This document shows, piece after piece, positions 1-64,000 of a DNA stretch of 64,000 bases (position 1 is the stretch's first letter; each line of letters starts with the position of its first letter). The position numbers and the translations under genes are program-made. The DNA lies in contig NZ_CP114291.2 in the NCBI RefSeq assembly GCF_027111355.2, positions 558,001-622,000 of the forward strand, read 5' to 3'. Source of the DNA: Flavobacterium eburneipallidum (GTDB lineage: Bacteria > Bacteroidota > Bacteroidia > Flavobacteriales > Flavobacteriaceae). The notes under the pieces were generated by a model. It worked only from the letters and a program-made list of their open reading frames with translations, had not been told where the DNA came from and made no database searches.

Positions 1-754
1 AATTATTGAAAGCCACTTCAGGTTCAATCATCCAAAATTCAGCTAAATGACGAGAAGTGTTCGAATTCTCCGCTCGGAATGTGGGTCCAAAAGTATAAAT
101 CTGTCCCAAAGCCATCGCAAAAGTTTCTCCTTCTAATTGACCAGAAACGGTTAAGTTGGTATGTTTTCCGAAGAAATCTTTTTTATAATCGATGTTGCCT
201 TCTTCATTTTTGGGTAAATTATCTAATGGCAACGAAGTCACTTGGAACATTTCTCCAGCTCCTTCTGCATCGGCTCCAGTGATAATTGGTGTATTCACAT
301 AGACAAAACCTTTTTGCTGAAAATAGCTGTGAACGGCGAAAGACAAAACTGAACGCACCCGCATAATCGCTCCAAAAGCATTGGTTCGAACTCTTAAATG
401 TGCGTTTTCACGCAGGAATTCCAAGGAATGTTTTTTAGGTTGCATCGGGAATTTTTCTGCATCCGAATCGCCAAGGATTTCGATTTTTTTAACCTGAATT
501 TCATATTTCTGACCTGCACCTTTACTTTCTACCAAATCTCCTGTAACCGAAATTGCTGCTCCAGTGGTGATTCTTTTCAGTATTTCTTCGGACGTATTTT
601 CAAAATCGACGACACATTGTATGTTATTGATGGTCGAACCATCGTTCAACGCAATAAATTGATTGTTTCTAAAAGTTCTTACCCAACCTTTTGCATTGAC
701 TTCGTGAAGTAATGTTGGGCTGTTTAGTAAGTCTTTAACTCTGGTGTGTCTCAT
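1..754 (-). CDS. asnS: Asparagine--tRNA ligase, 5' part (cut by window start)
   Basis: Class II aminoacyl-tRNA synthetase charging tRNA-Asn in the cytoplasm. The translation begins [19 protein letters not shown]. An OB-fold anticodon-binding domain follows over about residues 15-115 ([18 protein letters not shown]), then the start of the catalytic domain with [21 protein letters not shown] and the motif-2 region [20 protein letters not shown]. About 251 codons are present and the C-terminal half lies outside the window. AsnRS rather than AspRS is chosen from the overall match to Bacteroidetes AsnRS, including the insertion between the two domains. The ATG at 752-754 is the only sensible start, and a TAnnTTTG box lies about 65 bp upstream. 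Confidence 0.93.
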
Positions 755-818
755 TTTAATTTTAGATTTTAGAATGCTGATTTTAGTTTATTGAAAAATA
801 AGGGTTTCAATCGAATTA

Positions 819-826
819 CAAATATA
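819..826 (-). promoter_or_regulatory. Candidate -7 box for asnS
   Basis: Read on the minus strand this is TATATTTG, an exact match to the Bacteroidetes -7 consensus TAnnTTTG, about 65 bp before the asnS ATG. No TTG -33 element is seen at the usual 17-23 bp, so only the -7 half is supported. Confidence 0.45.
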
Positions 827-960
827 ATCGATTTGTTTGGAAAGTCATTGGATGAATTGCTCTATTCAGGAGGTATTCCTCGCTTTTCATTATTTTATTC
901 CATTAAAAAACATTTCAATATTTAGCTGTATTTTTCTGTAAGAAATAGCATTAATAATTA

Positions 961-968
961 TATATTTG
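961..968 (+). promoter_or_regulatory. Candidate -7 box of the HNH-LeoBC-LeoA operon
   Basis: TATATTTG matches TAnnTTTG exactly and lies 24 bp before the ATG at 993. It overlaps an in-frame TTG at 966, so that TTG cannot be the translation start if this promoter is used. A -33 TTG is not evident. Confidence 0.5.
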
Positions 969-992
969 AAAACCCAATATGAATGTTCCAAC

Positions 993-1427
993 ATGATTGA
1001 CCCAAATCGTCCGTATAGCAGACTAGCTATTGATAAAATTTTCACCAAAACCAAAGCTACAATGCAACAAGCCGCACTTATTCGTGGCGGAGATGGATTA
1101 GCACTTTACACAGATGTTTACACAGGCAAAATTTTGCGTGGCGGCGATCTTTACGACTACGAACACTTGCGTTCCTCCGAAGCAGTTCACACCCAATTCA
1201 AATTTCACTTAACTGATGACCAAATAGCTTTAGTAGTTAATTGTCCCGAAAATGTGGGCGTTACTTTAAGAAGCATCAATCAATCCAAAGGAAAACGAAA
1301 AATGGAAGATTGGTTGAGTAATCCTGCTAATATAACTATTTATGGAATTGATTTGAAATTGACTTTAGCGAATTTGAAAAAAGCAGATGAGGGGATTGAG
1401 AGAATGGTTAGGAGTTTTAGAAAATAA
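993..1427 (+). CDS. Small HNH (His-Me finger) nuclease-like protein upstream of dynamin-like genes
   Basis: A 144-residue protein I cannot place in a named family. It shows a recognisable HNH layout: YTDVYTGKIL at residues 39-48 resembles the first HNH strand, D55-Y-E57-H58 gives the D-x-[DE]-H catalytic position, N87 lies in NCPENVGV, and N96 in INQSKGK resembles the final N/H helix of GmrSD-type and other HNH enzymes. The zinc-binding cysteines are absent. No signal peptide or membrane segment is present. The stop codon is only 5 bp before the LeoBC-like start, so the genes are probably co-transcribed. Base composition is nearer to the host than that of the two following genes. Nuclease function is inferred from motifs only; it could be an unrelated conserved protein. 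Confidence 0.6.
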   Translation: MIDPNRPYSRLAIDKIFTKTKATMQQAALIRGGDGLALYTDVYTGKILRGGDLYDYEHLRSSEAVHTQFKFHLTDDQIALVVNCPENVGVTLRSINQSKGKRKMEDWLSNPANITIYGIDLKLTLANLKKADEGIERMVRSFRK

Positions 1428-1432
1428 GTAAA

Positions 1433-3859
1433 ATGAAAAAAGAAAAAGATCATAAATCTATAATTACATTAATAGCTGTTTATATAATTACTGCTGATAA
1501 GCAAATAGATAATAAGGAACTTGATACTATTTACGCATATAATAAAAATTGTATTGATATTGAAAACGAAATAAATAATATTTTTTCTGATGATGATAAT
1601 AAAATTCTTTTGAGTGATTTGGTAAAAGAATTATCTTTTTTTCCTGACACTATAATTTATGAGGCTTATAATTTGTTCCTAGATATTATATATTCTGATG
1701 GATTTTGTCATATAAAAGAGCAAGAAAAATTAAACGAGATAAAAAAAATACTACCTTTTAATGATTCAAGTTTAGCTATTTTAGAATTATCTTTTCTTGA
1801 AAAATCAAAAAAGTCTCTTTACAAAGAAGAAAAAAAGAAAGACGATAAGTTTTATAAAAAGGCAATTAACAATTCTGATCAATCAGATAAAAAAGAGAAA
1901 GAAATTTTATTGAATGGTCCTCAATTTGTGCAAAAAATAAAGCAAATTTCAAAGACAGCAAAGTTTGATTTAAAATTTGTTGAAGAGGTAATTTCCGAAT
2001 CTTCTAATCGCATTGTCAAATTAATAAATAGTTTAGAAAATAATAAACTTAAAAATCATAATAGGAAAGATGAAGAGTTTGATGGATTTGTTAGTCAACT
2101 CCAAAGAACTATAAAAGAAATGTCTACGAACCATTTGCAGGAGAATATTCAAGTCCTGAATAAAAAGAAACGTTCGGTAGATTATTTTACAATTTCGTTT
2201 TTGGGGAGGACTAAAGCAGGTAAAAGTACTTTGCATTCTATAATTACAAAAGATGGAGACGACGCTATTGGCGTTGGAAAAGTCAGAACTACTAGATATA
2301 ATAGAGTATATAATTGGGAAAATTTAAGAATTGTAGATACTCCAGGAATTGGTGCTCCTGGAGGAATGTCTGATGTTGAAATTGCTGAAAGTATAGTTGA
2401 TGAGTCTGATTTAATTTGTTATTTAGTCACTGATGATGCTATTCAAGAAACAGAATTTCAATTTCTTTCTGAAATTAAAAAGAAAAACAAGCCTGTAGTA
2501 ATTCTTCTAAATGTGAAAGAAAATCTTGAAATCGAAAGTCGAAAGAATTTGTTTTTAAAAAATCCTAATAAATGGAGGGAACGAAGAGATAATAAAAGCA
2601 TTCAAGGGCATATAGACAGGATTAATGACTATATGATTAAATATTATAATAGCAATCATTATAGAGTAATTCCTGTTATGCTGTTAGCGTCAAAATTATC
2701 TGAAATAGAAACAGATACTTCGGTAAAAAAGATATTGTATGATGGTTCAAATGTTGAAGAATTCTTGATTAGTTTAAAAAGTACTGTATTTGAAAATGGA
2801 CATTTACGAAAATCTCAAAATATAATTGACGGTACTAATTTTAGATTGAATGCTTTTCATTCGGATATCAATTATCAGTATTTAGCATTGTCTGATATAA
2901 TTTCACGATTAAAAAAAGAAAAGATTTCTTTTAGTGATTTCTTAAAAAAAAATAAAGGCGGATATGAACAAAATTTAAAGGATGAAGTTGAAACCTATGT
3001 TTCAAAAATTAGAAAATTTGCTAGAGATTTTGCAATAAATAATTGTGAATTAAGCGAAAGTAAATTGACTAAACTTTGGGAGAAAGAATTATTAAGTAGG
3101 GGCTATAAACAACAATTAGAAAAGAGAATAAGTGAAGAATTTGATATTATTCAAACAGAAATACGGTCAAGGTTAAATGAGTTTTTGGAAAGTTTTCAAT
3201 TGTTTTTTAACAATTTAAGTTTTAACATAAAAAAAGATTCTACTTTTAATACAAGGAGTTTCTTAAAAATTGGTGGGAGTTTAATTGGAGTTGTGGGAGC
3301 AGTTGTTGGTTTTTGTGGTTTGGTGTCTAATCCTATTGGGTGGGTAATTGCAATAGGAGGTATTTTGGTTGGATTGTCTAATCTTTTATTTAAATCTAAA
3401 GCCAATAAAATTAAAGAAGCTCAAGAGAAGATAGAGAAGAGTTTGATAAAAGGAATTAATGATTTTGAAATACATTTGAAAAAAGAAATTTCTAAAAGTC
3501 TCGATAAGATGTTGTTTGATTATGATAAATCAGTCAATGATAATATGGGTAAATTGATTATTGAAGCTGAAGCATTTCAAAAATTATTAAAAACAGAATT
3601 AGATTTTAGTAATAGCAAAGTAGATATACTAAATAAAGCTATGATGATAAGAGTTTTGCAGCATACGAAACATCTCGATTTAGATTTTGATGTAAATAAA
3701 TTTGTTTCTGAAGACAAAACCATAATTGACATTCAAAGAGATTTTAAGAAAAATCAAATTGAATTAAAAACTAGTCATCAGCTAGAAAGTAAAGACGTAA
3801 TAAAAATATCTGAATTGCTTCAGTGCGATTTTAAAGTATATGGAACTAAAATTAAATAA
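1433..3859 (+). CDS. Dynamin-like GTPase with N-terminal TerB-like domain (LeoBC-like, Eleos system)
   Basis: An 808-residue protein. Residues 1 to about 110 form a helical TerB-like region (IITADKQIDNKELD, LDIIYSDGFCHIKEQE). After a lysine-rich linker comes a dynamin-type G domain: P-loop GRTKAGKST at 258-266, switch II DTPG at 302-305, and a non-canonical G4 around LLNVKE. A long coiled-coil stalk follows, then a glycine-rich hydrophobic hairpin at about 610-655 (GGSLIGVVGAVVGFCGLVS), the expected membrane paddle, and a helical tail. Size, domain order and position just ahead of a LeoA-like gene match LeoBC of Eleos (formerly 'Dynamins'), an anti-phage system thought to act at membranes. 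The gene is strongly AT-rich, which suggests acquisition. The GTPase call is secure; the Eleos assignment is by architecture. Confidence 0.8.
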   Translation: MKKEKDHKSIITLIAVYIITADKQIDNKELDTIYAYNKNCIDIENEINNIFSDDDNKILLSDLVKELSFFPDTIIYEAYNLFLDIIYSDGFCHIKEQEKLNEIKKILPFNDSSLAILELSFLEKSKKSLYKEEKKKDDKFYKKAINNSDQSDKKEKEILLNGPQFVQKIKQISKTAKFDLKFVEEVISESSNRIVKLINSLENNKLKNHNRKDEEFDGFVSQLQRTIKEMSTNHLQENIQVLNKKKRSVDYFTISFLGRTKAGKSTLHSIITKDGDDAIGVGKVRTTRYNRVYNWENLRIVDTPGIGAPGGMSDVEIAESIVDESDLICYLVTDDAIQETEFQFLSEIKKKNKPVVILLNVKENLEIESRKNLFLKNPNKWRERRDNKSIQGHIDRINDYMIKYYNSNHYRVIPVMLLASKLSEIETDTSVKKILYDGSNVEEFLISLKSTVFENGHLRKSQNIIDGTNFRLNAFHSDINYQYLALSDIISRLKKEKISFSDFLKKNKGGYEQNLKDEVETYVSKIRKFARDFAINNCELSESKLTKLWEKELLSRGYKQQLEKRISEEFDIIQTEIRSRLNEFLESFQLFFNNLSFNIKKDSTFNTRSFLKIGGSLIGVVGAVVGFCGLVSNPIGWVIAIGGILVGLSNLLFKSKANKIKEAQEKIEKSLIKGINDFEIHLKKEISKSLDKMLFDYDKSVNDNMGKLIIEAEAFQKLLKTELDFSNSKVDILNKAMMIRVLQHTKHLDLDFDVNKFVSEDKTIIDIQRDFKKNQIELKTSHQLESKDVIKISELLQCDFKVYGTKIK

Positions 3860-3865
3860 ATTAAA

Positions 3866-5569
3866 ATGGAGAATAGTGCAGACTTAAAATTTAATAATTT
3901 ATCATTAAAACTCAATGGGATTATTCAAAAAACATTTTTATTGTTGAATGAATTTGAAAAGATTGATGCTCTAGAATTGTTAACATCTAAATTAAACACA
4001 AGTAAAGAAAGTTCAGAGTTAAAAGTTGCATTTGTCGGACAGTATAATGCTGGAAAATCCACGATAATATCTGCATTAACTGGGAGGCGAGATATTAAAA
4101 TAGATTCAAATGTAGCAACAGATGTTAGCTGTGATTATAAATGGAACGATATTAAATTCACTGATACTCCAGGTATTTTAGCTGGAAAAGTTGAAAAACA
4201 CGATGAGGTTACCAAAGAAGCTCTTAGTCAGACAGATTTGATTGTTTATGTACTAACAAGTCAATTATTTGACGATGTTATTTTTGAAAACTTTATCGAT
4301 TTGGCATATAATCAAAAGTTAAAAGATAAAATGCTTATTGCTATCAATAAGATGTCAAAGGAAAAAGGAGATTTTGATATACTTAAAAAAAATTATCAAG
4401 AATCGGTACTTACCGTTTTTAAAGAACGTGGATATGATTTTGACTTTGAAATAGTGTTTATTGATGCCGCTGATTATATGGAAGGAATCGATGAAAATGA
4501 GGAAGAACTTATACAATTGAGTAATTTTTCTAATTTTATTGAAACCCTAAATTCATTTATTGAGGATAACGGAATAGTTCAAAAGGCATTCGATACACCA
4601 ATCCGCATAATTAGGGAAGAGTTGAGTCAAGTTGCTTTCGACGAAGTAGATCCAAATTTTAATCTGGTATTGAATAAATATCAAAATAGGCTTTTGAAAC
4701 ATAAATCGGAAATTGTTAGGAAGTCAGAATATTTACTTGAAAATTTGAAAACTAAAATTATCGAACAGGGTTATTTGGTGTCCTCTTCAATTGATCAAAT
4801 AACCCAAGAAGATTTTGATGTGAAGCAAAATAAGTTTAATCTATTATTGGAAACCGAATCTACGGCAACAATGAGTCAAATTGAAAATTTGATCAAAGAA
4901 AAAACTAAAGTGTTGCGTGAAGAATTTGAAGAGATAAATCTAGACGATGATGTTTCTTTTTACATAGATAATCTTAAAAAAGATTCTGAACGTAAAAAGA
5001 TAAATCCAGTTTTTAATAGTTCTTCTTTAGAAAGTAAAATACGACTCTTAAATACTTTAAAACAGAATTCTGATAAACTAACTAGTTTTTCAGGTGCTAA
5101 TAAAGCTGCTGGTGTTTTTGCGAAATCGGGCGAAATTAGTGGGTCTGCGGGTCATACATTAGTCAAAAATATCGGCTCTACAATTGGATTTAAATTCAAA
5201 CCTTGGCAGGCTGTTAAAATAACTAAAAATATTGGAAACGTAGCTAAATTTGCAGGCCCCGCAATAGCAGTTATTTCTACTGGTGTTGAGATATATGGAG
5301 CTATAAAAGAAGAAAAAGAACTTAAGGAGATAGCAGTTTCTAAAAGCCAAATGAATGAAAGTTTTTATGAAATTGCTAAAGAAGTAGTTTTACAGATAAA
5401 AGAAAAGTTCAATGAATATGTTAAAGAAAACATAGATAATAAGATAAATGAATTCCAGGAAAAGAAATTAGAGATTGTAAGAACTAATGAAACTAATTCA
5501 AAATTCCAAGAAGCTATAAGTAAATTAGATAGTGAATTGATAAATTTTATTGAACTGATAAATAATTAA
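3866..5569 (+). CDS. Dynamin-like GTPase, LeoA-like (Eleos system)
   Basis: A 567-residue dynamin-family GTPase, close to the length of LeoA from enterotoxigenic E. coli. The G domain starts early: P-loop GQYNAGKST at 58-66, DTPG at 100-103, and G4 as INKMSKE near residue 160. The middle is helical and charged. A glycine/alanine-rich amphipathic stretch near residues 430-475 (FAGPAIAVISTGVEIYGAI) is a possible membrane-binding tip, followed by a coiled-coil end. It starts 6 bp after the LeoBC-like stop, so the two are translationally close and probably form a hetero-complex. It shares the AT-rich composition of its partner. A hairpin at 5581-5608 closes the operon. Anti-phage function is inferred from family and pairing. 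Confidence 0.8.
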   Translation: MENSADLKFNNLSLKLNGIIQKTFLLLNEFEKIDALELLTSKLNTSKESSELKVAFVGQYNAGKSTIISALTGRRDIKIDSNVATDVSCDYKWNDIKFTDTPGILAGKVEKHDEVTKEALSQTDLIVYVLTSQLFDDVIFENFIDLAYNQKLKDKMLIAINKMSKEKGDFDILKKNYQESVLTVFKERGYDFDFEIVFIDAADYMEGIDENEEELIQLSNFSNFIETLNSFIEDNGIVQKAFDTPIRIIREELSQVAFDEVDPNFNLVLNKYQNRLLKHKSEIVRKSEYLLENLKTKIIEQGYLVSSSIDQITQEDFDVKQNKFNLLLETESTATMSQIENLIKEKTKVLREEFEEINLDDDVSFYIDNLKKDSERKKINPVFNSSSLESKIRLLNTLKQNSDKLTSFSGANKAAGVFAKSGEISGSAGHTLVKNIGSTIGFKFKPWQAVKITKNIGNVAKFAGPAIAVISTGVEIYGAIKEEKELKEIAVSKSQMNESFYEIAKEVVLQIKEKFNEYVKENIDNKINEFQEKKLEIVRTNETNSKFQEAISKLDSELINFIELINN

Positions 5570-5580
5570 AGTACTAATTA

Positions 5581-5608
5581 GGCTTCAACTTAAAAGTAAG
5601 TTGAAGCC
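5581..5608. terminator. Hairpin between convergent leoA-like and WYL genes
   Basis: A perfect 12-bp inverted repeat, GGCTTCAACTTA with TAAGTTGAAGCC, and a 4-base loop. It sits in the short gap between convergent stop codons and could terminate both transcripts. Confidence 0.75.
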
Positions 5609-5614
5609 TTGACT

Positions 5615-6526
5615 TTATAAATACCCCTCAAACCCCTTCCACAATTCCTCCTTAATCTCCTTCGCCAGCCATTTCGGCTCTACAACCTTAACTAAACTCC
5701 CATATTTCAAAACCTGTTGTGTGAACTCAAAATTAGGATGAATGCGTAGTTCAATAGCAAAAGCGTTTTCGTTATCGGCATTGATTTCCTTTTGAGAATG
5801 ATGTAAAGGAAGTGAGACAATATATGGTTTTTGCGAAATGTGAAAGGACAATTCTATCTTCTCTAATTTATGATCCACATAATTCAAACCAATAACCTGG
5901 CTGAATTTGTCTTTGGCTTCCTCGGTTTTGGCTTTGAACTTTTTAGTACCTATAGTACTATTTTCTATTCGGTCAATTCCAAAAGTGCGATAGCCTTTTT
6001 CAGTTTCGCCAATAACATACCAACGGTTTTGGTATTGCTTCAGGAAATAAGGTTTTAGTGTGTATTCTTCCTGTTTCAAATGATAAAAACTATTGTGCTT
6101 GAATGTTACAGGCAATTGTTGTTGTATGGCATCCAAAACAATTTTGAAATTTGGGATGTGTTCTATTGCCGCTTTATTCTCGAATTCTACAAAGGATAGG
6201 GCATTATTTTTCTCTTTGAAATTGGCAGAGAAAAGTTCGGCAGTAGTCAGAATTTCTAACAAACTCAAGAATGATTCGGGGTTACTACTGTTTTCTTGGT
6301 CAAAGAAATAACCACCATTGTTATAGTCAAATACAATTTCAATTCCAAAATCTCGGGCTAATGTTTCTTTAAGTCTGTAAAAAGTACGATCAATGAAACC
6401 TTTGTCATTGTCTTCAAAATAAGCTAAAATTTCTTGCTTGGTTTTGTATGGATTTCGTTTTAGATAAGCCAACAATAAACTTATTCTTCTTAATTGGGTC
6501 AGGTTCAAACTCTGATTTTTTTTCAT
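5615..6526 (-). CDS. WYL-domain transcriptional regulator (YafY-type)
   Basis: A 303-residue regulator from the ATG at 6524-6526; an upstream in-frame TTG at 6547 lies inside a -7 box and is unlikely. Residues 1-75 form a winged helix (SLLLAYLKRNPYKTKQEI, DRTFYRLKETL). The WYL domain follows, with LKPYFLKQYQNRWYVIGE then RTFGIDRIEN, and a C-terminal extension domain ends near KEELWKGFEGYL. WYL proteins bind DNA and often sense nucleotide-like ligands; several control defence or DNA-damage genes. It is convergent with the Leo-like operon and divergent from two small membrane-protein genes. The divergent region holds TGACA repeats that could be its operator. Which neighbour it controls is not shown by sequence. 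Confidence 0.85.
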   Translation of the reverse strand: MKKNQSLNLTQLRRISLLLAYLKRNPYKTKQEILAYFEDNDKGFIDRTFYRLKETLARDFGIEIVFDYNNGGYFFDQENSSNPESFLSLLEILTTAELFSANFKEKNNALSFVEFENKAAIEHIPNFKIVLDAIQQQLPVTFKHNSFYHLKQEEYTLKPYFLKQYQNRWYVIGETEKGYRTFGIDRIENSTIGTKKFKAKTEEAKDKFSQVIGLNYVDHKLEKIELSFHISQKPYIVSLPLHHSQKEINADNENAFAIELRIHPNFEFTQQVLKYGSLVKVVEPKWLAKEIKEELWKGFEGYL

Positions 6527-6544
6527 ACTGTTTGTTTTATAGTA

Positions 6545-6552
6545 CAAACCTA
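6545..6552 (-). promoter_or_regulatory. Candidate -7 box for the WYL gene
   Basis: Minus-strand TAGGTTTG matches TAnnTTTG, 18 bp before the ATG. The TGACA repeats begin 12 bp further upstream, where a bound regulator would block the promoter. Confidence 0.5.
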
Positions 6553-6563
6553 TTGTTTTATAA

Positions 6564-6635
6564 TGACAAAAGATGTCAGTCGTTTTATTTTAAAAAAACA
6601 ATTTATCGCTGACATAATTTGACAGTCCGCTGACC
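6564..6635. promoter_or_regulatory. Phased TGACA repeat array, candidate WYL operator
   Basis: TGACA at 6564-6568 and TGTCA at 6574-6578 form a perfect inverted repeat with a 5-bp spacer. TGACA recurs at 6610-6614 and 6620-6624, and TGACC lies at 6631-6635. Centre spacings of 10, 10 and 11 bp put the sites on one helical face. The array sits between the divergent WYL gene and the 6670 gene. The operator role is inferred. Confidence 0.55.
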
Positions 6636-6669
6636 TAGTATTGCAGTATAAACTTTAAAACAAATCATT

Positions 6670-6885
6670 ATGAAAAATCTTTTCAAGAAACAAAACACAG
6701 AAATGGACTTTAGTAGTTTAAGCACCATTTTGACTTCAGGAGCTGCCGCAGGAATGGTAATTGCAAATCATTTGGGCAAAAACCCACAAACAGGAGGCAT
6801 TATTGGTGTTGGTCTGTCATTATTAGTAACAGGTTTAATGACCGCTTTAGAAGATGAAACTACCTCCTCAAATTCTAAAAGCTAA
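6670..6885 (+). CDS. Small hypothetical membrane-associated protein
   Basis: 71 residues, not assigned to a known family. A charged start (MKNLFKKQNTEMDF) is followed by glycine/alanine-rich hydrophobic stretches (ILTSGAAAGMVIANHLG and GGIIGVGLSLLVTGLMTAL) and an acidic, serine-rich tail. It probably holds one or two short membrane helices. It is transcribed divergently from the WYL regulator behind the TGACA array and is likely co-transcribed with the next small membrane gene, 47 bp downstream. Co-regulation by the WYL protein is the simplest reading. Confidence 0.6.
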   Translation: MKNLFKKQNTEMDFSSLSTILTSGAAAGMVIANHLGKNPQTGGIIGVGLSLLVTGLMTALEDETTSSNSKS

Positions 6886-6932
6886 AATACAAATTATTTT
6901 TAATCGGGCGCAAGTCACAACACCTTTAAATT

Positions 6933-7187
6933 ATGTTATTTCAATTATTGTTAAATATTATTGTGTTTTTTATAAAATGCCTAGTCTGGTTTGTATTCGT
7001 ATTAGCGGCAATTCCTTATGGAATTTATATGTTGTTAAATGATTGGTTTCCCATTTTTACTCATGATGGAGGTTTTTGGTTTTGGTCTGTTTTGTCCGCA
7101 CTCTCCATAATAGGTTTTGTAGTGTTCTGGAAACCCATTATGTGGATTGTTGGTATCTTACAAGTATTAGGCGCAGGTGCTCAATAA
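6933..7187 (+). CDS. Small hypothetical membrane protein (about three helices)
   Basis: 84 residues, nearly all hydrophobic: MLFQLLLNIIVFFIKCLVW and FVFVLAAIPYGIYMLL, a short polar loop NDWFPIFTHDGG, then FWFWSVLSALSIIGFVVFW and a last hydrophobic segment. No family recognised. It follows the 71-residue membrane gene on the same strand and precedes a hairpin terminator at 7251-7285, so the two genes probably form one transcript divergent from the WYL regulator. A small pore-forming or envelope-stress role is possible but not shown. Confidence 0.6.
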   Translation: MLFQLLLNIIVFFIKCLVWFVFVLAAIPYGIYMLLNDWFPIFTHDGGFWFWSVLSALSIIGFVVFWKPIMWIVGILQVLGAGAQ

Positions 7188-7250
7188 TAAAGACTTTTTA
7201 AGCCAAATGCTATTTTTCCTAGGCTAAAATATGGCTAAAATGATAAAAAA

Positions 7251-7285
7251 AGCACCCAAAACCATTAAATTAGATTTTGGGTGCT
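7251..7285. terminator. Bidirectional terminator after small membrane genes and GH63 gene
   Basis: An 11-bp inverted repeat, AGCACCCAAAA with TTTTGGGTGCT, with A-rich sequence on the left and T-rich on the right. It lies between convergent genes. Confidence 0.8.
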
Positions 7286-7320
7286 TCATTTTAATTGTAG
7301 CTTTTGATTTTTCAATCTAA

Positions 7321-9939
7321 TTAACTATTCTCCTCCATTTCCAAGATTAAATTGGCAATAAGTGCCGTCCATCCAGTTTGGTGTGATGCGCCAAGACCTT
7401 TGCCATTGTCACCATCAAAAAATTCATAGAAGAAGTGTTCGTTTCTAAAGTTTTCTTCTTTGGAGAAAACATTATTTTCATCATCGGCATGGTATTGAAA
7501 TTTGCCTTCTTCGTTTCTTTCAAAAAGTCGGATTAATCGTTTTGTGAGTTCGTTAGCAATTTCTTTTAAGTTCAGTTTATTTCCTGAACCCGTTGGGAAT
7601 TCATATACATAAGTTGGCCCATAAAAAGTATAATATTTGCGCAAGGATTGAATAATCATATAATTTAATGGCATCCAAATTGGGCCACGCCAGTTCGAAT
7701 TTCCGCCAAACATAGCGGAACGGCTTTCGCCAGGTTCATACTGAATTTGGTGTGAATTATTAAATACAAAAGGATGGTCTTTGTGAAACTTGGAAAGCGA
7801 ACGAATTCCATAATCAGAAAGAAACTCGTTTTCGTCTAACAAGCGTTTCAAAAGATGTTCTAATCTAAAACCCCGCATAATCGAGAATAGAAAATTTCCA
7901 TCTTTGTTAGCTTCTTCTAAATTAGAAATTAAGGACGCTAAATCTGGACGCGTTCTTATGATTTCGTTGGCTCTTTTTCTAAAATCTTTTAATTCTTCGA
8001 ATAAATCTTTGTGCATAATTTCGACGGCAAACATTGGAATGACACCAACCAAAGAGCGTACTCTCAAGCGTTCTGTTTTTCCGTTAGACATTTCAACAAC
8101 GTCATAATAGAAATTGTCTTCGTCGTCCCAAAGGGAAATATCTTTTTTTCCAATATGGTGCATTGCCCAAGCAATGTTTAAAAAGTGACGAAAAAATTTA
8201 GCCGATACTTCTTCGTAAATGGGGTTGGTTTTTGCCAATTCGAGTGACATTCGCAACATATTCAAAGAGAACATTGCCATCCAGCTTGTGGCGTCGGCTT
8301 GTTGCATTTTTTTGATTCCTTCGGGCATGTGATTGCGATCAAAAACCCCAATGTTATCCAAACCTAAAAAACCGCCTTCGAATAAATCGGTGCCGCTGGT
8401 ATCTTTTTGATTAACCCACCAAGTGAAATTGATAAGCAATTTTTGGAATGTTTTTTCAAGGAATGCTGTGTCAGGTTTGCCAGTGCGCTGTTTGTCTTTT
8501 TCATAAACCGTCCAAACTGCCCAAGAATGAACAGGAGGATTCACATCGCTAAAATTCCATTCGTAAGCAGGAATTTGACCATTAGGGTGCATATAGCTTT
8601 CTTGCAAAACAATAAGCAATTGCTGTTTTGCAAAACCAGGATCGATTTCTACAAAAGAAGCCATGTGGAAGGCTAAATCCCAAGCGGCATACCAAGGATA
8701 TTCCCATTTGTCGGGCATAGAAATTACGTGGCGATTGGTAAGGTGTTGCCATGAAAAATTTCTCATATTGGCACGATTGGGTTTGTCTTCTCCGGGACCA
8801 CCAAAAAGCCATTTGAAAACATCGTTGTAGTAAAATTGCTTTGTCCATAACAAGCCTGAAAAGGCAGCTTTTGCAATAGCGCGATGTGCTTCGGGGATTT
8901 TTTCGGTTATGGTTTTGTTGTAAAAGTCTTCACATTCTTTTTTTCTTTGCTCGAAAATAGTGTCAAAATCTTCCCAAGGATTTTCAAGTTGAACATTACT
9001 CAACCGTAGATTAATGCTTTTCTCTTCGCCAGCTTTTAAATCTAATAAATAGCAAATAGCAGCTTTGGTCCCTGTTTTTTCTGGGTTTACAGTTGCTTTT
9101 CCGTTTACAATGTATTCATTGATGCCATCTTTGACATATTTATGTTCGTTACTATAATTATAGATTCGTTGGTTATTGGTTTCGTTTTCACAAAATAGTT
9201 GTTCGCCATTTTCGTGATAAAAATAATAATCGCTAATTCTAGAACTTTGGGTAAGTATGGTATTGTTGGAAATAGATTTCATATTGGGTCGAGGATGTCT
9301 GGCATTGTGTTTCCAGAAATTTCGAAACCAAATATGAGGCAAAACATGAATACTGGCAGCGTTTTTCCCTCGATTGACTACCGTAATTTTTATCAAAACA
9401 TCATCAATATCGGCTTTTGCATATTCGACGTAGCAATCAAAATAAGCATTGTCCTTGAAAATACCAGAATCTAATAACTCAAACTCCATTTCCTCTCGAC
9501 TTCTCCTATTATTGTTGACTAAATCGCTGTAAGGAAATTCATTTTGTGGATATTTATAAAGGTATTTGTTATACGTATGTGTAGGAGTAGAAAGCTGATG
9601 AAAGTAAAGTTCTTTCACATCTTCGCCATGATTTCCCTGATTATTGGTCAAGCCAAATAGGCGTTCTTTGATGATAGGATCTTTGCCATTCCAAAAAGCG
9701 GGAGCGAGACATATTATTTCGCGAGAGTCACAAAAACCAGCGATTCCTTCTTCGCCCCAACGATAGGCATTACTACGGGCTTTGTCATGGTCAATGAATT
9801 CCCAAGCTTCTCCGTGTTGACTATAATCTTCACGAACGGTTCCCCATTGCCTTTCGGCTAAATAAGGTCCCCATTTTTTCCAATTTCGGTAGTTGTCAGC
9901 TACGGCTAATCTCTCTGTTTCTGAATTTGTGCGAGCCAT
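7321..9939 (-). CDS. MGH1/GH63-family glycoside hydrolase
   Basis: An 872-residue protein of the GH63-like (alpha/alpha)6-barrel group. The N-terminal third is a beta-rich domain ending near VLPHIWFRNFWKHNARHP. The C-terminal part is the toroid, with WEYPWYAAWDLAFHMASF, PAYEWNFSDVNPPVHSWAV, GGNSNWRGPIWMPLNYMI and a final QTGWTALIANLILEM. The aspartate in AWDLAFH and the acidic residues around AYEW are the expected active-site positions of this clan. There is no signal peptide, so it is cytoplasmic. Relatives hydrolyse alpha-linked glucose or glucosylglycerate-type compounds; the substrate here is unknown. It is a stand-alone gene, 438 bp downstream (on the minus strand) of the RND exporter gene. 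Confidence 0.85.
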   Translation of the reverse strand: MARTNSETERLAVADNYRNWKKWGPYLAERQWGTVREDYSQHGEAWEFIDHDKARSNAYRWGEEGIAGFCDSREIICLAPAFWNGKDPIIKERLFGLTNNQGNHGEDVKELYFHQLSTPTHTYNKYLYKYPQNEFPYSDLVNNNRRSREEMEFELLDSGIFKDNAYFDCYVEYAKADIDDVLIKITVVNRGKNAASIHVLPHIWFRNFWKHNARHPRPNMKSISNNTILTQSSRISDYYFYHENGEQLFCENETNNQRIYNYSNEHKYVKDGINEYIVNGKATVNPEKTGTKAAICYLLDLKAGEEKSINLRLSNVQLENPWEDFDTIFEQRKKECEDFYNKTITEKIPEAHRAIAKAAFSGLLWTKQFYYNDVFKWLFGGPGEDKPNRANMRNFSWQHLTNRHVISMPDKWEYPWYAAWDLAFHMASFVEIDPGFAKQQLLIVLQESYMHPNGQIPAYEWNFSDVNPPVHSWAVWTVYEKDKQRTGKPDTAFLEKTFQKLLINFTWWVNQKDTSGTDLFEGGFLGLDNIGVFDRNHMPEGIKKMQQADATSWMAMFSLNMLRMSLELAKTNPIYEEVSAKFFRHFLNIAWAMHHIGKKDISLWDDEDNFYYDVVEMSNGKTERLRVRSLVGVIPMFAVEIMHKDLFEELKDFRKRANEIIRTRPDLASLISNLEEANKDGNFLFSIMRGFRLEHLLKRLLDENEFLSDYGIRSLSKFHKDHPFVFNNSHQIQYEPGESRSAMFGGNSNWRGPIWMPLNYMIIQSLRKYYTFYGPTYVYEFPTGSGNKLNLKEIANELTKRLIRLFERNEEGKFQYHADDENNVFSKEENFRNEHFFYEFFDGDNGKGLGASHQTGWTALIANLILEMEENS

Positions 9940-10170
9940 AAAATAGTTGTCTAAATTTAAAATCTAAAAACTTATTTCATTTTTTGGAATGAAATACTAG
10001 GTGTCTTTTAGTAAAAATAAACTTTTTTTTGACAAATGAATATCTAATTGAACAGTATTGTTTAATTCTTGAAAATGCCGAATTCTTTTTAGTATTTCGA
10101 AAAAAACACAATAGTTTTTTGATGAAGTATTATTCGTTTAACCCGTTGGGTGTAATTCAATTTAGATTTT

Positions 10171-10299
10171 TTAAACGCATAGAAACATAGGTTTTTATTG
10201 ATTTTCGAAGTCGCTTCGCTTATTTTTAGTAAATCATAGCTATGTGAATCCAATGAATTGGTCTATATAACTCTTTTTCTTATGTTTCTATGCGTTTAA
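10171..10299. repeat. Inverted-repeat element, 129 bp
   Basis: A 19-bp perfect terminal inverted repeat (TTAAACGCATAGAAACATA at 10171-10189, its complement at 10281-10299) encloses 91 bp with a small internal hairpin (GAAGTCGCTTC). It lies in the 438-bp gap between the GH63 gene and the RND gene. It looks like a dispersed intergenic element. I see no gene in the rest of this gap; a minor 8-bp hairpin lies at 9974-9995. Confidence 0.7.
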
Positions 10300-10377
10300 T
10301 TTACAAGAATGCCAATTATCAAACAAAAAATCCCACTTTTCAGCAGGATTCCTTGTTTAATAGTATGCTATAAAATG

Positions 10378-12795
10378 TTATTTATTTTTTTTCAACGCAT
10401 CAATTTCTTCATCGCTGTGTTCGAGAATATCAATTTTAGGTTCGATGAATTCTTGTTCGTTTGCTAATGTTTTGTTTAGGGTTAAAACCAAAGCAGGCAA
10501 TAACATTAAGTTAGACAGCATTCCGAACAATAATGTCAAAGAAACGAGTCCGCCAAGTGCAATGGTGCCTCCAAAACTAGACAGCATAAAGACCGAAAAT
10601 CCAAAAAACAAAACGATAGAAGTATAAAACATACTCAAGCCAGCATCGTTGAAAGTAGCATAAACCGATTTACGAATTTTCCAGTTGTTTTTCTTTAATT
10701 CTTCCCGGTATTGCGCTAGGAATCGAACGGTATCATCAACCGAAAGTCCAAAAGCAATTCCGAAAACCAATATCGTTGACGGCTTCAACGGAATATCAAA
10801 AAAGCCCATAATCCCAGCGGTTAACAACAACGGCAATAGATTTGGAATAATAGATACCAATATCATTTTGAACGAACGGAACATAAATCCAATTAAAAGT
10901 GCCGTTAGGAAAAAAGCAAAAATCAAAGATGAAAGTAAATTATCCAGCAAGTAAGCAGTTCCTTTCTGGAAAACCAGTGCTTTTCCTGTAATGGTCACAT
11001 TGTAGCGATCTGGAGGGAAAATTTTATCGGCTTCTTTGCGAATTTCAGCTTCGACAATAGGCATCACTCCACCATTATCATCTCGCATAAAAGTGGTGAT
11101 TCGGGCGAATTGACCTGTTTTGTCCACATAACTTTTCATCAAATCACCTTTTGCATTTTTGGTCGCATTTTTGGCATACGACAAGATGAAGGATTGCTCT
11201 TGTGAAGTTGGTAGTTCGTAATATTCTGGATTTCCGTTATAATACGCTTGTTTGGAATATTTGACCAAATTGACAATCGAAATGGGTTTTGATAATTCAG
11301 GAATTTCATCAATAGCTGTTTCCAGTTCTTCCATTCGCTTGAGCGTTGACAGTTTCATTACGCCTTTTTTACGCTTGGTGTCAATCATAATTTCGAGAGG
11401 CATCACCCCGTCAAATTCTTTTTCGAAGAAGAGAATGTCTTGAAAAAACGGAGCGTTTTTCGGCATATCTTCGATGATACTTCCTGAAATACGCATTTTA
11501 TAAATTCCGATAATACTAATAACAAGGAGCGAAACGGCAACGACATAAATAGAAAATCGATTTTCCTTCACATTGCGTAAAATCCAATCCATAAACCATT
11601 TTACATAACCACGATCCAAATGTTCGATATGACGGTCTTTTGGGGCAGGAATATAACTGTGAAAAATAGGAATTACAATAATACACAAAAAGAACAAGGC
11701 TAAAATATTGATAGAAGTTACATTTCCGAACTCAATAAGTAGTTTGTTATTCGAAGAAATAAAGGTAAAAAATCCAATGGCTGTGGTTACGTTGGTCATC
11801 AAAGTTGCCATACCCACTTTGGTCGTAACACGTTGCAGGGCTTTGGCTTTATTACGATGTACTTTGTATTCTTGGTGGTATTTATTGGTCAAGAAAATAC
11901 AATTCGGAATTCCGATCACAATAATTAATGAAGGAACCAAGGCGGTTAAAACCGTGATTTCGTAATTTAACAATCCCAAGAAACCAAAAGACCACATTAC
12001 ACCAATAATTACGATTAGTATCGAAATTAACGTAGCTCTAAAACTTCTAAAAAAGAAAAAGAAAAGTAGGGAAGTGACCAATAATGAAGCTCCGATGAAA
12101 AGACCGATTTCGCTGATAATGGTTTGTGCATTCAGCGTTCGGATGTAAGGCATTCCAGAAACACGCAGGTCGATGTTGGTTTCTTTTTCGAATGTTTCTA
12201 CCGCTGGAACTAATTTTTTTAGGATAAAATCTTTTCGAGCTGGTGTGTTTACAATTTTCTTATCCAAATAAATGGCAGAGCGAATCGTACCTGATCTTTT
12301 ATTGAACAATAATCCTTCGTAAAAAGGCAAATCGTTAAAGAGTTCTTTTTTGATTTTTTCTAGATACCCTTTATCTGTAGTTTTAGTTTGATCGACAAAA
12401 GAAACCAATTCGAATTTTTGAAGCGAATCGTTTTTTTGTAATTTCTTTAAATCATTAATCGAAATTACCAAATCAACTTCTTTGTTCACTTTTAGCGAAT
12501 TCATCAATTTTGCCCAAGCAGTGTATGCTTTTGGAGTAAAAAAAGTTTTGTCTTTTACGCCAATAATGACCAGATTTCCTTCCTCGCCAAATTTTTCTAA
12601 AAAGGCATTGTATTCAATGTTGACGATATTATCGTCAGGTAACATATTGGCTTCTGTTTGAGTAAAATGGATATTTTTCCATTGCATTGCCAATAAGACT
12701 GTTACCAAAGCAATTATCGATAACATTAAAATTCTATTTCGAAGTACTATTCGGGCAATTAATTCCCAAAATCCTAAACTAAACCACTTGATCAT
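10378..12795 (-). CDS. RND/MMPL-family transporter
   Basis: An 805-residue inner-membrane exporter with the duplicated RND plan. One membrane helix near residue 20-35 precedes a large periplasmic loop (about 40-225), then a five-helix block (ASLLVTSLLFFFFFRSF, LVPSLIIVIGIPNCIFLTN, VTTAIGFFTFISSNNK). A second single helix (IYVVAVSLLVISIIGIYKM), second loop and second five-helix block (LSVDDTVRFLAQYREELKK, TSIVLFFGFSVFMLSSFGG) follow. FGLSVDDTVRF holds the helix-4 acidic pair typical of proton-driven RND pumps. It resembles the MMPL/hopanoid or sterol-sensing subgroup rather than AcrB, and no membrane-fusion protein gene is adjacent. The substrate is unknown, possibly a lipid. Confidence 0.88.
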   Translation of the reverse strand: MIKWFSLGFWELIARIVLRNRILMLSIIALVTVLLAMQWKNIHFTQTEANMLPDDNIVNIEYNAFLEKFGEEGNLVIIGVKDKTFFTPKAYTAWAKLMNSLKVNKEVDLVISINDLKKLQKNDSLQKFELVSFVDQTKTTDKGYLEKIKKELFNDLPFYEGLLFNKRSGTIRSAIYLDKKIVNTPARKDFILKKLVPAVETFEKETNIDLRVSGMPYIRTLNAQTIISEIGLFIGASLLVTSLLFFFFFRSFRATLISILIVIIGVMWSFGFLGLLNYEITVLTALVPSLIIVIGIPNCIFLTNKYHQEYKVHRNKAKALQRVTTKVGMATLMTNVTTAIGFFTFISSNNKLLIEFGNVTSINILALFFLCIIVIPIFHSYIPAPKDRHIEHLDRGYVKWFMDWILRNVKENRFSIYVVAVSLLVISIIGIYKMRISGSIIEDMPKNAPFFQDILFFEKEFDGVMPLEIMIDTKRKKGVMKLSTLKRMEELETAIDEIPELSKPISIVNLVKYSKQAYYNGNPEYYELPTSQEQSFILSYAKNATKNAKGDLMKSYVDKTGQFARITTFMRDDNGGVMPIVEAEIRKEADKIFPPDRYNVTITGKALVFQKGTAYLLDNLLSSLIFAFFLTALLIGFMFRSFKMILVSIIPNLLPLLLTAGIMGFFDIPLKPSTILVFGIAFGLSVDDTVRFLAQYREELKKNNWKIRKSVYATFNDAGLSMFYTSIVLFFGFSVFMLSSFGGTIALGGLVSLTLLFGMLSNLMLLPALVLTLNKTLANEQEFIEPKIDILEHSDEEIDALKKNK

Positions 12796-12813
12796 CCTAT
12801 TTTTTTAAGCTCG

Positions 12814-12821
12814 GCAAAGGT
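12814..12821 (-). promoter_or_regulatory. Candidate -7 box for the RND transporter
   Basis: Minus-strand TACCTTTG matches TAnnTTTG and lies 18 bp before the ATG. No TTG at the expected spacing. Confidence 0.45.
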
Positions 12822-12932
12822 AATTAAAAACTGTCCTATTGTATTGGTTTTTTAACAAAGCTTTTTGTTGGTTAAATTGTTATTTTTTTGTTTTTATTTA
12901 GTAATCAAAGTCTTTTTGTGTGTTGGAATTTA

Positions 12933-12940
12933 TATATTTG
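12933..12940 (+). promoter_or_regulatory. Candidate -7 box for the CPA2 antiporter
   Basis: TATATTTG, an exact TAnnTTTG match, 39 bp before the chosen ATG at 12980. The nearest upstream TTG gives a 14-bp spacer, shorter than usual. Confidence 0.45.
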
Positions 12941-12979
12941 AATCCATTATTTGGACGTACATATATCAGGTAATTGCTT

Positions 12980-15247
12980 ATGAAAAATAACAAAAACACA
13001 CTATTTTACATTCTGGTTACAGGCGGTTTTTCGGCTTTGATTTATTGGATTTTAAGCAAAGGAAAAGCTTTAGAAACCGGTAAAGAATTGCTTCAACCTG
13101 CAGTGGAAAATGGTCATTGGAATGATTTTATCAATTCGATGTCTGATAATTTGCATCATCCATTGGCTATTCTTTTGGCACAAATTATAACCATAATAAT
13201 TGTGGCTCGTGTTTTTGGTTGGATTTTTAGAAAAATAGGTCAACCTTCTGTTATTGGCGAAATTATTGCTGGAATCGTTCTTGGCCCATCCCTTCTTGGA
13301 CTCTATTTTCCTGAATTTTCTTTGACTTTATTTCCAGTAGCTTCATTGGGAAACTTGCAATTTTTAAGTCAAATTGGATTGATACTATTTATGTTCGTTA
13401 TTGGAATGGAACTCGATTTGAAAGTGCTTCAAAACCGAGCCAAAGATGCTATAGTTATTAGCCATGCCAGTATTGTATTTCCTTTTGCATTAGGAATTGG
13501 TTTGGCTTACTTCGTTTATTTTAGATTTGCTCCCGAGGGTGTTGCCTTTTTGCCTTTTGCTTTGTTTATGGGGATTGCTATGAGTATTACGGCATTTCCG
13601 GTTTTAGCTAGAATTGTGCAAGAGCGAGGTATTCATAAAACTAAATTAGGTGCCATTGTGATAACCTGCGCTGCGGCTGATGATATTACGGCTTGGTGCA
13701 TATTGGCTGCGGTAATTGCTATTGTAAAAGCGGGAACTTTTGTGAGTTCGCTTTACATTATTGGATTAGCGATGGCTTATGTTCTGGTAATGTTGTTTGT
13801 AATAAAACCATTTTTGAAAAAAATTGGAGAATTATACGAAACCAAAGATAATTTGAGTAAACCTGTAGTGGCTATTTTCTTTTTGACCTTAATTATTTCT
13901 TCTTATACCACTGAAATTATTGGAATTCATGCGCTTTTTGGAGCATTTATGACCGGTGTTATTATGCCTGATATTTCTAAATTCCGAAATCTTTTTATCG
14001 AAAAAGTCGAAGATGTTTCGGTGCTTTTGTTGTTGCCATTGTTTTTTGTTTTTACAGGTTTACGCACACAAGTTGGCTTGTTGAATGATTCTTATTTGTT
14101 ACAAATTACAGGACTTATAATTTTAGTAGCTGTTGTTGGTAAGTTTTTAGGAAGTGCTTTAGCTGCAAAATTTGTGGGGCAAACTTGGCGTGATAGTATT
14201 GTTATAGGTGCGTTGATGAATACCCGTGGTTTGATGGAATTAATCGTTTTAAATATTGGATTAGACTTGGGCGTACTTACTCCTGAGGTGTTTACGATGA
14301 TGGTAATCATGGCATTAGTAACTACTTTTATGACTGGACCAATTTTGAATATTGTTAATTATTTTGACAAAAAAGAAACAGAAACTATTGCCGAGTTTTC
14401 TATTCCAGATAAATTTAAAATATTAATTTCTTTCGGTAGTAATGAAAAAGGGAAGTCACTTTTGCGCTTGGCTAGCAGTTTAGTCAAAAAACAAAAAGAC
14501 GCATCTACTATAACTGCGATGCATTTGACTTTGAGTGACGAATTACATTCTTATAATCTAGAAGAATACGAAAAAGATAGATTTAGTCCTATTCTCGAAG
14601 AATCCAAGGAGTTGAAACAAGAAATTACCACTTTGTTTCAGGCAACTGTAGATATTGAAACTAATATTGCTGATGTTGCTAATAATGGAGAATATGATTT
14701 ACTTTTAATAGGCCTAGGACAATCTATTTTTGAGGGAACATTGCTGGGTAAAGTATTAGGTTTTACTACAAGAATTATCAATCCCGACCGTCTGATAGAT
14801 AAATTTACAGGAAGAGAAGGTTTGTTCGAAAATTCTCCTTTTGACGAGAGAACGAGACAAATTATCTTGAAAACCAAGATGCCTTTAGGAATTTTGGTGG
14901 ACAAAGAATTACAAGAAGTAAGGAATGTTTTTGTTCCAATATTTAATTCTGAGGATTCATTTTTGATGGATTATGCCCAAAAATTGATTTACAACAACAA
15001 TTCTCATATTACAGTTTTGGATGTAAAAGATCAGATTGAATCGAATTTTATTTTGAAAAGCGCCATTCATTCATTGGAACAAAAACATCCTCAAAACATA
15101 GCATTAATGAAGGACAAAACAATTAAAAAAGAATTTTTAGAAAAACAAGATTTGATGATAATAAGTATCGAAAGTTGGAAAGCCTTGGTGGATTCTAGAA
15201 GTGTTTGGTTGACTAATATTCCTTCTGTTTTAATTATGAAACATTAG
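12980..15247 (+). CDS. Cation:proton antiporter, CPA2 (KefB-like) family
   Basis: A 755-residue protein. One N-terminal membrane segment, then a 12-13-helix Na+/H+-exchanger domain at about residues 60-440. Diagnostic features are GQPSVIGEIIAGIVLGPSLL, the paired-acid ion site in CAAADDITAWCILAAV, and GALMNTRGLMELIVLN. The C-terminal 290 residues are soluble and resemble a degenerate universal-stress/nucleotide-binding region (FKILISFGSNEKGKSLLRLA, EYDLLLIGLGQS), as in several Bacteroidetes CPA2 proteins. No TrkA-N/RCK glycine motif is seen. The start is the ATG at 12980; an earlier in-frame TTG at 12974 is less likely. It exchanges K+ or Na+ for H+; ion specificity cannot be read from sequence. 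A terminator follows directly. Confidence 0.9.
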   Translation: MKNNKNTLFYILVTGGFSALIYWILSKGKALETGKELLQPAVENGHWNDFINSMSDNLHHPLAILLAQIITIIIVARVFGWIFRKIGQPSVIGEIIAGIVLGPSLLGLYFPEFSLTLFPVASLGNLQFLSQIGLILFMFVIGMELDLKVLQNRAKDAIVISHASIVFPFALGIGLAYFVYFRFAPEGVAFLPFALFMGIAMSITAFPVLARIVQERGIHKTKLGAIVITCAAADDITAWCILAAVIAIVKAGTFVSSLYIIGLAMAYVLVMLFVIKPFLKKIGELYETKDNLSKPVVAIFFLTLIISSYTTEIIGIHALFGAFMTGVIMPDISKFRNLFIEKVEDVSVLLLLPLFFVFTGLRTQVGLLNDSYLLQITGLIILVAVVGKFLGSALAAKFVGQTWRDSIVIGALMNTRGLMELIVLNIGLDLGVLTPEVFTMMVIMALVTTFMTGPILNIVNYFDKKETETIAEFSIPDKFKILISFGSNEKGKSLLRLASSLVKKQKDASTITAMHLTLSDELHSYNLEEYEKDRFSPILEESKELKQEITTLFQATVDIETNIADVANNGEYDLLLIGLGQSIFEGTLLGKVLGFTTRIINPDRLIDKFTGREGLFENSPFDERTRQIILKTKMPLGILVDKELQEVRNVFVPIFNSEDSFLMDYAQKLIYNNNSHITVLDVKDQIESNFILKSAIHSLEQKHPQNIALMKDKTIKKEFLEKQDLMIISIESWKALVDSRSVWLTNIPSVLIMKH

Positions 15248-15250
15248 CTT

Positions 15251-15285
15251 AAAAAAAATCCGCTCTACTGAAGCGGATTTTTTTT
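15251..15285. terminator. Bidirectional terminator between antiporter and frr
   Basis: A 14-bp inverted repeat centred on ATCCGCT/AGCGGAT, with a 7-base loop and flanking A and T runs, between convergent genes. Confidence 0.85.
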
Positions 15286-15307
15286 GTGTATCTAAAAGAA
15301 AAGCTAA

Positions 15308-15871
15308 TTAAACTTTCATAATTTCAGCTTCTTTAAGAACCAAAAGTTCGTCAATTTTTTTGATAAAACTATTAGTTAAGTTTTGAACTTCTTCTTCGGC
15401 ACTTTTACAAATATCTTCGGAAGTTCCTTCTTTTTCTAATTTTTTAATATCAGTATTAGCATCTTTACGAGCGTTTCTGATTCCGATTTTAGCATCTTCA
15501 GCTTCAGCTTTGGCTTGTTTGGCTAATTCACGTCTTCTATCCTCGGTCAAAGGCGGAACGCTGATGATAACCACATCTCCATTATTCATCGGGTTAAAAC
15601 CAAGATTAGCAATCATGATAGCTTTTTCTATAGCATGCAACATGTTTTTTTCAAAAGGTTGCAAAGTAATGGTTCTCGCATCAGGAACACTGATTTTTGA
15701 TACTTGAGAAAGAGGTGTTGCTGATCCGTAATAATCAACAAAAACACTTCCTAGCATAGCAGGAGAGGCTTTTCCGGCACGGATGTTTAGGAATGATTTT
15801 TCTAAATGCGCAATAGAACCTGTCATAGATTCTTGGGTGCTGTCTAAAATAAATTCTATTTCTTCTGTCAT
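15308..15871 (-). CDS. frr: Ribosome recycling factor
   Basis: 187 residues, the normal RRF length. RRF splits the post-termination ribosome with EF-G in the cytoplasm. The sequence matches along its length: start MTEEIEFILDSTQESMTG, NIRAGKASPAMLGSVFVDYY, the inserted domain II with NLGFNPMNNGDVVIISVPPL, and the helix TEDRRRELAKQAKAEAEDAK. It lies downstream of pyrH on the same strand, the usual bacterial order. The 90-bp gap holds a heptamer repeat array. Confidence 0.97.
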   Translation of the reverse strand: MTEEIEFILDSTQESMTGSIAHLEKSFLNIRAGKASPAMLGSVFVDYYGSATPLSQVSKISVPDARTITLQPFEKNMLHAIEKAIMIANLGFNPMNNGDVVIISVPPLTEDRRRELAKQAKAEAEDAKIGIRNARKDANTDIKKLEKEGTSEDICKSAEEEVQNLTNSFIKKIDELLVLKEAEIMKV

Positions 15872-15883
15872 GATTTTTTAATT

Positions 15884-15927
15884 AGTGTTCAGTATTCAGT
15901 ATTCAGTATTCAGTGTTCAGTGTTCAG
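15884..15927. repeat. Heptamer tandem array AGTRTTC (six copies)
   Basis: Six contiguous 7-bp units (AGTGTTC, AGTATTC x3, AGTGTTC x2) plus a partial AGT, between pyrH and frr. The same unit recurs at 19393-19420, inverted at 19711-19734 and 40070-40098, and inside leuS at 22438-22465. Confidence 0.85.
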
Positions 15928-15961
15928 TTTTTACTGCAAACTGATTACTGACCACTGCTAA

Positions 15962-16669
15962 CTATATGTTTACTTCTGTTCCTACGTTTTCTCCTTGACA
16001 AATTTTCAACAAGTTACCTTGTTTATTCATGTCAAAAATCACGATTGGTAGTTTGTTTTCCTGGCTTAAAGTAAATGCTGTGGTGTCCATAACATTCAAT
16101 CCTTTTTTCAACACATCGTCAAAAGTAATGTAGTTAAATTTAGTAGCGGTAGCGTCTTTTTCAGGATCAGCTGTGTAAACGCCATCTACACGAGTTCCTT
16201 TTAGGATTACGTTGGCATTAATTTCTATTCCTCTTAAAACTGCAGCTGTATCTGTTGTAAAATAAGGATTTCCTGTTCCTGCTCCAAAAATTACAATTCT
16301 TCCTTTTTCAAGGTGACGATCGGCTCTTCTTTTGATATAAGGCTCTGCAATAGATTCCATTTTCAATGCTGTTTGCAAACGCGTTTTCATTCCTTTTTCT
16401 TCAAGTGCGCCTTGCAATGCCATTCCGTTTATAACGGTTGCTAGCATTCCCATATAATCGCCTTGTACTCTGTCCATTCCTGCACTTGCACCAGCAACTC
16501 CTCTAAAAATATTTCCTCCTCCAATAACAATTGCAATTTCTACTCCTTTGTTGTGAATTTGCTGAATTTCTTCGGCATATTCGGCCAGTCTTGTAGGGTC
16601 AATTCCGTATTGTCTTTCGCCCATCAAGGCTTCGCCACTTAATTTTAGAAGAATTCTTTTGTATTTCAT
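15962..16669 (-). CDS. pyrH: UMP kinase
   Basis: 235 residues, amino-acid-kinase fold. It phosphorylates UMP to UDP with ATP as part of pyrimidine synthesis. Motifs: [14 protein letters not shown] at the start, [11 protein letters not shown] (phosphate-binding glycine loop), [19 protein letters not shown], the [12 protein letters not shown] loop that contacts UMP, and [16 protein letters not shown]. Length and the absence of extra domains are typical. It is first in the pyrH-frr pair. A -7 box lies upstream at 16738-16745. Confidence 0.97.
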
Positions 16670-16737
16670 TTCTATTTCTGTTTAAAATTTGGAGTCCTGC
16701 TTTCGCAAGTTCAAATCATTTTTCAATTTGAGTCGTG

Positions 16738-16745
16738 CAAATATA
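16738..16745 (-). promoter_or_regulatory. Candidate -7 box for pyrH-frr
   Basis: Minus-strand TATATTTG matches TAnnTTTG, about 68 bp before the pyrH ATG. No clear -33 TTG. Confidence 0.45.
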
Positions 16746-16817
16746 GTCATATTCTAATTTTTGAAAAAATGTTTTCTTAAAATTAATAATAGCGCTAGAA
16801 TCGGTTGATAGAATGAA

Positions 16818-17153
16818 TTAATCTATCTTTATTTTTCGAGTTTTTTGAATGTACTTAGGGGATCTGCTTCCGTGGAAAGCTCTCAAAACTTCTATTCGAT
16901 GAGGTGTAATTCTGTAAATAATTAGGTAAGAACCCAAAATGATGTTGCGGTATATTTTAGATTTGGTTTCTAGATGTCGGCATTCCGGATGGAGGAAATA
17001 GTTCGATTCAAGATTACGTACAATTATTAATAAGTCTTCAAAAAAAGACAATGTTGCTTTTTCTCCAAAAATTGCTTCTCCATACTCAAAAATCCCTATG
17101 ATGTCTTCAAAATAAAAGACCGAACGAACTACTTCTTTCTTTCTTGTCTCCAT
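16818..17153 (-). CDS. RelE/ParE-family toxin
   Basis: 111 residues with the RelE/ParE toxin pattern: N-terminal helices (SVFYFEDIIGIFEYGEAIFG), then the beta sheet with KSKIYRNIILGSYLIIYRIT and the terminal strand RIEVLRAFHGSRSPKYI. The arginine and histidine in that last strand are typical. ParE members poison gyrase and RelE members cut mRNA on the ribosome; the motifs here suit ParE better, without proof. The ATG overlaps the end of the antitoxin frame by 25 bp, the usual translational coupling. Confidence 0.8.
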   Translation of the reverse strand: METRKKEVVRSVFYFEDIIGIFEYGEAIFGEKATLSFFEDLLIIVRNLESNYFLHPECRHLETKSKIYRNIILGSYLIIYRITPHRIEVLRAFHGSRSPKYIQKTRKIKID

Positions 17154-17305
17154 TTCTCAAATCGATTTAAAAACTCTTTTTCGTTTAAAAACGTCCCTTC
17201 TTCGGCTTCTTTAATCAAAGAAGCGAATTTTTTTTGAGACATTGGTTTGCCTGGAGTGGCAAGGTTTTTAGAGTTTTCGTTTTTCGTTTTCATTTGAAAA
17301 GGCAT
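17129..17305 (-). CDS. Antitoxin partner of the ParE-like toxin
   Basis: A 58-residue protein reading MPFQMKTKNENSKNLATPGK, then PMSQKKFASLIKEAEEG, FLNEKEFLNRFEKW and a basic end. It is small, highly charged and helical, as expected of an antitoxin whose C-terminal helices wrap the toxin. Its stop codon lies inside the toxin gene, 25 bp past the toxin ATG, so the pair is coupled. A second in-frame ATG at 17293 would give 54 residues; the upstream TAnnTTTG box allows either. No DNA-binding domain is clear, so autoregulation cannot be claimed. Confidence 0.75.
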   Translation of the reverse strand: MPFQMKTKNENSKNLATPGKPMSQKKFASLIKEAEEGTFLNEKEFLNRFEKWRQERKK

Positions 17306-17331
17306 TTTGTTTTTTGAATCTAAAAATTTTT

Positions 17332-17339
17332 CAAATATA
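17332..17339 (-). promoter_or_regulatory. Candidate -7 box for the toxin-antitoxin pair
   Basis: Minus-strand TATATTTG matches TAnnTTTG, 26 bp before the antitoxin ATG. Confidence 0.5.
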
Positions 17340-17405
17340 AAGATACTAAAAAAAAAAGATAGTTATAATACTAATTCATTCCACGGCATTCGCTTTTAAA
17401 ATTAT

Positions 17406-17515
17406 ACCGCAGATTCGCAGATTTTAAAAATGAAAAGAGCTGTTTTATTTCGCTAATTTAAAAATCTGCGTTAATTTAATCTGATTTATGCTGTGAAAAT
17501 CTGCGAATCTGCGGT
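17406..17515. repeat. Inverted-repeat element, 110 bp (CGCAGATTCGCAGA type)
   Basis: A 20-bp perfect inverted repeat (ACCGCAGATTCGCAGATTTT at 17406-17425, complement at 17496-17515) encloses 70 bp that holds a further AAATCTGCG copy. It lies in the gap of nearly 600 bp between the antitoxin and truB. A decayed relative with TTCGCAGAGATTCGC occurs at about 38727-38745. Apart from a short ORF at 17752 I see no gene in this gap. Confidence 0.7.
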
Positions 17516-17751
17516 GTATTTTGGTACTTAATGTTTCTTTTGTTTTAAAAGTGAATACCCTGAATTCATTCTTTTGAAATAGAAATGATTTTCGAATAGT
17601 GATTTGATTTTAAGCTTAATACCAAAAAAATATGCCTAATTTTATTGTTTAATTGTATTTTTTTGTAAATTAGTAATCCCAACCAAATCTATCCTTTGAT
17701 TTACTTTTTTTATTGGTGTTTACTATTGTTTCACAATTAAAAAACAGCCAA

Positions 17752-17838
17752 ATGAAAAATTTAAAAAATCTATTCGAAAAATTCTACGATGCTATTTCTT
17801 CACTATTATTTGGTGGTAAAAGCATGAGCCATTATTAA
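17752..17838 (+). CDS. Possible 28-residue microprotein
   Basis: An ATG-initiated frame encoding MKNLKNLFEKFYDAISSLLF followed by GGKSMSHY. The first 20 residues form a strongly amphipathic helix with alternating lysines and large hydrophobics, like small membrane-active peptides. It is preceded by an AT-rich region and stands alone on the plus strand, opposite to its neighbours. No family recognised and no convincing promoter. It may be chance. Confidence 0.3.
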   Translation: MKNLKNLFEKFYDAISSLLFGGKSMSHY

Positions 17839-17893
17839 TCATAAAAAATGATTGGTATAAGCTTCACAATATGTTGGCATTATAATGTGAATT

Positions 17894-18586
17894 TTAGTCT
17901 GCTAAACTTTGTTCAAATAAAGTGACGTCTATGGCATCATTTACATTATAATTGCCAATTTTTGTTCGGCGAAGTGCTGTTAAGTGCGAACCTGAATTCA
18001 GTGCTTTACCAAAATCGTAAGCCAAGGATCGGATGTAGGTTCCTTTGCTGCAAACTACTCTAAAATCGATTTCAGGCATTGCAATTCGAGTGATTTCGAA
18101 TTCGTGGATGGTGGTTTTTCGGCTGGCTATTTCAACTTCTTCTCCAGCACGAGCATGTTCATATAAACGAACACCATCTTTTTTTATAGCCGAAAAAATG
18201 GGTGGTTTTTGGTCTATTTCACCCAAAAATTGTTTTACCGTTTCGTGAATTAAGGTTTCGTTAATGTGTGAAGTATCGAAAGTCTGATCAATTTCAGTTT
18301 CTAAATCATAGGATGGAGTTGTAGCTCCAATGTAGAAAGTTCCAGTGTATTCTTTGGCTTGACCTTGAAGTTCCGAAATTCTTTTGGTAAATTTCCCGGT
18401 GCAAATTAGTAATAACCCAGAAGCCAATGGGTCTAAAGTGCCAGCATGTCCTATTTTGAATTTTTTAGGCAATCCCGCTTTATTGATCAAAGCGTATTTT
18501 AATTTATTGACTGCTTGAAACGAACTCCAATGTAAAGGTTTGTCTATCAATAAAATTTGTCCGTTTAAATACTCTTCCGTCGTCAT
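17894..18586 (-). CDS. truB: tRNA pseudouridine(55) synthase
   Basis: 230 residues. TruB makes pseudouridine 55 in the T loop of tRNAs. The catalytic-aspartate motif is present as KIGHAGTLDPLASGLL, with the earlier PLHWSSFQAVNKLKY, the KPPIFSAIKKDGVRLYEHAR segment and CSKGTYIRSLAYDFGKAL. It is shorter than E. coli TruB because the C-terminal PUA domain is missing, as usual in Bacteroidetes. The start codon overlaps the uppP stop by one base, giving the operon order ftsX, DUF3098, uppP, truB. Confidence 0.96.
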   Translation of the reverse strand: MTTEEYLNGQILLIDKPLHWSSFQAVNKLKYALINKAGLPKKFKIGHAGTLDPLASGLLLICTGKFTKRISELQGQAKEYTGTFYIGATTPSYDLETEIDQTFDTSHINETLIHETVKQFLGEIDQKPPIFSAIKKDGVRLYEHARAGEEVEIASRKTTIHEFEITRIAMPEIDFRVVCSKGTYIRSLAYDFGKALNSGSHLTALRRTKIGNYNVNDAIDVTLFEQSLAD

Positions 18587-19383
18587 TAAATGATGGTCAA
18601 TGGATGAATAAAATAATGAATTGCCAACAATACAATCCCTGCAATGATTCTGTAGTAACCAAAAACTTTAAACCCGTTTTTAGTCAAAAATCCGATGAAA
18701 CTTTTAATGGCCAAAAGTGCCACGATAAAAGCTACTACATTACCAATAATCAATAAGTTGATTTGATCGTCAGAAAGTACGAATCCATCTTTATAATAAT
18801 CGTAACATTTTTTTGCCGTTGCTCCAAGCATTGTTGGAACCGCTAGGAAAAACGAAAATTCGGCAGCAGTTGTGCGAGATAAATTTTGTGACATTCCACC
18901 CACAATCGAAGCGCCACTTCTTGAAACTCCTGGAATCATAGCCAAACATTGAAACATTCCAATTTTGAAAGCTTGAAGATAAGTGATTTCTTGAGCGGTT
19001 TCAGATGTGTTTGGATTGTTGAACCATTCGTCAACCTTCAATAAAATAATTCCACCAATCAATAACGAAATGGCAACTGTAACAGGATTTTCTAACAAAG
19101 AATCGATAAAATCACTCAATAATAATCCGAGAACCACAGCGGGAATAAAAGCGACTATTAATTTGAAATAAAAATCAAAAGATTGAAAAAAGCGTTTGAA
19201 ATACAAAATAACCACCGACAAGATTGCTCCTAATTGAATGACAATCGTAAAAAGTTTGGTGAAATCTTCGTTTGCAATTCCAAAAAAGGAAGAAGCGATA
19301 ATCATGTGTCCTGTTGAAGAAACGGGCAAAAACTCTGTAATTCCTTCAATAATAGCAAGGACGATAGCTTGTAATGTATTCAT
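18586..19383 (-). CDS. uppP: Undecaprenyl-diphosphatase
   Basis: 265 residues, eight predicted membrane helices. It removes a phosphate from undecaprenyl diphosphate to recycle the lipid carrier for peptidoglycan. Family motifs: [18 protein letters not shown] near the start (catalytic region 1) and [14 protein letters not shown] in the middle. The length is normal for BacA/UppP. It sits third in the ftsX operon and overlaps truB by one base. A heptamer array lies directly upstream of its start. Confidence 0.96.
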
Positions 19384-19392
19384 TTTTGAAAA

Positions 19393-19420
19393 AGTATTCA
19401 GTATTCAGTGTTCAGTATTC
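19393..19420. repeat. Heptamer tandem array AGTRTTC (four copies)
   Basis: AGTATTC, AGTATTC, AGTGTTC, AGTATTC in exact 7-bp register, between DUF3098 and uppP, 10 bp upstream of the uppP start codon. Confidence 0.8.
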
Positions 19421-19454
19421 AGTCTATTGCTAACTAAATACGGAACACTGCAAA

Positions 19455-19694
19455 CTATTTTTTAGGATTTTTAAGTATAGCATAAATGGTGATTCCAAAA
19501 CCAATCAGAACGGTTGTTGGTGCCAAACGGATTCTTCTAAAGTTGAAGATATCTTCGTTAAAAACATTAGGATCTTCGCTTCCGCCACCTGACATTAGTA
19601 TAAATCCAAGGGTTATCACAGCAATTCCAATCAATAGAATTTTGTAGTTTACTTTTTCAAAAAGGAATTCGGGTTTTTGTTCTTCGTTTTTCAT
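19455..19694 (-). CDS. DUF3098 membrane protein
   Basis: 79 residues: a short charged N-terminus, then two membrane helices (YKILLIGIAVITLGFILMSG and TVLIGFGITIYAIL) joined by a loop with GGGSEDPNVFNEDIFNFRRI. This is the DUF3098 family, found in Bacteroidetes between ftsX and uppP; its function is unknown. The location suggests an envelope or division role. Confidence 0.85.
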   Translation of the reverse strand: MKNEEQKPEFLFEKVNYKILLIGIAVITLGFILMSGGGSEDPNVFNEDIFNFRRIRLAPTTVLIGFGITIYAILKNPKK

Positions 19695-19710
19695 TTTGTT
19701 TTTATTTTTT

Positions 19711-19734
19711 TACTGAACACTGCTACTGAACACT
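19711..19734. repeat. Inverted copies of the AGTRTTC heptamer family
   Basis: TACTGAACACT and CTACTGAACACT in the gap between ftsX and DUF3098, the reverse complement of the AGTGTTC unit seen in the next two gaps of the same operon. Confidence 0.6.
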
Positions 19735-20608
19735 AGTATAAATCGTCTGTTCTTAAATTCAAAAATCGTTGTGTTGCAAAATAAGTACTTAACCAAGTAA
19801 TCAAAACGCCTATTCCAAAAACGGATAGCAAAACTAATGCTACAAGCACTTTGTTATCAAGAATTCCTAAACCAGGAAAGTTAGTTTGGATATAAATCAA
19901 AACGCCAATGAGTGCTATTATAGCCAAACCTGAACCTATCATTCCTAATCGAACACTTCTTACTATAAATGGTTTTCTGATAAACGCTTTGGTAGCGCCT
20001 ACCATTTGCATGGTTTTAATCGTAAAACGATGGGAATGAATAGACAAACGTAAGGAACTATTGATTAATAAAACAGCAATGAATGTCAAGAATCCACTGG
20101 TGATTAAAATCCACATACTCACTTTTTTGATATTATCATTGACCAAATTCACCAATTGTTTGTCGTAAACAATATCGGAAATCATAGCGTTTTTGCGCAA
20201 ATTACTTTCAATTTTTGCGATGCTGTCGCGAACTACATAATCGGCTTTCAAATGAATATCATAAGAGTTTTGCAAAGGATTTTCGCCCAAGAAGGTCATG
20301 AAATCTTCGCCAATAATGTCGGTATGCTGTTTTGCTGCCGCTTCTTTGGTCACATAAACAAATGATTTTGCAAAACGAGCAGTTTTGAGTTCTTTTCCGA
20401 AAGCAGTAAGAGTAGTGTCTTTGGCTTCATTTTTAAAAAAGACGGTCATTGCAATTTCTTCTTTGAAATCGTCAGCCAGTTTTTTAGAATTAATAATGAA
20501 AAAGCCAAGTAATCCTAGTAAAAACAGCACCAGAAATACACTTAATACTACCGAGAAATAAGAGGAAATTAACCTGCGTTTTTGAAATTTATCAAAGTTA
20601 GAAGCCAT
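19733..20608 (-). CDS. ftsX: Cell-division ABC transporter permease FtsX
   Basis: 291 residues with the FtsX plan: a cytoplasmic start (SNFDKFQKRRLISSYFS), helix 1 (VLSVFLVLFLLGLLGFFII), a periplasmic domain of about 120 residues, then three helices from WILITSGFLTFIAVLLINS to LVALVLLSVFGIGVLITWL. FKMVGA-type coupling appears as FTIKTMQMVGATKAFIRKPF. With FtsE it activates cell-wall hydrolases at the septum. FtsE is not in this window, as is common in Bacteroidetes. First gene of the ftsX-DUF3098-uppP-truB operon and divergent from leuS. Confidence 0.93.
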   Translation of the reverse strand: MASNFDKFQKRRLISSYFSVVLSVFLVLFLLGLLGFFIINSKKLADDFKEEIAMTVFFKNEAKDTTLTAFGKELKTARFAKSFVYVTKEAAAKQHTDIIGEDFMTFLGENPLQNSYDIHLKADYVVRDSIAKIESNLRKNAMISDIVYDKQLVNLVNDNIKKVSMWILITSGFLTFIAVLLINSSLRLSIHSHRFTIKTMQMVGATKAFIRKPFIVRSVRLGMIGSGLAIIALIGVLIYIQTNFPGLGILDNKVLVALVLLSVFGIGVLITWLSTYFATQRFLNLRTDDLY

Positions 20609-20698
20609 AGTTTATTGTAATTATGCCGTAAAAATAACAAACAATTTCTTTATTTAAAGTTAATAACGCCCAAACTTTCAACTTTCGTACAATAAATG

Positions 20699-20706
20699 TA
20701 AATTTG
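20699..20706 (+). promoter_or_regulatory. Candidate -7 box for leuS
   Basis: TAAATTTG matches TAnnTTTG, 65 bp before the leuS ATG. No TTG lies at the expected distance. Confidence 0.4.
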
Positions 20707-20771
20707 CCACTCAATTTTTTAAAGCCATTTTAGGATTCAAAATCCTGAAAGAGTTAAATATAATATTTAAA

Positions 20772-23700
20772 ATGAAATACAATCCGAACGAAATAGAAGC
20801 CAAATGGCAAAAACATTGGGCAGAAAACCAAACTTTTTCAGCTGAAAACAACTCCGAAAAACCAAAATATTATGTTTTGGATATGTTTCCTTATCCGTCG
20901 GGAGCGGGATTGCACGTGGGACATCCGCTGGGTTACATCGCTTCGGATGTGTATTCGAGATACAAAAGACATCGCGGATTCAATGTTTTGCACCCAATGG
21001 GTTACGACAGTTTTGGATTGCCGGCTGAGCAGTATGCGATTCAAACGGGTCAGCGTCCGGAAGACACGACTTCGGTGAATATTGACGGTGGCGTGGACAA
21101 AGAAGGAAATAAAATTGCGGGTTACCGTAAACAATTGGACAAAATCGGATTTTCATTCGATTGGAGCCGTGAAGTACGTACTTCGAATCCGGATTATTAC
21201 AAACACACGCAGTGGATTTTTATTCAATTATTCAATTCGTGGTACAATAAAAATACTGATAAAGCCGAAGATATTTCAACTTTGGTTTCCATTTTTGCAA
21301 CAGAAGGAAATGCGAATGTAAATGCAGTTTGCGACGATAATATCATTGGTTTTTCGTCAAGCGAATGGAATGCATTTTCATCTGATGAACAACAAAAAAT
21401 TCTTTTACAATACCGTTTAACCTATTTGGCAGAAACTGAAGTAAACTGGTGTCCAGGATTGGGAACGGTTTTAGCAAATGACGAAATCGTAAACGGCGTT
21501 TCAGAACGTGGTGGTTTTCCGGTTATCCGCAAGAAAATGACCCAATGGAGTATGCGAATTTCGGCTTATGCAGAACGTTTGTTGCAAGGTTTGGACACGA
21601 TTGACTGGAGTGAATCAATAAAAGAATCGCAAAGAAACTGGATTGGAAAATCAGTTGGCGCAATGGTTTCTTTCAATGTGCTTCCGTCAACCAACAACCA
21701 ACAACCATCAACTATTTCAGTTTTTACTACAAGACCTGATACTATTTTCGGAGTTACGTTTATGACATTGGCACCGGAACACGAATTGGTTTCTCAAATC
21801 ACAACTCCTGAACAAAAAGCAGAAGTGGAAGCTTATATCGAAAAAACCGCAAAACGTTCCGAAAGAGAGCGTATGGCGGATGTAAAAACCATTTCGGGAG
21901 TTTTCACGGGAGCTTATGCAGAGCATCCGTTTACCAAAGAACCCATTCCGGTTTGGATTGGGGATTATGTTTTGGCTGGTTATGGAACAGGTGCTGTTAT
22001 GGCGGTTCCTTGCGGCGATGAAAGGGATTATGCTTTTGCGAATTTCTTCAAAGGTCAAAACGGAATGCCCGAAATCAAAAACATTTTTGACAAAGATATT
22101 TCAGAAGCTGCTTTTGGAGCGAAAGAAGGTTTTCAATTGGTAGATTCTGATTTTTTAAACGGATTGGGATACAAAGAAGGAACGAAGAAAGTCATTGCAG
22201 AATTAGAAAAAATAGGTCAGGGAAAAGGGAAAATCAATTACCGTTTGCGTGATGCCGTTTTCTCCCGCCAAAGATATTGGGGCGAACCCTTTCCGGTATA
22301 TTATGTGAATGGCTTACCACAAATGATTGATGCGAAACATTTGCCAATCGTGTTGCCGGAAGTAGAGAAATATTTGCCAACCGAAGACGGATTGCCTCCA
22401 TTAGGAAATGCTTCTGTTTGGGCTTGGGATAGTTTGCAGTGTTCAGTGGTCAGTACGCAGTTGGTAGATAATGTGACAATATTTCCTCTTGAATTGAACA
22501 CGATGCCGGGTTGGGCGGGAAGTTCGTGGTATTGGATGCGTTATATGGACGCCAAAAACGAAGGTGAATTTGCCAGCGAAGAAGCATTGAAATATTGGGA
22601 AAGCGTGGATTTATACATTGGCGGAAGCGAACACGCTACAGGTCACTTATTGTATTCCCGTTTTTGGAACAAATTCCTAAAAGACAAAGGTTTTGCACCA
22701 ACAGAAGAACCATTCAAAAAACTGATTAATCAGGGAATGATTTTGGGGATGAGTGCTTTTGTGTATGGATACTGGGTTACATTTAGTAATCATACTCCAT
22801 CTAGTATCTCTGCAGGAAAAAAACTTATTGCAGATGATGTAAAAGACTCATTTTTATTGTTAGTTTCGAAAAGTGATTTTGAAAAAGATGATTATCAAGA
22901 ACTAGATAAATGGATATTAGAAAGATACCCTAATTCAATATCTTCTGCTGAAATTGATAGAAATAAATCATCTAAAAATATTTTTAGATTTGAAAAAGTA
23001 AAACAACACGTAGATGTTTCGATGGTTAATTCTTCTGATGAATTAGATTTTGAGAAATTTAAAGCGTGGAGAGATGTAAATTATAATGCAGAACTTTTCG
23101 AAAACGACAAATACATCGTTGGTCGCGAAGTCGAAAAAATGTCGAAATCGAAATACAATGTAGTTACTCCGGATGATATTTGTAATGAATACGGAGCTGA
23201 TACTTTGCGTTTGTATGAAATGTTTTTAGGGCCATTGGAACAAGCGAAACCTTGGAACACGGCAGGAATTTCAGGAGTTTTTGGTTTCCTTAAAAAATTA
23301 TGGCGTTTGTATTTTGACGAAAATGGTTTAATCGTAAACAACGACGAACCAACGAAAGACAACTTGAAATCATTACACAAAACCATCAAAAAAGTAGCAG
23401 AAGATATTGAAGGTTTCTCTTTCAACACTTCGGTTTCACAGTTTATGATTTGTGTAAATGAATTGTCAGCGCAAAATTGTCATTCTCGTGCGATTTTAGA
23501 ACCATTAGCGATTTTGATTTCGCCTTATGCACCACACATCGCCGAAGAATTGTGGGCTCAATTAGGAAATTCAGGGTCTATTTCAACCGTTGAATTCCCG
23601 GTTTTTGAAGAAAAGCATTTGGTAGAATCAGAGAAAGAATATCCGGTTTCTTTCAACGGTAAAATGCGTTTTACTATCACATTGCCTTTGGATTTAACCA

Positions 23701-23816
23701 AAGAACAAATCGAGGAAATCGTAATGAAAGACGAAAGAACCCAAAAACAATTGGATGGAAAAACACCAAATAAAGTGATTATCGTTCCAGGGAAGATTAT
23801 TAATTTGGTTGGTTAA
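20772..23816 (+). CDS. leuS: Leucine--tRNA ligase
   Basis: 1,014 residues, class Ia synthetase. The HIGH motif is HVGHPLGY after PYPSGAGL; the CP1 editing domain includes TTRPDTIFGVTFM and GTGAVMAVPCGDERDYAF; GYKEGTKKVI and FSRQRYWGEPFPVYY return to the core; KMSKSKYN is intact, followed by the anticodon-binding domain. Three local features are unusual. A heptamer array at 21687-21714 encodes PSTNNQQPSTI. A second at 22438-22465 encodes the segment around SLQCSVVSTQL. An AT-rich block at about 22760-22990 adds roughly 55 residues to the leucine-specific region ahead of KMSKS compared with the Bacteroidetes LeuRS form I recall. The enzyme must be functional, since it is essential and no second copy is visible. 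Confidence 0.96.
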   Translation: MKYNPNEIEAKWQKHWAENQTFSAENNSEKPKYYVLDMFPYPSGAGLHVGHPLGYIASDVYSRYKRHRGFNVLHPMGYDSFGLPAEQYAIQTGQRPEDTTSVNIDGGVDKEGNKIAGYRKQLDKIGFSFDWSREVRTSNPDYYKHTQWIFIQLFNSWYNKNTDKAEDISTLVSIFATEGNANVNAVCDDNIIGFSSSEWNAFSSDEQQKILLQYRLTYLAETEVNWCPGLGTVLANDEIVNGVSERGGFPVIRKKMTQWSMRISAYAERLLQGLDTIDWSESIKESQRNWIGKSVGAMVSFNVLPSTNNQQPSTISVFTTRPDTIFGVTFMTLAPEHELVSQITTPEQKAEVEAYIEKTAKRSERERMADVKTISGVFTGAYAEHPFTKEPIPVWIGDYVLAGYGTGAVMAVPCGDERDYAFANFFKGQNGMPEIKNIFDKDISEAAFGAKEGFQLVDSDFLNGLGYKEGTKKVIAELEKIGQGKGKINYRLRDAVFSRQRYWGEPFPVYYVNGLPQMIDAKHLPIVLPEVEKYLPTEDGLPPLGNASVWAWDSLQCSVVSTQLVDNVTIFPLELNTMPGWAGSSWYWMRYMDAKNEGEFASEEALKYWESVDLYIGGSEHATGHLLYSRFWNKFLKDKGFAPTEEPFKKLINQGMILGMSAFVYGYWVTFSNHTPSSISAGKKLIADDVKDSFLLLVSKSDFEKDDYQELDKWILERYPNSISSAEIDRNKSSKNIFRFEKVKQHVDVSMVNSSDELDFEKFKAWRDVNYNAELFENDKYIVGREVEKMSKSKYNVVTPDDICNEYGADTLRLYEMFLGPLEQAKPWNTAGISGVFGFLKKLWRLYFDENGLIVNNDEPTKDNLKSLHKTIKKVAEDIEGFSFNTSVSQFMICVNELSAQNCHSRAILEPLAILISPYAPHIAEELWAQLGNSGSISTVEFPVFEEKHLVESEKEYPVSFNGKMRFTITLPLDLTKEQIEEIVMKDERTQKQLDGKTPNKVIIVPGKIINLVG
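21687..21714. repeat. Heptamer array ACAACCA inside leuS
   Basis: TCAACCA, ACAACCA, ACAACCA, TCAACTA in exact 7-bp steps within the LeuRS editing region, translated as part of PSTNNQQPSTI. Similar CAACCA-type strings are otherwise intergenic in style. Confidence 0.6.
22438..22465. repeat. Degenerate AGTGTTC heptamer array inside leuS
   Basis: AGTGTTC, AGTGGTC, AGTACGC, AGTTGGT: four 7-bp steps, the first identical to the intergenic arrays at 15884 and 19407. The frame stays open and is translated through the repeat. Confidence 0.6.
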
Positions 23817-23894
23817 AAAATCTAGTTTCAAATACTAAAATTCCAAATTCCAAAAACAGTAGTTAATTGGAGTTTGGTTTTTTTTTGCTCCTAG

Positions 23895-23960
23895 TTTGTC
23901 ATTCCGTAGGAATCTATTTTTCAAGTCAATTGTATCATGAGATTCCTACGGAATGACAAA
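23895..23960. repeat. Inverted-repeat element GTCATTCCGTAGGAATCT
   Basis: A perfect 21-bp inverted repeat (23895-23915 with 23940-23960) around a 24-bp loop, in the 368-bp gap downstream of leuS. It could fold as a terminator-like hairpin but reads as a dispersed repeat. Confidence 0.7.
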
Positions 23961-24009
23961 ATTGTGTGTGCTTATTTGTTTGTTCATTGGCAAGAATTAT
24001 TTAATCCAA

Positions 24010-24075
24010 TTTGTCACGCTGAAAGCGTCTCAACATTCGAGAGCAATCTATTATAGAGGTTTCCAGCGTGACAAA
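24010..24075. repeat. Inverted-repeat element TTTGTCACGCT
   Basis: An 11-bp perfect inverted repeat (24010-24020 with 24065-24075) with imperfect extension, 49 bp after the previous element and of almost equal total length (66 bp). A GTG at 24068 inside it opens the downstream frame but is not a credible start. Confidence 0.6.
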
Positions 24076-24184
24076 TAGCAAGAATAAATTTAGCATCAAT
24101 TTAACGGATGTCAAATTGGCATTTTCTAAATTTGGTTCACAATTTGATGCTTATTTTGAAACAAGAAACATAAAAAATAAAAAT

Positions 24185-24865
24185 ATGGGAATGAGTTATT
24201 TAATTCTTGCTGGTGTTATTATGCTGGCAAGTTGGTTAGTGAGTTCTACACTAAAAAATAAATTTGAATTTTATTCGAAACTGCATTTGCAAAATGGAAT
24301 GTCAGGACGCGAAATCGCCGAGAAAATGCTTGCCGATCACGGAATTTATGATGTAAGAGTAATATCGACTCCGGGTCAGTTGACAGATCATTACAATCCT
24401 GCAGATAAAACTGTAAATTTAAGCGAGGCGGTTTACAATCAGCGAAATGCAGCAGCAGCTGCGGTTGCGGCTCACGAATGTGGTCACGCAGTGCAACACG
24501 CCACGGCTTATAGTATGTTGACTTTGCGTTCGCAATTGGTGCCAATCGTCAATGTGGCTTCTAATTATATGCAATGGATTTTGCTTGCGGGTATTTTGAT
24601 GATTAAAACGTTCCCAGGTCTTTTACTGATTGGAATCGTAATTTTTGCTGCAACAACTTTGTTTTCGATTGTGACATTGCCAGTAGAATATGATGCGAGT
24701 AATCGGGCTTTGGCTTGGCTAGAAAACAAAAGAATGCTGACACAGCAGGAACAAGCCGGAGCAAAAGATGCCTTGAAATGGGCTGCCAGAACTTATGTAG
24801 TTGCTGCTTTAGGTTCGATTGCTACTTTATTGTATTACGTTTCTATTTATATGAATAGACGATAA
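24185..24865 (+). CDS. Neutral zinc metallopeptidase, YugP family
   Basis: 226 residues from the ATG at 24185; an in-frame GTG at 24068 lies within a repeat element and ahead of a TAAATTTG box (24127-24134), so it is rejected. One N-terminal membrane helix (MSYLILAGVIMLASWLV) precedes the soluble domain with GMSGREIAEKMLADHGI and STPGQLTDHYNPADKTVNLS. The zinc motif AAHECGHAVQHA is a HExxH-type site, and at least two membrane helices follow (MQWILLAGILMI; LLLIGIVIFAATTLFS). The domain matches membrane zinc peptidases of the YugP group. The substrate is unknown. Confidence 0.85.
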   Translation: MGMSYLILAGVIMLASWLVSSTLKNKFEFYSKLHLQNGMSGREIAEKMLADHGIYDVRVISTPGQLTDHYNPADKTVNLSEAVYNQRNAAAAAVAAHECGHAVQHATAYSMLTLRSQLVPIVNVASNYMQWILLAGILMIKTFPGLLLIGIVIFAATTLFSIVTLPVEYDASNRALAWLENKRMLTQQEQAGAKDALKWAARTYVVAALGSIATLLYYVSIYMNRR

Positions 24866-24885
24866 TAGAAAAATTCTAAAACTAA

Positions 24886-24926
24886 AAAATTCCAAATTCC
24901 AATCGTAAATTGGAGTTTGGAATTTT
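24886..24926. terminator. Bidirectional hairpin between zinc peptidase and hemD
   Basis: An 18-bp inverted repeat with one mismatch (AAAATTCCAAATTCCAAT at 24886-24903 against 24909-24926), loop of 5, ending in T-rich sequence. The stem contains two heptamer units AAATTCC, so it may be a repeat used as a terminator. Confidence 0.65.
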
Positions 24927-24948
24927 AAATATTTTAGAATTTAGGAGT

Positions 24949-25698
24949 TTATTTTCCTTTGTTCGCTTCTGCAATATATTTTTCTAAAGCCATTGTCATA
25001 GAAGGTGTTCCTGGTGTTGGAGCCATAATATCGACTCTTAATCCTTTGTCTAAAGCTTCTTTTTGAGTGGTACTTCCAAAAACAGCAATTCTGGTGTTGT
25101 TTTGCTCGAAATCTGGAAAATTCATAAACAATGATTTGATTCCAGTTGGGCTAAAGAAAGCTAAAACATCATAATAAACATCCGCCAAATCAGACAAATC
25201 ACTCATTACAGTTCTGTAAAAAACAGCTGGTGTCCAATCTACTTTTAAGGCGTTCAAAGTTACAGGTGCATCGGCATTCAATTGATCTGAAGCGGGTAAT
25301 AAGAATTTTTCGTCTTTGTATTTTTTAATCAAAGGAGACAAATCGGCAAAATCTTTTGGTCCTACGTATATTTTACGTTTTCTATACACCACATATTTTT
25401 GTAGGTAAAAAGCAATGGCTTCTGACTGGCAGAAATATTTCAATCCTTCTGGTACTTTGTAACGCATTTCGTCAGCTACTCTAAAGAAGTGATCCACTGC
25501 ATTTTTGCTGGTTAAAATAATTGCCGTAAAATTGTTAAGATCAATTTTTTGAAGTCTAATTTCTTTTGCGCTAACACCTTCTACGTGAATAAAAGGTCTG
25601 AAATCAACTTTTATTTTGTGCTTTTGTTGTAGCTCAAAATAGGGAGAGTTCTCCACTTTAGGCTCAGGCTGTGATACCAAAATTGTTTTCACTTTCAT
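24949..25698 (-). CDS. hemD: Uroporphyrinogen-III synthase
   Basis: 249 residues. HemD closes hydroxymethylbilane to uroporphyrinogen III in heme synthesis. The two-lobed fold is visible: TILVSQPEPKVENSPYFEL at the start, FTAIILTSKNAVDHFFRVA, then the second lobe with KFLLPASDQLNADAPVTLN, YDVLAFFSPTGIKSLF and IAVFGSTTQKEALDKGLRV. HemD is poorly conserved, but these signature blocks fit. Read in the minus direction it follows the DUF4271 gene by 13 bp, a standard flavobacterial pair. Confidence 0.92.
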   Translation of the reverse strand: MKVKTILVSQPEPKVENSPYFELQQKHKIKVDFRPFIHVEGVSAKEIRLQKIDLNNFTAIILTSKNAVDHFFRVADEMRYKVPEGLKYFCQSEAIAFYLQKYVVYRKRKIYVGPKDFADLSPLIKKYKDEKFLLPASDQLNADAPVTLNALKVDWTPAVFYRTVMSDLSDLADVYYDVLAFFSPTGIKSLFMNFPDFEQNNTRIAVFGSTTQKEALDKGLRVDIMAPTPGTPSMTMALEKYIAEANKGK

Positions 25699-25711
25699 AA
25701 TTTGACATTTT

Positions 25712-26383
25712 CTATGTAATACCTTTTGTAAACCAATAATACATGAAATAATAAGGTGCTATTTCGAGAGCGCAAAGATATAAAATAAAATAAAACAACT
25801 TACTGAATATTATATTTTGATAATTTTTTATTGAAATTAAATAGGTTAAAATATTGATTATTATAACTATAACGATAATAATTGTCAAAAAAATTCTAGA
25901 AATGGAGTCGTAATAGAATAGAATAATATTAACAGGCAGGATGAATAATCCCATATAAGTTCTAAAAGTAAGCTTATGCAAATTGAATTGCTCTACAAAT
26001 TCTTCCATTTCGAAGGCTGTTCCAATAATTTTTTCGATTAAAAATTTAGATAAAATAAAGAAAACCAACAACGTAGTGATTTGAATGTGTAAAACCCAAT
26101 CTGTTTTTGATCCAAATCCGAAAGTAGCAAACGAAAGTTGAATAAAAAAAGCCAGAGAGATGATTTGAACAAAAAATAAAGAAATAGTAAAGCCACTTTT
26201 CAAGTTGCTACTTTCTTTGTAGATACTAGTATATTTATCAGAGTAAATTAGTTTTGCAAAATCACTAAATCTGCTTTCAAATGCTGATTTTGTTATTGCA
26301 ATCACGGCAAATGAAAGTACAAACAAGACAGTTGCCCAATCCTTGTTTTCGATTACCCTTAAATGAAGTATGTTATCCACCAT
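25712..26383 (-). CDS. DUF4271 membrane protein
   Basis: 223 residues with about five to six membrane helices (TVLFVLSFAVIAITKSAFES, FTISLFFVQIISLAFFIQLS, ILSKFLIEKIIGTAFEMEEF, MGLFILPVNIILFYYDS). It matches the DUF4271 family of Bacteroidetes, of unknown function, typically beside hemD as here. It ends 13 bp before the hemD ATG, so the two are co-transcribed. Confidence 0.85.
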   Translation of the reverse strand: MVDNILHLRVIENKDWATVLFVLSFAVIAITKSAFESRFSDFAKLIYSDKYTSIYKESSNLKSGFTISLFFVQIISLAFFIQLSFATFGFGSKTDWVLHIQITTLLVFFILSKFLIEKIIGTAFEMEEFVEQFNLHKLTFRTYMGLFILPVNIILFYYDSISRIFLTIIIVIVIIINILTYLISIKNYQNIIFSKLFYFILYLCALEIAPYYFMYYWFTKGIT

Positions 26384-26445
26384 AAGTTTGCAAAATTACT
26401 AATTTTTTATTGCCTTTTTTATCAGGGTATTTACTTTTAAATTTC

Positions 26446-26535
26446 CCACCACGAATTAATTTTAAAACCGTGTAGAATTCGTGGAATTGAATTTAATTCT
26501 AAAAAAATTAGTGACAATTGGTGTAATTTGTGGCT
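26446..26535. repeat. Mosaic repeat with CCACGAATT/AATTCGTGG
   Basis: CCACGAATT at 26448-26456 and its complement at 26475-26483, followed by a looser set (AATTAGTGACAATTGG, GTAATTTGTGGC). It looks like a decayed intergenic repeat of the same class as 51223-51295. No gene seen in this gap. Confidence 0.45.
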
Positions 26536-26629
26536 AATATTTTTATACTTAAATTGACCTGATTTAAAAATACAAATATACATCAAGAACGTCGATAGCC
26601 ATTCCTTTTGAAAACAAATAGTATCTTCA

Positions 26630-26662
26630 TTGGAATCAAATCGCATAAAAAGTTTACTTTTG
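26630..26662 (+). promoter_or_regulatory. Promoter for the polyprenol-phosphate sugar transferase
   Basis: TTG at 26630-26632 and TACTTTTG at 26655-26662 with a 22-bp spacer, fitting TTG-N17-23-TAnnTTTG. It lies 20 bp before the ATG at 26683 and rules out the upstream in-frame start at 26608. Confidence 0.6.
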
Positions 26663-26682
26663 CGTTGAAATTATTCGAAAAT

Positions 26683-27408
26683 ATGAACGATTGTATTGTT
26701 ATAATTCCTACCTATAACGAAATTGAAAACATCGAAAGCATTATTAGGGCAGTGCTTTCCCAACACAAACCTTTTCATGTTCTTATCATAGACGACAACT
26801 CTCCCGACCACACAGCCGATAAAGTAGCCGTGCTACAATCGGAATTTGAAGGTAGATTGTTTTTAGAAAAAAGAACTGGAAAATTAGGTTTAGGAACCGC
26901 TTATGTGCATGGTTTCAAATGGGCATTGGAGCGCAAATATGATTTTGTTTTCGAAATGGATGCCGATTTTTCTCATAATCCAAATGATTTAGAAAAATTA
27001 TACGATGCTTGCCATTTTGGAGGATCAGATTTAGCCATCGGTTCTCGTTATGTAACGGGAGTAAATGTGGTCAATTGGCCTCTAGCTCGTGTATTGATGT
27101 CTTATTACGCATCAGTTTACGTGCGATTTATAACTGGAATGAAAATTCACGATGCCACTGCAGGATTTATTTGTTACAAAAGAACCGTTTTAGAAACCAT
27201 CGAATTGGATAAAATAAAATTCGTAGGTTACGCTTTTCAAATAGAAATGAAATACAGAACTTTTTGCAAAAAATTTAATATCACCGAAGTTCCTATTATT
27301 TTTACCGATAGAACCAAAGGACAGTCCAAAATGAGCAGTGCCATTTTTAAAGAAGCGGTTTTAGGAGTGATTATACTCCGTTTAAAAAAATTATTTAACA
27401 CCTTATAA
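26683..27408 (+). CDS. Polyprenol monophosphomannose synthase-like GT2 glycosyltransferase
   Basis: 241 residues, GT-A fold, family GT2. It transfers a sugar (mannose in characterised relatives) from a nucleotide donor to polyprenyl phosphate at the inner membrane face. Motifs: IVIIPTYNEIENIESII, IIDDNSPDHTADKV, GLGTAYVHGFKWAL, the DxD-like EMDADFSHNPNDL, and GSRYVTGVNVVNWPL. It ends after IFTDRTKGQSKMS without C-terminal membrane helices, like bacterial Ppm/DPM1 catalytic units. The next gene (dihydroorotase) starts 21 bp later. Confidence 0.9.
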   Translation: MNDCIVIIPTYNEIENIESIIRAVLSQHKPFHVLIIDDNSPDHTADKVAVLQSEFEGRLFLEKRTGKLGLGTAYVHGFKWALERKYDFVFEMDADFSHNPNDLEKLYDACHFGGSDLAIGSRYVTGVNVVNWPLARVLMSYYASVYVRFITGMKIHDATAGFICYKRTVLETIELDKIKFVGYAFQIEMKYRTFCKKFNITEVPIIFTDRTKGQSKMSSAIFKEAVLGVIILRLKKLFNTL

Positions 27409-27429
27409 ATAGGACAAACGAAAGAGAAA

Positions 27430-28770
27430 ATGAATAGGGTTTTAATCAAGAATGCCAAAATAGTCAACGAAGGAACTATTTTTGAAGGCGATGTTTTAAT
27501 TGAAAACGACTTAATTGTCGAAATTTCGGAAAGCATCAGTGCCAAATCATCTGAATGCAAGATTATTGATGCCGAAGGCAATTATTTAATGCCCGGAGCC
27601 ATTGACGATCAAGTACATTTTAGAGAACCAGGATTGACGCACAAAGGCGATATCGAATCCGAATCGAGAGCTGCTGTTGCGGGTGGAATTACCTCTTTTA
27701 TTGAGCAACCCAACACGGTTCCCAATGCGGTAACACAAGTTCTTTTAGAAGAAAAATACCAATTAGCAGCCGATAATTCCTTTGCGAATTATTCGTTTAT
27801 GATGGGAGCAACCAATGATAATTTGGACGAAGTGCTCAAAACCAATCCAAAGAATGTGGCGGGAATCAAAATATTTTTAGGTTCCTCAACAGGAAATATG
27901 TTGGTAGATAACGAGGTAATTTTAGAACGTATTTTTGCCAGTACTCCGATGCTAATTGCTGTGCATTGCGAAGATGAAATGACTATCAAAAACAATTTAG
28001 AAAAATACAAAGCCGAATATGGAGATCAAGTTCCAGTAACGGCACATCACTTGATTCGTAGTGAGGAAGCTTGTTATTTGTCTTCATCCAAAGCCATTGC
28101 ACTTGCCAAAAGAACTGGAGCAAGATTGCATATTTTCCACCTTTCGACAGCCAAAGAAATGGAGCTTTTTACCAATAAAATTCCATTAGAAGACAAGAAA
28201 ATTACTGCCGAAGTTTGTGTGCATCATTTGTGGTTTACCAATGATGATTATGCAACCAAAGGAAATCTAATTAAATGGAATCCTGCTGTAAAAACAGAAA
28301 ATGATCGAAAAGTGTTATGGGAAGCTTTAGTAGATGGTAGAATTGATGTCATTGCTACTGATCACGCGCCACATACTCTTGAAGAAAAAAAGAAATCCTA
28401 TCTCGAAGCTCCGTCTGGAGGACCATTAGTGCAACACGCTGTTGTAGCTATGTTTGAAGCCTTTCATCAAGGAAAAATTACTGTAGAGAAAATCGTAGAG
28501 AAAATGTGTCACAATCCAGCCAAAATTTTCAAAATCGAAAAACGAGGCTTTATCAAAGAAGGCTATTATGCTGATTTAGTAATTGTCAATTCAGGTTTGC
28601 CGTGGAGTGTCAAAAAAGAAAATATTCTCTACAAATGTGGATGGTCACCCTTTGAAGGATTCACTTTTAAATCTCGAATTACGCACACATTTGTTAATGG
28701 GCAATTGGTTTATTCCGCCTTTAAAGTAAAAGATATTCGTGCTGGAAAACGATTGTTGTTCAATAGATAA
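27430..28770 (+). CDS. pyrC: Dihydroorotase
   Basis: 446 residues, metal-dependent amidohydrolase that interconverts carbamoyl aspartate and dihydroorotate. The N-terminal beta sandwich leads to the zinc motif as DDQVHFREPGLTHKGD. Further signatures are GGITSFIEQPNTVPNAV, AVHCEDEMT, LHIFHLSTAKEM and the catalytic DVIATDHAPHTLEEKK. It is the class I type common in Bacteroidetes; an allantoinase assignment is less likely given DHAPHTLEEK. It sits in a run with the upstream GT2 gene and the downstream lipoprotein gene (5 bp gap). Confidence 0.92.
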   Translation: MNRVLIKNAKIVNEGTIFEGDVLIENDLIVEISESISAKSSECKIIDAEGNYLMPGAIDDQVHFREPGLTHKGDIESESRAAVAGGITSFIEQPNTVPNAVTQVLLEEKYQLAADNSFANYSFMMGATNDNLDEVLKTNPKNVAGIKIFLGSSTGNMLVDNEVILERIFASTPMLIAVHCEDEMTIKNNLEKYKAEYGDQVPVTAHHLIRSEEACYLSSSKAIALAKRTGARLHIFHLSTAKEMELFTNKIPLEDKKITAEVCVHHLWFTNDDYATKGNLIKWNPAVKTENDRKVLWEALVDGRIDVIATDHAPHTLEEKKKSYLEAPSGGPLVQHAVVAMFEAFHQGKITVEKIVEKMCHNPAKIFKIEKRGFIKEGYYADLVIVNSGLPWSVKKENILYKCGWSPFEGFTFKSRITHTFVNGQLVYSAFKVKDIRAGKRLLFNR

Positions 28771-28775
28771 AAATC

Positions 28776-29306
28776 ATGAAAATCAGATTAGTATTGCCGT
28801 TTTTAGTAATTTTTGCTATCCTTTTGAGTTGTAAAAAGGAAATAGCAAAAGTTCCCAATCGTCTTATCGAAAAAGAAAAAATGGTCAATATTATGTATGA
28901 TATGGCGGTTCTGGACGCAATGAGAAATCAAAATCCAAGCTTGTTGGATTCTTTCAAAAATAATTCGAACGCTTATATTTATAAAAAACACAAAATCGAT
29001 AGTGTTCAATTCGCTCAAAGCAACATCTATTATGCAGCCGATTTTAAAGCATATAAAAAGTTGTATGAGCAGGTTAAAATTCGATTAGAAAAAGAAAAAA
29101 TATTGACCGAAACCATCATCAAAGCCGAGAAAAAGAAAGCGGACTTATTAGTAAAGAAAAACAAAAAACTGAAGCTCAAAAAAGAGGCTGATTCTATCAA
29201 AAAAGCAAAACGAGAGACCGCTAAGCAAAAGATGAAAAAAGAAATGGATTCGTTGAAAAAGATTGTGGCAGAAGAAAAAAAGAGGCGAGTTCAAATAAAG
29301 AATTAA
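28776..29306 (+). CDS. DUF4296 lipoprotein
   Basis: 176 residues. The lipoprotein signal peptide ends at the lipobox LLSC (residues 16-19). The DUF4296 core follows (NIMYDMAVLDAMRNQNPS, NIYYAADFKAYKKLYEQV), then a long lysine-rich coiled coil (KKADLLVKKNKKLKLKK) to the end. Function unknown; family members are Bacteroidetes envelope lipoproteins. It begins 5 bp after pyrC, so it is co-transcribed. Confidence 0.85.
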   Translation: MKIRLVLPFLVIFAILLSCKKEIAKVPNRLIEKEKMVNIMYDMAVLDAMRNQNPSLLDSFKNNSNAYIYKKHKIDSVQFAQSNIYYAADFKAYKKLYEQVKIRLEKEKILTETIIKAEKKKADLLVKKNKKLKLKKEADSIKKAKRETAKQKMKKEMDSLKKIVAEEKKRRVQIKN

Positions 29307-29313
29307 AGCGGGT

Positions 29314-30303
29314 TTACAATTTCGAAATATCTTGAATATACTGATGAATTTCTAAAAAATCAGTTGAGATAGCCGTTTTTATTTTTTCGTTAGCATATTG
29401 GTTTTTCGAATAGGAAGACTGGGCAGTATAACGATCTAGTTTTCTTTTTTGACCTAAAACATTCGACAAAAACCAATCGATTTTATAAGATATAGTTACT
29501 GCTAATGGACTTGCATGAATAGTAGGTCTTTTTACTTTCAAAGCATCAGCAATGGTATTGAATAAGTCTTGAAACACAATGTTTTCAGAAATGAGTATAA
29601 ATTTCTCATTCGAAAAATTACCATTCATCAAATCTCGTGCAATACGCACTACGTCAGGAACGGCAATAATTCCTGTAGTTCCTTTGGTATAAAAAGAGAA
29701 ACCATTTTTTATTTTCTTAAAAAGCAATCCGCTTCCTTGTTCCCAAAAACCAGGGCCAATGATAATTCCTGGATTTACAATCACAGTATTCAAACCCTCT
29801 TGTTGCCCACGCCAAATTTCCATCTCGGCACCATATTTCGAAATGGCATAATCGCTGTGGTATTTTTCAGGATTCCATTCGGTTGCTTCGGTAGTAATTT
29901 TTTCGTTTGCAGCTAAATCACCCAAGGCGGCAATCGAACTGATGTGACAAAGTTTTTTTACTGAATTTGCCAGACAAAAATTGACAATATTAGCTGTGCC
30001 TTCAATATTGGTTTTTCGGAGTAAATCTTCGTCTTTAGGGTCGAATGAAATTAGAGCGGCACAATGATAGACATAATCTACATTTTCGAAAGCAATTTCT
30101 AGAGAGGGAACGTCAATAATATCGGCTTGAATCCAATTTATTTTTTCGAAAAGAGCTTCTTTTTTGTAAAGTACAAAAAGGTTTTTTGTCTTTTGAATGG
30201 AGTCTATATTTCGATAAATAGCCCGAACCTTCTCTTCATTTTCGATTAAATGAAGTAATAAATGTGCGCCAACTAATCCTGTTCCTCCTGTGACTAAAAT
30301 CAT
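29314..30303 (-). CDS. NAD(P)-dependent epimerase/dehydratase (extended SDR)
   Basis: 329 residues. The nucleotide-binding motif is TGGTGLVGAHLL at the N-terminus, with VDYVYHCAALISF and the catalytic serine and YAISKYGAEMEIWRG (YxxxK). PGIIIGPGFWEQGSG resembles the substrate pocket of dihydroflavonol-reductase-like and 3-beta-HSD-like enzymes. Substrate unknown. It is convergent with the DUF4296 gene, with only 7 bp between the ends, and has no obvious operon partner. A heptamer array lies just upstream of its ATG. Confidence 0.87.
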   Translation of the reverse strand: MILVTGGTGLVGAHLLLHLIENEEKVRAIYRNIDSIQKTKNLFVLYKKEALFEKINWIQADIIDVPSLEIAFENVDYVYHCAALISFDPKDEDLLRKTNIEGTANIVNFCLANSVKKLCHISSIAALGDLAANEKITTEATEWNPEKYHSDYAISKYGAEMEIWRGQQEGLNTVIVNPGIIIGPGFWEQGSGLLFKKIKNGFSFYTKGTTGIIAVPDVVRIARDLMNGNFSNEKFILISENIVFQDLFNTIADALKVKRPTIHASPLAVTISYKIDWFLSNVLGQKRKLDRYTAQSSYSKNQYANEKIKTAISTDFLEIHQYIQDISKL

Positions 30304-30312
30304 CTTGCGAAT

Positions 30313-30340
30313 TTACGAATTACGAGTTACGAATTACGAT
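30313..30340. repeat. Heptamer tandem array TTACGAA/G (four copies)
   Basis: TTACGAA, TTACGAG, TTACGAA, TTACGAT in strict 7-bp register in the divergent gap between the epimerase and tyrS. Confidence 0.8.
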
Positions 30341-30390
30341 TTTTTTTCAACTAACCCAATAAACAATTAACCGAATCAACATTAAAATTT

Positions 30391-30398
30391 TATCTTTG
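30391..30398 (+). promoter_or_regulatory. Candidate -7 box for tyrS
   Basis: TATCTTTG matches TAnnTTTG and lies 19 bp before the tyrS ATG. A -33 TTG is not seen. Confidence 0.5.
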
Positions 30399-30417
30399 CC
30401 GAAATTGATTAAAAAAG

Positions 30418-31710
30418 ATGAAAAATTTTATTGAAGAAGTGACTTGGAGAGGAATGCTCCACGATGTTATGCCTGGAACCGAAGAACATTTGATGGAACA
30501 AATGCGTGTGGCGTATGTGGGCATTGACCCAACTGCCGATTCATTGCATATCGGACATTTGGTTGGTGTAATGTTGTTGAAGCATTTTCAATTATCAGGA
30601 CACAAACCATTGGCTTTAGTAGGCGGAGCAACCGGCATGATTGGTGATCCATCTGGAAAATCGAACGAAAGAAATTTGCTGGATGAAGCTACTTTGCGTC
30701 ACAATCAAGAAGCCATAAAAGGGCAATTATCTCGCTTTTTAGACTTTACTTCCAATGCACCAAACGCAGCCGAGTTAGTGAATAATTACGACTGGATGAA
30801 GAATTTTTCTTTCTTGGATTTCATTCGTGATGTAGGAAAACATATTACTGTAAATTATATGATGGCAAAAGATTCTGTAAAGAAACGCTTGTCGTCAGAA
30901 GCTGCAGAAGGAATGTCTTTCACGGAGTTTACATATCAATTAGTTCAAGGATACGACTTTTTGCATTTGTACAAAGACAAGAGTTGTACGTTGCAAATGG
31001 GAGGAAGCGATCAATGGGGAAACATTACCACTGGAACCGAATTAGTCCGCAGAATTGCCAGCGGAAAAGCATACGCATTAACTTGTCCGTTAATTACCAA
31101 AGCCGATGGGACCAAATTCGGAAAATCCGAAGGAGGAAACATTTGGTTGGATGCCGCTAGAACTTCGCCTTATAAATTTTACCAATATTGGTTGAATACC
31201 TCCGATTTGGATGCCGAAAAATACATCAAGATTTTTACTTTTTTATCCAAAGAGGAAATTGAAGATTTAACAATAAAACATAGAGAAACACCACATTTGC
31301 GTTTGTTACAAAAACGTTTGGCTGAAGAAATTACGGTTATGGTTCATTCTGCAGCCGATTTAGAAAATGCGATTAAAGCATCTGGGATTCTTTTCGGTAA
31401 TGCTACTGCCGATGATTTGAAACAATTAGACGAAGCTACTTTCCTAGAGGTTTTTGACGGAGTTCCGCAAGCAGAAATTGCAAAATCTGAAATCGAAACA
31501 GGAATTACTATTGTTGACGTTCTTAACGAAAAAACAGGATTTTTGAAATCGAATGGTGAGGCTAGAAGAGCCTTAACAGCCAATTCTATTTCGGTAAACC
31601 GAGAAAAAGTAACCGAAGAGTTTGTGCTTTCGACCAAAGATTTAATCAACAATCAATTTGTGTTGTTGCAAAGTGGTAAGAAAAATTATTTTGTGGTTCG
31701 GGTTAAATAA
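30418..31710 (+). CDS. tyrS: Tyrosine--tRNA ligase
   Basis: 430 residues, class Ic synthetase. The HIGH-like motif is [34 protein letters not shown] and [20 protein letters not shown] form the tyrosyl-adenylate pocket; the KMSKS loop reads [11 protein letters not shown]-terminal S4 RNA-binding domain spans roughly residues 365-430 ([18 protein letters not shown]). Length and order match the bacterial TyrS type. Monocistronic, with a strong hairpin after it. Confidence 0.97.
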
Positions 31711-31782
31711 TATCGAATCATATTAAAGAATTGATTCCAAACAAGAAAGATTGAGTTGATTATCGATCATTGTTTTTGCTAT

Positions 31783-31816
31783 AAAAAAATTCCCAAAGCG
31801 ATTTGGGAATTTTTTT
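31783..31816. terminator. Bidirectional terminator between tyrS and gldD
   Basis: A 15-bp inverted repeat (AAAAAAATTCCCAAA with its complement) and a GCGA loop, between convergent genes. Confidence 0.85.
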
Positions 31817-31832
31817 TTGATAACGCTTTTAA

Positions 31833-32396
31833 TCACTTCCACTTCAACGTTTCCATCAACCTTTGCATATCATTTTTGATGTAACTGGCTGCAGGCATTA
31901 TAGAGTCGTAATTCGGTTTGGCATAGAAATAAACAGAGCCTGTAACAAAATGTTTTGTGCTGTCCGTCACATAAAACTGTGAATTGGTAGCGGCATTTCC
32001 ATCCACTTGATAAAACATTCCATAGACTTTTTTGTCAGGATTCAAATAAGGTTGTTCTAAAATATCATCGGCTTTTATCACGTGTTCATACGTCAGTTTT
32101 TGAGCATCTCGCAATAATTTGTCTATGTTTTGATCCACAGGTTTGTAGGTCAAATAAATTGTGGCTTTCATTTTTGGATAGGTGATGGTAAATCCACAAT
32201 CTTTTTCCCCTTTGATAATCGCATCCGAATTCATCTCAAAAGTAAACGGACAGTTGTTTTCGAAATTGGCATATTTTGCCACAGGATAATCCAATCTCAA
32301 ATAGCCAGATGGTTTTGGTAAAACTTCGTCTTTACAGCTAAAAAGAGAAAATATCAGCGCTAAAAGAGAAAAAATAGTAAGTTGTTTTGTTGGCAT
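31833..32396 (-). CDS. gldD: Gliding motility lipoprotein GldD
   Basis: 187 residues from the ATG at 32396, 7 bp after the gldE stop; the longer frame would need a TTG inside gldE. The signal peptide ends at the lipobox LFSC. GldD is an inner-membrane-anchored lipoprotein required for flavobacterial gliding and type IX secretion. Recognisable segments are KPSGYLRLDYPVAKYANF, FTFEMNSDAIIKGEKDCGF and KHFVTGSVYFYAKPNYDSI. It lies last in ssb-gldE-gldD, the usual order. Confidence 0.92.
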   Translation of the reverse strand: MPTKQLTIFSLLALIFSLFSCKDEVLPKPSGYLRLDYPVAKYANFENNCPFTFEMNSDAIIKGEKDCGFTITYPKMKATIYLTYKPVDQNIDKLLRDAQKLTYEHVIKADDILEQPYLNPDKKVYGMFYQVDGNAATNSQFYVTDSTKHFVTGSVYFYAKPNYDSIMPAASYIKNDMQRLMETLKWK

Positions 32397-32403
32397 TTTA
32401 TAT

Positions 32404-33699
32404 TTATTCAATGGTGACTTTTATTTGTTTTATGCGTTTTTTATCAACAGATTCGATGGTAAAGGTGCAATTTTCGAATCCAATTTTCTGATCTTTTTTT
32501 GGAAAATTCCCCAGAACTTCCAGAATAAAACCAGCTAGCGTTTCGGCTTCGCCTTTTGTGGCTTCAAATAGTTCTTCGTCCACATCGATAACTCTATAGA
32601 AATCTTTGAGATTTGTTTTTCCTTCAAAAAGATAATTCTTGTCGTCTATTTTAGAAAAATTGACATTCTCTCCATCAAATTCATCACTGATATCACCCAC
32701 AATTTCTTCGATAATATCTTCTAATGAAACCAGTCCCGATGTTCCGCCGTATTCATCGACTACAATGGCTAAATGGCTTTTCATGTTTTGAAAATCCTTG
32801 AGCAAATTGTCGATTTTTTTGTTTTCAGGAATAAAAAATGGTTCTCGAATCAATGTTTTCCAGTCAAATTCTTCTTTGTCAATGTGCCGAAGCAAATCTT
32901 TCACAAACAAAACGCCTTCTATTTGGTCTATATTATCTCGGTACACTGGAATTCTGGAAAAACCTTTCTCTACAATTTTCGAATAAATGGTTTGGAAAGA
33001 TTCTTCGATTTCTAATGCAAAAATATCCATTCTCGGACTCATTACTTGTTTGGCGTCGGTGTTTCCGAAAGACACGATTCCTTCCAATATTTTTTGTTCT
33101 TCAGACGAACTTTCATCCGAATCAGTCAGTTCCAATGCTTGCGACAATTGATCGACTGAAAAATTCGTTTTTTGTTTTCCTAATTTATCATGCAAATATA
33201 AAGTTAGTTTACGCATGGGCAAACTTATTGGCGAAAGCAATTTATCTAAAATTGCCACCGGAACAGCAACTCTTCTTGCAAACTGGCTGCTATTTCTGCT
33301 GGCATAGACTTTTGGTAAAACTTCGCCAAAAAGTAAGATTAAAAAAGTAATGACTAGTACTTCTAAACTAAATTTCAAAGCGGGTGAACTGATGGCTGAA
33401 AATAAATTTTGACCAATAAAAGAGAATAAAATCACCACTCCTATATTGGCAAAATTACTGGCAACAAGAAGTGTTGCGAGTAATTTTTTTGGTTTTTCGA
33501 GTAATCTAGAAATAATTTTTCCTTTGGAAGGATGCTCTTGCAAGCTATCATCGATGTCTTTTTGTGACAATGAAAAAAAAGCTACTTCAGCACCAGAAAC
33601 TAATGCGGAACAAAACAGCAACACAAAAATGGCTAGAAAACCTAATATTAAATGAATATCTAAAGTAGTTGCTAAAAGAAAACTGGGTTCCGGATCCAA
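32404..33699 (-). CDS. gldE: Gliding motility-associated protein GldE (CorC/CBS family)
   Basis: 431 residues. A DUF21/CNNM membrane domain holds four hydrophobic segments (ILGFLAIFVLLFCSALVSGA, LLATLLVASNFANIGVVILF). Paired CBS domains follow (VMSPRMDIFALEIEESF; FIPENKKIDNLLKDFQNM then VVDEYGGTSGLVSLEDIIEE), with a C-terminal CorC_HlyC domain. GldE supports GldD in gliding. The start appears to be TTG at 33697-33699, giving MDPEPSFLL as in other GldE proteins; no suitable ATG is near. It is followed by gldD. Confidence 0.93.
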   Translation of the reverse strand: MDPEPSFLLATTLDIHLILGFLAIFVLLFCSALVSGAEVAFFSLSQKDIDDSLQEHPSKGKIISRLLEKPKKLLATLLVASNFANIGVVILFSFIGQNLFSAISSPALKFSLEVLVITFLILLFGEVLPKVYASRNSSQFARRVAVPVAILDKLLSPISLPMRKLTLYLHDKLGKQKTNFSVDQLSQALELTDSDESSSEEQKILEGIVSFGNTDAKQVMSPRMDIFALEIEESFQTIYSKIVEKGFSRIPVYRDNIDQIEGVLFVKDLLRHIDKEEFDWKTLIREPFFIPENKKIDNLLKDFQNMKSHLAIVVDEYGGTSGLVSLEDIIEEIVGDISDEFDGENVNFSKIDDKNYLFEGKTNLKDFYRVIDVDEELFEATKGEAETLAGFILEVLGNFPKKDQKIGFENCTFTIESVDKKRIKQIKVTIE

Positions 33700-33722
33700 A
33701 TTAAAACAGATTAGTTAAACAA

Positions 33723-34163
33723 TCAAAACGGTAGGTCATTTATAGGCAAACCGTTATTTTGTGAGTCAAAGTTAGGGTTTTTTTCAACCTCTGGATTTGG
33801 AATAGATTTGTGGTCTTCATTTCCTTTTTTGGTTGATAAAAAAGTAAATTCGGTTACTTGAATCTCAACGGTGTGTTTGGTAGCACCATCTTCAGATTGC
33901 CATTGACGTGATTTTATGCGTCCTTCAACATAAATTTTATCTCCTTTTGATAAATATTTTTCACAAATTTCAGCAGCTTTATTACGAACCACTAAATTAT
34001 GCCATTCGGTGGACGTTATTTTTTCGTTGGTGGTTTTGTTGATATAGACTTCGTTTGTAGCCAAAGAAAATCTTCCAATGCAATTGCCTCCTTCAAAATA
34101 ATGCATCTTCACATCATCACCAAGATAACCGATTAGCATAACTTTATTTAAGGTTCCGTTCAT
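33723..34163 (-). CDS. ssb: Single-stranded DNA-binding protein
   Basis: 146 residues from the ATG at 34161-34163, beginning MNGTLNKVMLIGYLGDDVK. The OB fold spans residues 1-105, with IGRFSLATNEVYINKTTNE, STEWHNLVVRNKAAEICEKY and KIYVEGRIKSRQW. A short linker leads to the acidic tip INDLPF that binds repair and replication partners. A -7 box at 34185-34192 lies just upstream and excludes the longer frame. It is first in ssb-gldE-gldD. mutY, which often precedes ssb in this cluster, is absent here. Confidence 0.95.
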   Translation of the reverse strand: MNGTLNKVMLIGYLGDDVKMHYFEGGNCIGRFSLATNEVYINKTTNEKITSTEWHNLVVRNKAAEICEKYLSKGDKIYVEGRIKSRQWQSEDGATKHTVEIQVTEFTFLSTKKGNEDHKSIPNPEVEKNPNFDSQNNGLPINDLPF

Positions 34164-34184
34164 TATATTCAATTGGGATTGAAT

Positions 34185-34192
34185 CAAAGATA
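34185..34192 (-). promoter_or_regulatory. Candidate -7 box for ssb-gldE-gldD
   Basis: Minus-strand TATCTTTG matches TAnnTTTG and lies 21 bp before the ssb ATG. Confidence 0.5.
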
Positions 34193-34308
34193 GGTTTTTT
34201 TTAGAAACCATTCATCTGATTTTGTCAAATTTAGAATATAACGTTAAAGAAGTAAGTAAAAGGAATTAATTATTGGCGTGTTTCAAACAGTTAAAAATTT
34301 AATTTTAC

Positions 34309-34368
34309 CATATAAGCCATATAAGTTCACATAAACCATTCAATCAAAAACTTAAATGTACTTATATG
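34309..34368. repeat. Repeat with CATATAAGC/T tandem and inverted copy
   Basis: Two 9-bp units (34309-34317, 34318-34326) and the complement ACTTATATG at 34360-34368. The same doublet occurs at 39507-39524. It sits in the gap of nearly 390 bp between ssb and the DUF4286 gene, where I see no other feature. Confidence 0.55.
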
Positions 34369-34551
34369 TTAAAAAAAAGACACTATTTTGTTCTCATTAC
34401 TTAAATCTCAAATGTGTAAGTTAATTTTTGATAGCAAACTTTATTGTGTTATGATGTGACAAAAAAGAAATGGTTTCTTGATTCTATTTCTATCCAAAAT
34501 TTAGAAAAGATCACTTTTATTGCATTTTAAATTGGCTATAACACAGCTGTT

Positions 34552-34863
34552 TTAATGCTCCGAAATCACTTCCAATTCCGTCCTGAAAGAGAGCATTTTG
34601 TCTCCAAATAATTTCACTCCTTCTTCACGTAATGCAGGTGCATCTTCCAAATAATATCTTTGTAAAGTTTCCTTGCTGTCGGTTGCATATTGGACAGAAT
34701 ATGTAACGCCGCCCATTTCTTCTTCAATTAAAACTCTAGCCATTTTTGCCGAAACAAATTTCCCCGTGGCTATCATTTCTGGTATGTGTTTGTGTTGCAT
34801 CCAAATCATCCATTTGTCGTGAACGCTTTCGTGTATGTTTGTGGTAACGTTGTAAATAATCAT
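34552..34863 (-). CDS. DUF4286 family protein
   Basis: 103 residues with no signal or membrane segment. It starts MIIYNVTTNIHESVHDKWMI and includes HKHIPEMIATGKFVSAKMA and TYSVQYATDSKETLQRYY, the pattern of the DUF4286 family, a ferredoxin-like small protein of Bacteroidetes with unknown function. It lies 74 bp downstream of the TPR gene's start side, in the same orientation as the genes behind it. Confidence 0.85.
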   Translation of the reverse strand: MIIYNVTTNIHESVHDKWMIWMQHKHIPEMIATGKFVSAKMARVLIEEEMGGVTYSVQYATDSKETLQRYYLEDAPALREEGVKLFGDKMLSFRTELEVISEH

Positions 34864-34936
34864 TTTGCTGTTAATTTGGTTATTTGTTTAATCATTAATT
34901 CGGTTAACCAAATAAACAGTTAACCGATTAACCTTT

Positions 34937-36715
34937 TTAAAGATTCTTATCTCCCCGCAGTTGACGGTATTCTTTTCGGGCTTCGACAAAGTAAATACTG
35001 TCCTGATGATTGAAAATTATTTTTTCATAAAGCAGTTTTGCTTTTTCGGGCTGTTGTAATTTTTTATTTTCAATTTCTGCCGAAAAGAATAAAGCTTCAT
35101 CAACATAAATTCCATCTACATGATGGTTGATAATATTTTGATATTGGCTTAAAGCCAAATTGTATTCACCTTGTTTTTCATAAACTTGACCCAGACGTAA
35201 TGATGTAACTGCTTCGATTTCTTGTCCTTTGAAACTTTTCAAAATGGAAAGAAATTGAGTTTCTGCTTCCTTGTTTCTATTTTGATACAACAGAAAATCG
35301 CCTTTGGCAAATTGTTTCAAAGCCGTTTGAGTCGAATCGGCAACGGTGTTGTCGCTAATTAAAAGAAAATATTCCAGAGCATCATTGGCAATCAATTGTG
35401 TACTCGCCGATTTTAATTCTTTAAATTGTTTCGATGCCCAAACAAAATCCCCTTGAAAATAACTGGTTTTCGCCGCTTTCAAACTTGCTTCGTGAGCAAA
35501 GGCATCATTTTTTAAATTTTCTTCTATCTGCGAATAATAAATCAGTGCTTGATTGAATTTCGCTTCAAAAAGGAAAATATCTGCCAATTCCATTTTGGCT
35601 TTAGCTTCTTCGTAACCATTCAATTGCAATGTCAGTGCTTTTTTGATAATAGCTTTTCCGTCTTCGGGTTTTTTCAAATTAAAAGCTACGAAATGAGCCT
35701 GAATCAACTGCAAAGGCAAACTAATTGGGCTGATTCCATATTCCGTTAACAAACTGGTTAGTTCTGTGTTGATGGACGCAAAATCTTTTTCCTGCGCTTT
35801 TTCGATTTTCATCTCTAGCAAATACGAATTCGCCTGAATCAGTAATTCTAAATCTTTGGTATTTTCTAGAACAAATCCTAGAATTTCTTTCGCTGCTTCG
35901 GGATCGTCTTCTTCAATAGCCAATTGCCCTAAATTGACAATACTAGAAAGCGATTCGGGATTGCGCTTATAAACTGCTTTTTCTTGAATAAAAGCTTTGC
36001 CAAATTCTTTTTGCTGTACATAATACCAGCTCAAATATTCGTTCCAAAAAACATCCTGATTCTTCTGCGCTCTTGTGATTAATGCTTTTCGCAAGGTTTC
36101 GTTAAAGTTTTCATCGCCTTCTTCAACTATAAAACGAGCCAGTTGATTTTGGATTTGTATCGAATTAGGGGGATTGGCATACGCTTCGTCCAAGAAAGTA
36201 GCAATCATCATTTCGGTGTTTCCCAATTGTCCGTACAACTGCGCCATTTGATAATTGAAATTATATTTTGGCTCGATTGACGTTGCCGTTTGATAAGATT
36301 TCAAGGCATAGTCTAACAACACTTTTCTTTCGAAAGAGTTGGCAATTCCATAGACCTCGTTTGGATTTTTTTTGATTCTGTCGATAGCTTGATCGTAGTG
36401 CTTTTTGGCGGAAGCTTCATTCTTTTGCAACTGGTAATTATAACCCAATTCCACCAAAAGACTGCCTTGTTTGTATGTATTCAATCGTGCCTGAATGGCT
36501 TTTTCAGCTAGATCAAATTGCTTTAATTGCTGGTAACAGTCAACCGTTTTTTGGAAATACTGCTGGTTGTAAGGAGCGCTTTTTAGTAATTCTTCGAAAC
36601 TGATTTTGGCTTTCTCGAAATCGCCCTTGTCGTAGTAATACTGCGCCAATTGCTCGTTTTGCGAAAAACAAACCAATGAAAAAAACAGGGCGATATGTAG
36701 AAAGAGTTTTTTCAT
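34937..36715 (-). CDS. Exported tetratricopeptide-repeat protein
   Basis: 592 residues from the ATG at 36713-36715, giving the clear signal peptide MKKLFLHIALFFSLVCFSQ. The rest is TPR-like helical repeats from residue 20 to the end: QLAQYYYDKGDFEKAKISFE, QQLKQFDLAEKAIQARLNTY, TSLRLGQVYEKQGEYNLALS and ALFFSAEIENKKLQQPEKAK. It is probably a periplasmic or outer-membrane scaffold; no catalytic domain is present. It is just downstream of the L,D-transpeptidase-like gene (13 bp gap) and probably shares its transcript. Confidence 0.85.
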   Translation of the reverse strand: MKKLFLHIALFFSLVCFSQNEQLAQYYYDKGDFEKAKISFEELLKSAPYNQQYFQKTVDCYQQLKQFDLAEKAIQARLNTYKQGSLLVELGYNYQLQKNEASAKKHYDQAIDRIKKNPNEVYGIANSFERKVLLDYALKSYQTATSIEPKYNFNYQMAQLYGQLGNTEMMIATFLDEAYANPPNSIQIQNQLARFIVEEGDENFNETLRKALITRAQKNQDVFWNEYLSWYYVQQKEFGKAFIQEKAVYKRNPESLSSIVNLGQLAIEEDDPEAAKEILGFVLENTKDLELLIQANSYLLEMKIEKAQEKDFASINTELTSLLTEYGISPISLPLQLIQAHFVAFNLKKPEDGKAIIKKALTLQLNGYEEAKAKMELADIFLFEAKFNQALIYYSQIEENLKNDAFAHEASLKAAKTSYFQGDFVWASKQFKELKSASTQLIANDALEYFLLISDNTVADSTQTALKQFAKGDFLLYQNRNKEAETQFLSILKSFKGQEIEAVTSLRLGQVYEKQGEYNLALSQYQNIINHHVDGIYVDEALFFSAEIENKKLQQPEKAKLLYEKIIFNHQDSIYFVEARKEYRQLRGDKNL

Positions 36716-36728
36716 TGATTTCGAAATT

Positions 36729-37352
36729 TTAATAGTAAATAACCAAAAGAATATTGGTTTTAGAACTATCAATTATCTTTTCTATTCTTTTAAAATATTT
36801 CTCGTTTACCATTGGGCAACCATAACTATTGCAAATATAATCAGCTTGTTCTTCATAGGGAACGTCAAAATATTTATGCAAAACAACTGCTCTGTCAAAG
36901 GCATTGCTATTGGTTTTGTCTAATCCGTATAATTTATAAGCTTTGCCAAATTTACCAATATAGAAATTGCCTATATAATATTTTCCTAATGAGGTTGCCA
37001 ACGAATTATTGGTATTGCTAAATTTTAGCTTTCCTTGAATTCCAGTTTCTGATCCAGAACCGTGAGCCACTAAACCTTGATCTAAAATAACTTCTTTCTT
37101 TAAATCATAAACAAAAAACCGATTCTTCCCAGACGGAATTTTCATATCAATGAAAAAAGCAATTTCTTTATTGTATTTTGGGTTTTGCTGAACAACTTTT
37201 CGAATTTGTTGAACTTGATTCTCTAATTTTTCTTTTGACGAATCGTTTATAACAGATATTTTAGATGAATTCTCGGTTTTAACTTTATCAAAAAAATTAA
37301 AACTTGTAAATATTATTTCAATAAAAAATAAACCAAAAATTATTTTTTTCAT
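36729..37352 (-). CDS. Murein L,D-transpeptidase catalytic-domain protein (YkuD_2 type)
   Basis: 207 residues. An N-terminal hydrophobic segment (IIFGLFFIEIIFTSFNFF) acts as signal or anchor. The catalytic domain contains FFIDMKIPSGKNRFFVYDL, LVAHGSGSETGIQGKLKFSN, VVLHKYFDVPYE and the active-site segment CNSYGCPMVNEKYFK with the catalytic cysteine in YGCP. This is the YkuD_2 group, expected to act on peptidoglycan peptides in the periplasm. It lies between serS (10 bp upstream on the minus strand) and the TPR gene. Confidence 0.85.
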   Translation of the reverse strand: MKKIIFGLFFIEIIFTSFNFFDKVKTENSSKISVINDSSKEKLENQVQQIRKVVQQNPKYNKEIAFFIDMKIPSGKNRFFVYDLKKEVILDQGLVAHGSGSETGIQGKLKFSNTNNSLATSLGKYYIGNFYIGKFGKAYKLYGLDKTNSNAFDRAVVLHKYFDVPYEEQADYICNSYGCPMVNEKYFKRIEKIIDSSKTNILLVIYY

Positions 37353-37362
37353 TCGAAAGGAA

Positions 37363-38634
37363 TTAATCTATAATATCAAACCCACAATATGCCCTCAAAA
37401 CCTCGGGAATTACAATGCCTTCTGGAGTTTGGTAATTTTCTAGAATTCCAGCCAAAACTCTTGGTAAAGCCAATGAACTTCCATTTAAGGTGTGTGCCAA
37501 TTGGGTTTTTCCGTCTTTGCCTTTAAAACGTAATTTTAATCGGTTAGACTGAAAAGTTTCAAAGTTAGACACAGAAGAAATTTCTAACCAACGTTCCTGC
37601 GCTGTAGAATACACTTCAAAATCATAAGTCAAAGCGGATGCAAAACCCATATCACCACCACAAAGACGCAATATTCTGTATGGCAATTTCAATTCCTGCA
37701 AAATATTTTTTACGTGCTCTACCATTCCTTCTAGGGCTTCATAAGACTTTTCAGGATGTTCCACTCGTACGATTTCTACTTTGTCAAATTGGTGCAAACG
37801 GTTCAATCCACGAACGTGAGCGCCATAAGATCCCGCTTCACGGCGGAAACAAGGTGTATAGGCTGTCGTTAAAATAGGTAATTCATTTTCGGATAAAATC
37901 ACGTCACGAAACAAATTCGTTACTGGAACTTCTGCCGTTGGAATCAGGTATAAATCATCGGTTTTGTCGTGATACATTTGTCCTTCTTTGTCTGGCAATT
38001 GCCCTGTTCCATAAGCCGAAGCTTCGTTGACCATGTGTGGTACTTGAACTTCATTGTAACCAGCAGCTGTATTTTTATCTAAAAAATAATTGATTAAGGC
38101 ACGTTGTAACTTGGCTCCTTTTCCTTTGTAAACCGGAAATCCTGCGCCCGTAATTTTATTTCCTAATTCAAAATCGATGATATCGTATTTTTTTACCAAA
38201 TCCCAATGTGGTTGAGCGCCTTCGTGCAAAACTGGAATTTCTCCTTCTTCAAAAACATTTAGGTTTTCCTCTGGCGTTTTTCCTTCTGGAACAATATCAG
38301 CGGGAAGATTGGGTAAAGTGTATAGTTTTTCTAACAAATCAGCAGCCAATTGGTCGGCAGATTCAGATAAAGCTTTGCTTTTTTCTTTTAACAAAACCGT
38401 TTTTTCTTTAAGAATAGCCGCCTTTGCTTTTTCGCCACTTTTCATTAATTCGCCAATATCTTTGGATAATTTATTAGATTCGGCTAAAGTATTGTCTAAC
38501 TCCACTTGAGTCGCACGACGGGTTTCGTCTAGTTGTACCACTTCTTGAACAACGCTTGTGGCATCCATATTTCTTTTTGCCAAAGCCTTGATTACTTTCT
38601 CCTGATTCTCTCTAATAAATGCAATTTGTAACAT
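37363..38634 (-). CDS. serS: Serine--tRNA ligase
   Basis: 423 residues. The N-terminal coiled-coil arm that binds the long variable loop of tRNA-Ser spans about 30-105 (RRATQVELDNTLAESNKLS). The class II core follows: motif 2 CFRREAGSYGAHVRGLNRLH and QFDKVEIV, then motif 3 HTLNGSSLALPRVLAGILEN. YLIPTAEVPVTNLFRD is the typical SerRS segment. A normal SerRS end YCGFDIID is present. Confidence 0.97.
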   Translation of the reverse strand: MLQIAFIRENQEKVIKALAKRNMDATSVVQEVVQLDETRRATQVELDNTLAESNKLSKDIGELMKSGEKAKAAILKEKTVLLKEKSKALSESADQLAADLLEKLYTLPNLPADIVPEGKTPEENLNVFEEGEIPVLHEGAQPHWDLVKKYDIIDFELGNKITGAGFPVYKGKGAKLQRALINYFLDKNTAAGYNEVQVPHMVNEASAYGTGQLPDKEGQMYHDKTDDLYLIPTAEVPVTNLFRDVILSENELPILTTAYTPCFRREAGSYGAHVRGLNRLHQFDKVEIVRVEHPEKSYEALEGMVEHVKNILQELKLPYRILRLCGGDMGFASALTYDFEVYSTAQERWLEISSVSNFETFQSNRLKLRFKGKDGKTQLAHTLNGSSLALPRVLAGILENYQTPEGIVIPEVLRAYCGFDIID

Positions 38635-38674
38635 ATCCTGATTTTTTAAACGCTAAATTTTATAATAACGGTAG

Positions 38675-38682
38675 CAAATTTA
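38675..38682 (-). promoter_or_regulatory. Candidate -7 box for serS
   Basis: Minus-strand TAAATTTG matches TAnnTTTG, 40 bp before the serS ATG. Confidence 0.45.
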
Positions 38683-38832
38683 AGGAAATGTTTGAGACTT
38701 ATGAGACAAAGTTTTGCCTAAAAAGCTATTTCGCAGAGATTCGCAAAATAGATATAGCGATTCACATTTTTTTTTAGAATTAAATTGAAATTTTCTCGGG
38801 TTGAAAGAGGTGAAGAGTTTTTTTAGCGAAAA

Positions 38833-39489
38833 TTAGCCAATCACCATTTCTGGAATTCCACCTTCGATAATTAAAGTTGCTTCGGTGGAAGCCATGATGT
38901 GCTCTACAGAAATGCCTGGCGCACGTTCCACGAGTTTGAAACCTTTTGGAGTTACTTCCAAAACAGCCAGTTCGGTTACGATTTTTTTGACACAACCAAC
39001 GCCTGTTAAAGGTAAAGTACATTTTTTAAGAATTTTAGATTCTCCCGCTTTGTTCACGTGCATCATAGCCACGATGATATTTTCGGCCGAAGCGACTAAA
39101 TCCATCGCACCGCCCATTCCTTTGACCATTTTTTCAGGAATTTTCCAGTTAGCAATATCGCCATTTTCTGAAACTTCCATTGCGCCAAGAATAGTCAAAT
39201 CGACGTGTTGCCCACGAATCATTCCGAAACTGGTTGCCGAATCAAAAAAAGATGCGCCATCTAAAGTGGTAATGGTTTGTTTTCCAGCGTTGATTAAATC
39301 AGCGTCTTCTTCGCCATCAAAAGGGAAAGGTCCCATTCCGAGAACGCCGTTTTCACTTTGAAATTCGACTTCAATTCCTTCGGGGATATAATTGGCTACC
39401 AAAGTCGGAATACCAATACCGAGGTTGACAAAGTACTTGTCTTTGACTTCTTGAGCGATGCGTTTGGCGATGTCTTCTTTGGTTAGCAT
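38833..39489 (-). CDS. scoB: 3-oxoacid CoA-transferase subunit B
   Basis: 218 residues. It catalyses CoA transfer from succinyl-CoA to acetoacetate or a related 3-oxo acid. Diagnostic features are VNLGIGIPTLVANYIPEG and the catalytic glutamate in VEFQSENGVLGMGPFP, then VDLTILGAMEVSENGDIANW and MVKGMGGAMDLVASAENII. It pairs with subunit A at 40097-40795, but a lipoprotein gene and repeats separate them, which is unusual because these subunits are normally adjacent. Confidence 0.93.
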   Translation of the reverse strand: MLTKEDIAKRIAQEVKDKYFVNLGIGIPTLVANYIPEGIEVEFQSENGVLGMGPFPFDGEEDADLINAGKQTITTLDGASFFDSATSFGMIRGQHVDLTILGAMEVSENGDIANWKIPEKMVKGMGGAMDLVASAENIIVAMMHVNKAGESKILKKCTLPLTGVGCVKKIVTELAVLEVTPKGFKLVERAPGISVEHIMASTEATLIIEGGIPEMVIG

Positions 39490-39506
39490 AATTTTATTTT
39501 TTGAAA

Positions 39507-39543
39507 CATATAAGTCATATAAGTTTTCTTTTCAAACTTATAT
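39507..39543. repeat. CATATAAGT tandem with inverted partner
   Basis: CATATAAGT twice (39507-39524), then ACTTATAT at 39536-39543. Same family as 34309-34368. Located directly upstream of scoB. Confidence 0.5.
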
Positions 39544-39592
39544 TTTTTGAACTATTAAAGGATTTAAGAGCATTTAAGTTTTTGGTTGAAGG

Positions 39593-40039
39593 TTATTCAG
39601 GTTTGAAATTAATCCCATTTAAATTTAATCCATTTTTAGTGATAATGCCTTTGTATACTTTTTGTTCTAAAACGTCTTTTATATTCCCTTTTTCATCTAC
39701 TTCAGCTAAAACTCCACAATCTTCACATTTGTATGCGTATGCTACAAATTCTAGATTAGTTTTTTCTTTTTTTACAACTCCTTTGTACTGATAACTATAT
39801 TCCGATTTTTTGAAATTCAAAGTGTCTTTCTCAATTATCAAAATTGAATTTCTAATTACTAATACGCTGTCATTTTTGAAAGTTAATATTGTCTGAAATG
39901 TTTCCTTTGGTGAGTCAAAATATATATCTTCTTCAAATCCAATAAAAGTTTTTCCATCTAATATATTACTGTTTTTTTTTTGACATGATGCAAATATTAA
40001 AATTAATAGCACTATTGTTATTGGAATGATTTTTCTCAT
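39593..40039 (-). CDS. Hypothetical lipoprotein between scoA and scoB
   Basis: 148 residues from the ATG at 40037-40039. The signal peptide MRKIIPITIVLLILIFASCQ ends in a lipobox with the cysteine at residue 19. The mature part is polar and beta-rich (GKTFIGFEEDIYFDSPKETF; TNLEFVAYAYKCEDCGVLAE) with one CxxC. No family recognised. It is AT-rich compared with the sco genes and has repeats on both sides (39507-39543 and 40070-40098), consistent with later insertion into a former scoA-scoB operon. Confidence 0.65.
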   Translation of the reverse strand: MRKIIPITIVLLILIFASCQKKNSNILDGKTFIGFEEDIYFDSPKETFQTILTFKNDSVLVIRNSILIIEKDTLNFKKSEYSYQYKGVVKKEKTNLEFVAYAYKCEDCGVLAEVDEKGNIKDVLEQKVYKGIITKNGLNLNGINFKPE

Positions 40040-40069
40040 ATTCAAGTATTTTTTTGACTGTATTGTTGA

Positions 40070-40098
40070 TAACTGATTACTAAAAACTGACCACTATT
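40070..40098. repeat. Inverted AGTRTTC-type heptamer repeat
   Basis: AACTGATTACTAAAAACTGACCACT, in pieces of ACTGATT and ACTGACC in 7-bp phase, the complement of the arrays at 15884 and 19393. It lies just after the scoA stop codon on the minus strand. Confidence 0.45.
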
Positions 40099-40795
40099 AC
40101 CTATCTTGTACAGTCCTTTTCTCAATCCTCTTCTCGTATTTCTCGCCTTGAAAGATACGTTGCACAAATATTCCAGGAGTATGAATTTGGTTAGGGTCTA
40201 GTGTTCCGGCTTCGACTAATTCTTCAACTTCGGCGATGGTGATTTTGGCTGCTCCAGCCATACAGGGATTGAAATTTCTGGCGGTTCCCTTGAAGATGAG
40301 GTTTCCTGCTGTGTCGCCTTTCCAAGCTTTTACAATCGCAAAATCAGCTTGGAAAGCCAATTCCATGAGGTGCATTTTTCCGTTGAATTCTCGGGTTTCT
40401 TTGCCAATGGCGACTTCTGTTCCGAAACCAGCTGGAGTGAAAAAAGCAGGAATTCCAGCTTGAGCTGCACGGCAACGTTCGGCTAGAGTGCCTTGCGGAA
40501 TGAGTTCTACTTCGAGTTCGCCCGAAAGCATTTGGCGTTCGAATTCGGCATTTTCTCCCACGTAGGAAGAAATCATTTTTTTGATTTGGTGTTTTTGCAA
40601 AAGTAATCCCAGTCCAAAATCGTCAACTCCGGCATTGTTAGAAATGCAGGTGAGGTTTTTGGTTTCTTTTTTGACCAATTCTGCAATGGCGTTTTCAGGA
40701 ATACCGCACAATCCGAAACCACCAAGCATGAGTGTCATTCCGTTTTCGATTCCATCGAGTGCTTCTTGAACGGTATTTACTTTTTTGTTGATCAT
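40097..40795 (-). CDS. scoA: 3-oxoacid CoA-transferase subunit A
   Basis: 232 residues. Family features: [20 protein letters not shown] then [16 protein letters not shown] near the start, [37 protein letters not shown], and [19 protein letters not shown]. It forms a heterodimer with ScoB to activate acetoacetate or similar acids. The gene is separated from scoB by about 0.6 kb containing a lipoprotein gene. Confidence 0.93.
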
Positions 40796-40853
40796 TTTGG
40801 ATTTTGAATCTTAACCCTAACAGGGTTCAAAAACCTGTTAGGGTTGTTAGAAA

Positions 40854-43157
40854 TTAAAATTCGAATTCTTCTGTAGATTGTTCTACTGCTGTAGTGTCTT
40901 TTACAACAGCTGCTGGGCGAGTGTAACAATCTACTTTTATAGAAAGATTGGCTGGTCGGTCAAAGGGTTCTTTAGAGACTTTAAGATTTGGATCATCATA
41001 ACACAACTTCATAAAATAACCCCAAACTGGTAAGGCTGCTGTTGCTCCTTGACCATAAGTTAAACTTTTGAAACGTGCCGAACGGTCTTCACATCCTACC
41101 CAAACTCCAGTTACTAGATTCGGAACCATTCCTACGAACCAACCGTCAGACTGATTTTGAGTAGTTCCTGTTTTACCTGCAATTGGATTTCTAAAAGAAT
41201 AAGGATAGCCTGTCCAACGGTTATCGCCACTTCCTCCGCCTTCGGTTCTCAAACGTGCACCCGAGCCACTTTCGGTAACGCCTTCGAGTAATTTGATCAC
41301 AGCAAAAGCAATGTCTTTGTTCAAAACATCGTGCGATTCTGGAATGGGTTCAAAAATGACAACTCCGCTTTTATCTTCGATTCTAGAAATAAATTGTGGT
41401 TTTACATAAACGCCTTGGTTGGCAAAAGTTCCGTAAGCGGCAACCATATCTTCTACCGTAATATCAACAGCTCCTAATGCAATGGATGGTTGAGTAGGAA
41501 TTTCGGATTTTACTCCTAATTTATGGGTCAACTCGATAACAGCTTCTGGACTGGTTTTGTCAATCAATTTGGCAGAAATGGTGTTGATAGAATTCGCCAA
41601 TCCTTGTTTTAAAGTAACCATTCCACGGTATCTATTATCCGAGTTTCTTGGTTCCCAATCTTCGGTTACGTGATGACGTCCTTTGCGAATCATAAATGGT
41701 CCATCAACAATGGTGTCGCAAGGAGACATTCCGAGTTGTTCGATAGCAGTGGCATAAACAAAAGGTTTGAATGTTGAACCTACTTGTCTGGCTCCTTGCC
41801 CTACGTGATCGTATTGAAAATATTTGTAATTGATTCCGCCCACCCAAGCTTTGATGTTACCAGTTTGTGGTTCCATAGCCATAAGTCCTGATTGCAGGAA
41901 GTGTTTGTAGTAACGAATCGAATCCAAAGGAGTCATAATCGTATCTCTTTCGCCTTTCCAAGTGAAGACTTTCATTTTTGTTTTTTTGCTAAAAGAAGCT
42001 ATGATCTCCTCTTCGCTTTTTTCCATTTCGGTCATTACAGTCCAACGGTAAGAAGCTTTCATGGCTTGTTTGAGGATGCGTTGGGTTTCGGCTTCGGTAA
42101 TGCTTACAAATGGTGCGTTTTTATTGTCTTTGGCTTCAATAAAAAATTGTTCTTGCAAGTTGGCCATGTGTTTTTCTACAGCTTCTTCGGCATGCAATTG
42201 CATTCTGGAATCTATCGTTGTGTAAATTTTTAGACCGTCTTTGTAGATGTCATAATCTGATCCATCGGGTTTTTTATTTTCTTCTGCCCATTTTTTCAAA
42301 TAGTCACGCAAGTATTCTCTGAAATAAGTAGCTGTTCCTTCGCGGTGACTTTCTAATTTGAAGTTTAATTTTATAGGCAGACTTTGTAATTGCTCTTTTT
42401 GAGATTTTGAAATAATCTTGGCTTTTTCCATTTGCGAAAGCACAACATTTCTTCTGTTTTTCACTCCTTCTGGATTTCTAACCGGATTGTATAAGGAAGA
42501 GTTGTTGAACATTCCGACTAATATAGCCGATTCGTCAATGGTTAAATCTTTAGGTTCTTTCGAAAAATAGGTTTTTGCGGCTGAACTTACTCCAACGGAT
42601 GAATTATTGAAATCATAAACATTGCAATACATGGCTAGAATTTCGTTTTTGGTGTATTGTCTTTCTAATCGGATGGCAATAATCCATTCTTTTATCTTTT
42701 GAACAATTCTAAAAGGCAGGAATCGAGAACCTTCACCGTGGAATAATTGTTTGGCTAATTGTTGGGTCAAGGTACTAGCTCCTCCGCTGGTTCCCATGCT
42801 GGCAATGGCTCTTAAAGTTCCTCTTCCGTCAATTCCTGAATGTTCGTAAAAACGAGCATCTTCGGTAGCTACCAAAGCATCTACTAGGTTTTTTGGAAGG
42901 TCAGAATATTTTAATTGTGACCTGTTTTTTTGAAAATATTTACCTAAAATCACTCCGTCTGACGAGATGATTTCGGTAGCCAAATTAGAATCTGGATTTT
43001 CTAAATCTTCGAATGAAGGCATAGAACCAAAAAGTCCCCATGAGGCAAATAAGAAAAATACCATGATGCCTCCCAATCCATAAAAGAAAATTTTCCAGAA
43101 TTTTCCTTTGTAGTAATTGATGTCTTTTTCTTGATTATTGTTTTTTTTAGTAGCCAT
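40854..43157 (-). CDS. Class A penicillin-binding protein (PBP1A-like)
   Basis: 767 residues. A short cytoplasmic tail and one membrane helix (IFFYGLGGIMVFFLFASWGL) precede the GT51 glycosyltransferase domain with VDALVATEDARFYEHSGIDG and GASTLTQQLAKQLFHGEGSR. The transpeptidase domain follows: SxxK serine in GSTFKPFVYATAI, SxN in LANSINTISAKL and KTGTTQNQSDGWFVG. Both active sites are intact. It builds peptidoglycan in the periplasm. It starts 9 bp after gldH, so ricT-gldH-pbp1A form one transcript. Confidence 0.94.
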   Translation of the reverse strand: MATKKNNNQEKDINYYKGKFWKIFFYGLGGIMVFFLFASWGLFGSMPSFEDLENPDSNLATEIISSDGVILGKYFQKNRSQLKYSDLPKNLVDALVATEDARFYEHSGIDGRGTLRAIASMGTSGGASTLTQQLAKQLFHGEGSRFLPFRIVQKIKEWIIAIRLERQYTKNEILAMYCNVYDFNNSSVGVSSAAKTYFSKEPKDLTIDESAILVGMFNNSSLYNPVRNPEGVKNRRNVVLSQMEKAKIISKSQKEQLQSLPIKLNFKLESHREGTATYFREYLRDYLKKWAEENKKPDGSDYDIYKDGLKIYTTIDSRMQLHAEEAVEKHMANLQEQFFIEAKDNKNAPFVSITEAETQRILKQAMKASYRWTVMTEMEKSEEEIIASFSKKTKMKVFTWKGERDTIMTPLDSIRYYKHFLQSGLMAMEPQTGNIKAWVGGINYKYFQYDHVGQGARQVGSTFKPFVYATAIEQLGMSPCDTIVDGPFMIRKGRHHVTEDWEPRNSDNRYRGMVTLKQGLANSINTISAKLIDKTSPEAVIELTHKLGVKSEIPTQPSIALGAVDITVEDMVAAYGTFANQGVYVKPQFISRIEDKSGVVIFEPIPESHDVLNKDIAFAVIKLLEGVTESGSGARLRTEGGGSGDNRWTGYPYSFRNPIAGKTGTTQNQSDGWFVGMVPNLVTGVWVGCEDRSARFKSLTYGQGATAALPVWGYFMKLCYDDPNLKVSKEPFDRPANLSIKVDCYTRPAAVVKDTTAVEQSTEEFEF

Positions 43158-43166
43158 AATTATGTC

Positions 43167-43646
43167 TTAATCTATTTTTTCTATTCTAAAACCTACATCT
43201 GTTATTCCGTCTAATTCTTTGATTCCTGGAACTTTTCCGTTTTCTCGAACGGCGTGTTTGATGTGTACTTTGTATTTTCCTCTAAAGCGTACTTTTTCTT
43301 TATAAAAGAGTTTACTTTCTTTGATGTCCGAAAAACCATCGCCTAAAAGTGTTCCGTCAGGTTCTGCCATTTGGTATTCTAGCGTATCTACTTTTGTAAA
43401 TCCGTTTGGCATTTCGAGAGCCACAATCAAAAAGAGATTGTTGAATGGATAATCGTTGTTGTCTCTCAAATTTACGAATAAATTGTATCGTTTTGTAGAA
43501 TCTAATTCAGGTAAATCGAAGCTTACAATACTGTCTTTGTTCCAAGCGGTTCCTACGGTTTTATATTCGTCAAAAACTCTTTTTTTGTCACAAGAAAAAA
43601 AGAGAATCGCCACTAAAAGTAGTAAGATGCTATTCTTTAGTCTCAT
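43167..43646 (-). CDS. gldH: Gliding motility lipoprotein GldH
   Basis: 159 residues. The lipoprotein signal LLLLVAILFFSC is followed by DKKRVFDEYKTVGTAWNKD, NLFVNLRDNNDYPFNNLFLI, EYQMAEPDGTLLGDGFSDIK and FRGKYKVHIKHAVRENGKV, all characteristic of GldH. GldH is required for flavobacterial gliding and type IX secretion. The start overlaps the ricT 3' end by 17 bp, and pbp1A follows closely. Confidence 0.93.
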   Translation of the reverse strand: MRLKNSILLLLVAILFFSCDKKRVFDEYKTVGTAWNKDSIVSFDLPELDSTKRYNLFVNLRDNNDYPFNNLFLIVALEMPNGFTKVDTLEYQMAEPDGTLLGDGFSDIKESKLFYKEKVRFRGKYKVHIKHAVRENGKVPGIKELDGITDVGFRIEKID

Positions 43647-44970
43647 TTTTTTTAATGATTATGGGTTTTCTTGGTTCGGTCGATTTTGGAGCAGGTGCTT
43701 TCTTTTCGTTTGAAACTTGACGATTGTTGTTGTTTGGACGATTATTGCTTGGTCTATTTGGTTTAGACTGATTTTGCTTGTTACTGTTCGGATTATTTGG
43801 GTTTGTTGGATTAGAATTGGCAACAATCACATTTTCTCCGCCTAATTTGCGTTTTTTGTTTGGTTTTTTCTTCTTTTTAGGTTGGTCAAAACGGGTTAAA
43901 CTTTCCTGACCCATAGCATTGTTAAAGTGTTTTTCTGGTTCCTGAACTACTTCTATAGAGTAATCTTCCAAAGCTGCTACTTTGTTTTTGAGTTTGTTTT
44001 CGGCAATGATTTCGTTTACTTGCTCAATTTTTAGCATGTGCCAATTCGCATAATCACTAGTGTAAGCGAACCACATTAAGCCTTTAAAAATATCTTGTTT
44101 TTGGCAAACAGCATCGCCTTTTTCGGTCACTAATTTGGTGTCCATACTTGGAAAACCTTTCAAGGCATCCATATAAGTATCCAATTCATAATTCAAACAA
44201 CACTTCAATTTTCCGCATTGACCCGCCAGTTTTTGTGGGTTCAAGGACAATTGCTGGTAACGTGCTGCCGAGGTATTTACGCTTCTAAAATCAGTTAACC
44301 AAGTAGAACAGCACAATTCTCTTCCGCAAGATCCAATTCCTCCCAAACGAGCTGCTTCCTGACGAAGACCCACTTGTTTCATCTCGACTCTGGTGCTGAA
44401 TTCTTTGGCAAAATCTTTAATCAAAAGCCTAAAATCGACTCTGTCATTGGCAGTGTAATAAAAAGTAGCTTTCGATCCATCGCCTTGAAATTCGATATCC
44501 GAAATTTTCATTTCTAGTTTTTGGGCGATTGCCAATTCTCTAGCACGAACTTTCATTGGTTCTTCTTTATCGCGAGCAGTTGACCAAATATCGATGTCTT
44601 TTTGAGATGCTTTTCGGTATATTTTAGCTACGTCTGCACTAGCAGGATTCACTGATTTTTTCTTCATTTGAATGCGAACCAACTCTCCTGTCAGTGTCAC
44701 AATTCCAATGTCGTGTCCTGGAGAAGCTTCGGTAGCCACGATATCTCCGATGCTTAAAGTCAGTTTTTCGGTATTGCGGTAAAATTCTTTTCTTCCGTTC
44801 TTGAAACGTACTTCGACACAGTCAAAAGGAGCCTCGCCATTAGGTAAACTCATATTCGAAAGCCAGTCGAAAACCGTTAATTTGTTGCAGCTATCGGTGC
44901 CGCAAGTCCCATTATTTTTGCAACCCTTTGGTGCGCTACCATCAGAAGTTGAACAACTTGTACATGCCAT
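43630..44970 (-). CDS. ricT: PSP1-domain protein, RicT-like
   Basis: 446 residues. A cysteine-rich start (MACTSCSTSDGSAPKGC, KNNGTCGTDSC) precedes the PSP1 domain with GDIVATEASPGHDIGIVTLT, GDGSKATFYYTANDRVDFR, GGIGSCGRELCCSTWL and LAGQCGKLKCCLNYELDTY, whose cysteines can ligate an iron-sulphur cluster. The last 90 residues are low-complexity, rich in Asn, Lys and Pro. In Bacillus, RicT works with RicA and RicF on RNA processing; in Bacteroidetes its role is untested. It leads the ricT-gldH-pbp1A operon. Confidence 0.85.
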   Translation of the reverse strand: MACTSCSTSDGSAPKGCKNNGTCGTDSCNKLTVFDWLSNMSLPNGEAPFDCVEVRFKNGRKEFYRNTEKLTLSIGDIVATEASPGHDIGIVTLTGELVRIQMKKKSVNPASADVAKIYRKASQKDIDIWSTARDKEEPMKVRARELAIAQKLEMKISDIEFQGDGSKATFYYTANDRVDFRLLIKDFAKEFSTRVEMKQVGLRQEAARLGGIGSCGRELCCSTWLTDFRSVNTSAARYQQLSLNPQKLAGQCGKLKCCLNYELDTYMDALKGFPSMDTKLVTEKGDAVCQKQDIFKGLMWFAYTSDYANWHMLKIEQVNEIIAENKLKNKVAALEDYSIEVVQEPEKHFNNAMGQESLTRFDQPKKKKKPNKKRKLGGENVIVANSNPTNPNNPNSNKQNQSKPNRPSNNRPNNNNRQVSNEKKAPAPKSTEPRKPIIIKKNETKE

Positions 44971-45111
44971 AGTAATATATGTAGTATTGCTATAAAAGCA
45001 ATTTAAGTTCTTAAAACGTTTAATGGGTAAAGATAGTATTTTTTTGGTTTATGTTACAAGTGGTGAAAATGGCAAAACATCATAAAATTATACTAAAAAA
45101 ATGGAGTTTTT

Positions 45112-46117
45112 CTACTTTAATTTTTTAATTTCTTTATCGAAATCAGAAATTATTTTTTGTGTTTTATTGAAGACTTCATATTCAATAATTGCTTTTTTGT
45201 CAGCTTGAATTTTAGAAATTTTTCCTTTTCCTTCCAAAACTTTATAATCCTTCCAAAACTTTATAATCATTAAAGTTTAGAAATTTATTGACACTTTCAG
45301 CTAATTGTTCCATTGTAAAAGTATTTTCCCGTTCTATCAATCCTTCAATGTAATCAAAATATCCTGTTACGGTTCGCTCCAATTGTTTAATTTCTTTTTC
45401 CTGCAAATAATTTTTAGCAACAACTACATCCGATTTCAAGACTCTTCCGTTAGGCCTGTTTTTCCAGGTAGTCAATCCCATATTTTCTTTTTGGGCATCG
45501 GCAGTTTTAAAAATGATTTCGGCAGCTGTATTACCAGTTATGGCAAAATGAAATTTATTCTGAACTGTGGCATAGAAATTTTTAGTAATATCGGAATTGT
45601 TGTTATAGTCAATACTACATTCGGCAAAAATATCCGTTACTTGCTGGTAAATTCTTCTTTCACTCGCCCTAATCGAACGAACTCTTTGTAGTAATTCTTT
45701 AAAATAATCTTTACCAAAAATAGCCTGACCTTGTTTCAAACGATTGTCATCTAAAACAAAACCTTTTATAATATATTCTCTTAAAGTTTGAGTTGCCCAA
45801 ATCCGGAATTGTGTGGCTTTGGTAGAGTTTACTCGGTAGCCAACCGAAATTATGGCGTCGAGGTTATAATAATTTGTAATGTAATTTTTATCATCAGAAG
45901 CAGTTGTTTCCATTTTGGAAATAACTGAAGATTCGACTAATTCTCCCTCCTCAAAAATATTTTTAAAATGTTTACTTATAGCAGGTACTTGCACGCCAAA
46001 TAATTCTGCTATTGCTTTTTGAGTTAACCACACCGATTCATTTTGCAACAAGACATCAACACGGATTTCTCCGCTTGGTGCTGTATATAGAACAAACTTT
46101 TTCAAATCATCCTCCAT
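45112..46117 (-). pseudogene. RhuM-family gene frameshifted by a 19-bp tandem duplication
   Basis: The open part encodes 291 residues of a virulence RhuM family protein: WLTQKAIAELFGVQVPAISK, TNYYNLDAIISVGYRVNSTK, FRIWATQTLREYIIKGFVLD and a helical C-terminal half (KFHFAITGNTAAEIIFKTAD, TTWKNRPNGRVLKSDVVVAK). It then stops abruptly at NDYKVLEGL. The DNA there is a perfect 19-bp direct duplication (45231-45249, 45250-45268). Removing one copy leaves 987 bp, an open frame of 328 residues that continues KGKISKIQADKKAIIEYEVF and ends in FDKEIKKLK, the usual RhuM end. RhuM proteins are accessory-island genes of unclear function. Whether the truncated form is active is unknown. Confidence 0.85.
45231..45268. 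repeat. Perfect 19-bp tandem duplication in RhuM gene
   Basis: CTTCCAAAACTTTATAATC appears twice with no gap (45231-45249 and 45250-45268). It shifts the reading frame by one base and creates the stop codon of the 291-residue product. Confidence 0.97.
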
Positions 46118-46140
46118 AATATTAACTAAATGTGTTTTAA

Positions 46141-46148
46141 CAAATGTA
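46141..46148 (-). promoter_or_regulatory. Candidate -7 box for the RhuM gene
   Basis: Minus-strand TACATTTG matches TAnnTTTG and lies 23 bp before the ATG, so the broken gene still has a plausible promoter. Confidence 0.45.
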
Positions 46149-46161
46149 GCTATTGTAAACT

Positions 46162-46200
46162 AAAAAAACCTATTACAGTTTGAATGAAATAGGTTTTTTT
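46162..46200 (-). terminator. Terminator after trhO
   Basis: A 13-bp inverted repeat (AAAAAAACCTATT with AATAGGTTTTTTT), loop of 13, directly past the trhO stop codon. Confidence 0.8.
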
Positions 46201-46219
46201 ATGGTGTAAAATGAAATTA

Positions 46220-47581
46220 TTAATCCTTCAAAATTTTATACAATTTATCGGATAATCGAATTCTAAAAGGAACTTCAAATGTAATTCGATCTCCTTTTCG
46301 GGCAATAGTATTTTCAGTTCCGTTGACCATAATTTTTTCTAAAATCAATTCTTGATTTCCAGTTGTTGGTCCTGAAATTAAGATGGTATCACCTGTGTTC
46401 AATTCCTGATTTTCGATAGTAAAAAGTCCTACTTGTGCTTTTACATAATAATGTTCAGCTTTACCGACTAATACTTTTTTGACTTTTATTTTTTGTCGAA
46501 TATCGGTTGGTTTTGGGGCAGAGCCTAAAGCTACATCTGACAATTCTCCAGAATGTTTGAATTTTAAACTTTCCGATTTTCCTTTTCTGAAGACTTTATT
46601 TCCCACTTGCTTTCCAGTTCTCAATCGTACTTGATCGACCAATGGCATGTGAATAATTTCCAAACATTCGGTAGAACAGCAGTTCTCCATAGCCGATTTA
46701 CATTCGTCACATTGGATAAATAATAGATGACATCCATCATTTTCACAATTGGTGTGGTTGTCGCAAGGTTTTCCGCATTGGTGGCATTGGGAAACAATAT
46801 CATCAGTAATTCTTTCGCCCAGACGATTATCGAAAACAAAATTCTTTCCGATAAACTTGCTCTCCAATCCTTCTTCTTGAATTTGTTTAGCGTAATTGAT
46901 GATGCCACCTTCTAATTGAAAAACATTTTTGAATCCCTGATGTTTGAAATAAGCACTGGCTTTTTCGCAACGAATTCCTCCAGTGCAATACATTACCAGA
47001 TTTTTGTCTTCTTTGTGATTTTGAAGTTGTTCGTTTATTATTGGCAGGCTTTCTCTGAACGTTTCCACATCTGGAGTAATCGCATTTTTAAAATGTCCTA
47101 CCTCACTTTCGTAGTGATTTCTGAAATCGACTACTATGGTGTTGGGATCTTCCAAAATTTCGTTGAATTCCTTGGCTTTCAAGTGAACTCCAATATTGGT
47201 CACATCAAAAGTATCGTCGTTCAGACCGTCAGCAACAATCTTGTGACGCACTTTAATTGTTAGTTTTAAAAAGGAATGATCGTCTTGATCTACGGCTACA
47301 TTCAAGCGAATGCCTTTCATAAAATCATAGGCTTCCAAAGTTTCACGGAAAGCTTCGATATTTTCGGCAGGAACACTCATTTGAGCATTAATTCCTTCGT
47401 GAGCTACGTAAATTCGACCCAATGCATCGAGTGCGTTCCAGGCTATAAATAAATCGTCGCGAAATTTTTTGGGATCTTGAATTTTGGCATACGCATAGAA
47501 AGACAACGTAAGGCGTTGTTTACCCGCTTGATCAATCAGTTCGGCTCTTTCTTCTGCGCTTAAGGTGTTGTACAGTTGCAT
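46220..47581 (-). CDS. trhO: tRNA uridine-34 hydroxylase (rhodanese-related), with C-terminal extension
   Basis: 453 residues, compared with about 350 for E. coli TrhO (YceA). It is an O2-dependent enzyme that makes 5-hydroxyuridine at the tRNA wobble position. The N-terminal acylphosphatase-like domain has VAHEGINAQMSVPAEN. The rhodanese domain has IVVDFRNHYESEVGHFKNAI and the active-site loop CTGGIRCEKAS (about 199-209). A cysteine/histidine cluster (about 265-310: CHQCGKPCDNHTNC, CDECKSAMENCC) probably binds zinc. The extra 90 C-terminal residues form a beta-rich domain (LNTGDTILISGPTTGNQELI) resembling the C-terminal barrel of U32 peptidases. Confidence 0.93.
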   Translation of the reverse strand: MQLYNTLSAEERAELIDQAGKQRLTLSFYAYAKIQDPKKFRDDLFIAWNALDALGRIYVAHEGINAQMSVPAENIEAFRETLEAYDFMKGIRLNVAVDQDDHSFLKLTIKVRHKIVADGLNDDTFDVTNIGVHLKAKEFNEILEDPNTIVVDFRNHYESEVGHFKNAITPDVETFRESLPIINEQLQNHKEDKNLVMYCTGGIRCEKASAYFKHQGFKNVFQLEGGIINYAKQIQEEGLESKFIGKNFVFDNRLGERITDDIVSQCHQCGKPCDNHTNCENDGCHLLFIQCDECKSAMENCCSTECLEIIHMPLVDQVRLRTGKQVGNKVFRKGKSESLKFKHSGELSDVALGSAPKPTDIRQKIKVKKVLVGKAEHYYVKAQVGLFTIENQELNTGDTILISGPTTGNQELILEKIMVNGTENTIARKGDRITFEVPFRIRLSDKLYKILKD

Positions 47582-47682
47582 GCTATAAACGGTTTAAGTT
47601 GTAGAAAAATATTTTTGCAAAAGTAAATAAATTAAACAAAAAGTCATAAAGAATGAACAAAGTTCAGAAAAGATCAAAAAAA

Positions 47683-47709
47683 AAATGAGATGCAATTTGC
47701 ATCTCATTT
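47683..47709. terminator. Terminator after the bacilliredoxin gene
   Basis: A 13-bp inverted repeat (AAATGAGATGCAA with TTGCATCTCATTT) with a one-base loop and A/T-rich flanks, just past the bacilliredoxin stop. Confidence 0.8.
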
Positions 47710-47732
47710 AATTAATTTATGTTTTTTGCTGA

Positions 47733-48143
47733 TTAGCAATATTCGTTGAAAGCATCTTTTAAGTTCTCAGCGATTAATTCCGCTGGACGACCTTCGATGT
47801 GGTGACGCTCTAACATGTGAACTAATTCTCCGTTTTTGAACAAAGCCATACTTGGCGAAGATGGAGGAAAAGGAAACATTTGTTCTCTTGCCGCATTTAC
47901 CGCATCTTTATCAACTCCTGCAAAAACCGTGATTAAATGATCTGGTTTTTTAGCACCTTCTAAACTCATTGCTGCTCCTGGACGTGCATTTCTTGCAGCA
48001 CAACCACAAACAGAATTTACTACTACGAATGTTGTGCCTTCAGCTTTAATTGCATTAGTAACGTCTTCCGCATTATGTAAATCTTGAAAACCTACAGCTG
48101 TTAATTCTGCCTGCATTGGTTTTACCATTTCTTCTGGATACAT
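47733..48143 (-). CDS. BrxA/BrxB family bacilliredoxin
   Basis: 136 residues, thioredoxin-like fold. The family motif CGC is at 46-48 (VVNSVCGCAARNARPGA), followed by PDHLITVFAGVDKDAVNAAR and FPPSSPSMALFKNGELVHML. Relatives in Bacillus remove bacillithiol from mixed disulphides; in flavobacteria, which often carry the family, the thiol partner depends on the organism. It is a single gene with its own -7 box and terminator. Confidence 0.93.
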   Translation of the reverse strand: MYPEEMVKPMQAELTAVGFQDLHNAEDVTNAIKAEGTTFVVVNSVCGCAARNARPGAAMSLEGAKKPDHLITVFAGVDKDAVNAAREQMFPFPPSSPSMALFKNGELVHMLERHHIEGRPAELIAENLKDAFNEYC

Positions 48144-48189
48144 ATTTTTTTATTTTAAGATTAACGAAATTTATTTTAAAAAATCTTTG

Positions 48190-48197
48190 CAAAGATA
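48190..48197 (-). promoter_or_regulatory. Candidate -7 box for the bacilliredoxin gene
   Basis: Minus-strand TATCTTTG matches TAnnTTTG, about 46 bp before the ATG. Confidence 0.45.
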
Positions 48198-48264
48198 ATG
48201 AGAATTAAAGCTTTATTATAATTTCAAATTGTAAAGTTTTGTTATGTTTACACAATAAAATTAT

Positions 48265-48954
48265 ATGAGTATGGAGTTTGCAAAAAACGAGAAATATATA
48301 AATAAAGTTACCTTAACAAGTTTTGTTTTAATAGGAGTTTCAATTTTTGGATTTGCAATAATTTTTTTTCAACTATTGTATTTAGATAATAAGCCTGAAA
48401 ATTTTGGAGTAGTTGGTGATGCAATTGGAGGAATATTAAATCCTTTGATTGCGATTGCTGCTTCTTTTGTAACCTTTTTAGCATTTTATATTCAAAAACA
48501 AGCTAATGACGAAATAAGACAACAATTTATTGATCAAAGTAATAAAGAGTTTGATGATTTTTTATATAAAAAATATTCTGACAAGATTAATTTGATAAGT
48601 AATGAAATTAATAATTATTTTTTCACTTTTTCAGAATATACAAAACCTAATTCGAAGAGAAATTTTAATGGTATACAAGCAATAATTGAAACATTTAATA
48701 TTTATACAAAAGAAAGCAAAGAAGTTAATTATTCTACTTTAAAAAAGGAGGATATTGATGTTAAAATGCAAGAAATATATTCAATATTTAGTTTTTATTA
48801 TTTGAATTTAGATAAAATAAATAATCTTTGTTTTTCTAAAAGAGAAGGAAAGGATAAGAACGAATATGGAATTAAATTAAGAGAGGATTTAATTGACAAT
48901 ATGTTTTTTATTTATAATGCAAAAATTCAATTTATTAAGCACCTATCCCTTTAA
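48265..48954 (+). pseudogene. Putative AbiC-type abortive-infection protein, 5' part (split by IS)
   Basis: The first 224 codons (to 48937) belong to a membrane protein of the putative phage abortive-infection family. Two N-terminal membrane helices (VLIGVSIFGFAIIFFQLLYL and the segment GGILNPLIAIAASFVTFLAF) are joined by the characteristic FGVVGDAIGGILNP, then a soluble helical domain. From 48938 the frame runs into an insertion sequence and ends after KHLSL, which is IS-encoded. Joining 48937 to 50566 restores a 254-residue frame ending ENHEINFKKLFNDIEVLVDN. The Abi role comes from the family name; members are poorly studied. Confidence 0.75.
48930..48937. repeat. Target-site duplication, left copy
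   Basis: ATTTATTA, identical to 50558-50565, directly outside the left terminal inverted repeat. Eight bp is the usual duplication length for IS1595-family elements. Confidence 0.9.
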
Positions 48955-48999
48955 TGGAAATTAATACCTTGTAAAGTATTATAAATAAAAGCAAAAGTA

Positions 49000-49959
49000 A
49001 TGAATTTAATAGAAGTAAATAAAAATTACAACACACAGGCAAAATGCTTGAAATTACTGGAACAATTGCGTTGGGGTAAGAACGTAAGATGCACTTTTTG
49101 TGACTCAAACAACGTAAAAACGATAAAATCCGAACAGGGGCGGTACTCCTGCAAAAACTGTAACAAGTCATTCTCTGTTATAGTGGGTGCAATATTCGAG
49201 GAAACCCGAATGGAATTACCTAAATGGTTTCAGATTATTACTTTGATGCTTAATGCAAAAAGTAGTATATCGGCAAAGGAAATAGAACGTAATCTTGGAG
49301 TTACTTATAAGACGGCTTATTATGCCTGTATGAGAGTAAGGATAGGAATGTTGATGCCAGAAACAAAGTTGAACGGAATTATAGAAATGGATGAAAGCTA
49401 TTTTGGAGGCAAAGCCCGAAAAAACCATACCATTTCAGACGACAACGTAAGTTTAGCACAAACAACATTAAAAAGAGGACGAGGAACAAATAAAGTTTCG
49501 GTCGTGGGAATGGTTCAGCGACAAGGAAATGTAAAAACAAAGATTATTGAAAAACTAACCAAAAGAAATTTGCTATATATGTTGAAGTCAAACGCCAAAA
49601 GTGATAACTCAATTTTGATGACTGATGGATTCAGGTCTTACAATGAATTATAAACCTACATCGAGAGGCTTGTTGTAATTCACTCAAAACAATATAGCAA
49701 AGGAATAGTGCATATCAACACAATAGAGGGTTTTTGGAGTTATGTTAAAAACGGAATCAAAGGAAGTTTTAAATCTGTTAGCAAAAAGTATCTACCCCTT
49801 TATTTAATTGAGTTTGAATGGAAATTTAACAACCGTAATTTCAAAGGAAACGAGTTGGAGAAGTTTCTAAAAAACGCACTATTTCAAGAAAAAGAATTAG
49901 AACATTGGAAAGCCCAAAGTTCTCAACAAATTAAAAATATAGCGTATGGGAACGAGTAG
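49000..49959 (+). pseudogene. IS1595-family (ISXO2-like) transposase with internal stop
   Basis: A single frame of 319 codons interrupted by TAA at 49651-49653 (codon 218). The N-terminus has a zinc ribbon (CTFCDSNN, CKNCNKSFSV). The catalytic domain has EMDESYFGGKARK, LMTDGF and, after the stop, HINTIEGFWSYVKNGIKGSF with the N and E of the DD-N-E/K centre. The stop lies between the second aspartate and the asparagine, so a terminated product lacks part of the active site. One base change (for example CAA to TAA) explains it. Restart at the GTG at 49708 could only yield an inactive fragment. Confidence 0.88.
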
Positions 49960-50122
49960 TCTATCTGCTTTTATGTTTTCTATTTTGGGCGACACACCTT
50001 GGAACAATGCCCCTGAATGGGCGATTTATATTCTTTTAGGATTGTGTTATTTGGGAATTGTTGTTGGTGTAATAGCATTCTGCATTCAATTGAAGTTTCT
50101 TTGGGATGAATTTTTTCGTTGA
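49946..50122 (+). CDS. 58-residue membrane protein overlapping the transposase end
   Basis: An ATG frame beginning MGTSSLSAFMFSILGDTPWN, then NAPEWAIYILLGLCYLGIV and VGVIAFCIQLKFLWDEFFR. It has one clear membrane helix, a proline/tryptophan-containing N-terminal part and an aromatic, charged tail. It overlaps the last 14 bp of the transposase in another frame and is antisense to the 3' part of the 49980-50489 ORF. The amino-acid pattern looks more protein-like than the antisense reading here. Possibly an IS accessory protein; no family recognised. Confidence 0.5.
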   Translation: MGTSSLSAFMFSILGDTPWNNAPEWAIYILLGLCYLGIVVGVIAFCIQLKFLWDEFFR

Positions 50123-50489
50123 TTTCGAAAACGGCTAATATAAAGGCAGAAACAGTTCCTAAAACTAATAATACATTTTTTGTGTAAAGCCAAAGTTTTA
50201 ATTGAAGTTCTTTATTTTCTTTAGAAATATAACCATCAGAATTTATAAATAAAATGCCTTCAACAGTAATGTAATATCTAAAAATATCTTTATCGATAGT
50301 TTCAAACCGTGAAGCATAACCATCTTTAACTAATTTTTGAATAACAGCAAGTTTATCTCTATTTGATAAATTTATTAAAACTGCATTTCTCGAAAAAAGG
50401 TCATTATATTCAATGTGTGAATCAGAGGTTTGTTTAAGTAAAACAGATAAAGTTAAATTTAATATTTTATTGTAGTTTAATTTTTCCAT
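49980..50489 (-). CDS. 169-residue passenger ORF in the IS (winged-helix-like plus one helix)
   Basis: It starts MEKLNYNKILNLTLSVLLKQ. Residues 1-80 look like a small winged helix (NRDKLAVIQKLVKDGYASRF, FRYYITVEGILFIN). A membrane helix at about 102-117 (NVLLVLGTVSAFILAVFE) is preceded by LKLWLYTK. The last 40 residues (after EINEKIHPK) overlap the 58-residue plus-strand ORF and look random, so the original protein may have ended near residue 125. IS1595 elements often carry passenger genes. No function assigned. Confidence 0.55.
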   Translation of the reverse strand: MEKLNYNKILNLTLSVLLKQTSDSHIEYNDLFSRNAVLINLSNRDKLAVIQKLVKDGYASRFETIDKDIFRYYITVEGILFINSDGYISKENKELQLKLWLYTKNVLLVLGTVSAFILAVFEINEKIHPKETSIECRMLLHQQQFPNNTILKEYKSPIQGHCSKVCRPK

Positions 50490-50557
50490 AAGTAGAAATT
50501 ACGATTAAAACAAACATACAAAATAAAAACGAACTATCCATTAAAGGGATACGTGCC

Positions 50558-50565
50558 ATTTATTA
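50558..50565. repeat. Target-site duplication, right copy
   Basis: ATTTATTA, identical to 48930-48937, directly outside the right terminal inverted repeat. Confidence 0.9.
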
Positions 50566-50657
50566 TTAAAAAATTCAAAGGTTTAGAAAACCATGAAATT
50601 AATTTTAAAAAATTGTTTAACGATATTGAAGTATTAGTTGATAATAAAACTCAATAA
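50566..50657 (+). pseudogene. Putative AbiC-type gene, 3' remainder
   Basis: This is the disconnected tail of the gene starting at 48265. Joined to base 48937 it reads in frame as IKKFKGLENHEINFKKLFND then IEVLVDNKTQ and a TAA at 50655-50657, bringing the protein to 254 residues. On its own it has no start codon or promoter. Confidence 0.8.
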
Positions 50658-50738
50658 TGGTTTCAAATAATTCTTTATTAGTATTCTTAAATTATTTGTA
50701 AATCATTTAAAAACGTTATGTCAATTTGGATAAACCTA

Positions 50739-51203
50739 CTACTTCGTCTTTTCTAGAACAGTTAGTAATTCTTTATCACTTATAAAAGAACCCTTTTGAA
50801 ACACAATTGAATAATCAGATTCTAAAATGGTAACTGTTGGATAAACCACTTGAGAATTAATGGTTGCTAATGCCGTGGCGAGTTCGTGAATTCCTGTGTT
50901 TTGTACATTTGGTTTGAATTGGAACTTATGATTATTGAATTGAATGTCCTCTTTGTTTTCGGCATCCAATGAAATGAAGTAGAAATTATTATTTAAAATG
51001 GCGATTATTTCAGGATTTTTGAAAGTAGAATTTTCCATCATCTTGCAGTAATTGCACCAGGAAGTATGAATAAAAACTACCAATGGTTTTGGATTTTCTT
51101 TGGATAATTTTTCGGCTTCTTCAAAAGTATAGGTTTTCAATTGGGCAAAACCAGAGGGAATTGCCCAAAAGAAAATCAATAGGATATAAAGCCATTTTTT
51201 CAT
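50739..51203 (-). CDS. Exported thioredoxin-family protein
   Basis: 154 residues from the ATG at 51201-51203. The signal peptide MKKWLYILLIFFWAIPSGFA is followed by a thioredoxin fold with HTSWCNYCKMMENSTFKN, CxxC at residues 50-53, and the cis-proline region VVYPTVTILES. It is a periplasmic thiol-disulphide protein of the Thioredoxin_7 kind. On the minus strand it follows the TonB receptor gene after a repeat-containing gap of about 110 bp, so a shared transcript is possible. Confidence 0.85.
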   Translation of the reverse strand: MKKWLYILLIFFWAIPSGFAQLKTYTFEEAEKLSKENPKPLVVFIHTSWCNYCKMMENSTFKNPEIIAILNNNFYFISLDAENKEDIQFNNHKFQFKPNVQNTGIHELATALATINSQVVYPTVTILESDYSIVFQKGSFISDKELLTVLEKTK

Positions 51204-51222
51204 TTGATATCTTTTTATGGTC

Positions 51223-51295
51223 ACGGATTAAAAACATTTCCACGGATTAGATAAAAACTAATAACGCTAGTTTTAAAAATCTGTGAGAATCTGTG
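51223..51295. repeat. Decayed inverted-repeat element (CACGGATTA/AATCTGTGG type)
   Basis: TCACGGATTA and CCACGGATTA at the left and AATCTGTGAGAATCTGTGG at the right, with an internal ACTAATAACGCTAGT hairpin, in the gap between the TonB receptor and the thioredoxin-like gene. Confidence 0.45.
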
Positions 51296-51312
51296 GCAAA
51301 GAATTATTTCCA

Positions 51313-53391
51313 TTAAAATAAATTATATCGCAATCCAAAGAAACCTCTAATTCCTTGGTTTGGGCCGTAAACATAAGTCGTATCAAATGTCAAACCATAC
51401 GGATTATTAGGTGTTACCAATACTTTTCCGTTTGGGTCATATTGCACATTTTTATCAAAAGGATCTTCGGTTCTCGAAATCAGGAATGGATTACTTCGTT
51501 TTGGTGTAAAGTTCAATAGGTTTTTTATTCCAGCATACAATTCAAAATTTTTCCAGCCTGAATACGTAAATTGAATGTTTTGCAAACTATACCAAGGCGA
51601 ATTTGGATTTCTTGGATCGGTGTCGCTTAATAACGGTAATTTCATTGGGCTGTACACATTTCCGGTATAATCAATCAGCGTTTTTATTTTGTCTATTTTA
51701 TAAGAAACTGTCCAAGTCCCGGTAAAATTTTCGGTCAAAAGAGGTCTTGTTTTGATACCGTTTTCTACATTAGAAACATCCATATAAGTAGCACCAAGAA
51801 TGAATTTCAGCCCATTAGTAAAATTGATGTCGGTATTAAAGCTAATTCCTTGACTCAACGCATAACCATCAATGTTGTTGTAAATGATTTTGTTGGGATT
51901 CGATTCATAATCCGAAACAATTTTGTTGCTGAATCGGGTGTAAAATGCTGTGGTTTCAATCCCTAAAAAAGTACCATTCGGGAAGTATATTTTTTTGATG
52001 TAGTTTACATTAGCATTGACTGATTTTTCGGGGTCTAAATCATCGGCAATAACCACTTGGCGTGAACCCGTTAAAGCAGCGTGATCTTCGGTAAATAAAT
52101 TAACGACTCTAAATCCTGTTCCCGCATTGAAACGCAAAATATTGTTGTCATTGATTTTTAATTTATAAGCAAATCTTGGAGTTACAATATTTCCGTGAAT
52201 GGAATTGTAATCGTATCGCAAGCCAAATAATACTTTGTGTTTTTCGCTAAAAGTAATTTCATCTTGGAAAAAAATTCCGGGAAGCCAGGTTTTTTCGGGA
52301 TTGTTTCCGTTTAAAGTTGTCGTAGCTGTTGTGTTGTCATCATAATAGGTATAACGAGAAGCAATTCCGGTCAATAAATCGTTTTTTCCTAATTTCTTAT
52401 CCCAGGTCATTTGCAGAAAACCAATTTTTTGATTAGCAATATAAGTAGTGGTTCCATAACGGCTGTCCTGAAAATGAGCCGTTCCTGAAAACGACAACAT
52501 CAGTTTTTCGGTGGTTGGCAATTGATAACTTCCTAAAAGTTCGCCTCTTTTGGTGTAAATACTTTCGCCATAAATTTCATCGCCACCACGGTATTTTTTC
52601 TCCCAACGTACATCGCCTCCCCAACGATCTTCGTACATTCCACGAACGGCAATGGTAAACAAACGATTTTGATTTCGAGAAAAATTCCATTTGTTAAAAA
52701 CCGAAATTCTGTTTTGTGCCGTTACATCTGTAAATCCATCCTTATCATTGTCAATCGTTTGATCGTAATTGTAATAATTGATTCCCAATAAGGAAGTCGC
52801 TTTTTTGATATTAAATTTCGCGCCCAAATCAGCATTGGTTTCCAACCAGGAAGTGGTAAATACATCGGCAGAAAATAGAGGAGCATTGCTTGGGTTTTTG
52901 GTAATAATGTTGATTAACCCGCCAACAGCTTCACTTCCGTACAAAGAAGAAGCAGGGCCTTTTACGATTTCAATTCTTTCTACCAATGAATTTGGAATTC
53001 CAGATAATCCATAAACAGTAGATAAACTACTCACAATGGGCATTCCGTCAATCATTACCGAAGTATAAGGACCTTCCAGCCCATTGATGTGAATATCACC
53101 GGTGTTACAAACGCCACAGTTCAGTTGAGGTCTTACTCCGTTTACATTTTGCAAAGCTTCGTATATACTAGCTGTTGGGTTTTTTTTGAAAAAAACAGGA
53201 GTGTAAACTTCAACAGGTACTGCACTTTCAAGTCTTCTTATAGGTTTTAAAGTTCCCGAAACTACTACTTCATTGAGTTCATTCTGATTGTTTTTCTTTT
53301 CAAGGCTATCTTTTTCTACGTTCGGAATTGAGCTTTGTGAAAAAGTTATATTGAGCGAAAACAAAGGTATTATTAAAAATAAATATTTCAT
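51313..53391 (-). CDS. TonB-dependent outer-membrane receptor
   Basis: 692 residues. After the signal peptide (YLFLIIPLFSLNITFSQ) comes a TonB-box-like ELNEVVVSGTLKPI. The plug domain has VNGVRPQLNCGVCNTGDIHI, MIDGMPIVSSLSTVYGL and IEIVKGPASSLYGSEAVGGL, and a 22-strand barrel ends GIRGFFGLRYNLF. The Cys-x-x-Cys in the plug is a possible metal ligand. The gene is divergent from an Nramp transporter, with a palindrome over its -7 box and mntR downstream of the transporter, so it probably brings Mn or Fe compounds across the outer membrane. Confidence 0.9.
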   Translation of the reverse strand: MKYLFLIIPLFSLNITFSQSSIPNVEKDSLEKKNNQNELNEVVVSGTLKPIRRLESAVPVEVYTPVFFKKNPTASIYEALQNVNGVRPQLNCGVCNTGDIHINGLEGPYTSVMIDGMPIVSSLSTVYGLSGIPNSLVERIEIVKGPASSLYGSEAVGGLINIITKNPSNAPLFSADVFTTSWLETNADLGAKFNIKKATSLLGINYYNYDQTIDNDKDGFTDVTAQNRISVFNKWNFSRNQNRLFTIAVRGMYEDRWGGDVRWEKKYRGGDEIYGESIYTKRGELLGSYQLPTTEKLMLSFSGTAHFQDSRYGTTTYIANQKIGFLQMTWDKKLGKNDLLTGIASRYTYYDDNTTATTTLNGNNPEKTWLPGIFFQDEITFSEKHKVLFGLRYDYNSIHGNIVTPRFAYKLKINDNNILRFNAGTGFRVVNLFTEDHAALTGSRQVVIADDLDPEKSVNANVNYIKKIYFPNGTFLGIETTAFYTRFSNKIVSDYESNPNKIIYNNIDGYALSQGISFNTDINFTNGLKFILGATYMDVSNVENGIKTRPLLTENFTGTWTVSYKIDKIKTLIDYTGNVYSPMKLPLLSDTDPRNPNSPWYSLQNIQFTYSGWKNFELYAGIKNLLNFTPKRSNPFLISRTEDPFDKNVQYDPNGKVLVTPNNPYGLTFDTTYVYGPNQGIRGFFGLRYNLF

Positions 53392-53405
53392 TTAGGTAAA
53401 TTAAA

Positions 53406-53423
53406 TTTTAGACAAAGCTAAAA
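53406..53423. promoter_or_regulatory. Palindrome TTTTAG-N6-CTAAAA, candidate MntR/DtxR operator
   Basis: A perfect 6-bp inverted repeat with a 6-bp spacer. It contains the receptor's -7 box (53413-53420 on the minus strand) and ends 10 bp before the -33 TTG of the Nramp gene. A DtxR-family regulator bound here would block the receptor promoter directly. The regulator gene is two genes away (55425). Confidence 0.6.
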
Positions 53424-53441
53424 AAATAATTACTTGAACAA
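53413..53441 (-). promoter_or_regulatory. Promoter of the TonB receptor
   Basis: On the minus strand, TTG (53441-53439), an 18-bp spacer, then TAGCTTTG (53420-53413). It fits TTG-N17-23-TAnnTTTG, 21 bp before the ATG. Confidence 0.7.
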
Positions 53442-53461
53442 AATATTTTTGTATATATTTG
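53434..53461 (+). promoter_or_regulatory. Promoter of the Nramp gene
   Basis: TTG (53434-53436), a 17-bp spacer and TATATTTG (53454-53461), a full match to TTG-N17-23-TAnnTTTG, 22 bp before the ATG. It overlaps the receptor promoter on the other strand. Confidence 0.75.
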
Positions 53462-53483
53462 TCTTTATAATTCAAATTCAGCC

Positions 53484-55355
53484 ATGAGCAAATCTTTAGA
53501 AGAAGTACATCAATCTGTCCAGACTCAAAATAAATCCTCCATTTTTAGAAAAATATTAGCCTTTTTTGGTCCTGCTTATTTGGTAAGTGTCGGTTATATG
53601 GATCCAGGAAATTGGGCAACAGATATTGCCGGCGGAAGCCAGTTTGGGTATTCTCTACTTTGGGTTTTGCTGATGAGTAATTTGATGGCGTTGCTTCTGC
53701 AAAGTTTAAGTGCAAGACTCGGAATTGTTACTCAACGCGATTTGGCACAAGCATCCAGAGAAACGTACTCCAAAGGGATTAATTACATTTTATACTTTTT
53801 AGCCGAAATTGCAATTGCCGCTTGTGACCTTGCCGAAGTGCTGGGAATGGCAATCGGAATTAATTTATTGTTTGATATTCCATTAATTGAAGGTGTTTTA
53901 ATCACGGTTTTAGATACTTTTTTATTACTGTTTTTAATCAATAAAGGTATCCGAAAAATGGAAGCTTTTATTATTGTATTGGTCGCAATTATTGGATTTT
54001 CTTTTGTTTTCGAAATGATTTTTGCCGAACCAGAATTGGATAAAGTGATTTACGGTTTAATTCCTTCGATTCCTACCGAAGCAGCCTTATATATTGCCAT
54101 CGGAATTATTGGAGCAACGGTAATGCCACACAATTTGTACCTGCATTCTTCATTAGTGCAAACCCGAAAATTTGATCGAAGTGGAGCAGGAATCAAACAG
54201 GCATTGAAATACAACTTTATCGATTCGACTATTGCGCTGAATTTGGCTTTTCTAGTAAATGCTGCCATTTTAATATTGGCAGCAGCCACATTTTACAGAA
54301 ACGGACTGCACGAAGTTGCCGAAATTCAGGATGCACACCGATTTTTAGAACCGCTTTTGGGAAATAAATGGGCGCCTATTTTGTTTGCCGTAGCTTTAAT
54401 TGCAGCGGGACAAAGTTCGACCATAACAGGGACTTTGGCAGGACAAATCGTGATGGAAGGTTATTTGAATTTACGAATTCAACCGTGGGTTCGAAGAATC
54501 ATCACGCGATTGATTGCGATTGTGCCTGCCGTAATTGTTATTTTAATTTATGGCGAAAGTGTAACTGGAAAATTATTGATTTTAAGTCAGGTAATTTTAA
54601 GTTTACAGCTCGGTTTTGCTATTATTCCGCTGATTCATTTTGTGAGTGATAAATCGAAAATGAAAGGCTTTCATATTTCTAAAATTACTCAAATTGCCGC
54701 TTGGATTATTGCAAGCATTATTGTTTCATTGAATGCGAAATTGGTTTATAATGAAATAACGGGTTGGCTTGAAACTTCCGAAAATCCAATTGTATTATGG
54801 TTTACGGTTGTTCCACTGGCATTTTTCTTTCTGGGATTGTTGCTTTACATTGTTTTCAAACCTTTTATTACCAAGGCAAAACAGGATATTCAAAACCATT
54901 CGCCACATAATTTGAAATTGCAATTTTCTAAATCCGGAAGTTATACGAAGAAGAATATCGCCGTTTCGGTAGATTTTTCAACTGCTGATGAAGTGGCAAT
55001 CAACAGCGCTTTCGAATTGGGCGGAATGGACGCTAAATACACTTTAATTCACATTGTAGAAACAGTTGGAGCAATGATGTATGGCGAAAATATTGACGAT
55101 CATGAAACAACGATTGACGAAAAATTATTGTTAGAATACAAAGAAATGCTTTCACAAAAAGGATTCAAAGTAACCACCGAACTCGGATTTGGAGAACCGA
55201 ACAAAGTAATTCCAACAATTGTCAATGCCCGAAATTTTGATGTTTTGGTTATGGGAACTCACGGTCATACTGGTTTTAAAGATTTAATTTTCGGAACAAC
55301 AGTCGATAAATTGCGTCATAAAATTTCGATACCTTTGTTGATTGTAAAAAATTAA
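53484..55355 (+). CDS. mntH: Nramp-family divalent metal transporter fused to a UspA domain
   Basis: 623 residues, about 200 more than plain MntH. Residues 20-450 are the Nramp transporter with 11-12 helices: the metal-binding motif GYMDPGNWATDIAGG in helix 1 and MPHNLYLHSSLV in helix 6 are intact, predicting Mn2+/Fe2+ import with protons. Residues about 485-623 form a universal-stress domain with SVDFSTADEVAINSAFELGG and the ATP-binding pattern GTHGHTGFKDLIFGTT. The fusion suggests nucleotide or stress control of transport. It is divergent from the TonB receptor and followed by the MntR-type regulator, 69 bp downstream. Confidence 0.92.
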   Translation: MSKSLEEVHQSVQTQNKSSIFRKILAFFGPAYLVSVGYMDPGNWATDIAGGSQFGYSLLWVLLMSNLMALLLQSLSARLGIVTQRDLAQASRETYSKGINYILYFLAEIAIAACDLAEVLGMAIGINLLFDIPLIEGVLITVLDTFLLLFLINKGIRKMEAFIIVLVAIIGFSFVFEMIFAEPELDKVIYGLIPSIPTEAALYIAIGIIGATVMPHNLYLHSSLVQTRKFDRSGAGIKQALKYNFIDSTIALNLAFLVNAAILILAAATFYRNGLHEVAEIQDAHRFLEPLLGNKWAPILFAVALIAAGQSSTITGTLAGQIVMEGYLNLRIQPWVRRIITRLIAIVPAVIVILIYGESVTGKLLILSQVILSLQLGFAIIPLIHFVSDKSKMKGFHISKITQIAAWIIASIIVSLNAKLVYNEITGWLETSENPIVLWFTVVPLAFFFLGLLLYIVFKPFITKAKQDIQNHSPHNLKLQFSKSGSYTKKNIAVSVDFSTADEVAINSAFELGGMDAKYTLIHIVETVGAMMYGENIDDHETTIDEKLLLEYKEMLSQKGFKVTTELGFGEPNKVIPTIVNARNFDVLVMGTHGHTGFKDLIFGTTVDKLRHKISIPLLIVKN

Positions 55356-55401
55356 AAAGTGTATTAAGAATTTAACGTTAGTAAGCGCTTCATTTTACTT
55401 C

Positions 55402-55422
55402 TAACCTCCAACCTCTAACCTC
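55402..55422. repeat. Heptamer tandem array YAACCTC (three copies)
   Basis: TAACCTC, CAACCTC, TAACCTC in exact 7-bp steps, ending 2 bp before the ATG of the MntR-type gene, where it occupies the translation-initiation region. Confidence 0.8.
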
Positions 55423-55424
55423 AA

Positions 55425-56078
55425 ATGACTTTTTCAGAAGAAAATTATCTTAAATCAATATACCATTTAACTTCGTCATCCGATGCTGAAGTAAGCACTA
55501 ATGCCATTGCCGAAATGATGGAAACCAAAGCCTCATCGGTTACAGATATGCTTAAAAAATTGGCCGAAAAAGACTTGGTTAATTACAAAAAATACCAAGG
55601 AGTTTCGCTAACTGCCAACGGAAAACTGGCAGCCAAAATGATTGTTAGAAAACACCGTTTGTGGGAAGTTTTCTTGGTCGAAAAATTGGATTTTTCTTGG
55701 GATGAGGTTCATGATATTGCCGAACAATTGGAACACATCAAATCCGAAAAACTCATTAACAAACTAGATGATTTTCTAGGAAATCCTACCGAAGATCCGC
55801 ACGGAGATCCTATTCCAGATGCGAATGGTCAAATTGTCAATACCGAAAAGCATTTGCTTTCTGAACTTTCCGAAAATCAAAACGGAATTTGTGTAGGTGT
55901 GAAAGATACTTCGTCAGAATTCCTGAAATACCTGGACAAACAAGAAATTTCTCTAGGATCCAAAATTGAAATTATCGGAAAAGAAAGCTTCGATTTATTA
56001 CTAAAAATTAAATTGAACAATCAGGAATTAACCATTTCGAATAAAATTGCGAGTAATATTTTTGTGAAGGTGGTATAG
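55425..56078 (+). CDS. DtxR/MntR-family metal-dependent regulator
   Basis: 217 residues. The N-terminal winged helix (NYLKSIYHLTSSSDAEVSTN, AIAEMMETKASSVTDMLKKL) is followed by the dimerisation and metal-binding domain with RKHRLWEVFLVEKLDFSWDE, HDIAEQLEHIKSEKLINKLD and DPHGDPIPDANG, in which Glu/His ligands are visible. A C-terminal FeoA/SH3-like domain follows (LGSKIEIIGKESFDLLLKIK). It lies in one run after mntH and probably represses the transporter and receptor when metal is plentiful. The gene symbol is not fixed because Mn and Fe sensors look alike. Confidence 0.9.
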   Translation: MTFSEENYLKSIYHLTSSSDAEVSTNAIAEMMETKASSVTDMLKKLAEKDLVNYKKYQGVSLTANGKLAAKMIVRKHRLWEVFLVEKLDFSWDEVHDIAEQLEHIKSEKLINKLDDFLGNPTEDPHGDPIPDANGQIVNTEKHLLSELSENQNGICVGVKDTSSEFLKYLDKQEISLGSKIEIIGKESFDLLLKIKLNNQELTISNKIASNIFVKVV

Positions 56079-56101
56079 CTCTGGCTAGAATTATTAAGTT
56101 T

Positions 56102-56159
56102 AAAACCATTAAGAGATTTTAGAAATTAAGAATATTTTCTAAAATCTCTTAATGGTTTT
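56102..56159. terminator. Strong hairpin after the MntR-type gene
   Basis: A perfect 22-bp inverted repeat (56102-56123 with 56138-56159) and T-rich end, 24 bp after the stop codon. The long stem may also be a dispersed repeat. Confidence 0.75.
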
Positions 56160-56293
56160 TTTTCTGGTATTAAAATTAGGTATCAAGAAAGAATTGATAT
56201 TCTGTGTTTTGGGGAAATTAAAATTAAATTATGGGTATTTTTATACTAAATGAAAAAAAATATACAATTTAATGAGTATATAATAAAAAAGTT

Positions 56294-56390
56294 GTCCTTT
56301 ATGTATAAAAGGACTTTTTGTTAATGTAATTTTGGTTAGTAATGTTAGTTGGTAGGTAAGAAAGAGTTGTTGTTCTAAATAACAACTCTT
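56294..56390 (+). other. Two further hairpins upstream of the ECF sigma gene
   Basis: GTCCTTT (56294-56300) with AAAGGAC (56308-56314) is followed by TTTTT, terminator-like. AAGAGTTGTT (56362-56371) with AACAACTCTT (56381-56390) lies 56 bp before the sigma gene. The 367-bp gap holds no gene that I can see; these may insulate or attenuate transcription. Confidence 0.5.
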
Positions 56391-56445
56391 CTTTAAAAAC
56401 GAAAACAGTAAGAGTATAAAATGAGTAGTAAAAATTAATAATTTT

Positions 56446-57060
56446 TTGAGTTTGAAAAATCAAATTTTGCATAACGCTATTCTGGATGATAATGAACTAT
56501 GGTTGGAAATAAAAGCGGGGCACGAAAAAGCGTTTTCCCTACTTTTTAAACGATACTATAGTTACTTAATTCAGTATGGAAATTCGTTTTCTCCATTTTC
56601 TGAAAAAATTCAGGATTGTGTTCAGGATGTTTTTACAGATATATGGGTATATAGAAATAGCCTTGCCGATACTGTGGTGGTCAAAGCTTATTTGTTGTCT
56701 TGTGTTCGCAAGCGTATTGTGCGTTTGCAAGAGCGGGATAAGGTTTTTAATAAAGCAAAATCTGTTGATGCTATAGCATTTTTGTTCGATTTTTCGGTAG
56801 AGCAACAATTAATTTCAGATGAATTAACGGCTGGAAAAGTAGTACATCTTAATAAGGTTTTGAACGTTTTGCCGGCTCGACAAAAAGAAGCTTTGTATTT
56901 GAGATACCACAACGGATTGAATGTCGATCAAATAGCCGAGATATTAAATGTTAATTACCAATCGGCTAATAATTTATTGCACAGAGCATTAGTGAATATT
57001 CGTAAAGAATGGAAAGCCACTTTACTATTGTTTGTAATGTTAGGAGTGAATTGGATATAA
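56446..57060 (+). CDS. ECF sigma factor (FecI-like)
   Basis: 204 residues. Sigma-70 region 2 is at about 28-95 (FSLLFKRYYSYLIQYGNSF, IQDCVQDVFTDIWVYRNSL). Region 4 is at about 135-190 (LNVLPARQKEALYLRYHNGL and QIAEILNVNYQSANNLLHRA). No ATG is available in frame ahead of the conserved part; TTG at 56446 or 56452 must be used, so translation may be weak by design. It is followed by a FecR-type anti-sigma and SusC/SusD genes, the standard trans-envelope signalling layout in which outer-membrane ligand binding releases the sigma factor. Confidence 0.9.
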   Translation: MSLKNQILHNAILDDNELWLEIKAGHEKAFSLLFKRYYSYLIQYGNSFSPFSEKIQDCVQDVFTDIWVYRNSLADTVVVKAYLLSCVRKRIVRLQERDKVFNKAKSVDAIAFLFDFSVEQQLISDELTAGKVVHLNKVLNVLPARQKEALYLRYHNGLNVDQIAEILNVNYQSANNLLHRALVNIRKEWKATLLLFVMLGVNWI

Positions 57061-57116
57061 TTAATTAGAATGTAATAAGTTGGCTGTTTTTAGGATGGCT
57101 GAAACACTTTTTTAAA

Positions 57117-58232
57117 ATGAAAAAACGAGAACAATATAGAGAAATAGAAGATTTTTTGGCAGACGAATCATTCCGAATGTGGATGAAGTCCAAAAATGAT
57201 ACCGATGGTTGGGAAGAATGGACTTTGGAACATCCAAAACGAGCAAAATTAGTAGAAGAAGCTCGTTTGTGGTTGTTGGCGATGAAAGTTCCAGAACAGA
57301 ATTTGTCTCAAGAACAAGTAGATGCCGCTTTGCAAAACACTTGGATGAAAATAGAAGAAAAAGAGCATGAAAATAAATTGGAACCGAAACTAATTCAATT
57401 GTGGAATACGGCTTGGTTCAGCAAAATTGCCGCTATTTTGGTTTTAGGATTGCTTTCGTTTTATGCTTACACTAATTATTTTGTTGACCAAGCCAATTAT
57501 TCTAGTTATGATGAAATAGTGAGCAATCATGACGAAGACGGTTTGTTAGAACAAATTAATAATTCGAATAAACCGCAAATTGTAACTCTATCCGATGGAA
57601 GTTCGGTATTGTTACAACCCAAAAGTAAATTGAGTTATCCTAAAATTTTTAAGGGAAATGAACGCAATGTTTATTTATCAGGAGAAGCTTTTTTTGAAAT
57701 TAGCAAAAACCCTAAAAAACCCTTTTTTGTTCATGCGAATGAAATTGTTACTAAAGTAGTAGGAACTAGTTTCAGAATCAAAGCCTACGCCAATCAATCT
57801 GATGTGGAAGTTTTAGTACGAACAGGAAAAGTAAAAGTAAATTCAGAAAAAACGAGCTACAATTCCAATCAGAAAGAGATTGTTTTGTTGCCCAATCAAG
57901 CACTTCGTTTTGGTCGAAAGAATCAAACTTTTGATAAAATTACTGATATCACTGCCGATAAATCCATTAGTAATTCTGTTAGAAGTATCGAGCAATTAAG
58001 CTTTGAATTTACGGATATTCCCGTGGCTCAAATTCTCAAAACCATGGAACAAGCCTATTCTATCGAAATAGATTTTCCAGAACAAGAATTGCTAAAATGC
58101 CATTTAACAACTTCTTTGAGCGATCAGCCTTTGCCCGAAAAATTAAAGATAATTTGCAAAAGCATTGGTAATAATTCTAGTTATACGATGAATGGAAATC
58201 AAATTACCATTTTGTCTAAAGGATGTAATTAA
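57117..58232 (+). CDS. FecR-family anti-sigma factor
   Basis: 371 residues. The cytoplasmic N-terminal part (about 1-95) should bind the sigma factor and has the WxxW-like ESFRMWMKSKNDTDGWEEW and EHPKRAKLVEEARLWLLAM. One membrane helix lies at about 102-120 (IAAILVLGLLSFYAYTNYF). The periplasmic FecR domain has TLSDGSSVLLQPKSKLSYPK, GEAFFEISKNPKKPFFVHAN and TKVVGTSFRIKAYANQSDVE, ending in the DUF4974 domain (LSFEFTDIPVAQILKTMEQA). It pairs with the upstream sigma gene, 56 bp away, and senses the downstream SusC. Confidence 0.92.
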   Translation: MKKREQYREIEDFLADESFRMWMKSKNDTDGWEEWTLEHPKRAKLVEEARLWLLAMKVPEQNLSQEQVDAALQNTWMKIEEKEHENKLEPKLIQLWNTAWFSKIAAILVLGLLSFYAYTNYFVDQANYSSYDEIVSNHDEDGLLEQINNSNKPQIVTLSDGSSVLLQPKSKLSYPKIFKGNERNVYLSGEAFFEISKNPKKPFFVHANEIVTKVVGTSFRIKAYANQSDVEVLVRTGKVKVNSEKTSYNSNQKEIVLLPNQALRFGRKNQTFDKITDITADKSISNSVRSIEQLSFEFTDIPVAQILKTMEQAYSIEIDFPEQELLKCHLTTSLSDQPLPEKLKIICKSIGNNSSYTMNGNQITILSKGCN

Positions 58233-58373
58233 TTCAAATAGTTATAAAATAAAAAGTGCCGATATGCTGTAACACATCGACACTTAAAAGCTTCATTCAC
58301 ACTCTGTAAAGTGGGTTTGAAATGTTTCTTAAATACCCTTCAAAATAGTATTAATCAAAACCAAACCAAAATT

Positions 58374-61300
58374 ATGAAAAAAACCGTAGTAAAACAACGA
58401 TTAATAATCCGACTGATGAAAATGACATTCTACCAATTTGTATTAGCACTTGTTTTTTCGAGCGTTACCATGGCTAACAGTTTGAATGGACAAGTAAAAT
58501 TAGATACAAAGGTGACCATTTCTATAACAGATATGGACCTGAATAAGGCATTGACTGAACTAGGAAAATCAGCCGATGTGAAATTTTCTTATAACTCAAG
58601 AATTGTGCCTTCTGACCAAAAGGTAAGCGTTAAGGCGGATAACGAAGCTTTTTCTATAGTGCTTTCTAGAGTTTTGAAACCACTTAAAATTTCTTATGCC
58701 GTAGTAAGCAATCAAATTGTTTTGCAAAAAGCAAGCGAAAAAAATGAAAAAAGTACCAATGTTTCAGCAGTCAATCCACAACAAAAAGTGTTGAGTGGAG
58801 TAGTTGTAGATGCTAAAGGGCTTTCGCTTCCAGGTGCTAGTGTAATTGTCAAAGGAACAAGCAACGGAACTTCAACAGATTTAGACGGAAAATTTAGCCT
58901 CAAAGTAGAGGATGAAGGGTCAATTTTGGTCATTTCTTATATGGGCTATGATACTTTAGAAATACCAGTTGGTAGTAAAACTGAATTTAGAATTACGCTG
59001 AAAGAATCGTCTCAAAGTTTAGAGGAAGTTGTGGTTGTAGGATATGGTTCAAGCAAGCAAAAAGACTTGACAGGATCTGTTTCTTCTGTGAAATCAGAGA
59101 ATTTTAATAAAGGACCACAAATGAGTGCGCAACAAGCTATTCAAGGAAAAATGGCTGGAGTTGTAATTGCTCAAAATAGTGGAAAACCAGGAGGGTCAAA
59201 CAAAGTGGTTATTCGTGGTGGAACTTCATTAACTGGCGTAAACGATCCTTTGTATGTTATTGATGGCGTTCCAATTTCTACAACAGCAGGAGTGAGTCAA
59301 GCTAATATTAGAGGAAACGGAACTGATTTTTTCGATCAAGAACCAACCAATCCTTTGATGACCATAAATCCAAATGATATTGAATCGGTAACGGTTTTGA
59401 AAGATGCTTCTTCAACAGCTATCTATGGTTCGAGAGGTGCAAATGGTGTAATTGTTATTACTACCAAAAAAGGAAAATCAGGTAATCTAAAAGTAACTTT
59501 GGATGTAACAGGTGGTATTTCAACTGTTTCAAACAAATTGGATGTGTTATCTGCCGATGAGTATCGAAAAATCAATACCGATTTAGGTCTTACTTTTTCA
59601 GATTTAGGAGGCAATACCAATTGGCAAGACGAAATTTATAGAACTGCTGAAATAAAAGATTATAATTTGTCTTTTTCAGGCGGTTCAGACAAAACGGCCT
59701 ATAGAGCTTCATTAGGATATGGCGATCAAGAGGGCGTTTTGATTGGTTCCAAATTAGAAAGAGCCAATGCAAGAATAAACGTGAATCATTCGGCACTAAA
59801 CGACAAACTTTCGTTTGATTTAAGAGTGAATTATGGACAAACATTCTCTAATAATTCACCAGTTTCTAACACAGTAGGAAGTGAAGCAGGAACGAGTATC
59901 AACTATGAGTCTTATGTTTTTAATCCGACTTATCCAATTTATAATGCTACTGGAGGTTACAATCACGTTCCGCCTTATCGAATTAATCCAGTTTCATTTT
60001 CGAACGATGTTTTAGATGAGGTTACCAACGATAGATTCTTGGGAAATTTATCTACAACTTATAAAATTATTAATCCTTTGAGTGTGAACGTAAATTTAGG
60101 TTATACCAATCAAGGGATAAATAGAAATTCATACATCAAAAAATCCAATCCATTAGGCGAAGGAATGGGTGGTTATGCTAGTGTTCAAAAACTAGAGGAT
60201 TACAGTAAATTATTGGAAACTGTTTTGCGATACGATGAAACCTTTGGCAAACATACGGTAAATGCTATCGCAGGATATTCATACCAATATTTTGTAAACG
60301 AAGGAATTCGTAATGCCGTATCTGGATTTTTATCCGATGAATTCAAATGGTATAGTTTGCAAGCAGCTAGCACGAATCAAGGCGTAACTTCGTTCAAGGG
60401 AAGTAATAAATTGATTTCGATGTATGGTAGAATTAATTATAGTTTTAATGATATAATTCTTGCTACAGGAACGATTAGACGTGACGGTTCAAGTAGATTT
60501 GGATCCGGAAATCAATGGGGAGTATTTCCATCAGGATCTTTGGCTTGGAGAATTTCTAATATGGATTTCTTCAAATCAAAAACGATTTCAGATTTAAAAA
60601 TTAGAACCAGTTATGGTGTAACCGGAAATCAAGAAATTGGAAATTTGAATTCTATAACCAGACTTGGAGCTACTTCAGCAGGATATATTGTAGGTGGACA
60701 AAGAATTACAACTGTTTTGCCATTGCAATATGCTAATCCTGATTTAAAATGGGAGCAAACTGCCCAATTCAATACTGGGGTTGATTATTCTTTGCTTGAC
60801 GGAAGAGTTCGTGGTAGCATCGATTATTACATCAAGAAAACTTCGGATCTTTTGTTGAATATACCAGTGCCTTCTCCTACTGCCGTTAGTACGCAATTAG
60901 CCAACGTAGGAAGCGTTCAAAACAAAGGAATCGAATTAGAATTGTCTGCCGATATTATCAACAAAGGCGATTTTACTTGGACAACTTCTATCAACTACAG
61001 TAGAAACAGAAATGAAGTATTGAGCTTGTCTAACAGCCAGTTTAAAGGCGACAATATTCAGGTAGCACCATTGCAAGGTCAAGGCTTAACGGCTGGTATT
61101 TTTGCACAATTAATTCAACCAGGATTACCAGTAGGTACTTTTTATGGACGAGAATTTAAAGGTATTGAAAATGGTGTTGAAATTATTGATCCTGAAATGA
61201 AAGTAATTGGTTCGGCTCAACCTGATTTTACCTTTGGTATTACTAATTCATTGTCGTACAAAAGAATTTCTCTTGGATTTAATTTTAGAGGTTCTATTGG

Positions 61301-61685
61301 AAATGATGTGTATAATTTAACAGCCAATAATTTAGGTTATTTGAGTAATCTTCCAGGGCGAAATGTGTTTAAAGAAGCCGTAACAAGCGGTGTTTTAAGA
61401 AGTCAGCCTAAACAATATTCGTCAAGATGGATTGAAGATGGATCTTTTGTAAGATTAGATAATTTAACATTAGGATATGATTTCGACCTAAAAAATTTGC
61501 CTCTATTATCTAGTGCAAGATTATTTGTTACAGGGCAAAATCTTTTGTTATTCACTAAATATTCAGGTTTAGATCCAGAGGTTAATTCGGATGTTTCGGG
61601 TACAGGAATTGCTCCTCTTGGAGTAGATTATTTGGCTTATCCTAAATCTAAAACAGTAAGCGTTGGATTAAGCGTTTCGTTTTAA
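58374..61685 (+). CDS. SusC/RagA-family TonB-linked outer-membrane protein with STN domain
   Basis: 1,103 residues from the ATG at 58374. Signal segment (FYQFVLALVFSSVTMANSLN), then an STN domain (about 45-115; ITDMDLNKALTELGKSADVK) that contacts a FecR protein. The carboxypeptidase-like domain has LSGVVVDAKGLSLPGASVIV. The TonB box and SusC motif EEVVVVGYGSSKQKDLTGSV lead into a plug (VIRGGTSLTGVNDPLYVIDG, ATAIYG-type STAIYGSRGANGVIVI) and a barrel ending KTVSVGLSVSF. It imports oligosaccharides with the SusD partner downstream. The STN domain ties it to the sigma/anti-sigma pair. Substrate unknown. Confidence 0.95.
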   Translation: MKKTVVKQRLIIRLMKMTFYQFVLALVFSSVTMANSLNGQVKLDTKVTISITDMDLNKALTELGKSADVKFSYNSRIVPSDQKVSVKADNEAFSIVLSRVLKPLKISYAVVSNQIVLQKASEKNEKSTNVSAVNPQQKVLSGVVVDAKGLSLPGASVIVKGTSNGTSTDLDGKFSLKVEDEGSILVISYMGYDTLEIPVGSKTEFRITLKESSQSLEEVVVVGYGSSKQKDLTGSVSSVKSENFNKGPQMSAQQAIQGKMAGVVIAQNSGKPGGSNKVVIRGGTSLTGVNDPLYVIDGVPISTTAGVSQANIRGNGTDFFDQEPTNPLMTINPNDIESVTVLKDASSTAIYGSRGANGVIVITTKKGKSGNLKVTLDVTGGISTVSNKLDVLSADEYRKINTDLGLTFSDLGGNTNWQDEIYRTAEIKDYNLSFSGGSDKTAYRASLGYGDQEGVLIGSKLERANARINVNHSALNDKLSFDLRVNYGQTFSNNSPVSNTVGSEAGTSINYESYVFNPTYPIYNATGGYNHVPPYRINPVSFSNDVLDEVTNDRFLGNLSTTYKIINPLSVNVNLGYTNQGINRNSYIKKSNPLGEGMGGYASVQKLEDYSKLLETVLRYDETFGKHTVNAIAGYSYQYFVNEGIRNAVSGFLSDEFKWYSLQAASTNQGVTSFKGSNKLISMYGRINYSFNDIILATGTIRRDGSSRFGSGNQWGVFPSGSLAWRISNMDFFKSKTISDLKIRTSYGVTGNQEIGNLNSITRLGATSAGYIVGGQRITTVLPLQYANPDLKWEQTAQFNTGVDYSLLDGRVRGSIDYYIKKTSDLLLNIPVPSPTAVSTQLANVGSVQNKGIELELSADIINKGDFTWTTSINYSRNRNEVLSLSNSQFKGDNIQVAPLQGQGLTAGIFAQLIQPGLPVGTFYGREFKGIENGVEIIDPEMKVIGSAQPDFTFGITNSLSYKRISLGFNFRGSIGNDVYNLTANNLGYLSNLPGRNVFKEAVTSGVLRSQPKQYSSRWIEDGSFVRLDNLTLGYDFDLKNLPLLSSARLFVTGQNLLLFTKYSGLDPEVNSDVSGTGIAPLGVDYLAYPKSKTVSVGLSVSF

Positions 61686-61713
61686 ACATAACTTCAATTA
61701 ATAAATTACTATC

Positions 61714-63252
61714 ATGAAAATATATAAAATCAAATTAATAGTGTACGCATTTGTTGTCTCGATTTCCTTACCTGGATGTACCAATTTAGACGAAGAAACA
61801 TTTGGGAGTTTGTCACCAGACACTTATTATAACAATGAAGCAGAAGCACTTTCTTCTGTAGTAGGAGTGTATCAATCCTTGTCGCAAGTTGCTCATATTG
61901 GCGATCCATGGCGTATTGCCGAATTTGGAACCGATGAGTTTATAGTTCCCGGAAGAGCCAGTGGGGGATGGTTTGACCAAAATAATATTGACATAATCAA
62001 TCATACTGTAGCTCCAACAAATGCTACTTGTGGTAGAGCCTGGAGAAATATTTTTCAGGAAATTGGTACGGCTAATGCTGTTTTAGAAAGTTTGCAGGCA
62101 TCGCCAAATAGTGCCAATTTAAAAGGATTAATTGCTGAGGTAAGAGCCTTACGTGCCTACGGTTATTTCTATGCAATGGATTTTTGGGGTAATGTGCCTT
62201 TGGTTACTGTAGCCAGAATTGATCCTAATAATTTGCCAAAGAATACGCCAAGAAAAGACGTATTTGCTTTTATAGAAACAGAAATGCTAGCCGCCATTCA
62301 AGATTTACCTTCTATAACTACAGTTAATAAAACCAGTTATTATCCAAGGTTTACCAAAGAAGCTATTTATGGTGTTTTGGCAACTATGTATTTGAACGCT
62401 CAAGTTTATACAGGAACGCCTAAATGGACAGAAGCTATTGCAATGTGTGATAAAATTATTGCTACAAATAAATATTCGTTGGAAGCCACTGTTGTAGATA
62501 ATTTTAAATCCACCAACGAGCAAAATTCAAAAGAAATCATTTCTTCTTTCTCCATTGCACCAGCACAAAATGCAGGGAATAATCAGTTCATTTTATACAC
62601 TCAAAACGGATTGGATAAATTAAAATACAATTTGCCTTTTACACCAGCCAATGGATACAGTACGTATCAAGAAGCTTTAGATCGCTACGAAAATCAGGAT
62701 GTTCGTAAATCATTAATCGAATACGGACCTCAATTTTATTTAGATGGTGTTACGCCTTTACGCTATCCAAATGGAACACAATTGAATATTGTTGCTGTAA
62801 AAAGTTTAATCAGTGCTGAAGATAATGAAGGCTATAAGGTCTTGAAATATACTCCAATTGGAACTTCTTGGTCTGGTTTTAATGCCGATAATGATTTGGT
62901 TTTAATGCGTTATGCTGACATTTTATTAATCAAAGCGGAAGCACTATTTAGAGGTGGAACTACTACAATTCCAGATACTGCATTAGGTTTAGTAAATCAA
63001 GTAAGAGGCAGAAGTAATGCTTCGGTTTTAGCCAGTTTGACTTTAAAAAACATCGAAGACGAAAGAGCCAGAGAATTAATCTGGGAAGGACACCGCAGAA
63101 GAGATATGATTCGTTTTGGAACTTATTTTAATGGAACTTGGGCATTCAAAACCACCCAAACAGAAGCTTTTAGAGCCATATATCCTATTCCGCAAGAGCA
63201 ACGAACAGCGAATCCAAATTTGGAACAAAATCCAGGTTATCCGAATAATTAA
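61714..63252 (+). CDS. SusD/RagB-family nutrient-binding lipoprotein
   Basis: 512 residues. The lipoprotein signal ends at SLPGC (residue 22), then TNLDEETFGSLSPDTYYNNE, the usual SusD N-terminus. TPR-like helical segments include LIAEVRALRAYGYFYAMDFW, FTKEAIYGVLATMYLNAQVY and LMRYADILLIKAEALFRGG. The C-terminal signature is ERARELIWEGHRRRDMIRFG, with YPIPQEQRTANPNLEQNPGY at the end. It caps the SusC barrel at the cell surface and binds glycans. It starts 28 bp after susC and has a hairpin behind it. Confidence 0.95.
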   Translation: MKIYKIKLIVYAFVVSISLPGCTNLDEETFGSLSPDTYYNNEAEALSSVVGVYQSLSQVAHIGDPWRIAEFGTDEFIVPGRASGGWFDQNNIDIINHTVAPTNATCGRAWRNIFQEIGTANAVLESLQASPNSANLKGLIAEVRALRAYGYFYAMDFWGNVPLVTVARIDPNNLPKNTPRKDVFAFIETEMLAAIQDLPSITTVNKTSYYPRFTKEAIYGVLATMYLNAQVYTGTPKWTEAIAMCDKIIATNKYSLEATVVDNFKSTNEQNSKEIISSFSIAPAQNAGNNQFILYTQNGLDKLKYNLPFTPANGYSTYQEALDRYENQDVRKSLIEYGPQFYLDGVTPLRYPNGTQLNIVAVKSLISAEDNEGYKVLKYTPIGTSWSGFNADNDLVLMRYADILLIKAEALFRGGTTTIPDTALGLVNQVRGRSNASVLASLTLKNIEDERARELIWEGHRRRDMIRFGTYFNGTWAFKTTQTEAFRAIYPIPQEQRTANPNLEQNPGYPNN

Positions 63253-63273
63253 TTGTTTTTATAACGAATACTT

Positions 63274-63311
63274 ACCCATGCGTTTTTAGAATTTTCTATT
63301 TACGGATGGGT
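63274..63311 (+). terminator. Hairpin after susD
   Basis: ACCCATGCGT with ACGGATGGGT (one mismatch), followed by TTGTTTTTC. Moderate stem in the 92-bp gap before the hydrolase gene; readthrough is possible. Confidence 0.55.
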
Positions 63312-63344
63312 TTGTTTTTCTTTAAATTTGATAAAATAATCTAA

Positions 63345-64000
63345 ATGAAAATTTCACTCTTTTTTTTATTGTATTTAGGATTTGTAGTTGGTATAAATGC
63401 ACAGTCTTACAAAGGGGTAACTGGAGTTAGAGATACGTCTTATTCAACTAAAAGCGCTTACAAATATGATGTGAAAAAACATCCATCGATTAAAATTGTT
63501 TCTGAATTTCAATTTCCTTCGGTTAAAGAAAAACGGAATATCGCCTATTGCGAAATCGGGAAACGAAAGTTGAATCTCGATGCTTTTTATAATACAAATA
63601 AAACAAATTCGAAACGAACAGCAATCATCATTATTCATGGTGGCGGCTGGCGTACCGGAAGTAGAGAGCAACATTATCCGATGGCACAAAAGTTGGCTAG
63701 TTTAGGTTATATTTGTTTCACACCAGAGTACCGACTCTCAACCGAGGCACTTTTTCCAGCTGCTATTTATGATCTAAAAGCAGTGATTCGTTGGGTTCGA
63801 CAAAATGCAGAAGCTTATAATTTTGATCCAAATAAAATTGCTGTTTTAGGCTTTTCAGCTGGCGGCGAAATGGCTTCTTTTATGGGAACAACGGGAAATA
63901 TGCCTTTATTCGAAGGGACTTCTTGTAATTTAGATACAAAATCGAATGCCAATGCCGTGGTGGATATTGACGGAACTTTATCTTTTGTCCATCCCGATGG
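63345..64000 (+). CDS. Exported alpha/beta hydrolase (esterase/lipase), cut by window end
   Basis: About 218 codons are present. The signal peptide MKISLFFLLYLGFVVGINAQ is followed by a hydrolase fold: oxyanion loop IIIHGGGWRTGSREQHYPMA, SLGYICFTPEYRLSTEALFP, and the nucleophile elbow GFSAGGEMASFMG. The HGGGW plus GxSxG pattern fits the hormone-sensitive-lipase/BD-FAE group, some of which deacetylate polysaccharides. It follows the SusCD pair on the same strand, so an accessory role in glycan use is reasonable. A TAAATTTG box at 63323-63330 could give it a separate promoter. Confidence 0.88.
   Translation, partial: MKISLFFLLYLGFVVGINAQSYKGVTGVRDTSYSTKSAYKYDVKKHPSIKIVSEFQFPSVKEKRNIAYCEIGKRKLNLDAFYNTNKTNSKRTAIIIIHGGGWRTGSREQHYPMAQKLASLGYICFTPEYRLSTEALFPAAIYDLKAVIRWVRQNAEAYNFDPNKIAVLGFSAGGEMASFMGTTGNMPLFEGTSCNLDTKSNANAVVDIDGTLSFVHPD

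Follow-up and report, generated by a model that had tools for sequence, protein, structure and literature searches.

The stretch of DNA analysed here, called the window throughout, comprises 64,000 nucleotides of Flavobacterium eburneipallidum, namely positions 558001-622000 of a 3.85-Mb genome contained in one contig. Three genes on the plus strand stand in a row, separated by gaps of 5 bp and 6 bp; they encode an HNH protein and the dynamin-like GTPases LeoBC and LeoA, and a convergent gene for a WYL-domain regulator lies behind them. The features of this region are as follows.

961..968, plus strand: TATATTTG box of the TAnnTTTG type, 24 bp 5' of the HNH start codon
993..1427, plus strand: HNH (beta-beta-alpha-metal) protein, predicted fold, 144 aa; ATG at 993, stop at 1427
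1395..1432, plus strand: left recombination boundary; identity to locus L029 climbs from ~70% to ~88% within the last tens of HNH bases
1433..3859, plus strand: LeoBC-type dynamin-like GTPase, 808 aa (PADLOC LeoBC, 1.4e-86; supported by model matches)
1433..1813, plus strand: extra N-terminal domain of LeoBC, residues 1-127, probably TerB-like (PF05099, E 0.15)
3866..5569, plus strand: LeoA-type dynamin-like GTPase, 567 aa (PADLOC LeoA, 8.6e-92; PF18709 DLP_helical, 1.6e-8)
5580..5609, no strand: 13-bp hairpin between the convergent LeoA and WYL genes (-18.4 kcal/mol, z -5.4)
5615..6529, minus strand: WYL-domain regulator, right-hand fixed end (PF13280, 1.6e-11; PF25583, 1.7e-7)
6564..6578, no strand: TGACA-N5-TGTCA palindrome, a candidate operator in front of the WYL gene
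6670..6885, plus strand: 71-aa protein
6933..7187, plus strand: 84-aa protein

The gene coordinates, gaps, P-loops, TAnnTTTG box and hairpin position put forward in the original prediction, which had been made from the letters of this DNA, were all recovered. The element at 961-968, TATATTTG, which we take to be a Bacteroidota-type -7 box, has a counterpart at about the same position in the F. frigoris locus (L025) and is absent from the other 13 upstream stretches compared. A hairpin of equal stability was obtained in none of 200 shuffles; the hairpin lacks a T-run and does not appear in the output of the terminator scan. Relatives of the WYL protein, 62-87% identical, occur in eight of the other loci collected (L024, L025, L029, L030, L050, L073, L077 and L078), and in all of these except L025 the genes for the 71-aa and 84-aa proteins, for which the Pfam search returned no family, adjoin them. 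The palindrome is the sole match to its pattern in the window, where 0.04 would be expected, and one of the same shape also precedes the WYL gene of L050. Elsewhere in the window, within 48001-51000, the GC content falls to 23% at 48-49 kb, and beside this dip lies an IS1595-type transposase frame (49000-49653) that covers only part of its domain.

The HNH protein and the LeoBC-LeoA pair

The AlphaFold model of the 144-aa protein (pLDDT 94.5) was assigned by structural alignment to the beta-beta-alpha-metal/HNH fold, the comparison being made within the fold families listed by VIA-align; the predicted structure thus lends support to the fold that had been proposed. The D-x-E-H...N...N layout around H58, likewise recognized at the outset, is real: all 44 aligned sequences agree in Y54, D55, Y56, E57, H58, N87 and N96, among which D55, E57, H58, N87 and N96 presumably have a role in metal binding. 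The predicted fold together with the conserved His and Asp/Asn residues corresponds to what is expected of a beta-beta-alpha-metal nuclease. No profile of a named HNH family in Pfam or NCBIfam matched the protein at E values up to 10, and searches of PDB sequences with the protein and its profile returned matches at chance level only, such as arginine kinase and aspartic proteinase. The only PADLOC profile that matched is PDC-M40B (2.2e-6, residues 44-139 on positions 121-235 of 547).

The gene is under purifying selection: dS is defined for 12 of the 14 relatives compared (L029 and L031 are saturated), with dN/dS values of 0.08-0.18, and two pairs from cargo-less loci (L068, L069, L074) give 0.07 and 0.16; these values are rough, since most dS values exceed 1. 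Purifying selection in the cargo-less pairs implies that the HNH protein works without the Leo pair. A chance open reading frame was ruled out by this selection and by the existence of 504 homologues, and an origin as a phage or plasmid gene was rejected, since no relative was found in the plasmid, phage or viral records searched (IMG/VR by pattern scan, phage and plasmid records by tblastn). Two relatives have unusual settings. The one of L072 (198 aa, match at 7998-8426) has, judged by eye, a lipoprotein-type N-terminus and adjoins membrane-type genes, so that its nuclease fold may lie outside the cytoplasm. In L070 (6251-9711) the genes for WYL and for a von Willebrand A protein stand in a row with a fusion of HNH to a membrane-type protein and with a separate HNH copy.

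The assignment of the two GTPases as an Eleos-type pair, also part of the original prediction, is borne out by PADLOC profiles over nearly their full length. LeoBC matches PDLC03841 (1.4e-86) with residues 182-780 on positions 17-589 of 601, and LeoA matches PDLC03839 (8.6e-92) with residues 30-557 on positions 32-553 of 559; against the NCBIfam LeoA/HP0731 model LeoA scores 83.8 bits, under the cut-off of 325. Both P-loops are intact (GRTKAGKS at residue 258 of LeoBC, GQYNAGKS at residue 58 of LeoA), and LeoBC precedes LeoA on the same strand at a distance of 6 bp, an order found identically in L029. Full length, adjacency, order and P-loops are thus all those of Eleos. The AlphaFold model of LeoBC (pLDDT 79.4), computed from the query and 50 of the other 119 listed homologues, matches BDLP, IniA, LeoA, a bacterial dynamin pair and mitofusin. 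At its N-terminus LeoBC carries about 180 extra residues, which are helical in the model and match PF05099 with an E value of 0.15; precomputed annotation places PF05099 on many among the 120 listed LeoBC homologues, and the extension is probably a diverged TerB-like domain.

A LeoBC like that of the window was found in 1 of 398 genomes of the genus, which is the window's own, and a PADLOC LeoBC in 5 of 395 genomes of the phylum, own genome included; both counts may be too low because two or three candidates were scored per genome. The pattern scan of IMG/VR gave no LeoBC relative. In the four other Bacteroidota genomes no HNH match lies near LeoBC, one of them showing less than 0.5 kb upstream. 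Two LeoBC-like genes on plasmids are followed by a second GTPase gene, and no same-strand gene stands just 5' of them in a gene table that is incomplete.

Neighbours of the HNH gene in other genomes

HNH relatives are present in 17 of 398 genomes of the genus and in 4 of 299 of the family, own genome counted in both; one of the latter four (G021) is doubtful at 30% identity. With six peptide patterns 35 HNH loci were collected, a set that favours close relatives because all patterns came from one query. The tight linkage of HNH and Leo genes that had been pointed out is present in the window, with 5 bp from the HNH stop to LeoBC, but the count that had been proposed as a check, homologues directly 5' of LeoBC, came to only 2 of 35 loci. 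One of these, L029 of another flavobacterium, contains the trio of the window (HNH 73%, LeoBC 85% and LeoA 88.5% identical), and in the other, L027, HNH is followed by a different LeoBC-LeoA pair. GTPase genes in general, not always adjacent, are found in the HNH-side cargo of 17 of the 35 loci (recounted with phmmer). The cargo is distributed as follows.

Arf-like operon: L024, L025, L037, L038, L041, L050
GTPase pair or single GTPase: L026, L030, L033
Leo pairs: L027, L029
Dynamins: L040, L054, L057
Dynamin and HerA: L032, L042
IIGP: L058
No GTPase seen, contig end: L028, L044, L052
No GTPase seen, no cargo: L031, L034, L048
No GTPase seen, other genes: L035, L036, L039, L043, L045-L047, L049, L051, L055, L056

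The truncated relative of L053, devoid of a P-loop, was left out of the GTPase count. The Arf-like calls rest on a match above the Pfam cut-off in L037 and on matches under it in L024 and L050, those for L025, L038 and L041 on similarity to these three; L032 and L042 have Dynamin_N matches, but the canonical P-loop string is absent from them. Two further loci were named with the help of gene sizes, L071 together with its P-loop (its Dynamin_N match is weak, 0.0081) and the GTPase pair of L077 together with its P-loops. For comparison, the genome of the window has 18 MMR_HSR1 matches, two of which are the Leo genes, and from the remaining 16 it follows that about 7% of randomly chosen positions have one within 8 kb.

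A WYL relative is present in 22 of the 35 loci. A same-strand gene ends at most 100 bp before HNH in 21 loci and starts at most 100 bp after it in 12, and the same type of cargo is met in both orders: HNH stands first beside the Arf-like operon in L024, L025 and L050 and last in L037, L038, L041 and, by gene sizes, L071, and it stands first beside the GTPase pair in L026 (in L077 the pair lies beside an HNH remnant) and last in L033. Many loci of marine Flavobacteriaceae have the order WYL, 69-aa gene, cargo, HNH. A histidine kinase of ~993 aa and a 249-aa response regulator, which lie upstream of several HNH copies (11 loci), were not taken as part of the unit.

Some of the cargo deserves description in its own right. 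The operon at L037:6128-7991 consists of an Arf-like GTPase and two small proteins of no Pfam family; related operons adjoin HNH in L024, L025, L038, L041, L050 and probably L071, in both orders, which makes it a candidate defence operon. At L032:1716-7979 a dynamin-like protein, a 142-aa protein, a HerA ATPase and a 174-aa protein stand in a row ahead of HNH.

Separate histories and cassette replacement

In a tree of 45 HNH proteins, from which the remnants L075-L077, the longer L078 and the duplicate row of the own genome were left out, the sequences mostly fall together according to host (Cyclobacteriaceae, marine Flavobacteriaceae, Flavobacterium). Of the 42 inner branches 22 are open, and long branches lead to L072 and L043. 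The window groups with L025 (96/79) and L029 with L028 and L031 (99/95), that is, with genomes of other cargo, and no grouping of HNH by cargo is seen. A tree constrained to unite the two Leo rows is worse by 19.1 log units (p-AU 0.037). The window is closer to L025 than to L029 both in HNH (83-84% vs 73-74%) and in WYL (87% vs 62%). At the DNA level the Leo genes of the window and L029 are ~88% identical and the framing parts ~70% (HNH) and 45-79% (WYL), with the left step in identity falling in the last tens of HNH bases; dS amounts to 0.53 and 0.50 in the two Leo genes; for HNH it is saturated and has no defined value. The base composition agrees, since HNH (37.7% GC) and WYL (34.4%) stand against LeoBC (26.4%) and LeoA (29.1%), the gene stretch at 1-756 having 38.8%; the deviating composition of the HNH gene had been noticed beforehand. 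Identity step, dS, tree, constrained tree and the 2 of 35 loci all speak against co-inheritance of HNH with LeoBC-LeoA. HNH and its cargo have separate histories, and the proposal of HNH as a third Eleos member is not supported.

The replacement of one cassette by another can be followed directly. The loci L030 and L073, from two close Flavobacterium, share 8.5 kb at 90.1% on one flank, up to 43 bp past the HNH stop, and 6.3 kb at 93.0% on the other, starting from the WYL end; the cargo between is unrelated, namely a 355-aa GTPase in L030 and an apparently frame-shifted small gene with an EcsC protein in L073. Window and L025 likewise agree in HNH and WYL and carry Leo genes versus an Arf-like operon, the contig of L025 stopping just past WYL. 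Conversely, the Arf-like operons of L024 and L050 are 93-100% identical in 150-bp bins while the flanking HNH and WYL bins reach 58-87%, a single bin of 18% marking the start of the L050 insert. In L050 the HNH 3' end is in addition present a second time (118 columns at 74.6%), ahead of the Arf-like operon and behind a 132-aa gene to which the broken gene of L073 is related. The site is empty in L034, and in L035 and L036 no more than about 10 bp separate the cargo from the start codon of HNH. The break points thus fall at the HNH 3' end (window/L029, L030/L073) or at the HNH start codon (L034/L036). Cassette replacement and an empty site are thereby both documented, and HNH and WYL are the fixed ends of a GTPase-rich cassette-exchange locus. 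The early caveat that HNH might be only a neighbour of the Leo genes came close to this; it is a special neighbour, being one of these ends.

Regulation, readings and known systems

An element of 14 bases, YGACANNAATTGWC, was counted 10 times in the 774,731 bases of the window and 47 loci, vs 0.85 times in 20 shuffles, a count that is descriptive and a lead, because the motif was picked after most loci had been viewed, only the L027 match lying outside the stretches viewed beforehand. Five sites lie just past the HNH stop (in L050 past the HNH remnant) and five before the WYL gene (L029, L030 twice, L050, L073). A TAnnTTTG box stands 12 bp on from YGACANNAATTGWC in L024, L025, L030 and L050, and the identity of L030 and L073 stops on the final base of such a box; this layout suggests that the frame may bring its own WYL-controlled promoter for the cargo. 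Behind the HNH gene of the window YGACANNAATTGWC is absent, so that the Leo genes there probably rely on the promoter in front of HNH.

The reading we favour, with moderate confidence, is that the HNH gene, a resident of the chromosome, marks one end of a locus where cassettes are exchanged and GTPase operons are swapped beside it. The opposite end would in many loci be the WYL regulator gene, and different operons, which mostly encode dynamin-, IRG-, Arf- or AIG1-like GTPases, would be replaced by recombination with break points at the HNH gene edge and the WYL gene end, the Eleos-type pair of the window being one of many such modules. HNH would be an active, metal-dependent nuclease needing no partner to cut the DNA of invaders or, once triggered, that of the host itself; the Leo pair would act on membranes like other Leo/BDLP proteins; both would in the window be transcribed from the promoter before HNH, and WYL may control the locus via operators of the TGACA/TGTCA type. 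The separate histories, the exchange locus and the purifying selection in the absence of cargo favour seeing in HNH a resident nuclease that is useful by itself. Most probably this small protein cuts DNA in a defence role of its own and shares its locus with exchangeable modules.

Three other explanations have to be weighed. HNH could be the common killing arm of any cassette, with the GTPases (or HerA, EcsC and others) sensing infection and releasing it and WYL in control. This we hold to be a tentative possibility: the cargo types that accompany HNH in both gene orders, the tight spacing on either side, GTPase cargo in 17 of 35 loci against the ~7% expected at a random place and the operator-like element just after HNH and before WYL are consistent with it, whereas HNH is under purifying selection in the cargo-less L068, L069 and L074, persists at the cargo-free sites L031, L034 and L048, shows no GTPase beside it in 17 of 35 loci (L053 has only the truncated relative) and shows no grouping by cargo in the tree. 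That HNH is instead a nuclease of the landing-pad or homing type, cutting the locus and so driving exchange, is improbable. The break points at its 3' end or start codon and the second 3' end in L050, as if cassettes had been stacked, would fit, but HNH was left behind where cargo moved (window/L029, L024/L050), unlike in the co-conversion of homing nucleases, and flanking homology alone would suffice. Largely refuted, and most improbable, is the view of HNH as a third subunit reserved for this Eleos system; the 5-bp spacing shared with L029 and the different pair after HNH in L027 are outweighed by the separate histories, by the rarity of the arrangement among the 35 loci and by LeoBC-like genes with no HNH gene seen before them on the two plasmids or matched near them in the four Bacteroidota genomes (one with less than 0.5 kb upstream).

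If the killing arm is indeed shared, a resident HNH effector and a WYL switch would serve as a chassis on which GTPase cassettes (dynamin pairs, IRG-like, Arf-like, AIG1-like) replace one another as sensors, an idea that we regard as speculative. Flavobacteriaceae would then swap the sensor and keep the killing arm, the reverse of systems with constant sensor and varying effector. Near-identical frames with different cassettes, one cassette in different frames and an empty site constitute a natural experiment, so that it is directly testable whether dynamin, IRG-like and Arf-like GTPases share one nuclease. Independently of this, position in the locus flags the Arf-like operon, the GTPase pair and dynamin-HerA as candidate defence modules.

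Cassette exchange at integrons and defence hotspots works with fixed ends and an exchangeable middle. The present locus resembles it in both respects, the shared part of L030 and L073 ending on the last base of a promoter-like box, and differs in what forms the ends, here the genes for a nuclease and a WYL regulator. With known HNH nucleases (Gme HNH, the Cas9 HNH domain, Cap5 HNH, endonuclease I) the protein shares the predicted fold and the conserved H and D/N residues; it differs in being a stand-alone protein of 144 aa that matches no named-family profile. It corresponds to the nuclease part alone of the 547-position PDC-M40B model. A 549-aa relative of PDC-M40B was observed at L078:6993-8642 on the minus strand (PADLOC 1.3e-18 over 127-502), with an HNH stretch and hydrophobic helices; together with a 274-aa partner gene it adjoins relatives of the window's WYL, 71-aa and 84-aa genes and is probably a PDC-M40 system at the same hotspot. 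PDC-M40 as a word was not found in the open-licence literature searched, and a keyword search of that literature gave no title or abstract start with HNH beside Leo genes or with an HNH-WYL cassette locus.

Compared with Eleos/LeoABC (PMC4159319), the window has the adjacent dynamin-like GTPases, the LeoBC-LeoA order, the full-length profile matches and a predicted LeoBC fold that matches LeoA, BDLP and the bacterial dynamin pair; it differs in the probable TerB-like extension of LeoBC and in the HNH gene in front, which was not seen in the two plasmid pairs compared. In the DO-GTPase/GAP1 conflict systems described by Kaur et al. 2020 (PMC7159879), it is the other modules that change around a constant GTPase and GAP1. 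The locus has in common with these GTPase-centric systems a GTPase switch with changing partners, and is their inverse in that the constant part is HNH, often accompanied by WYL, and the GTPase is the part that changes.
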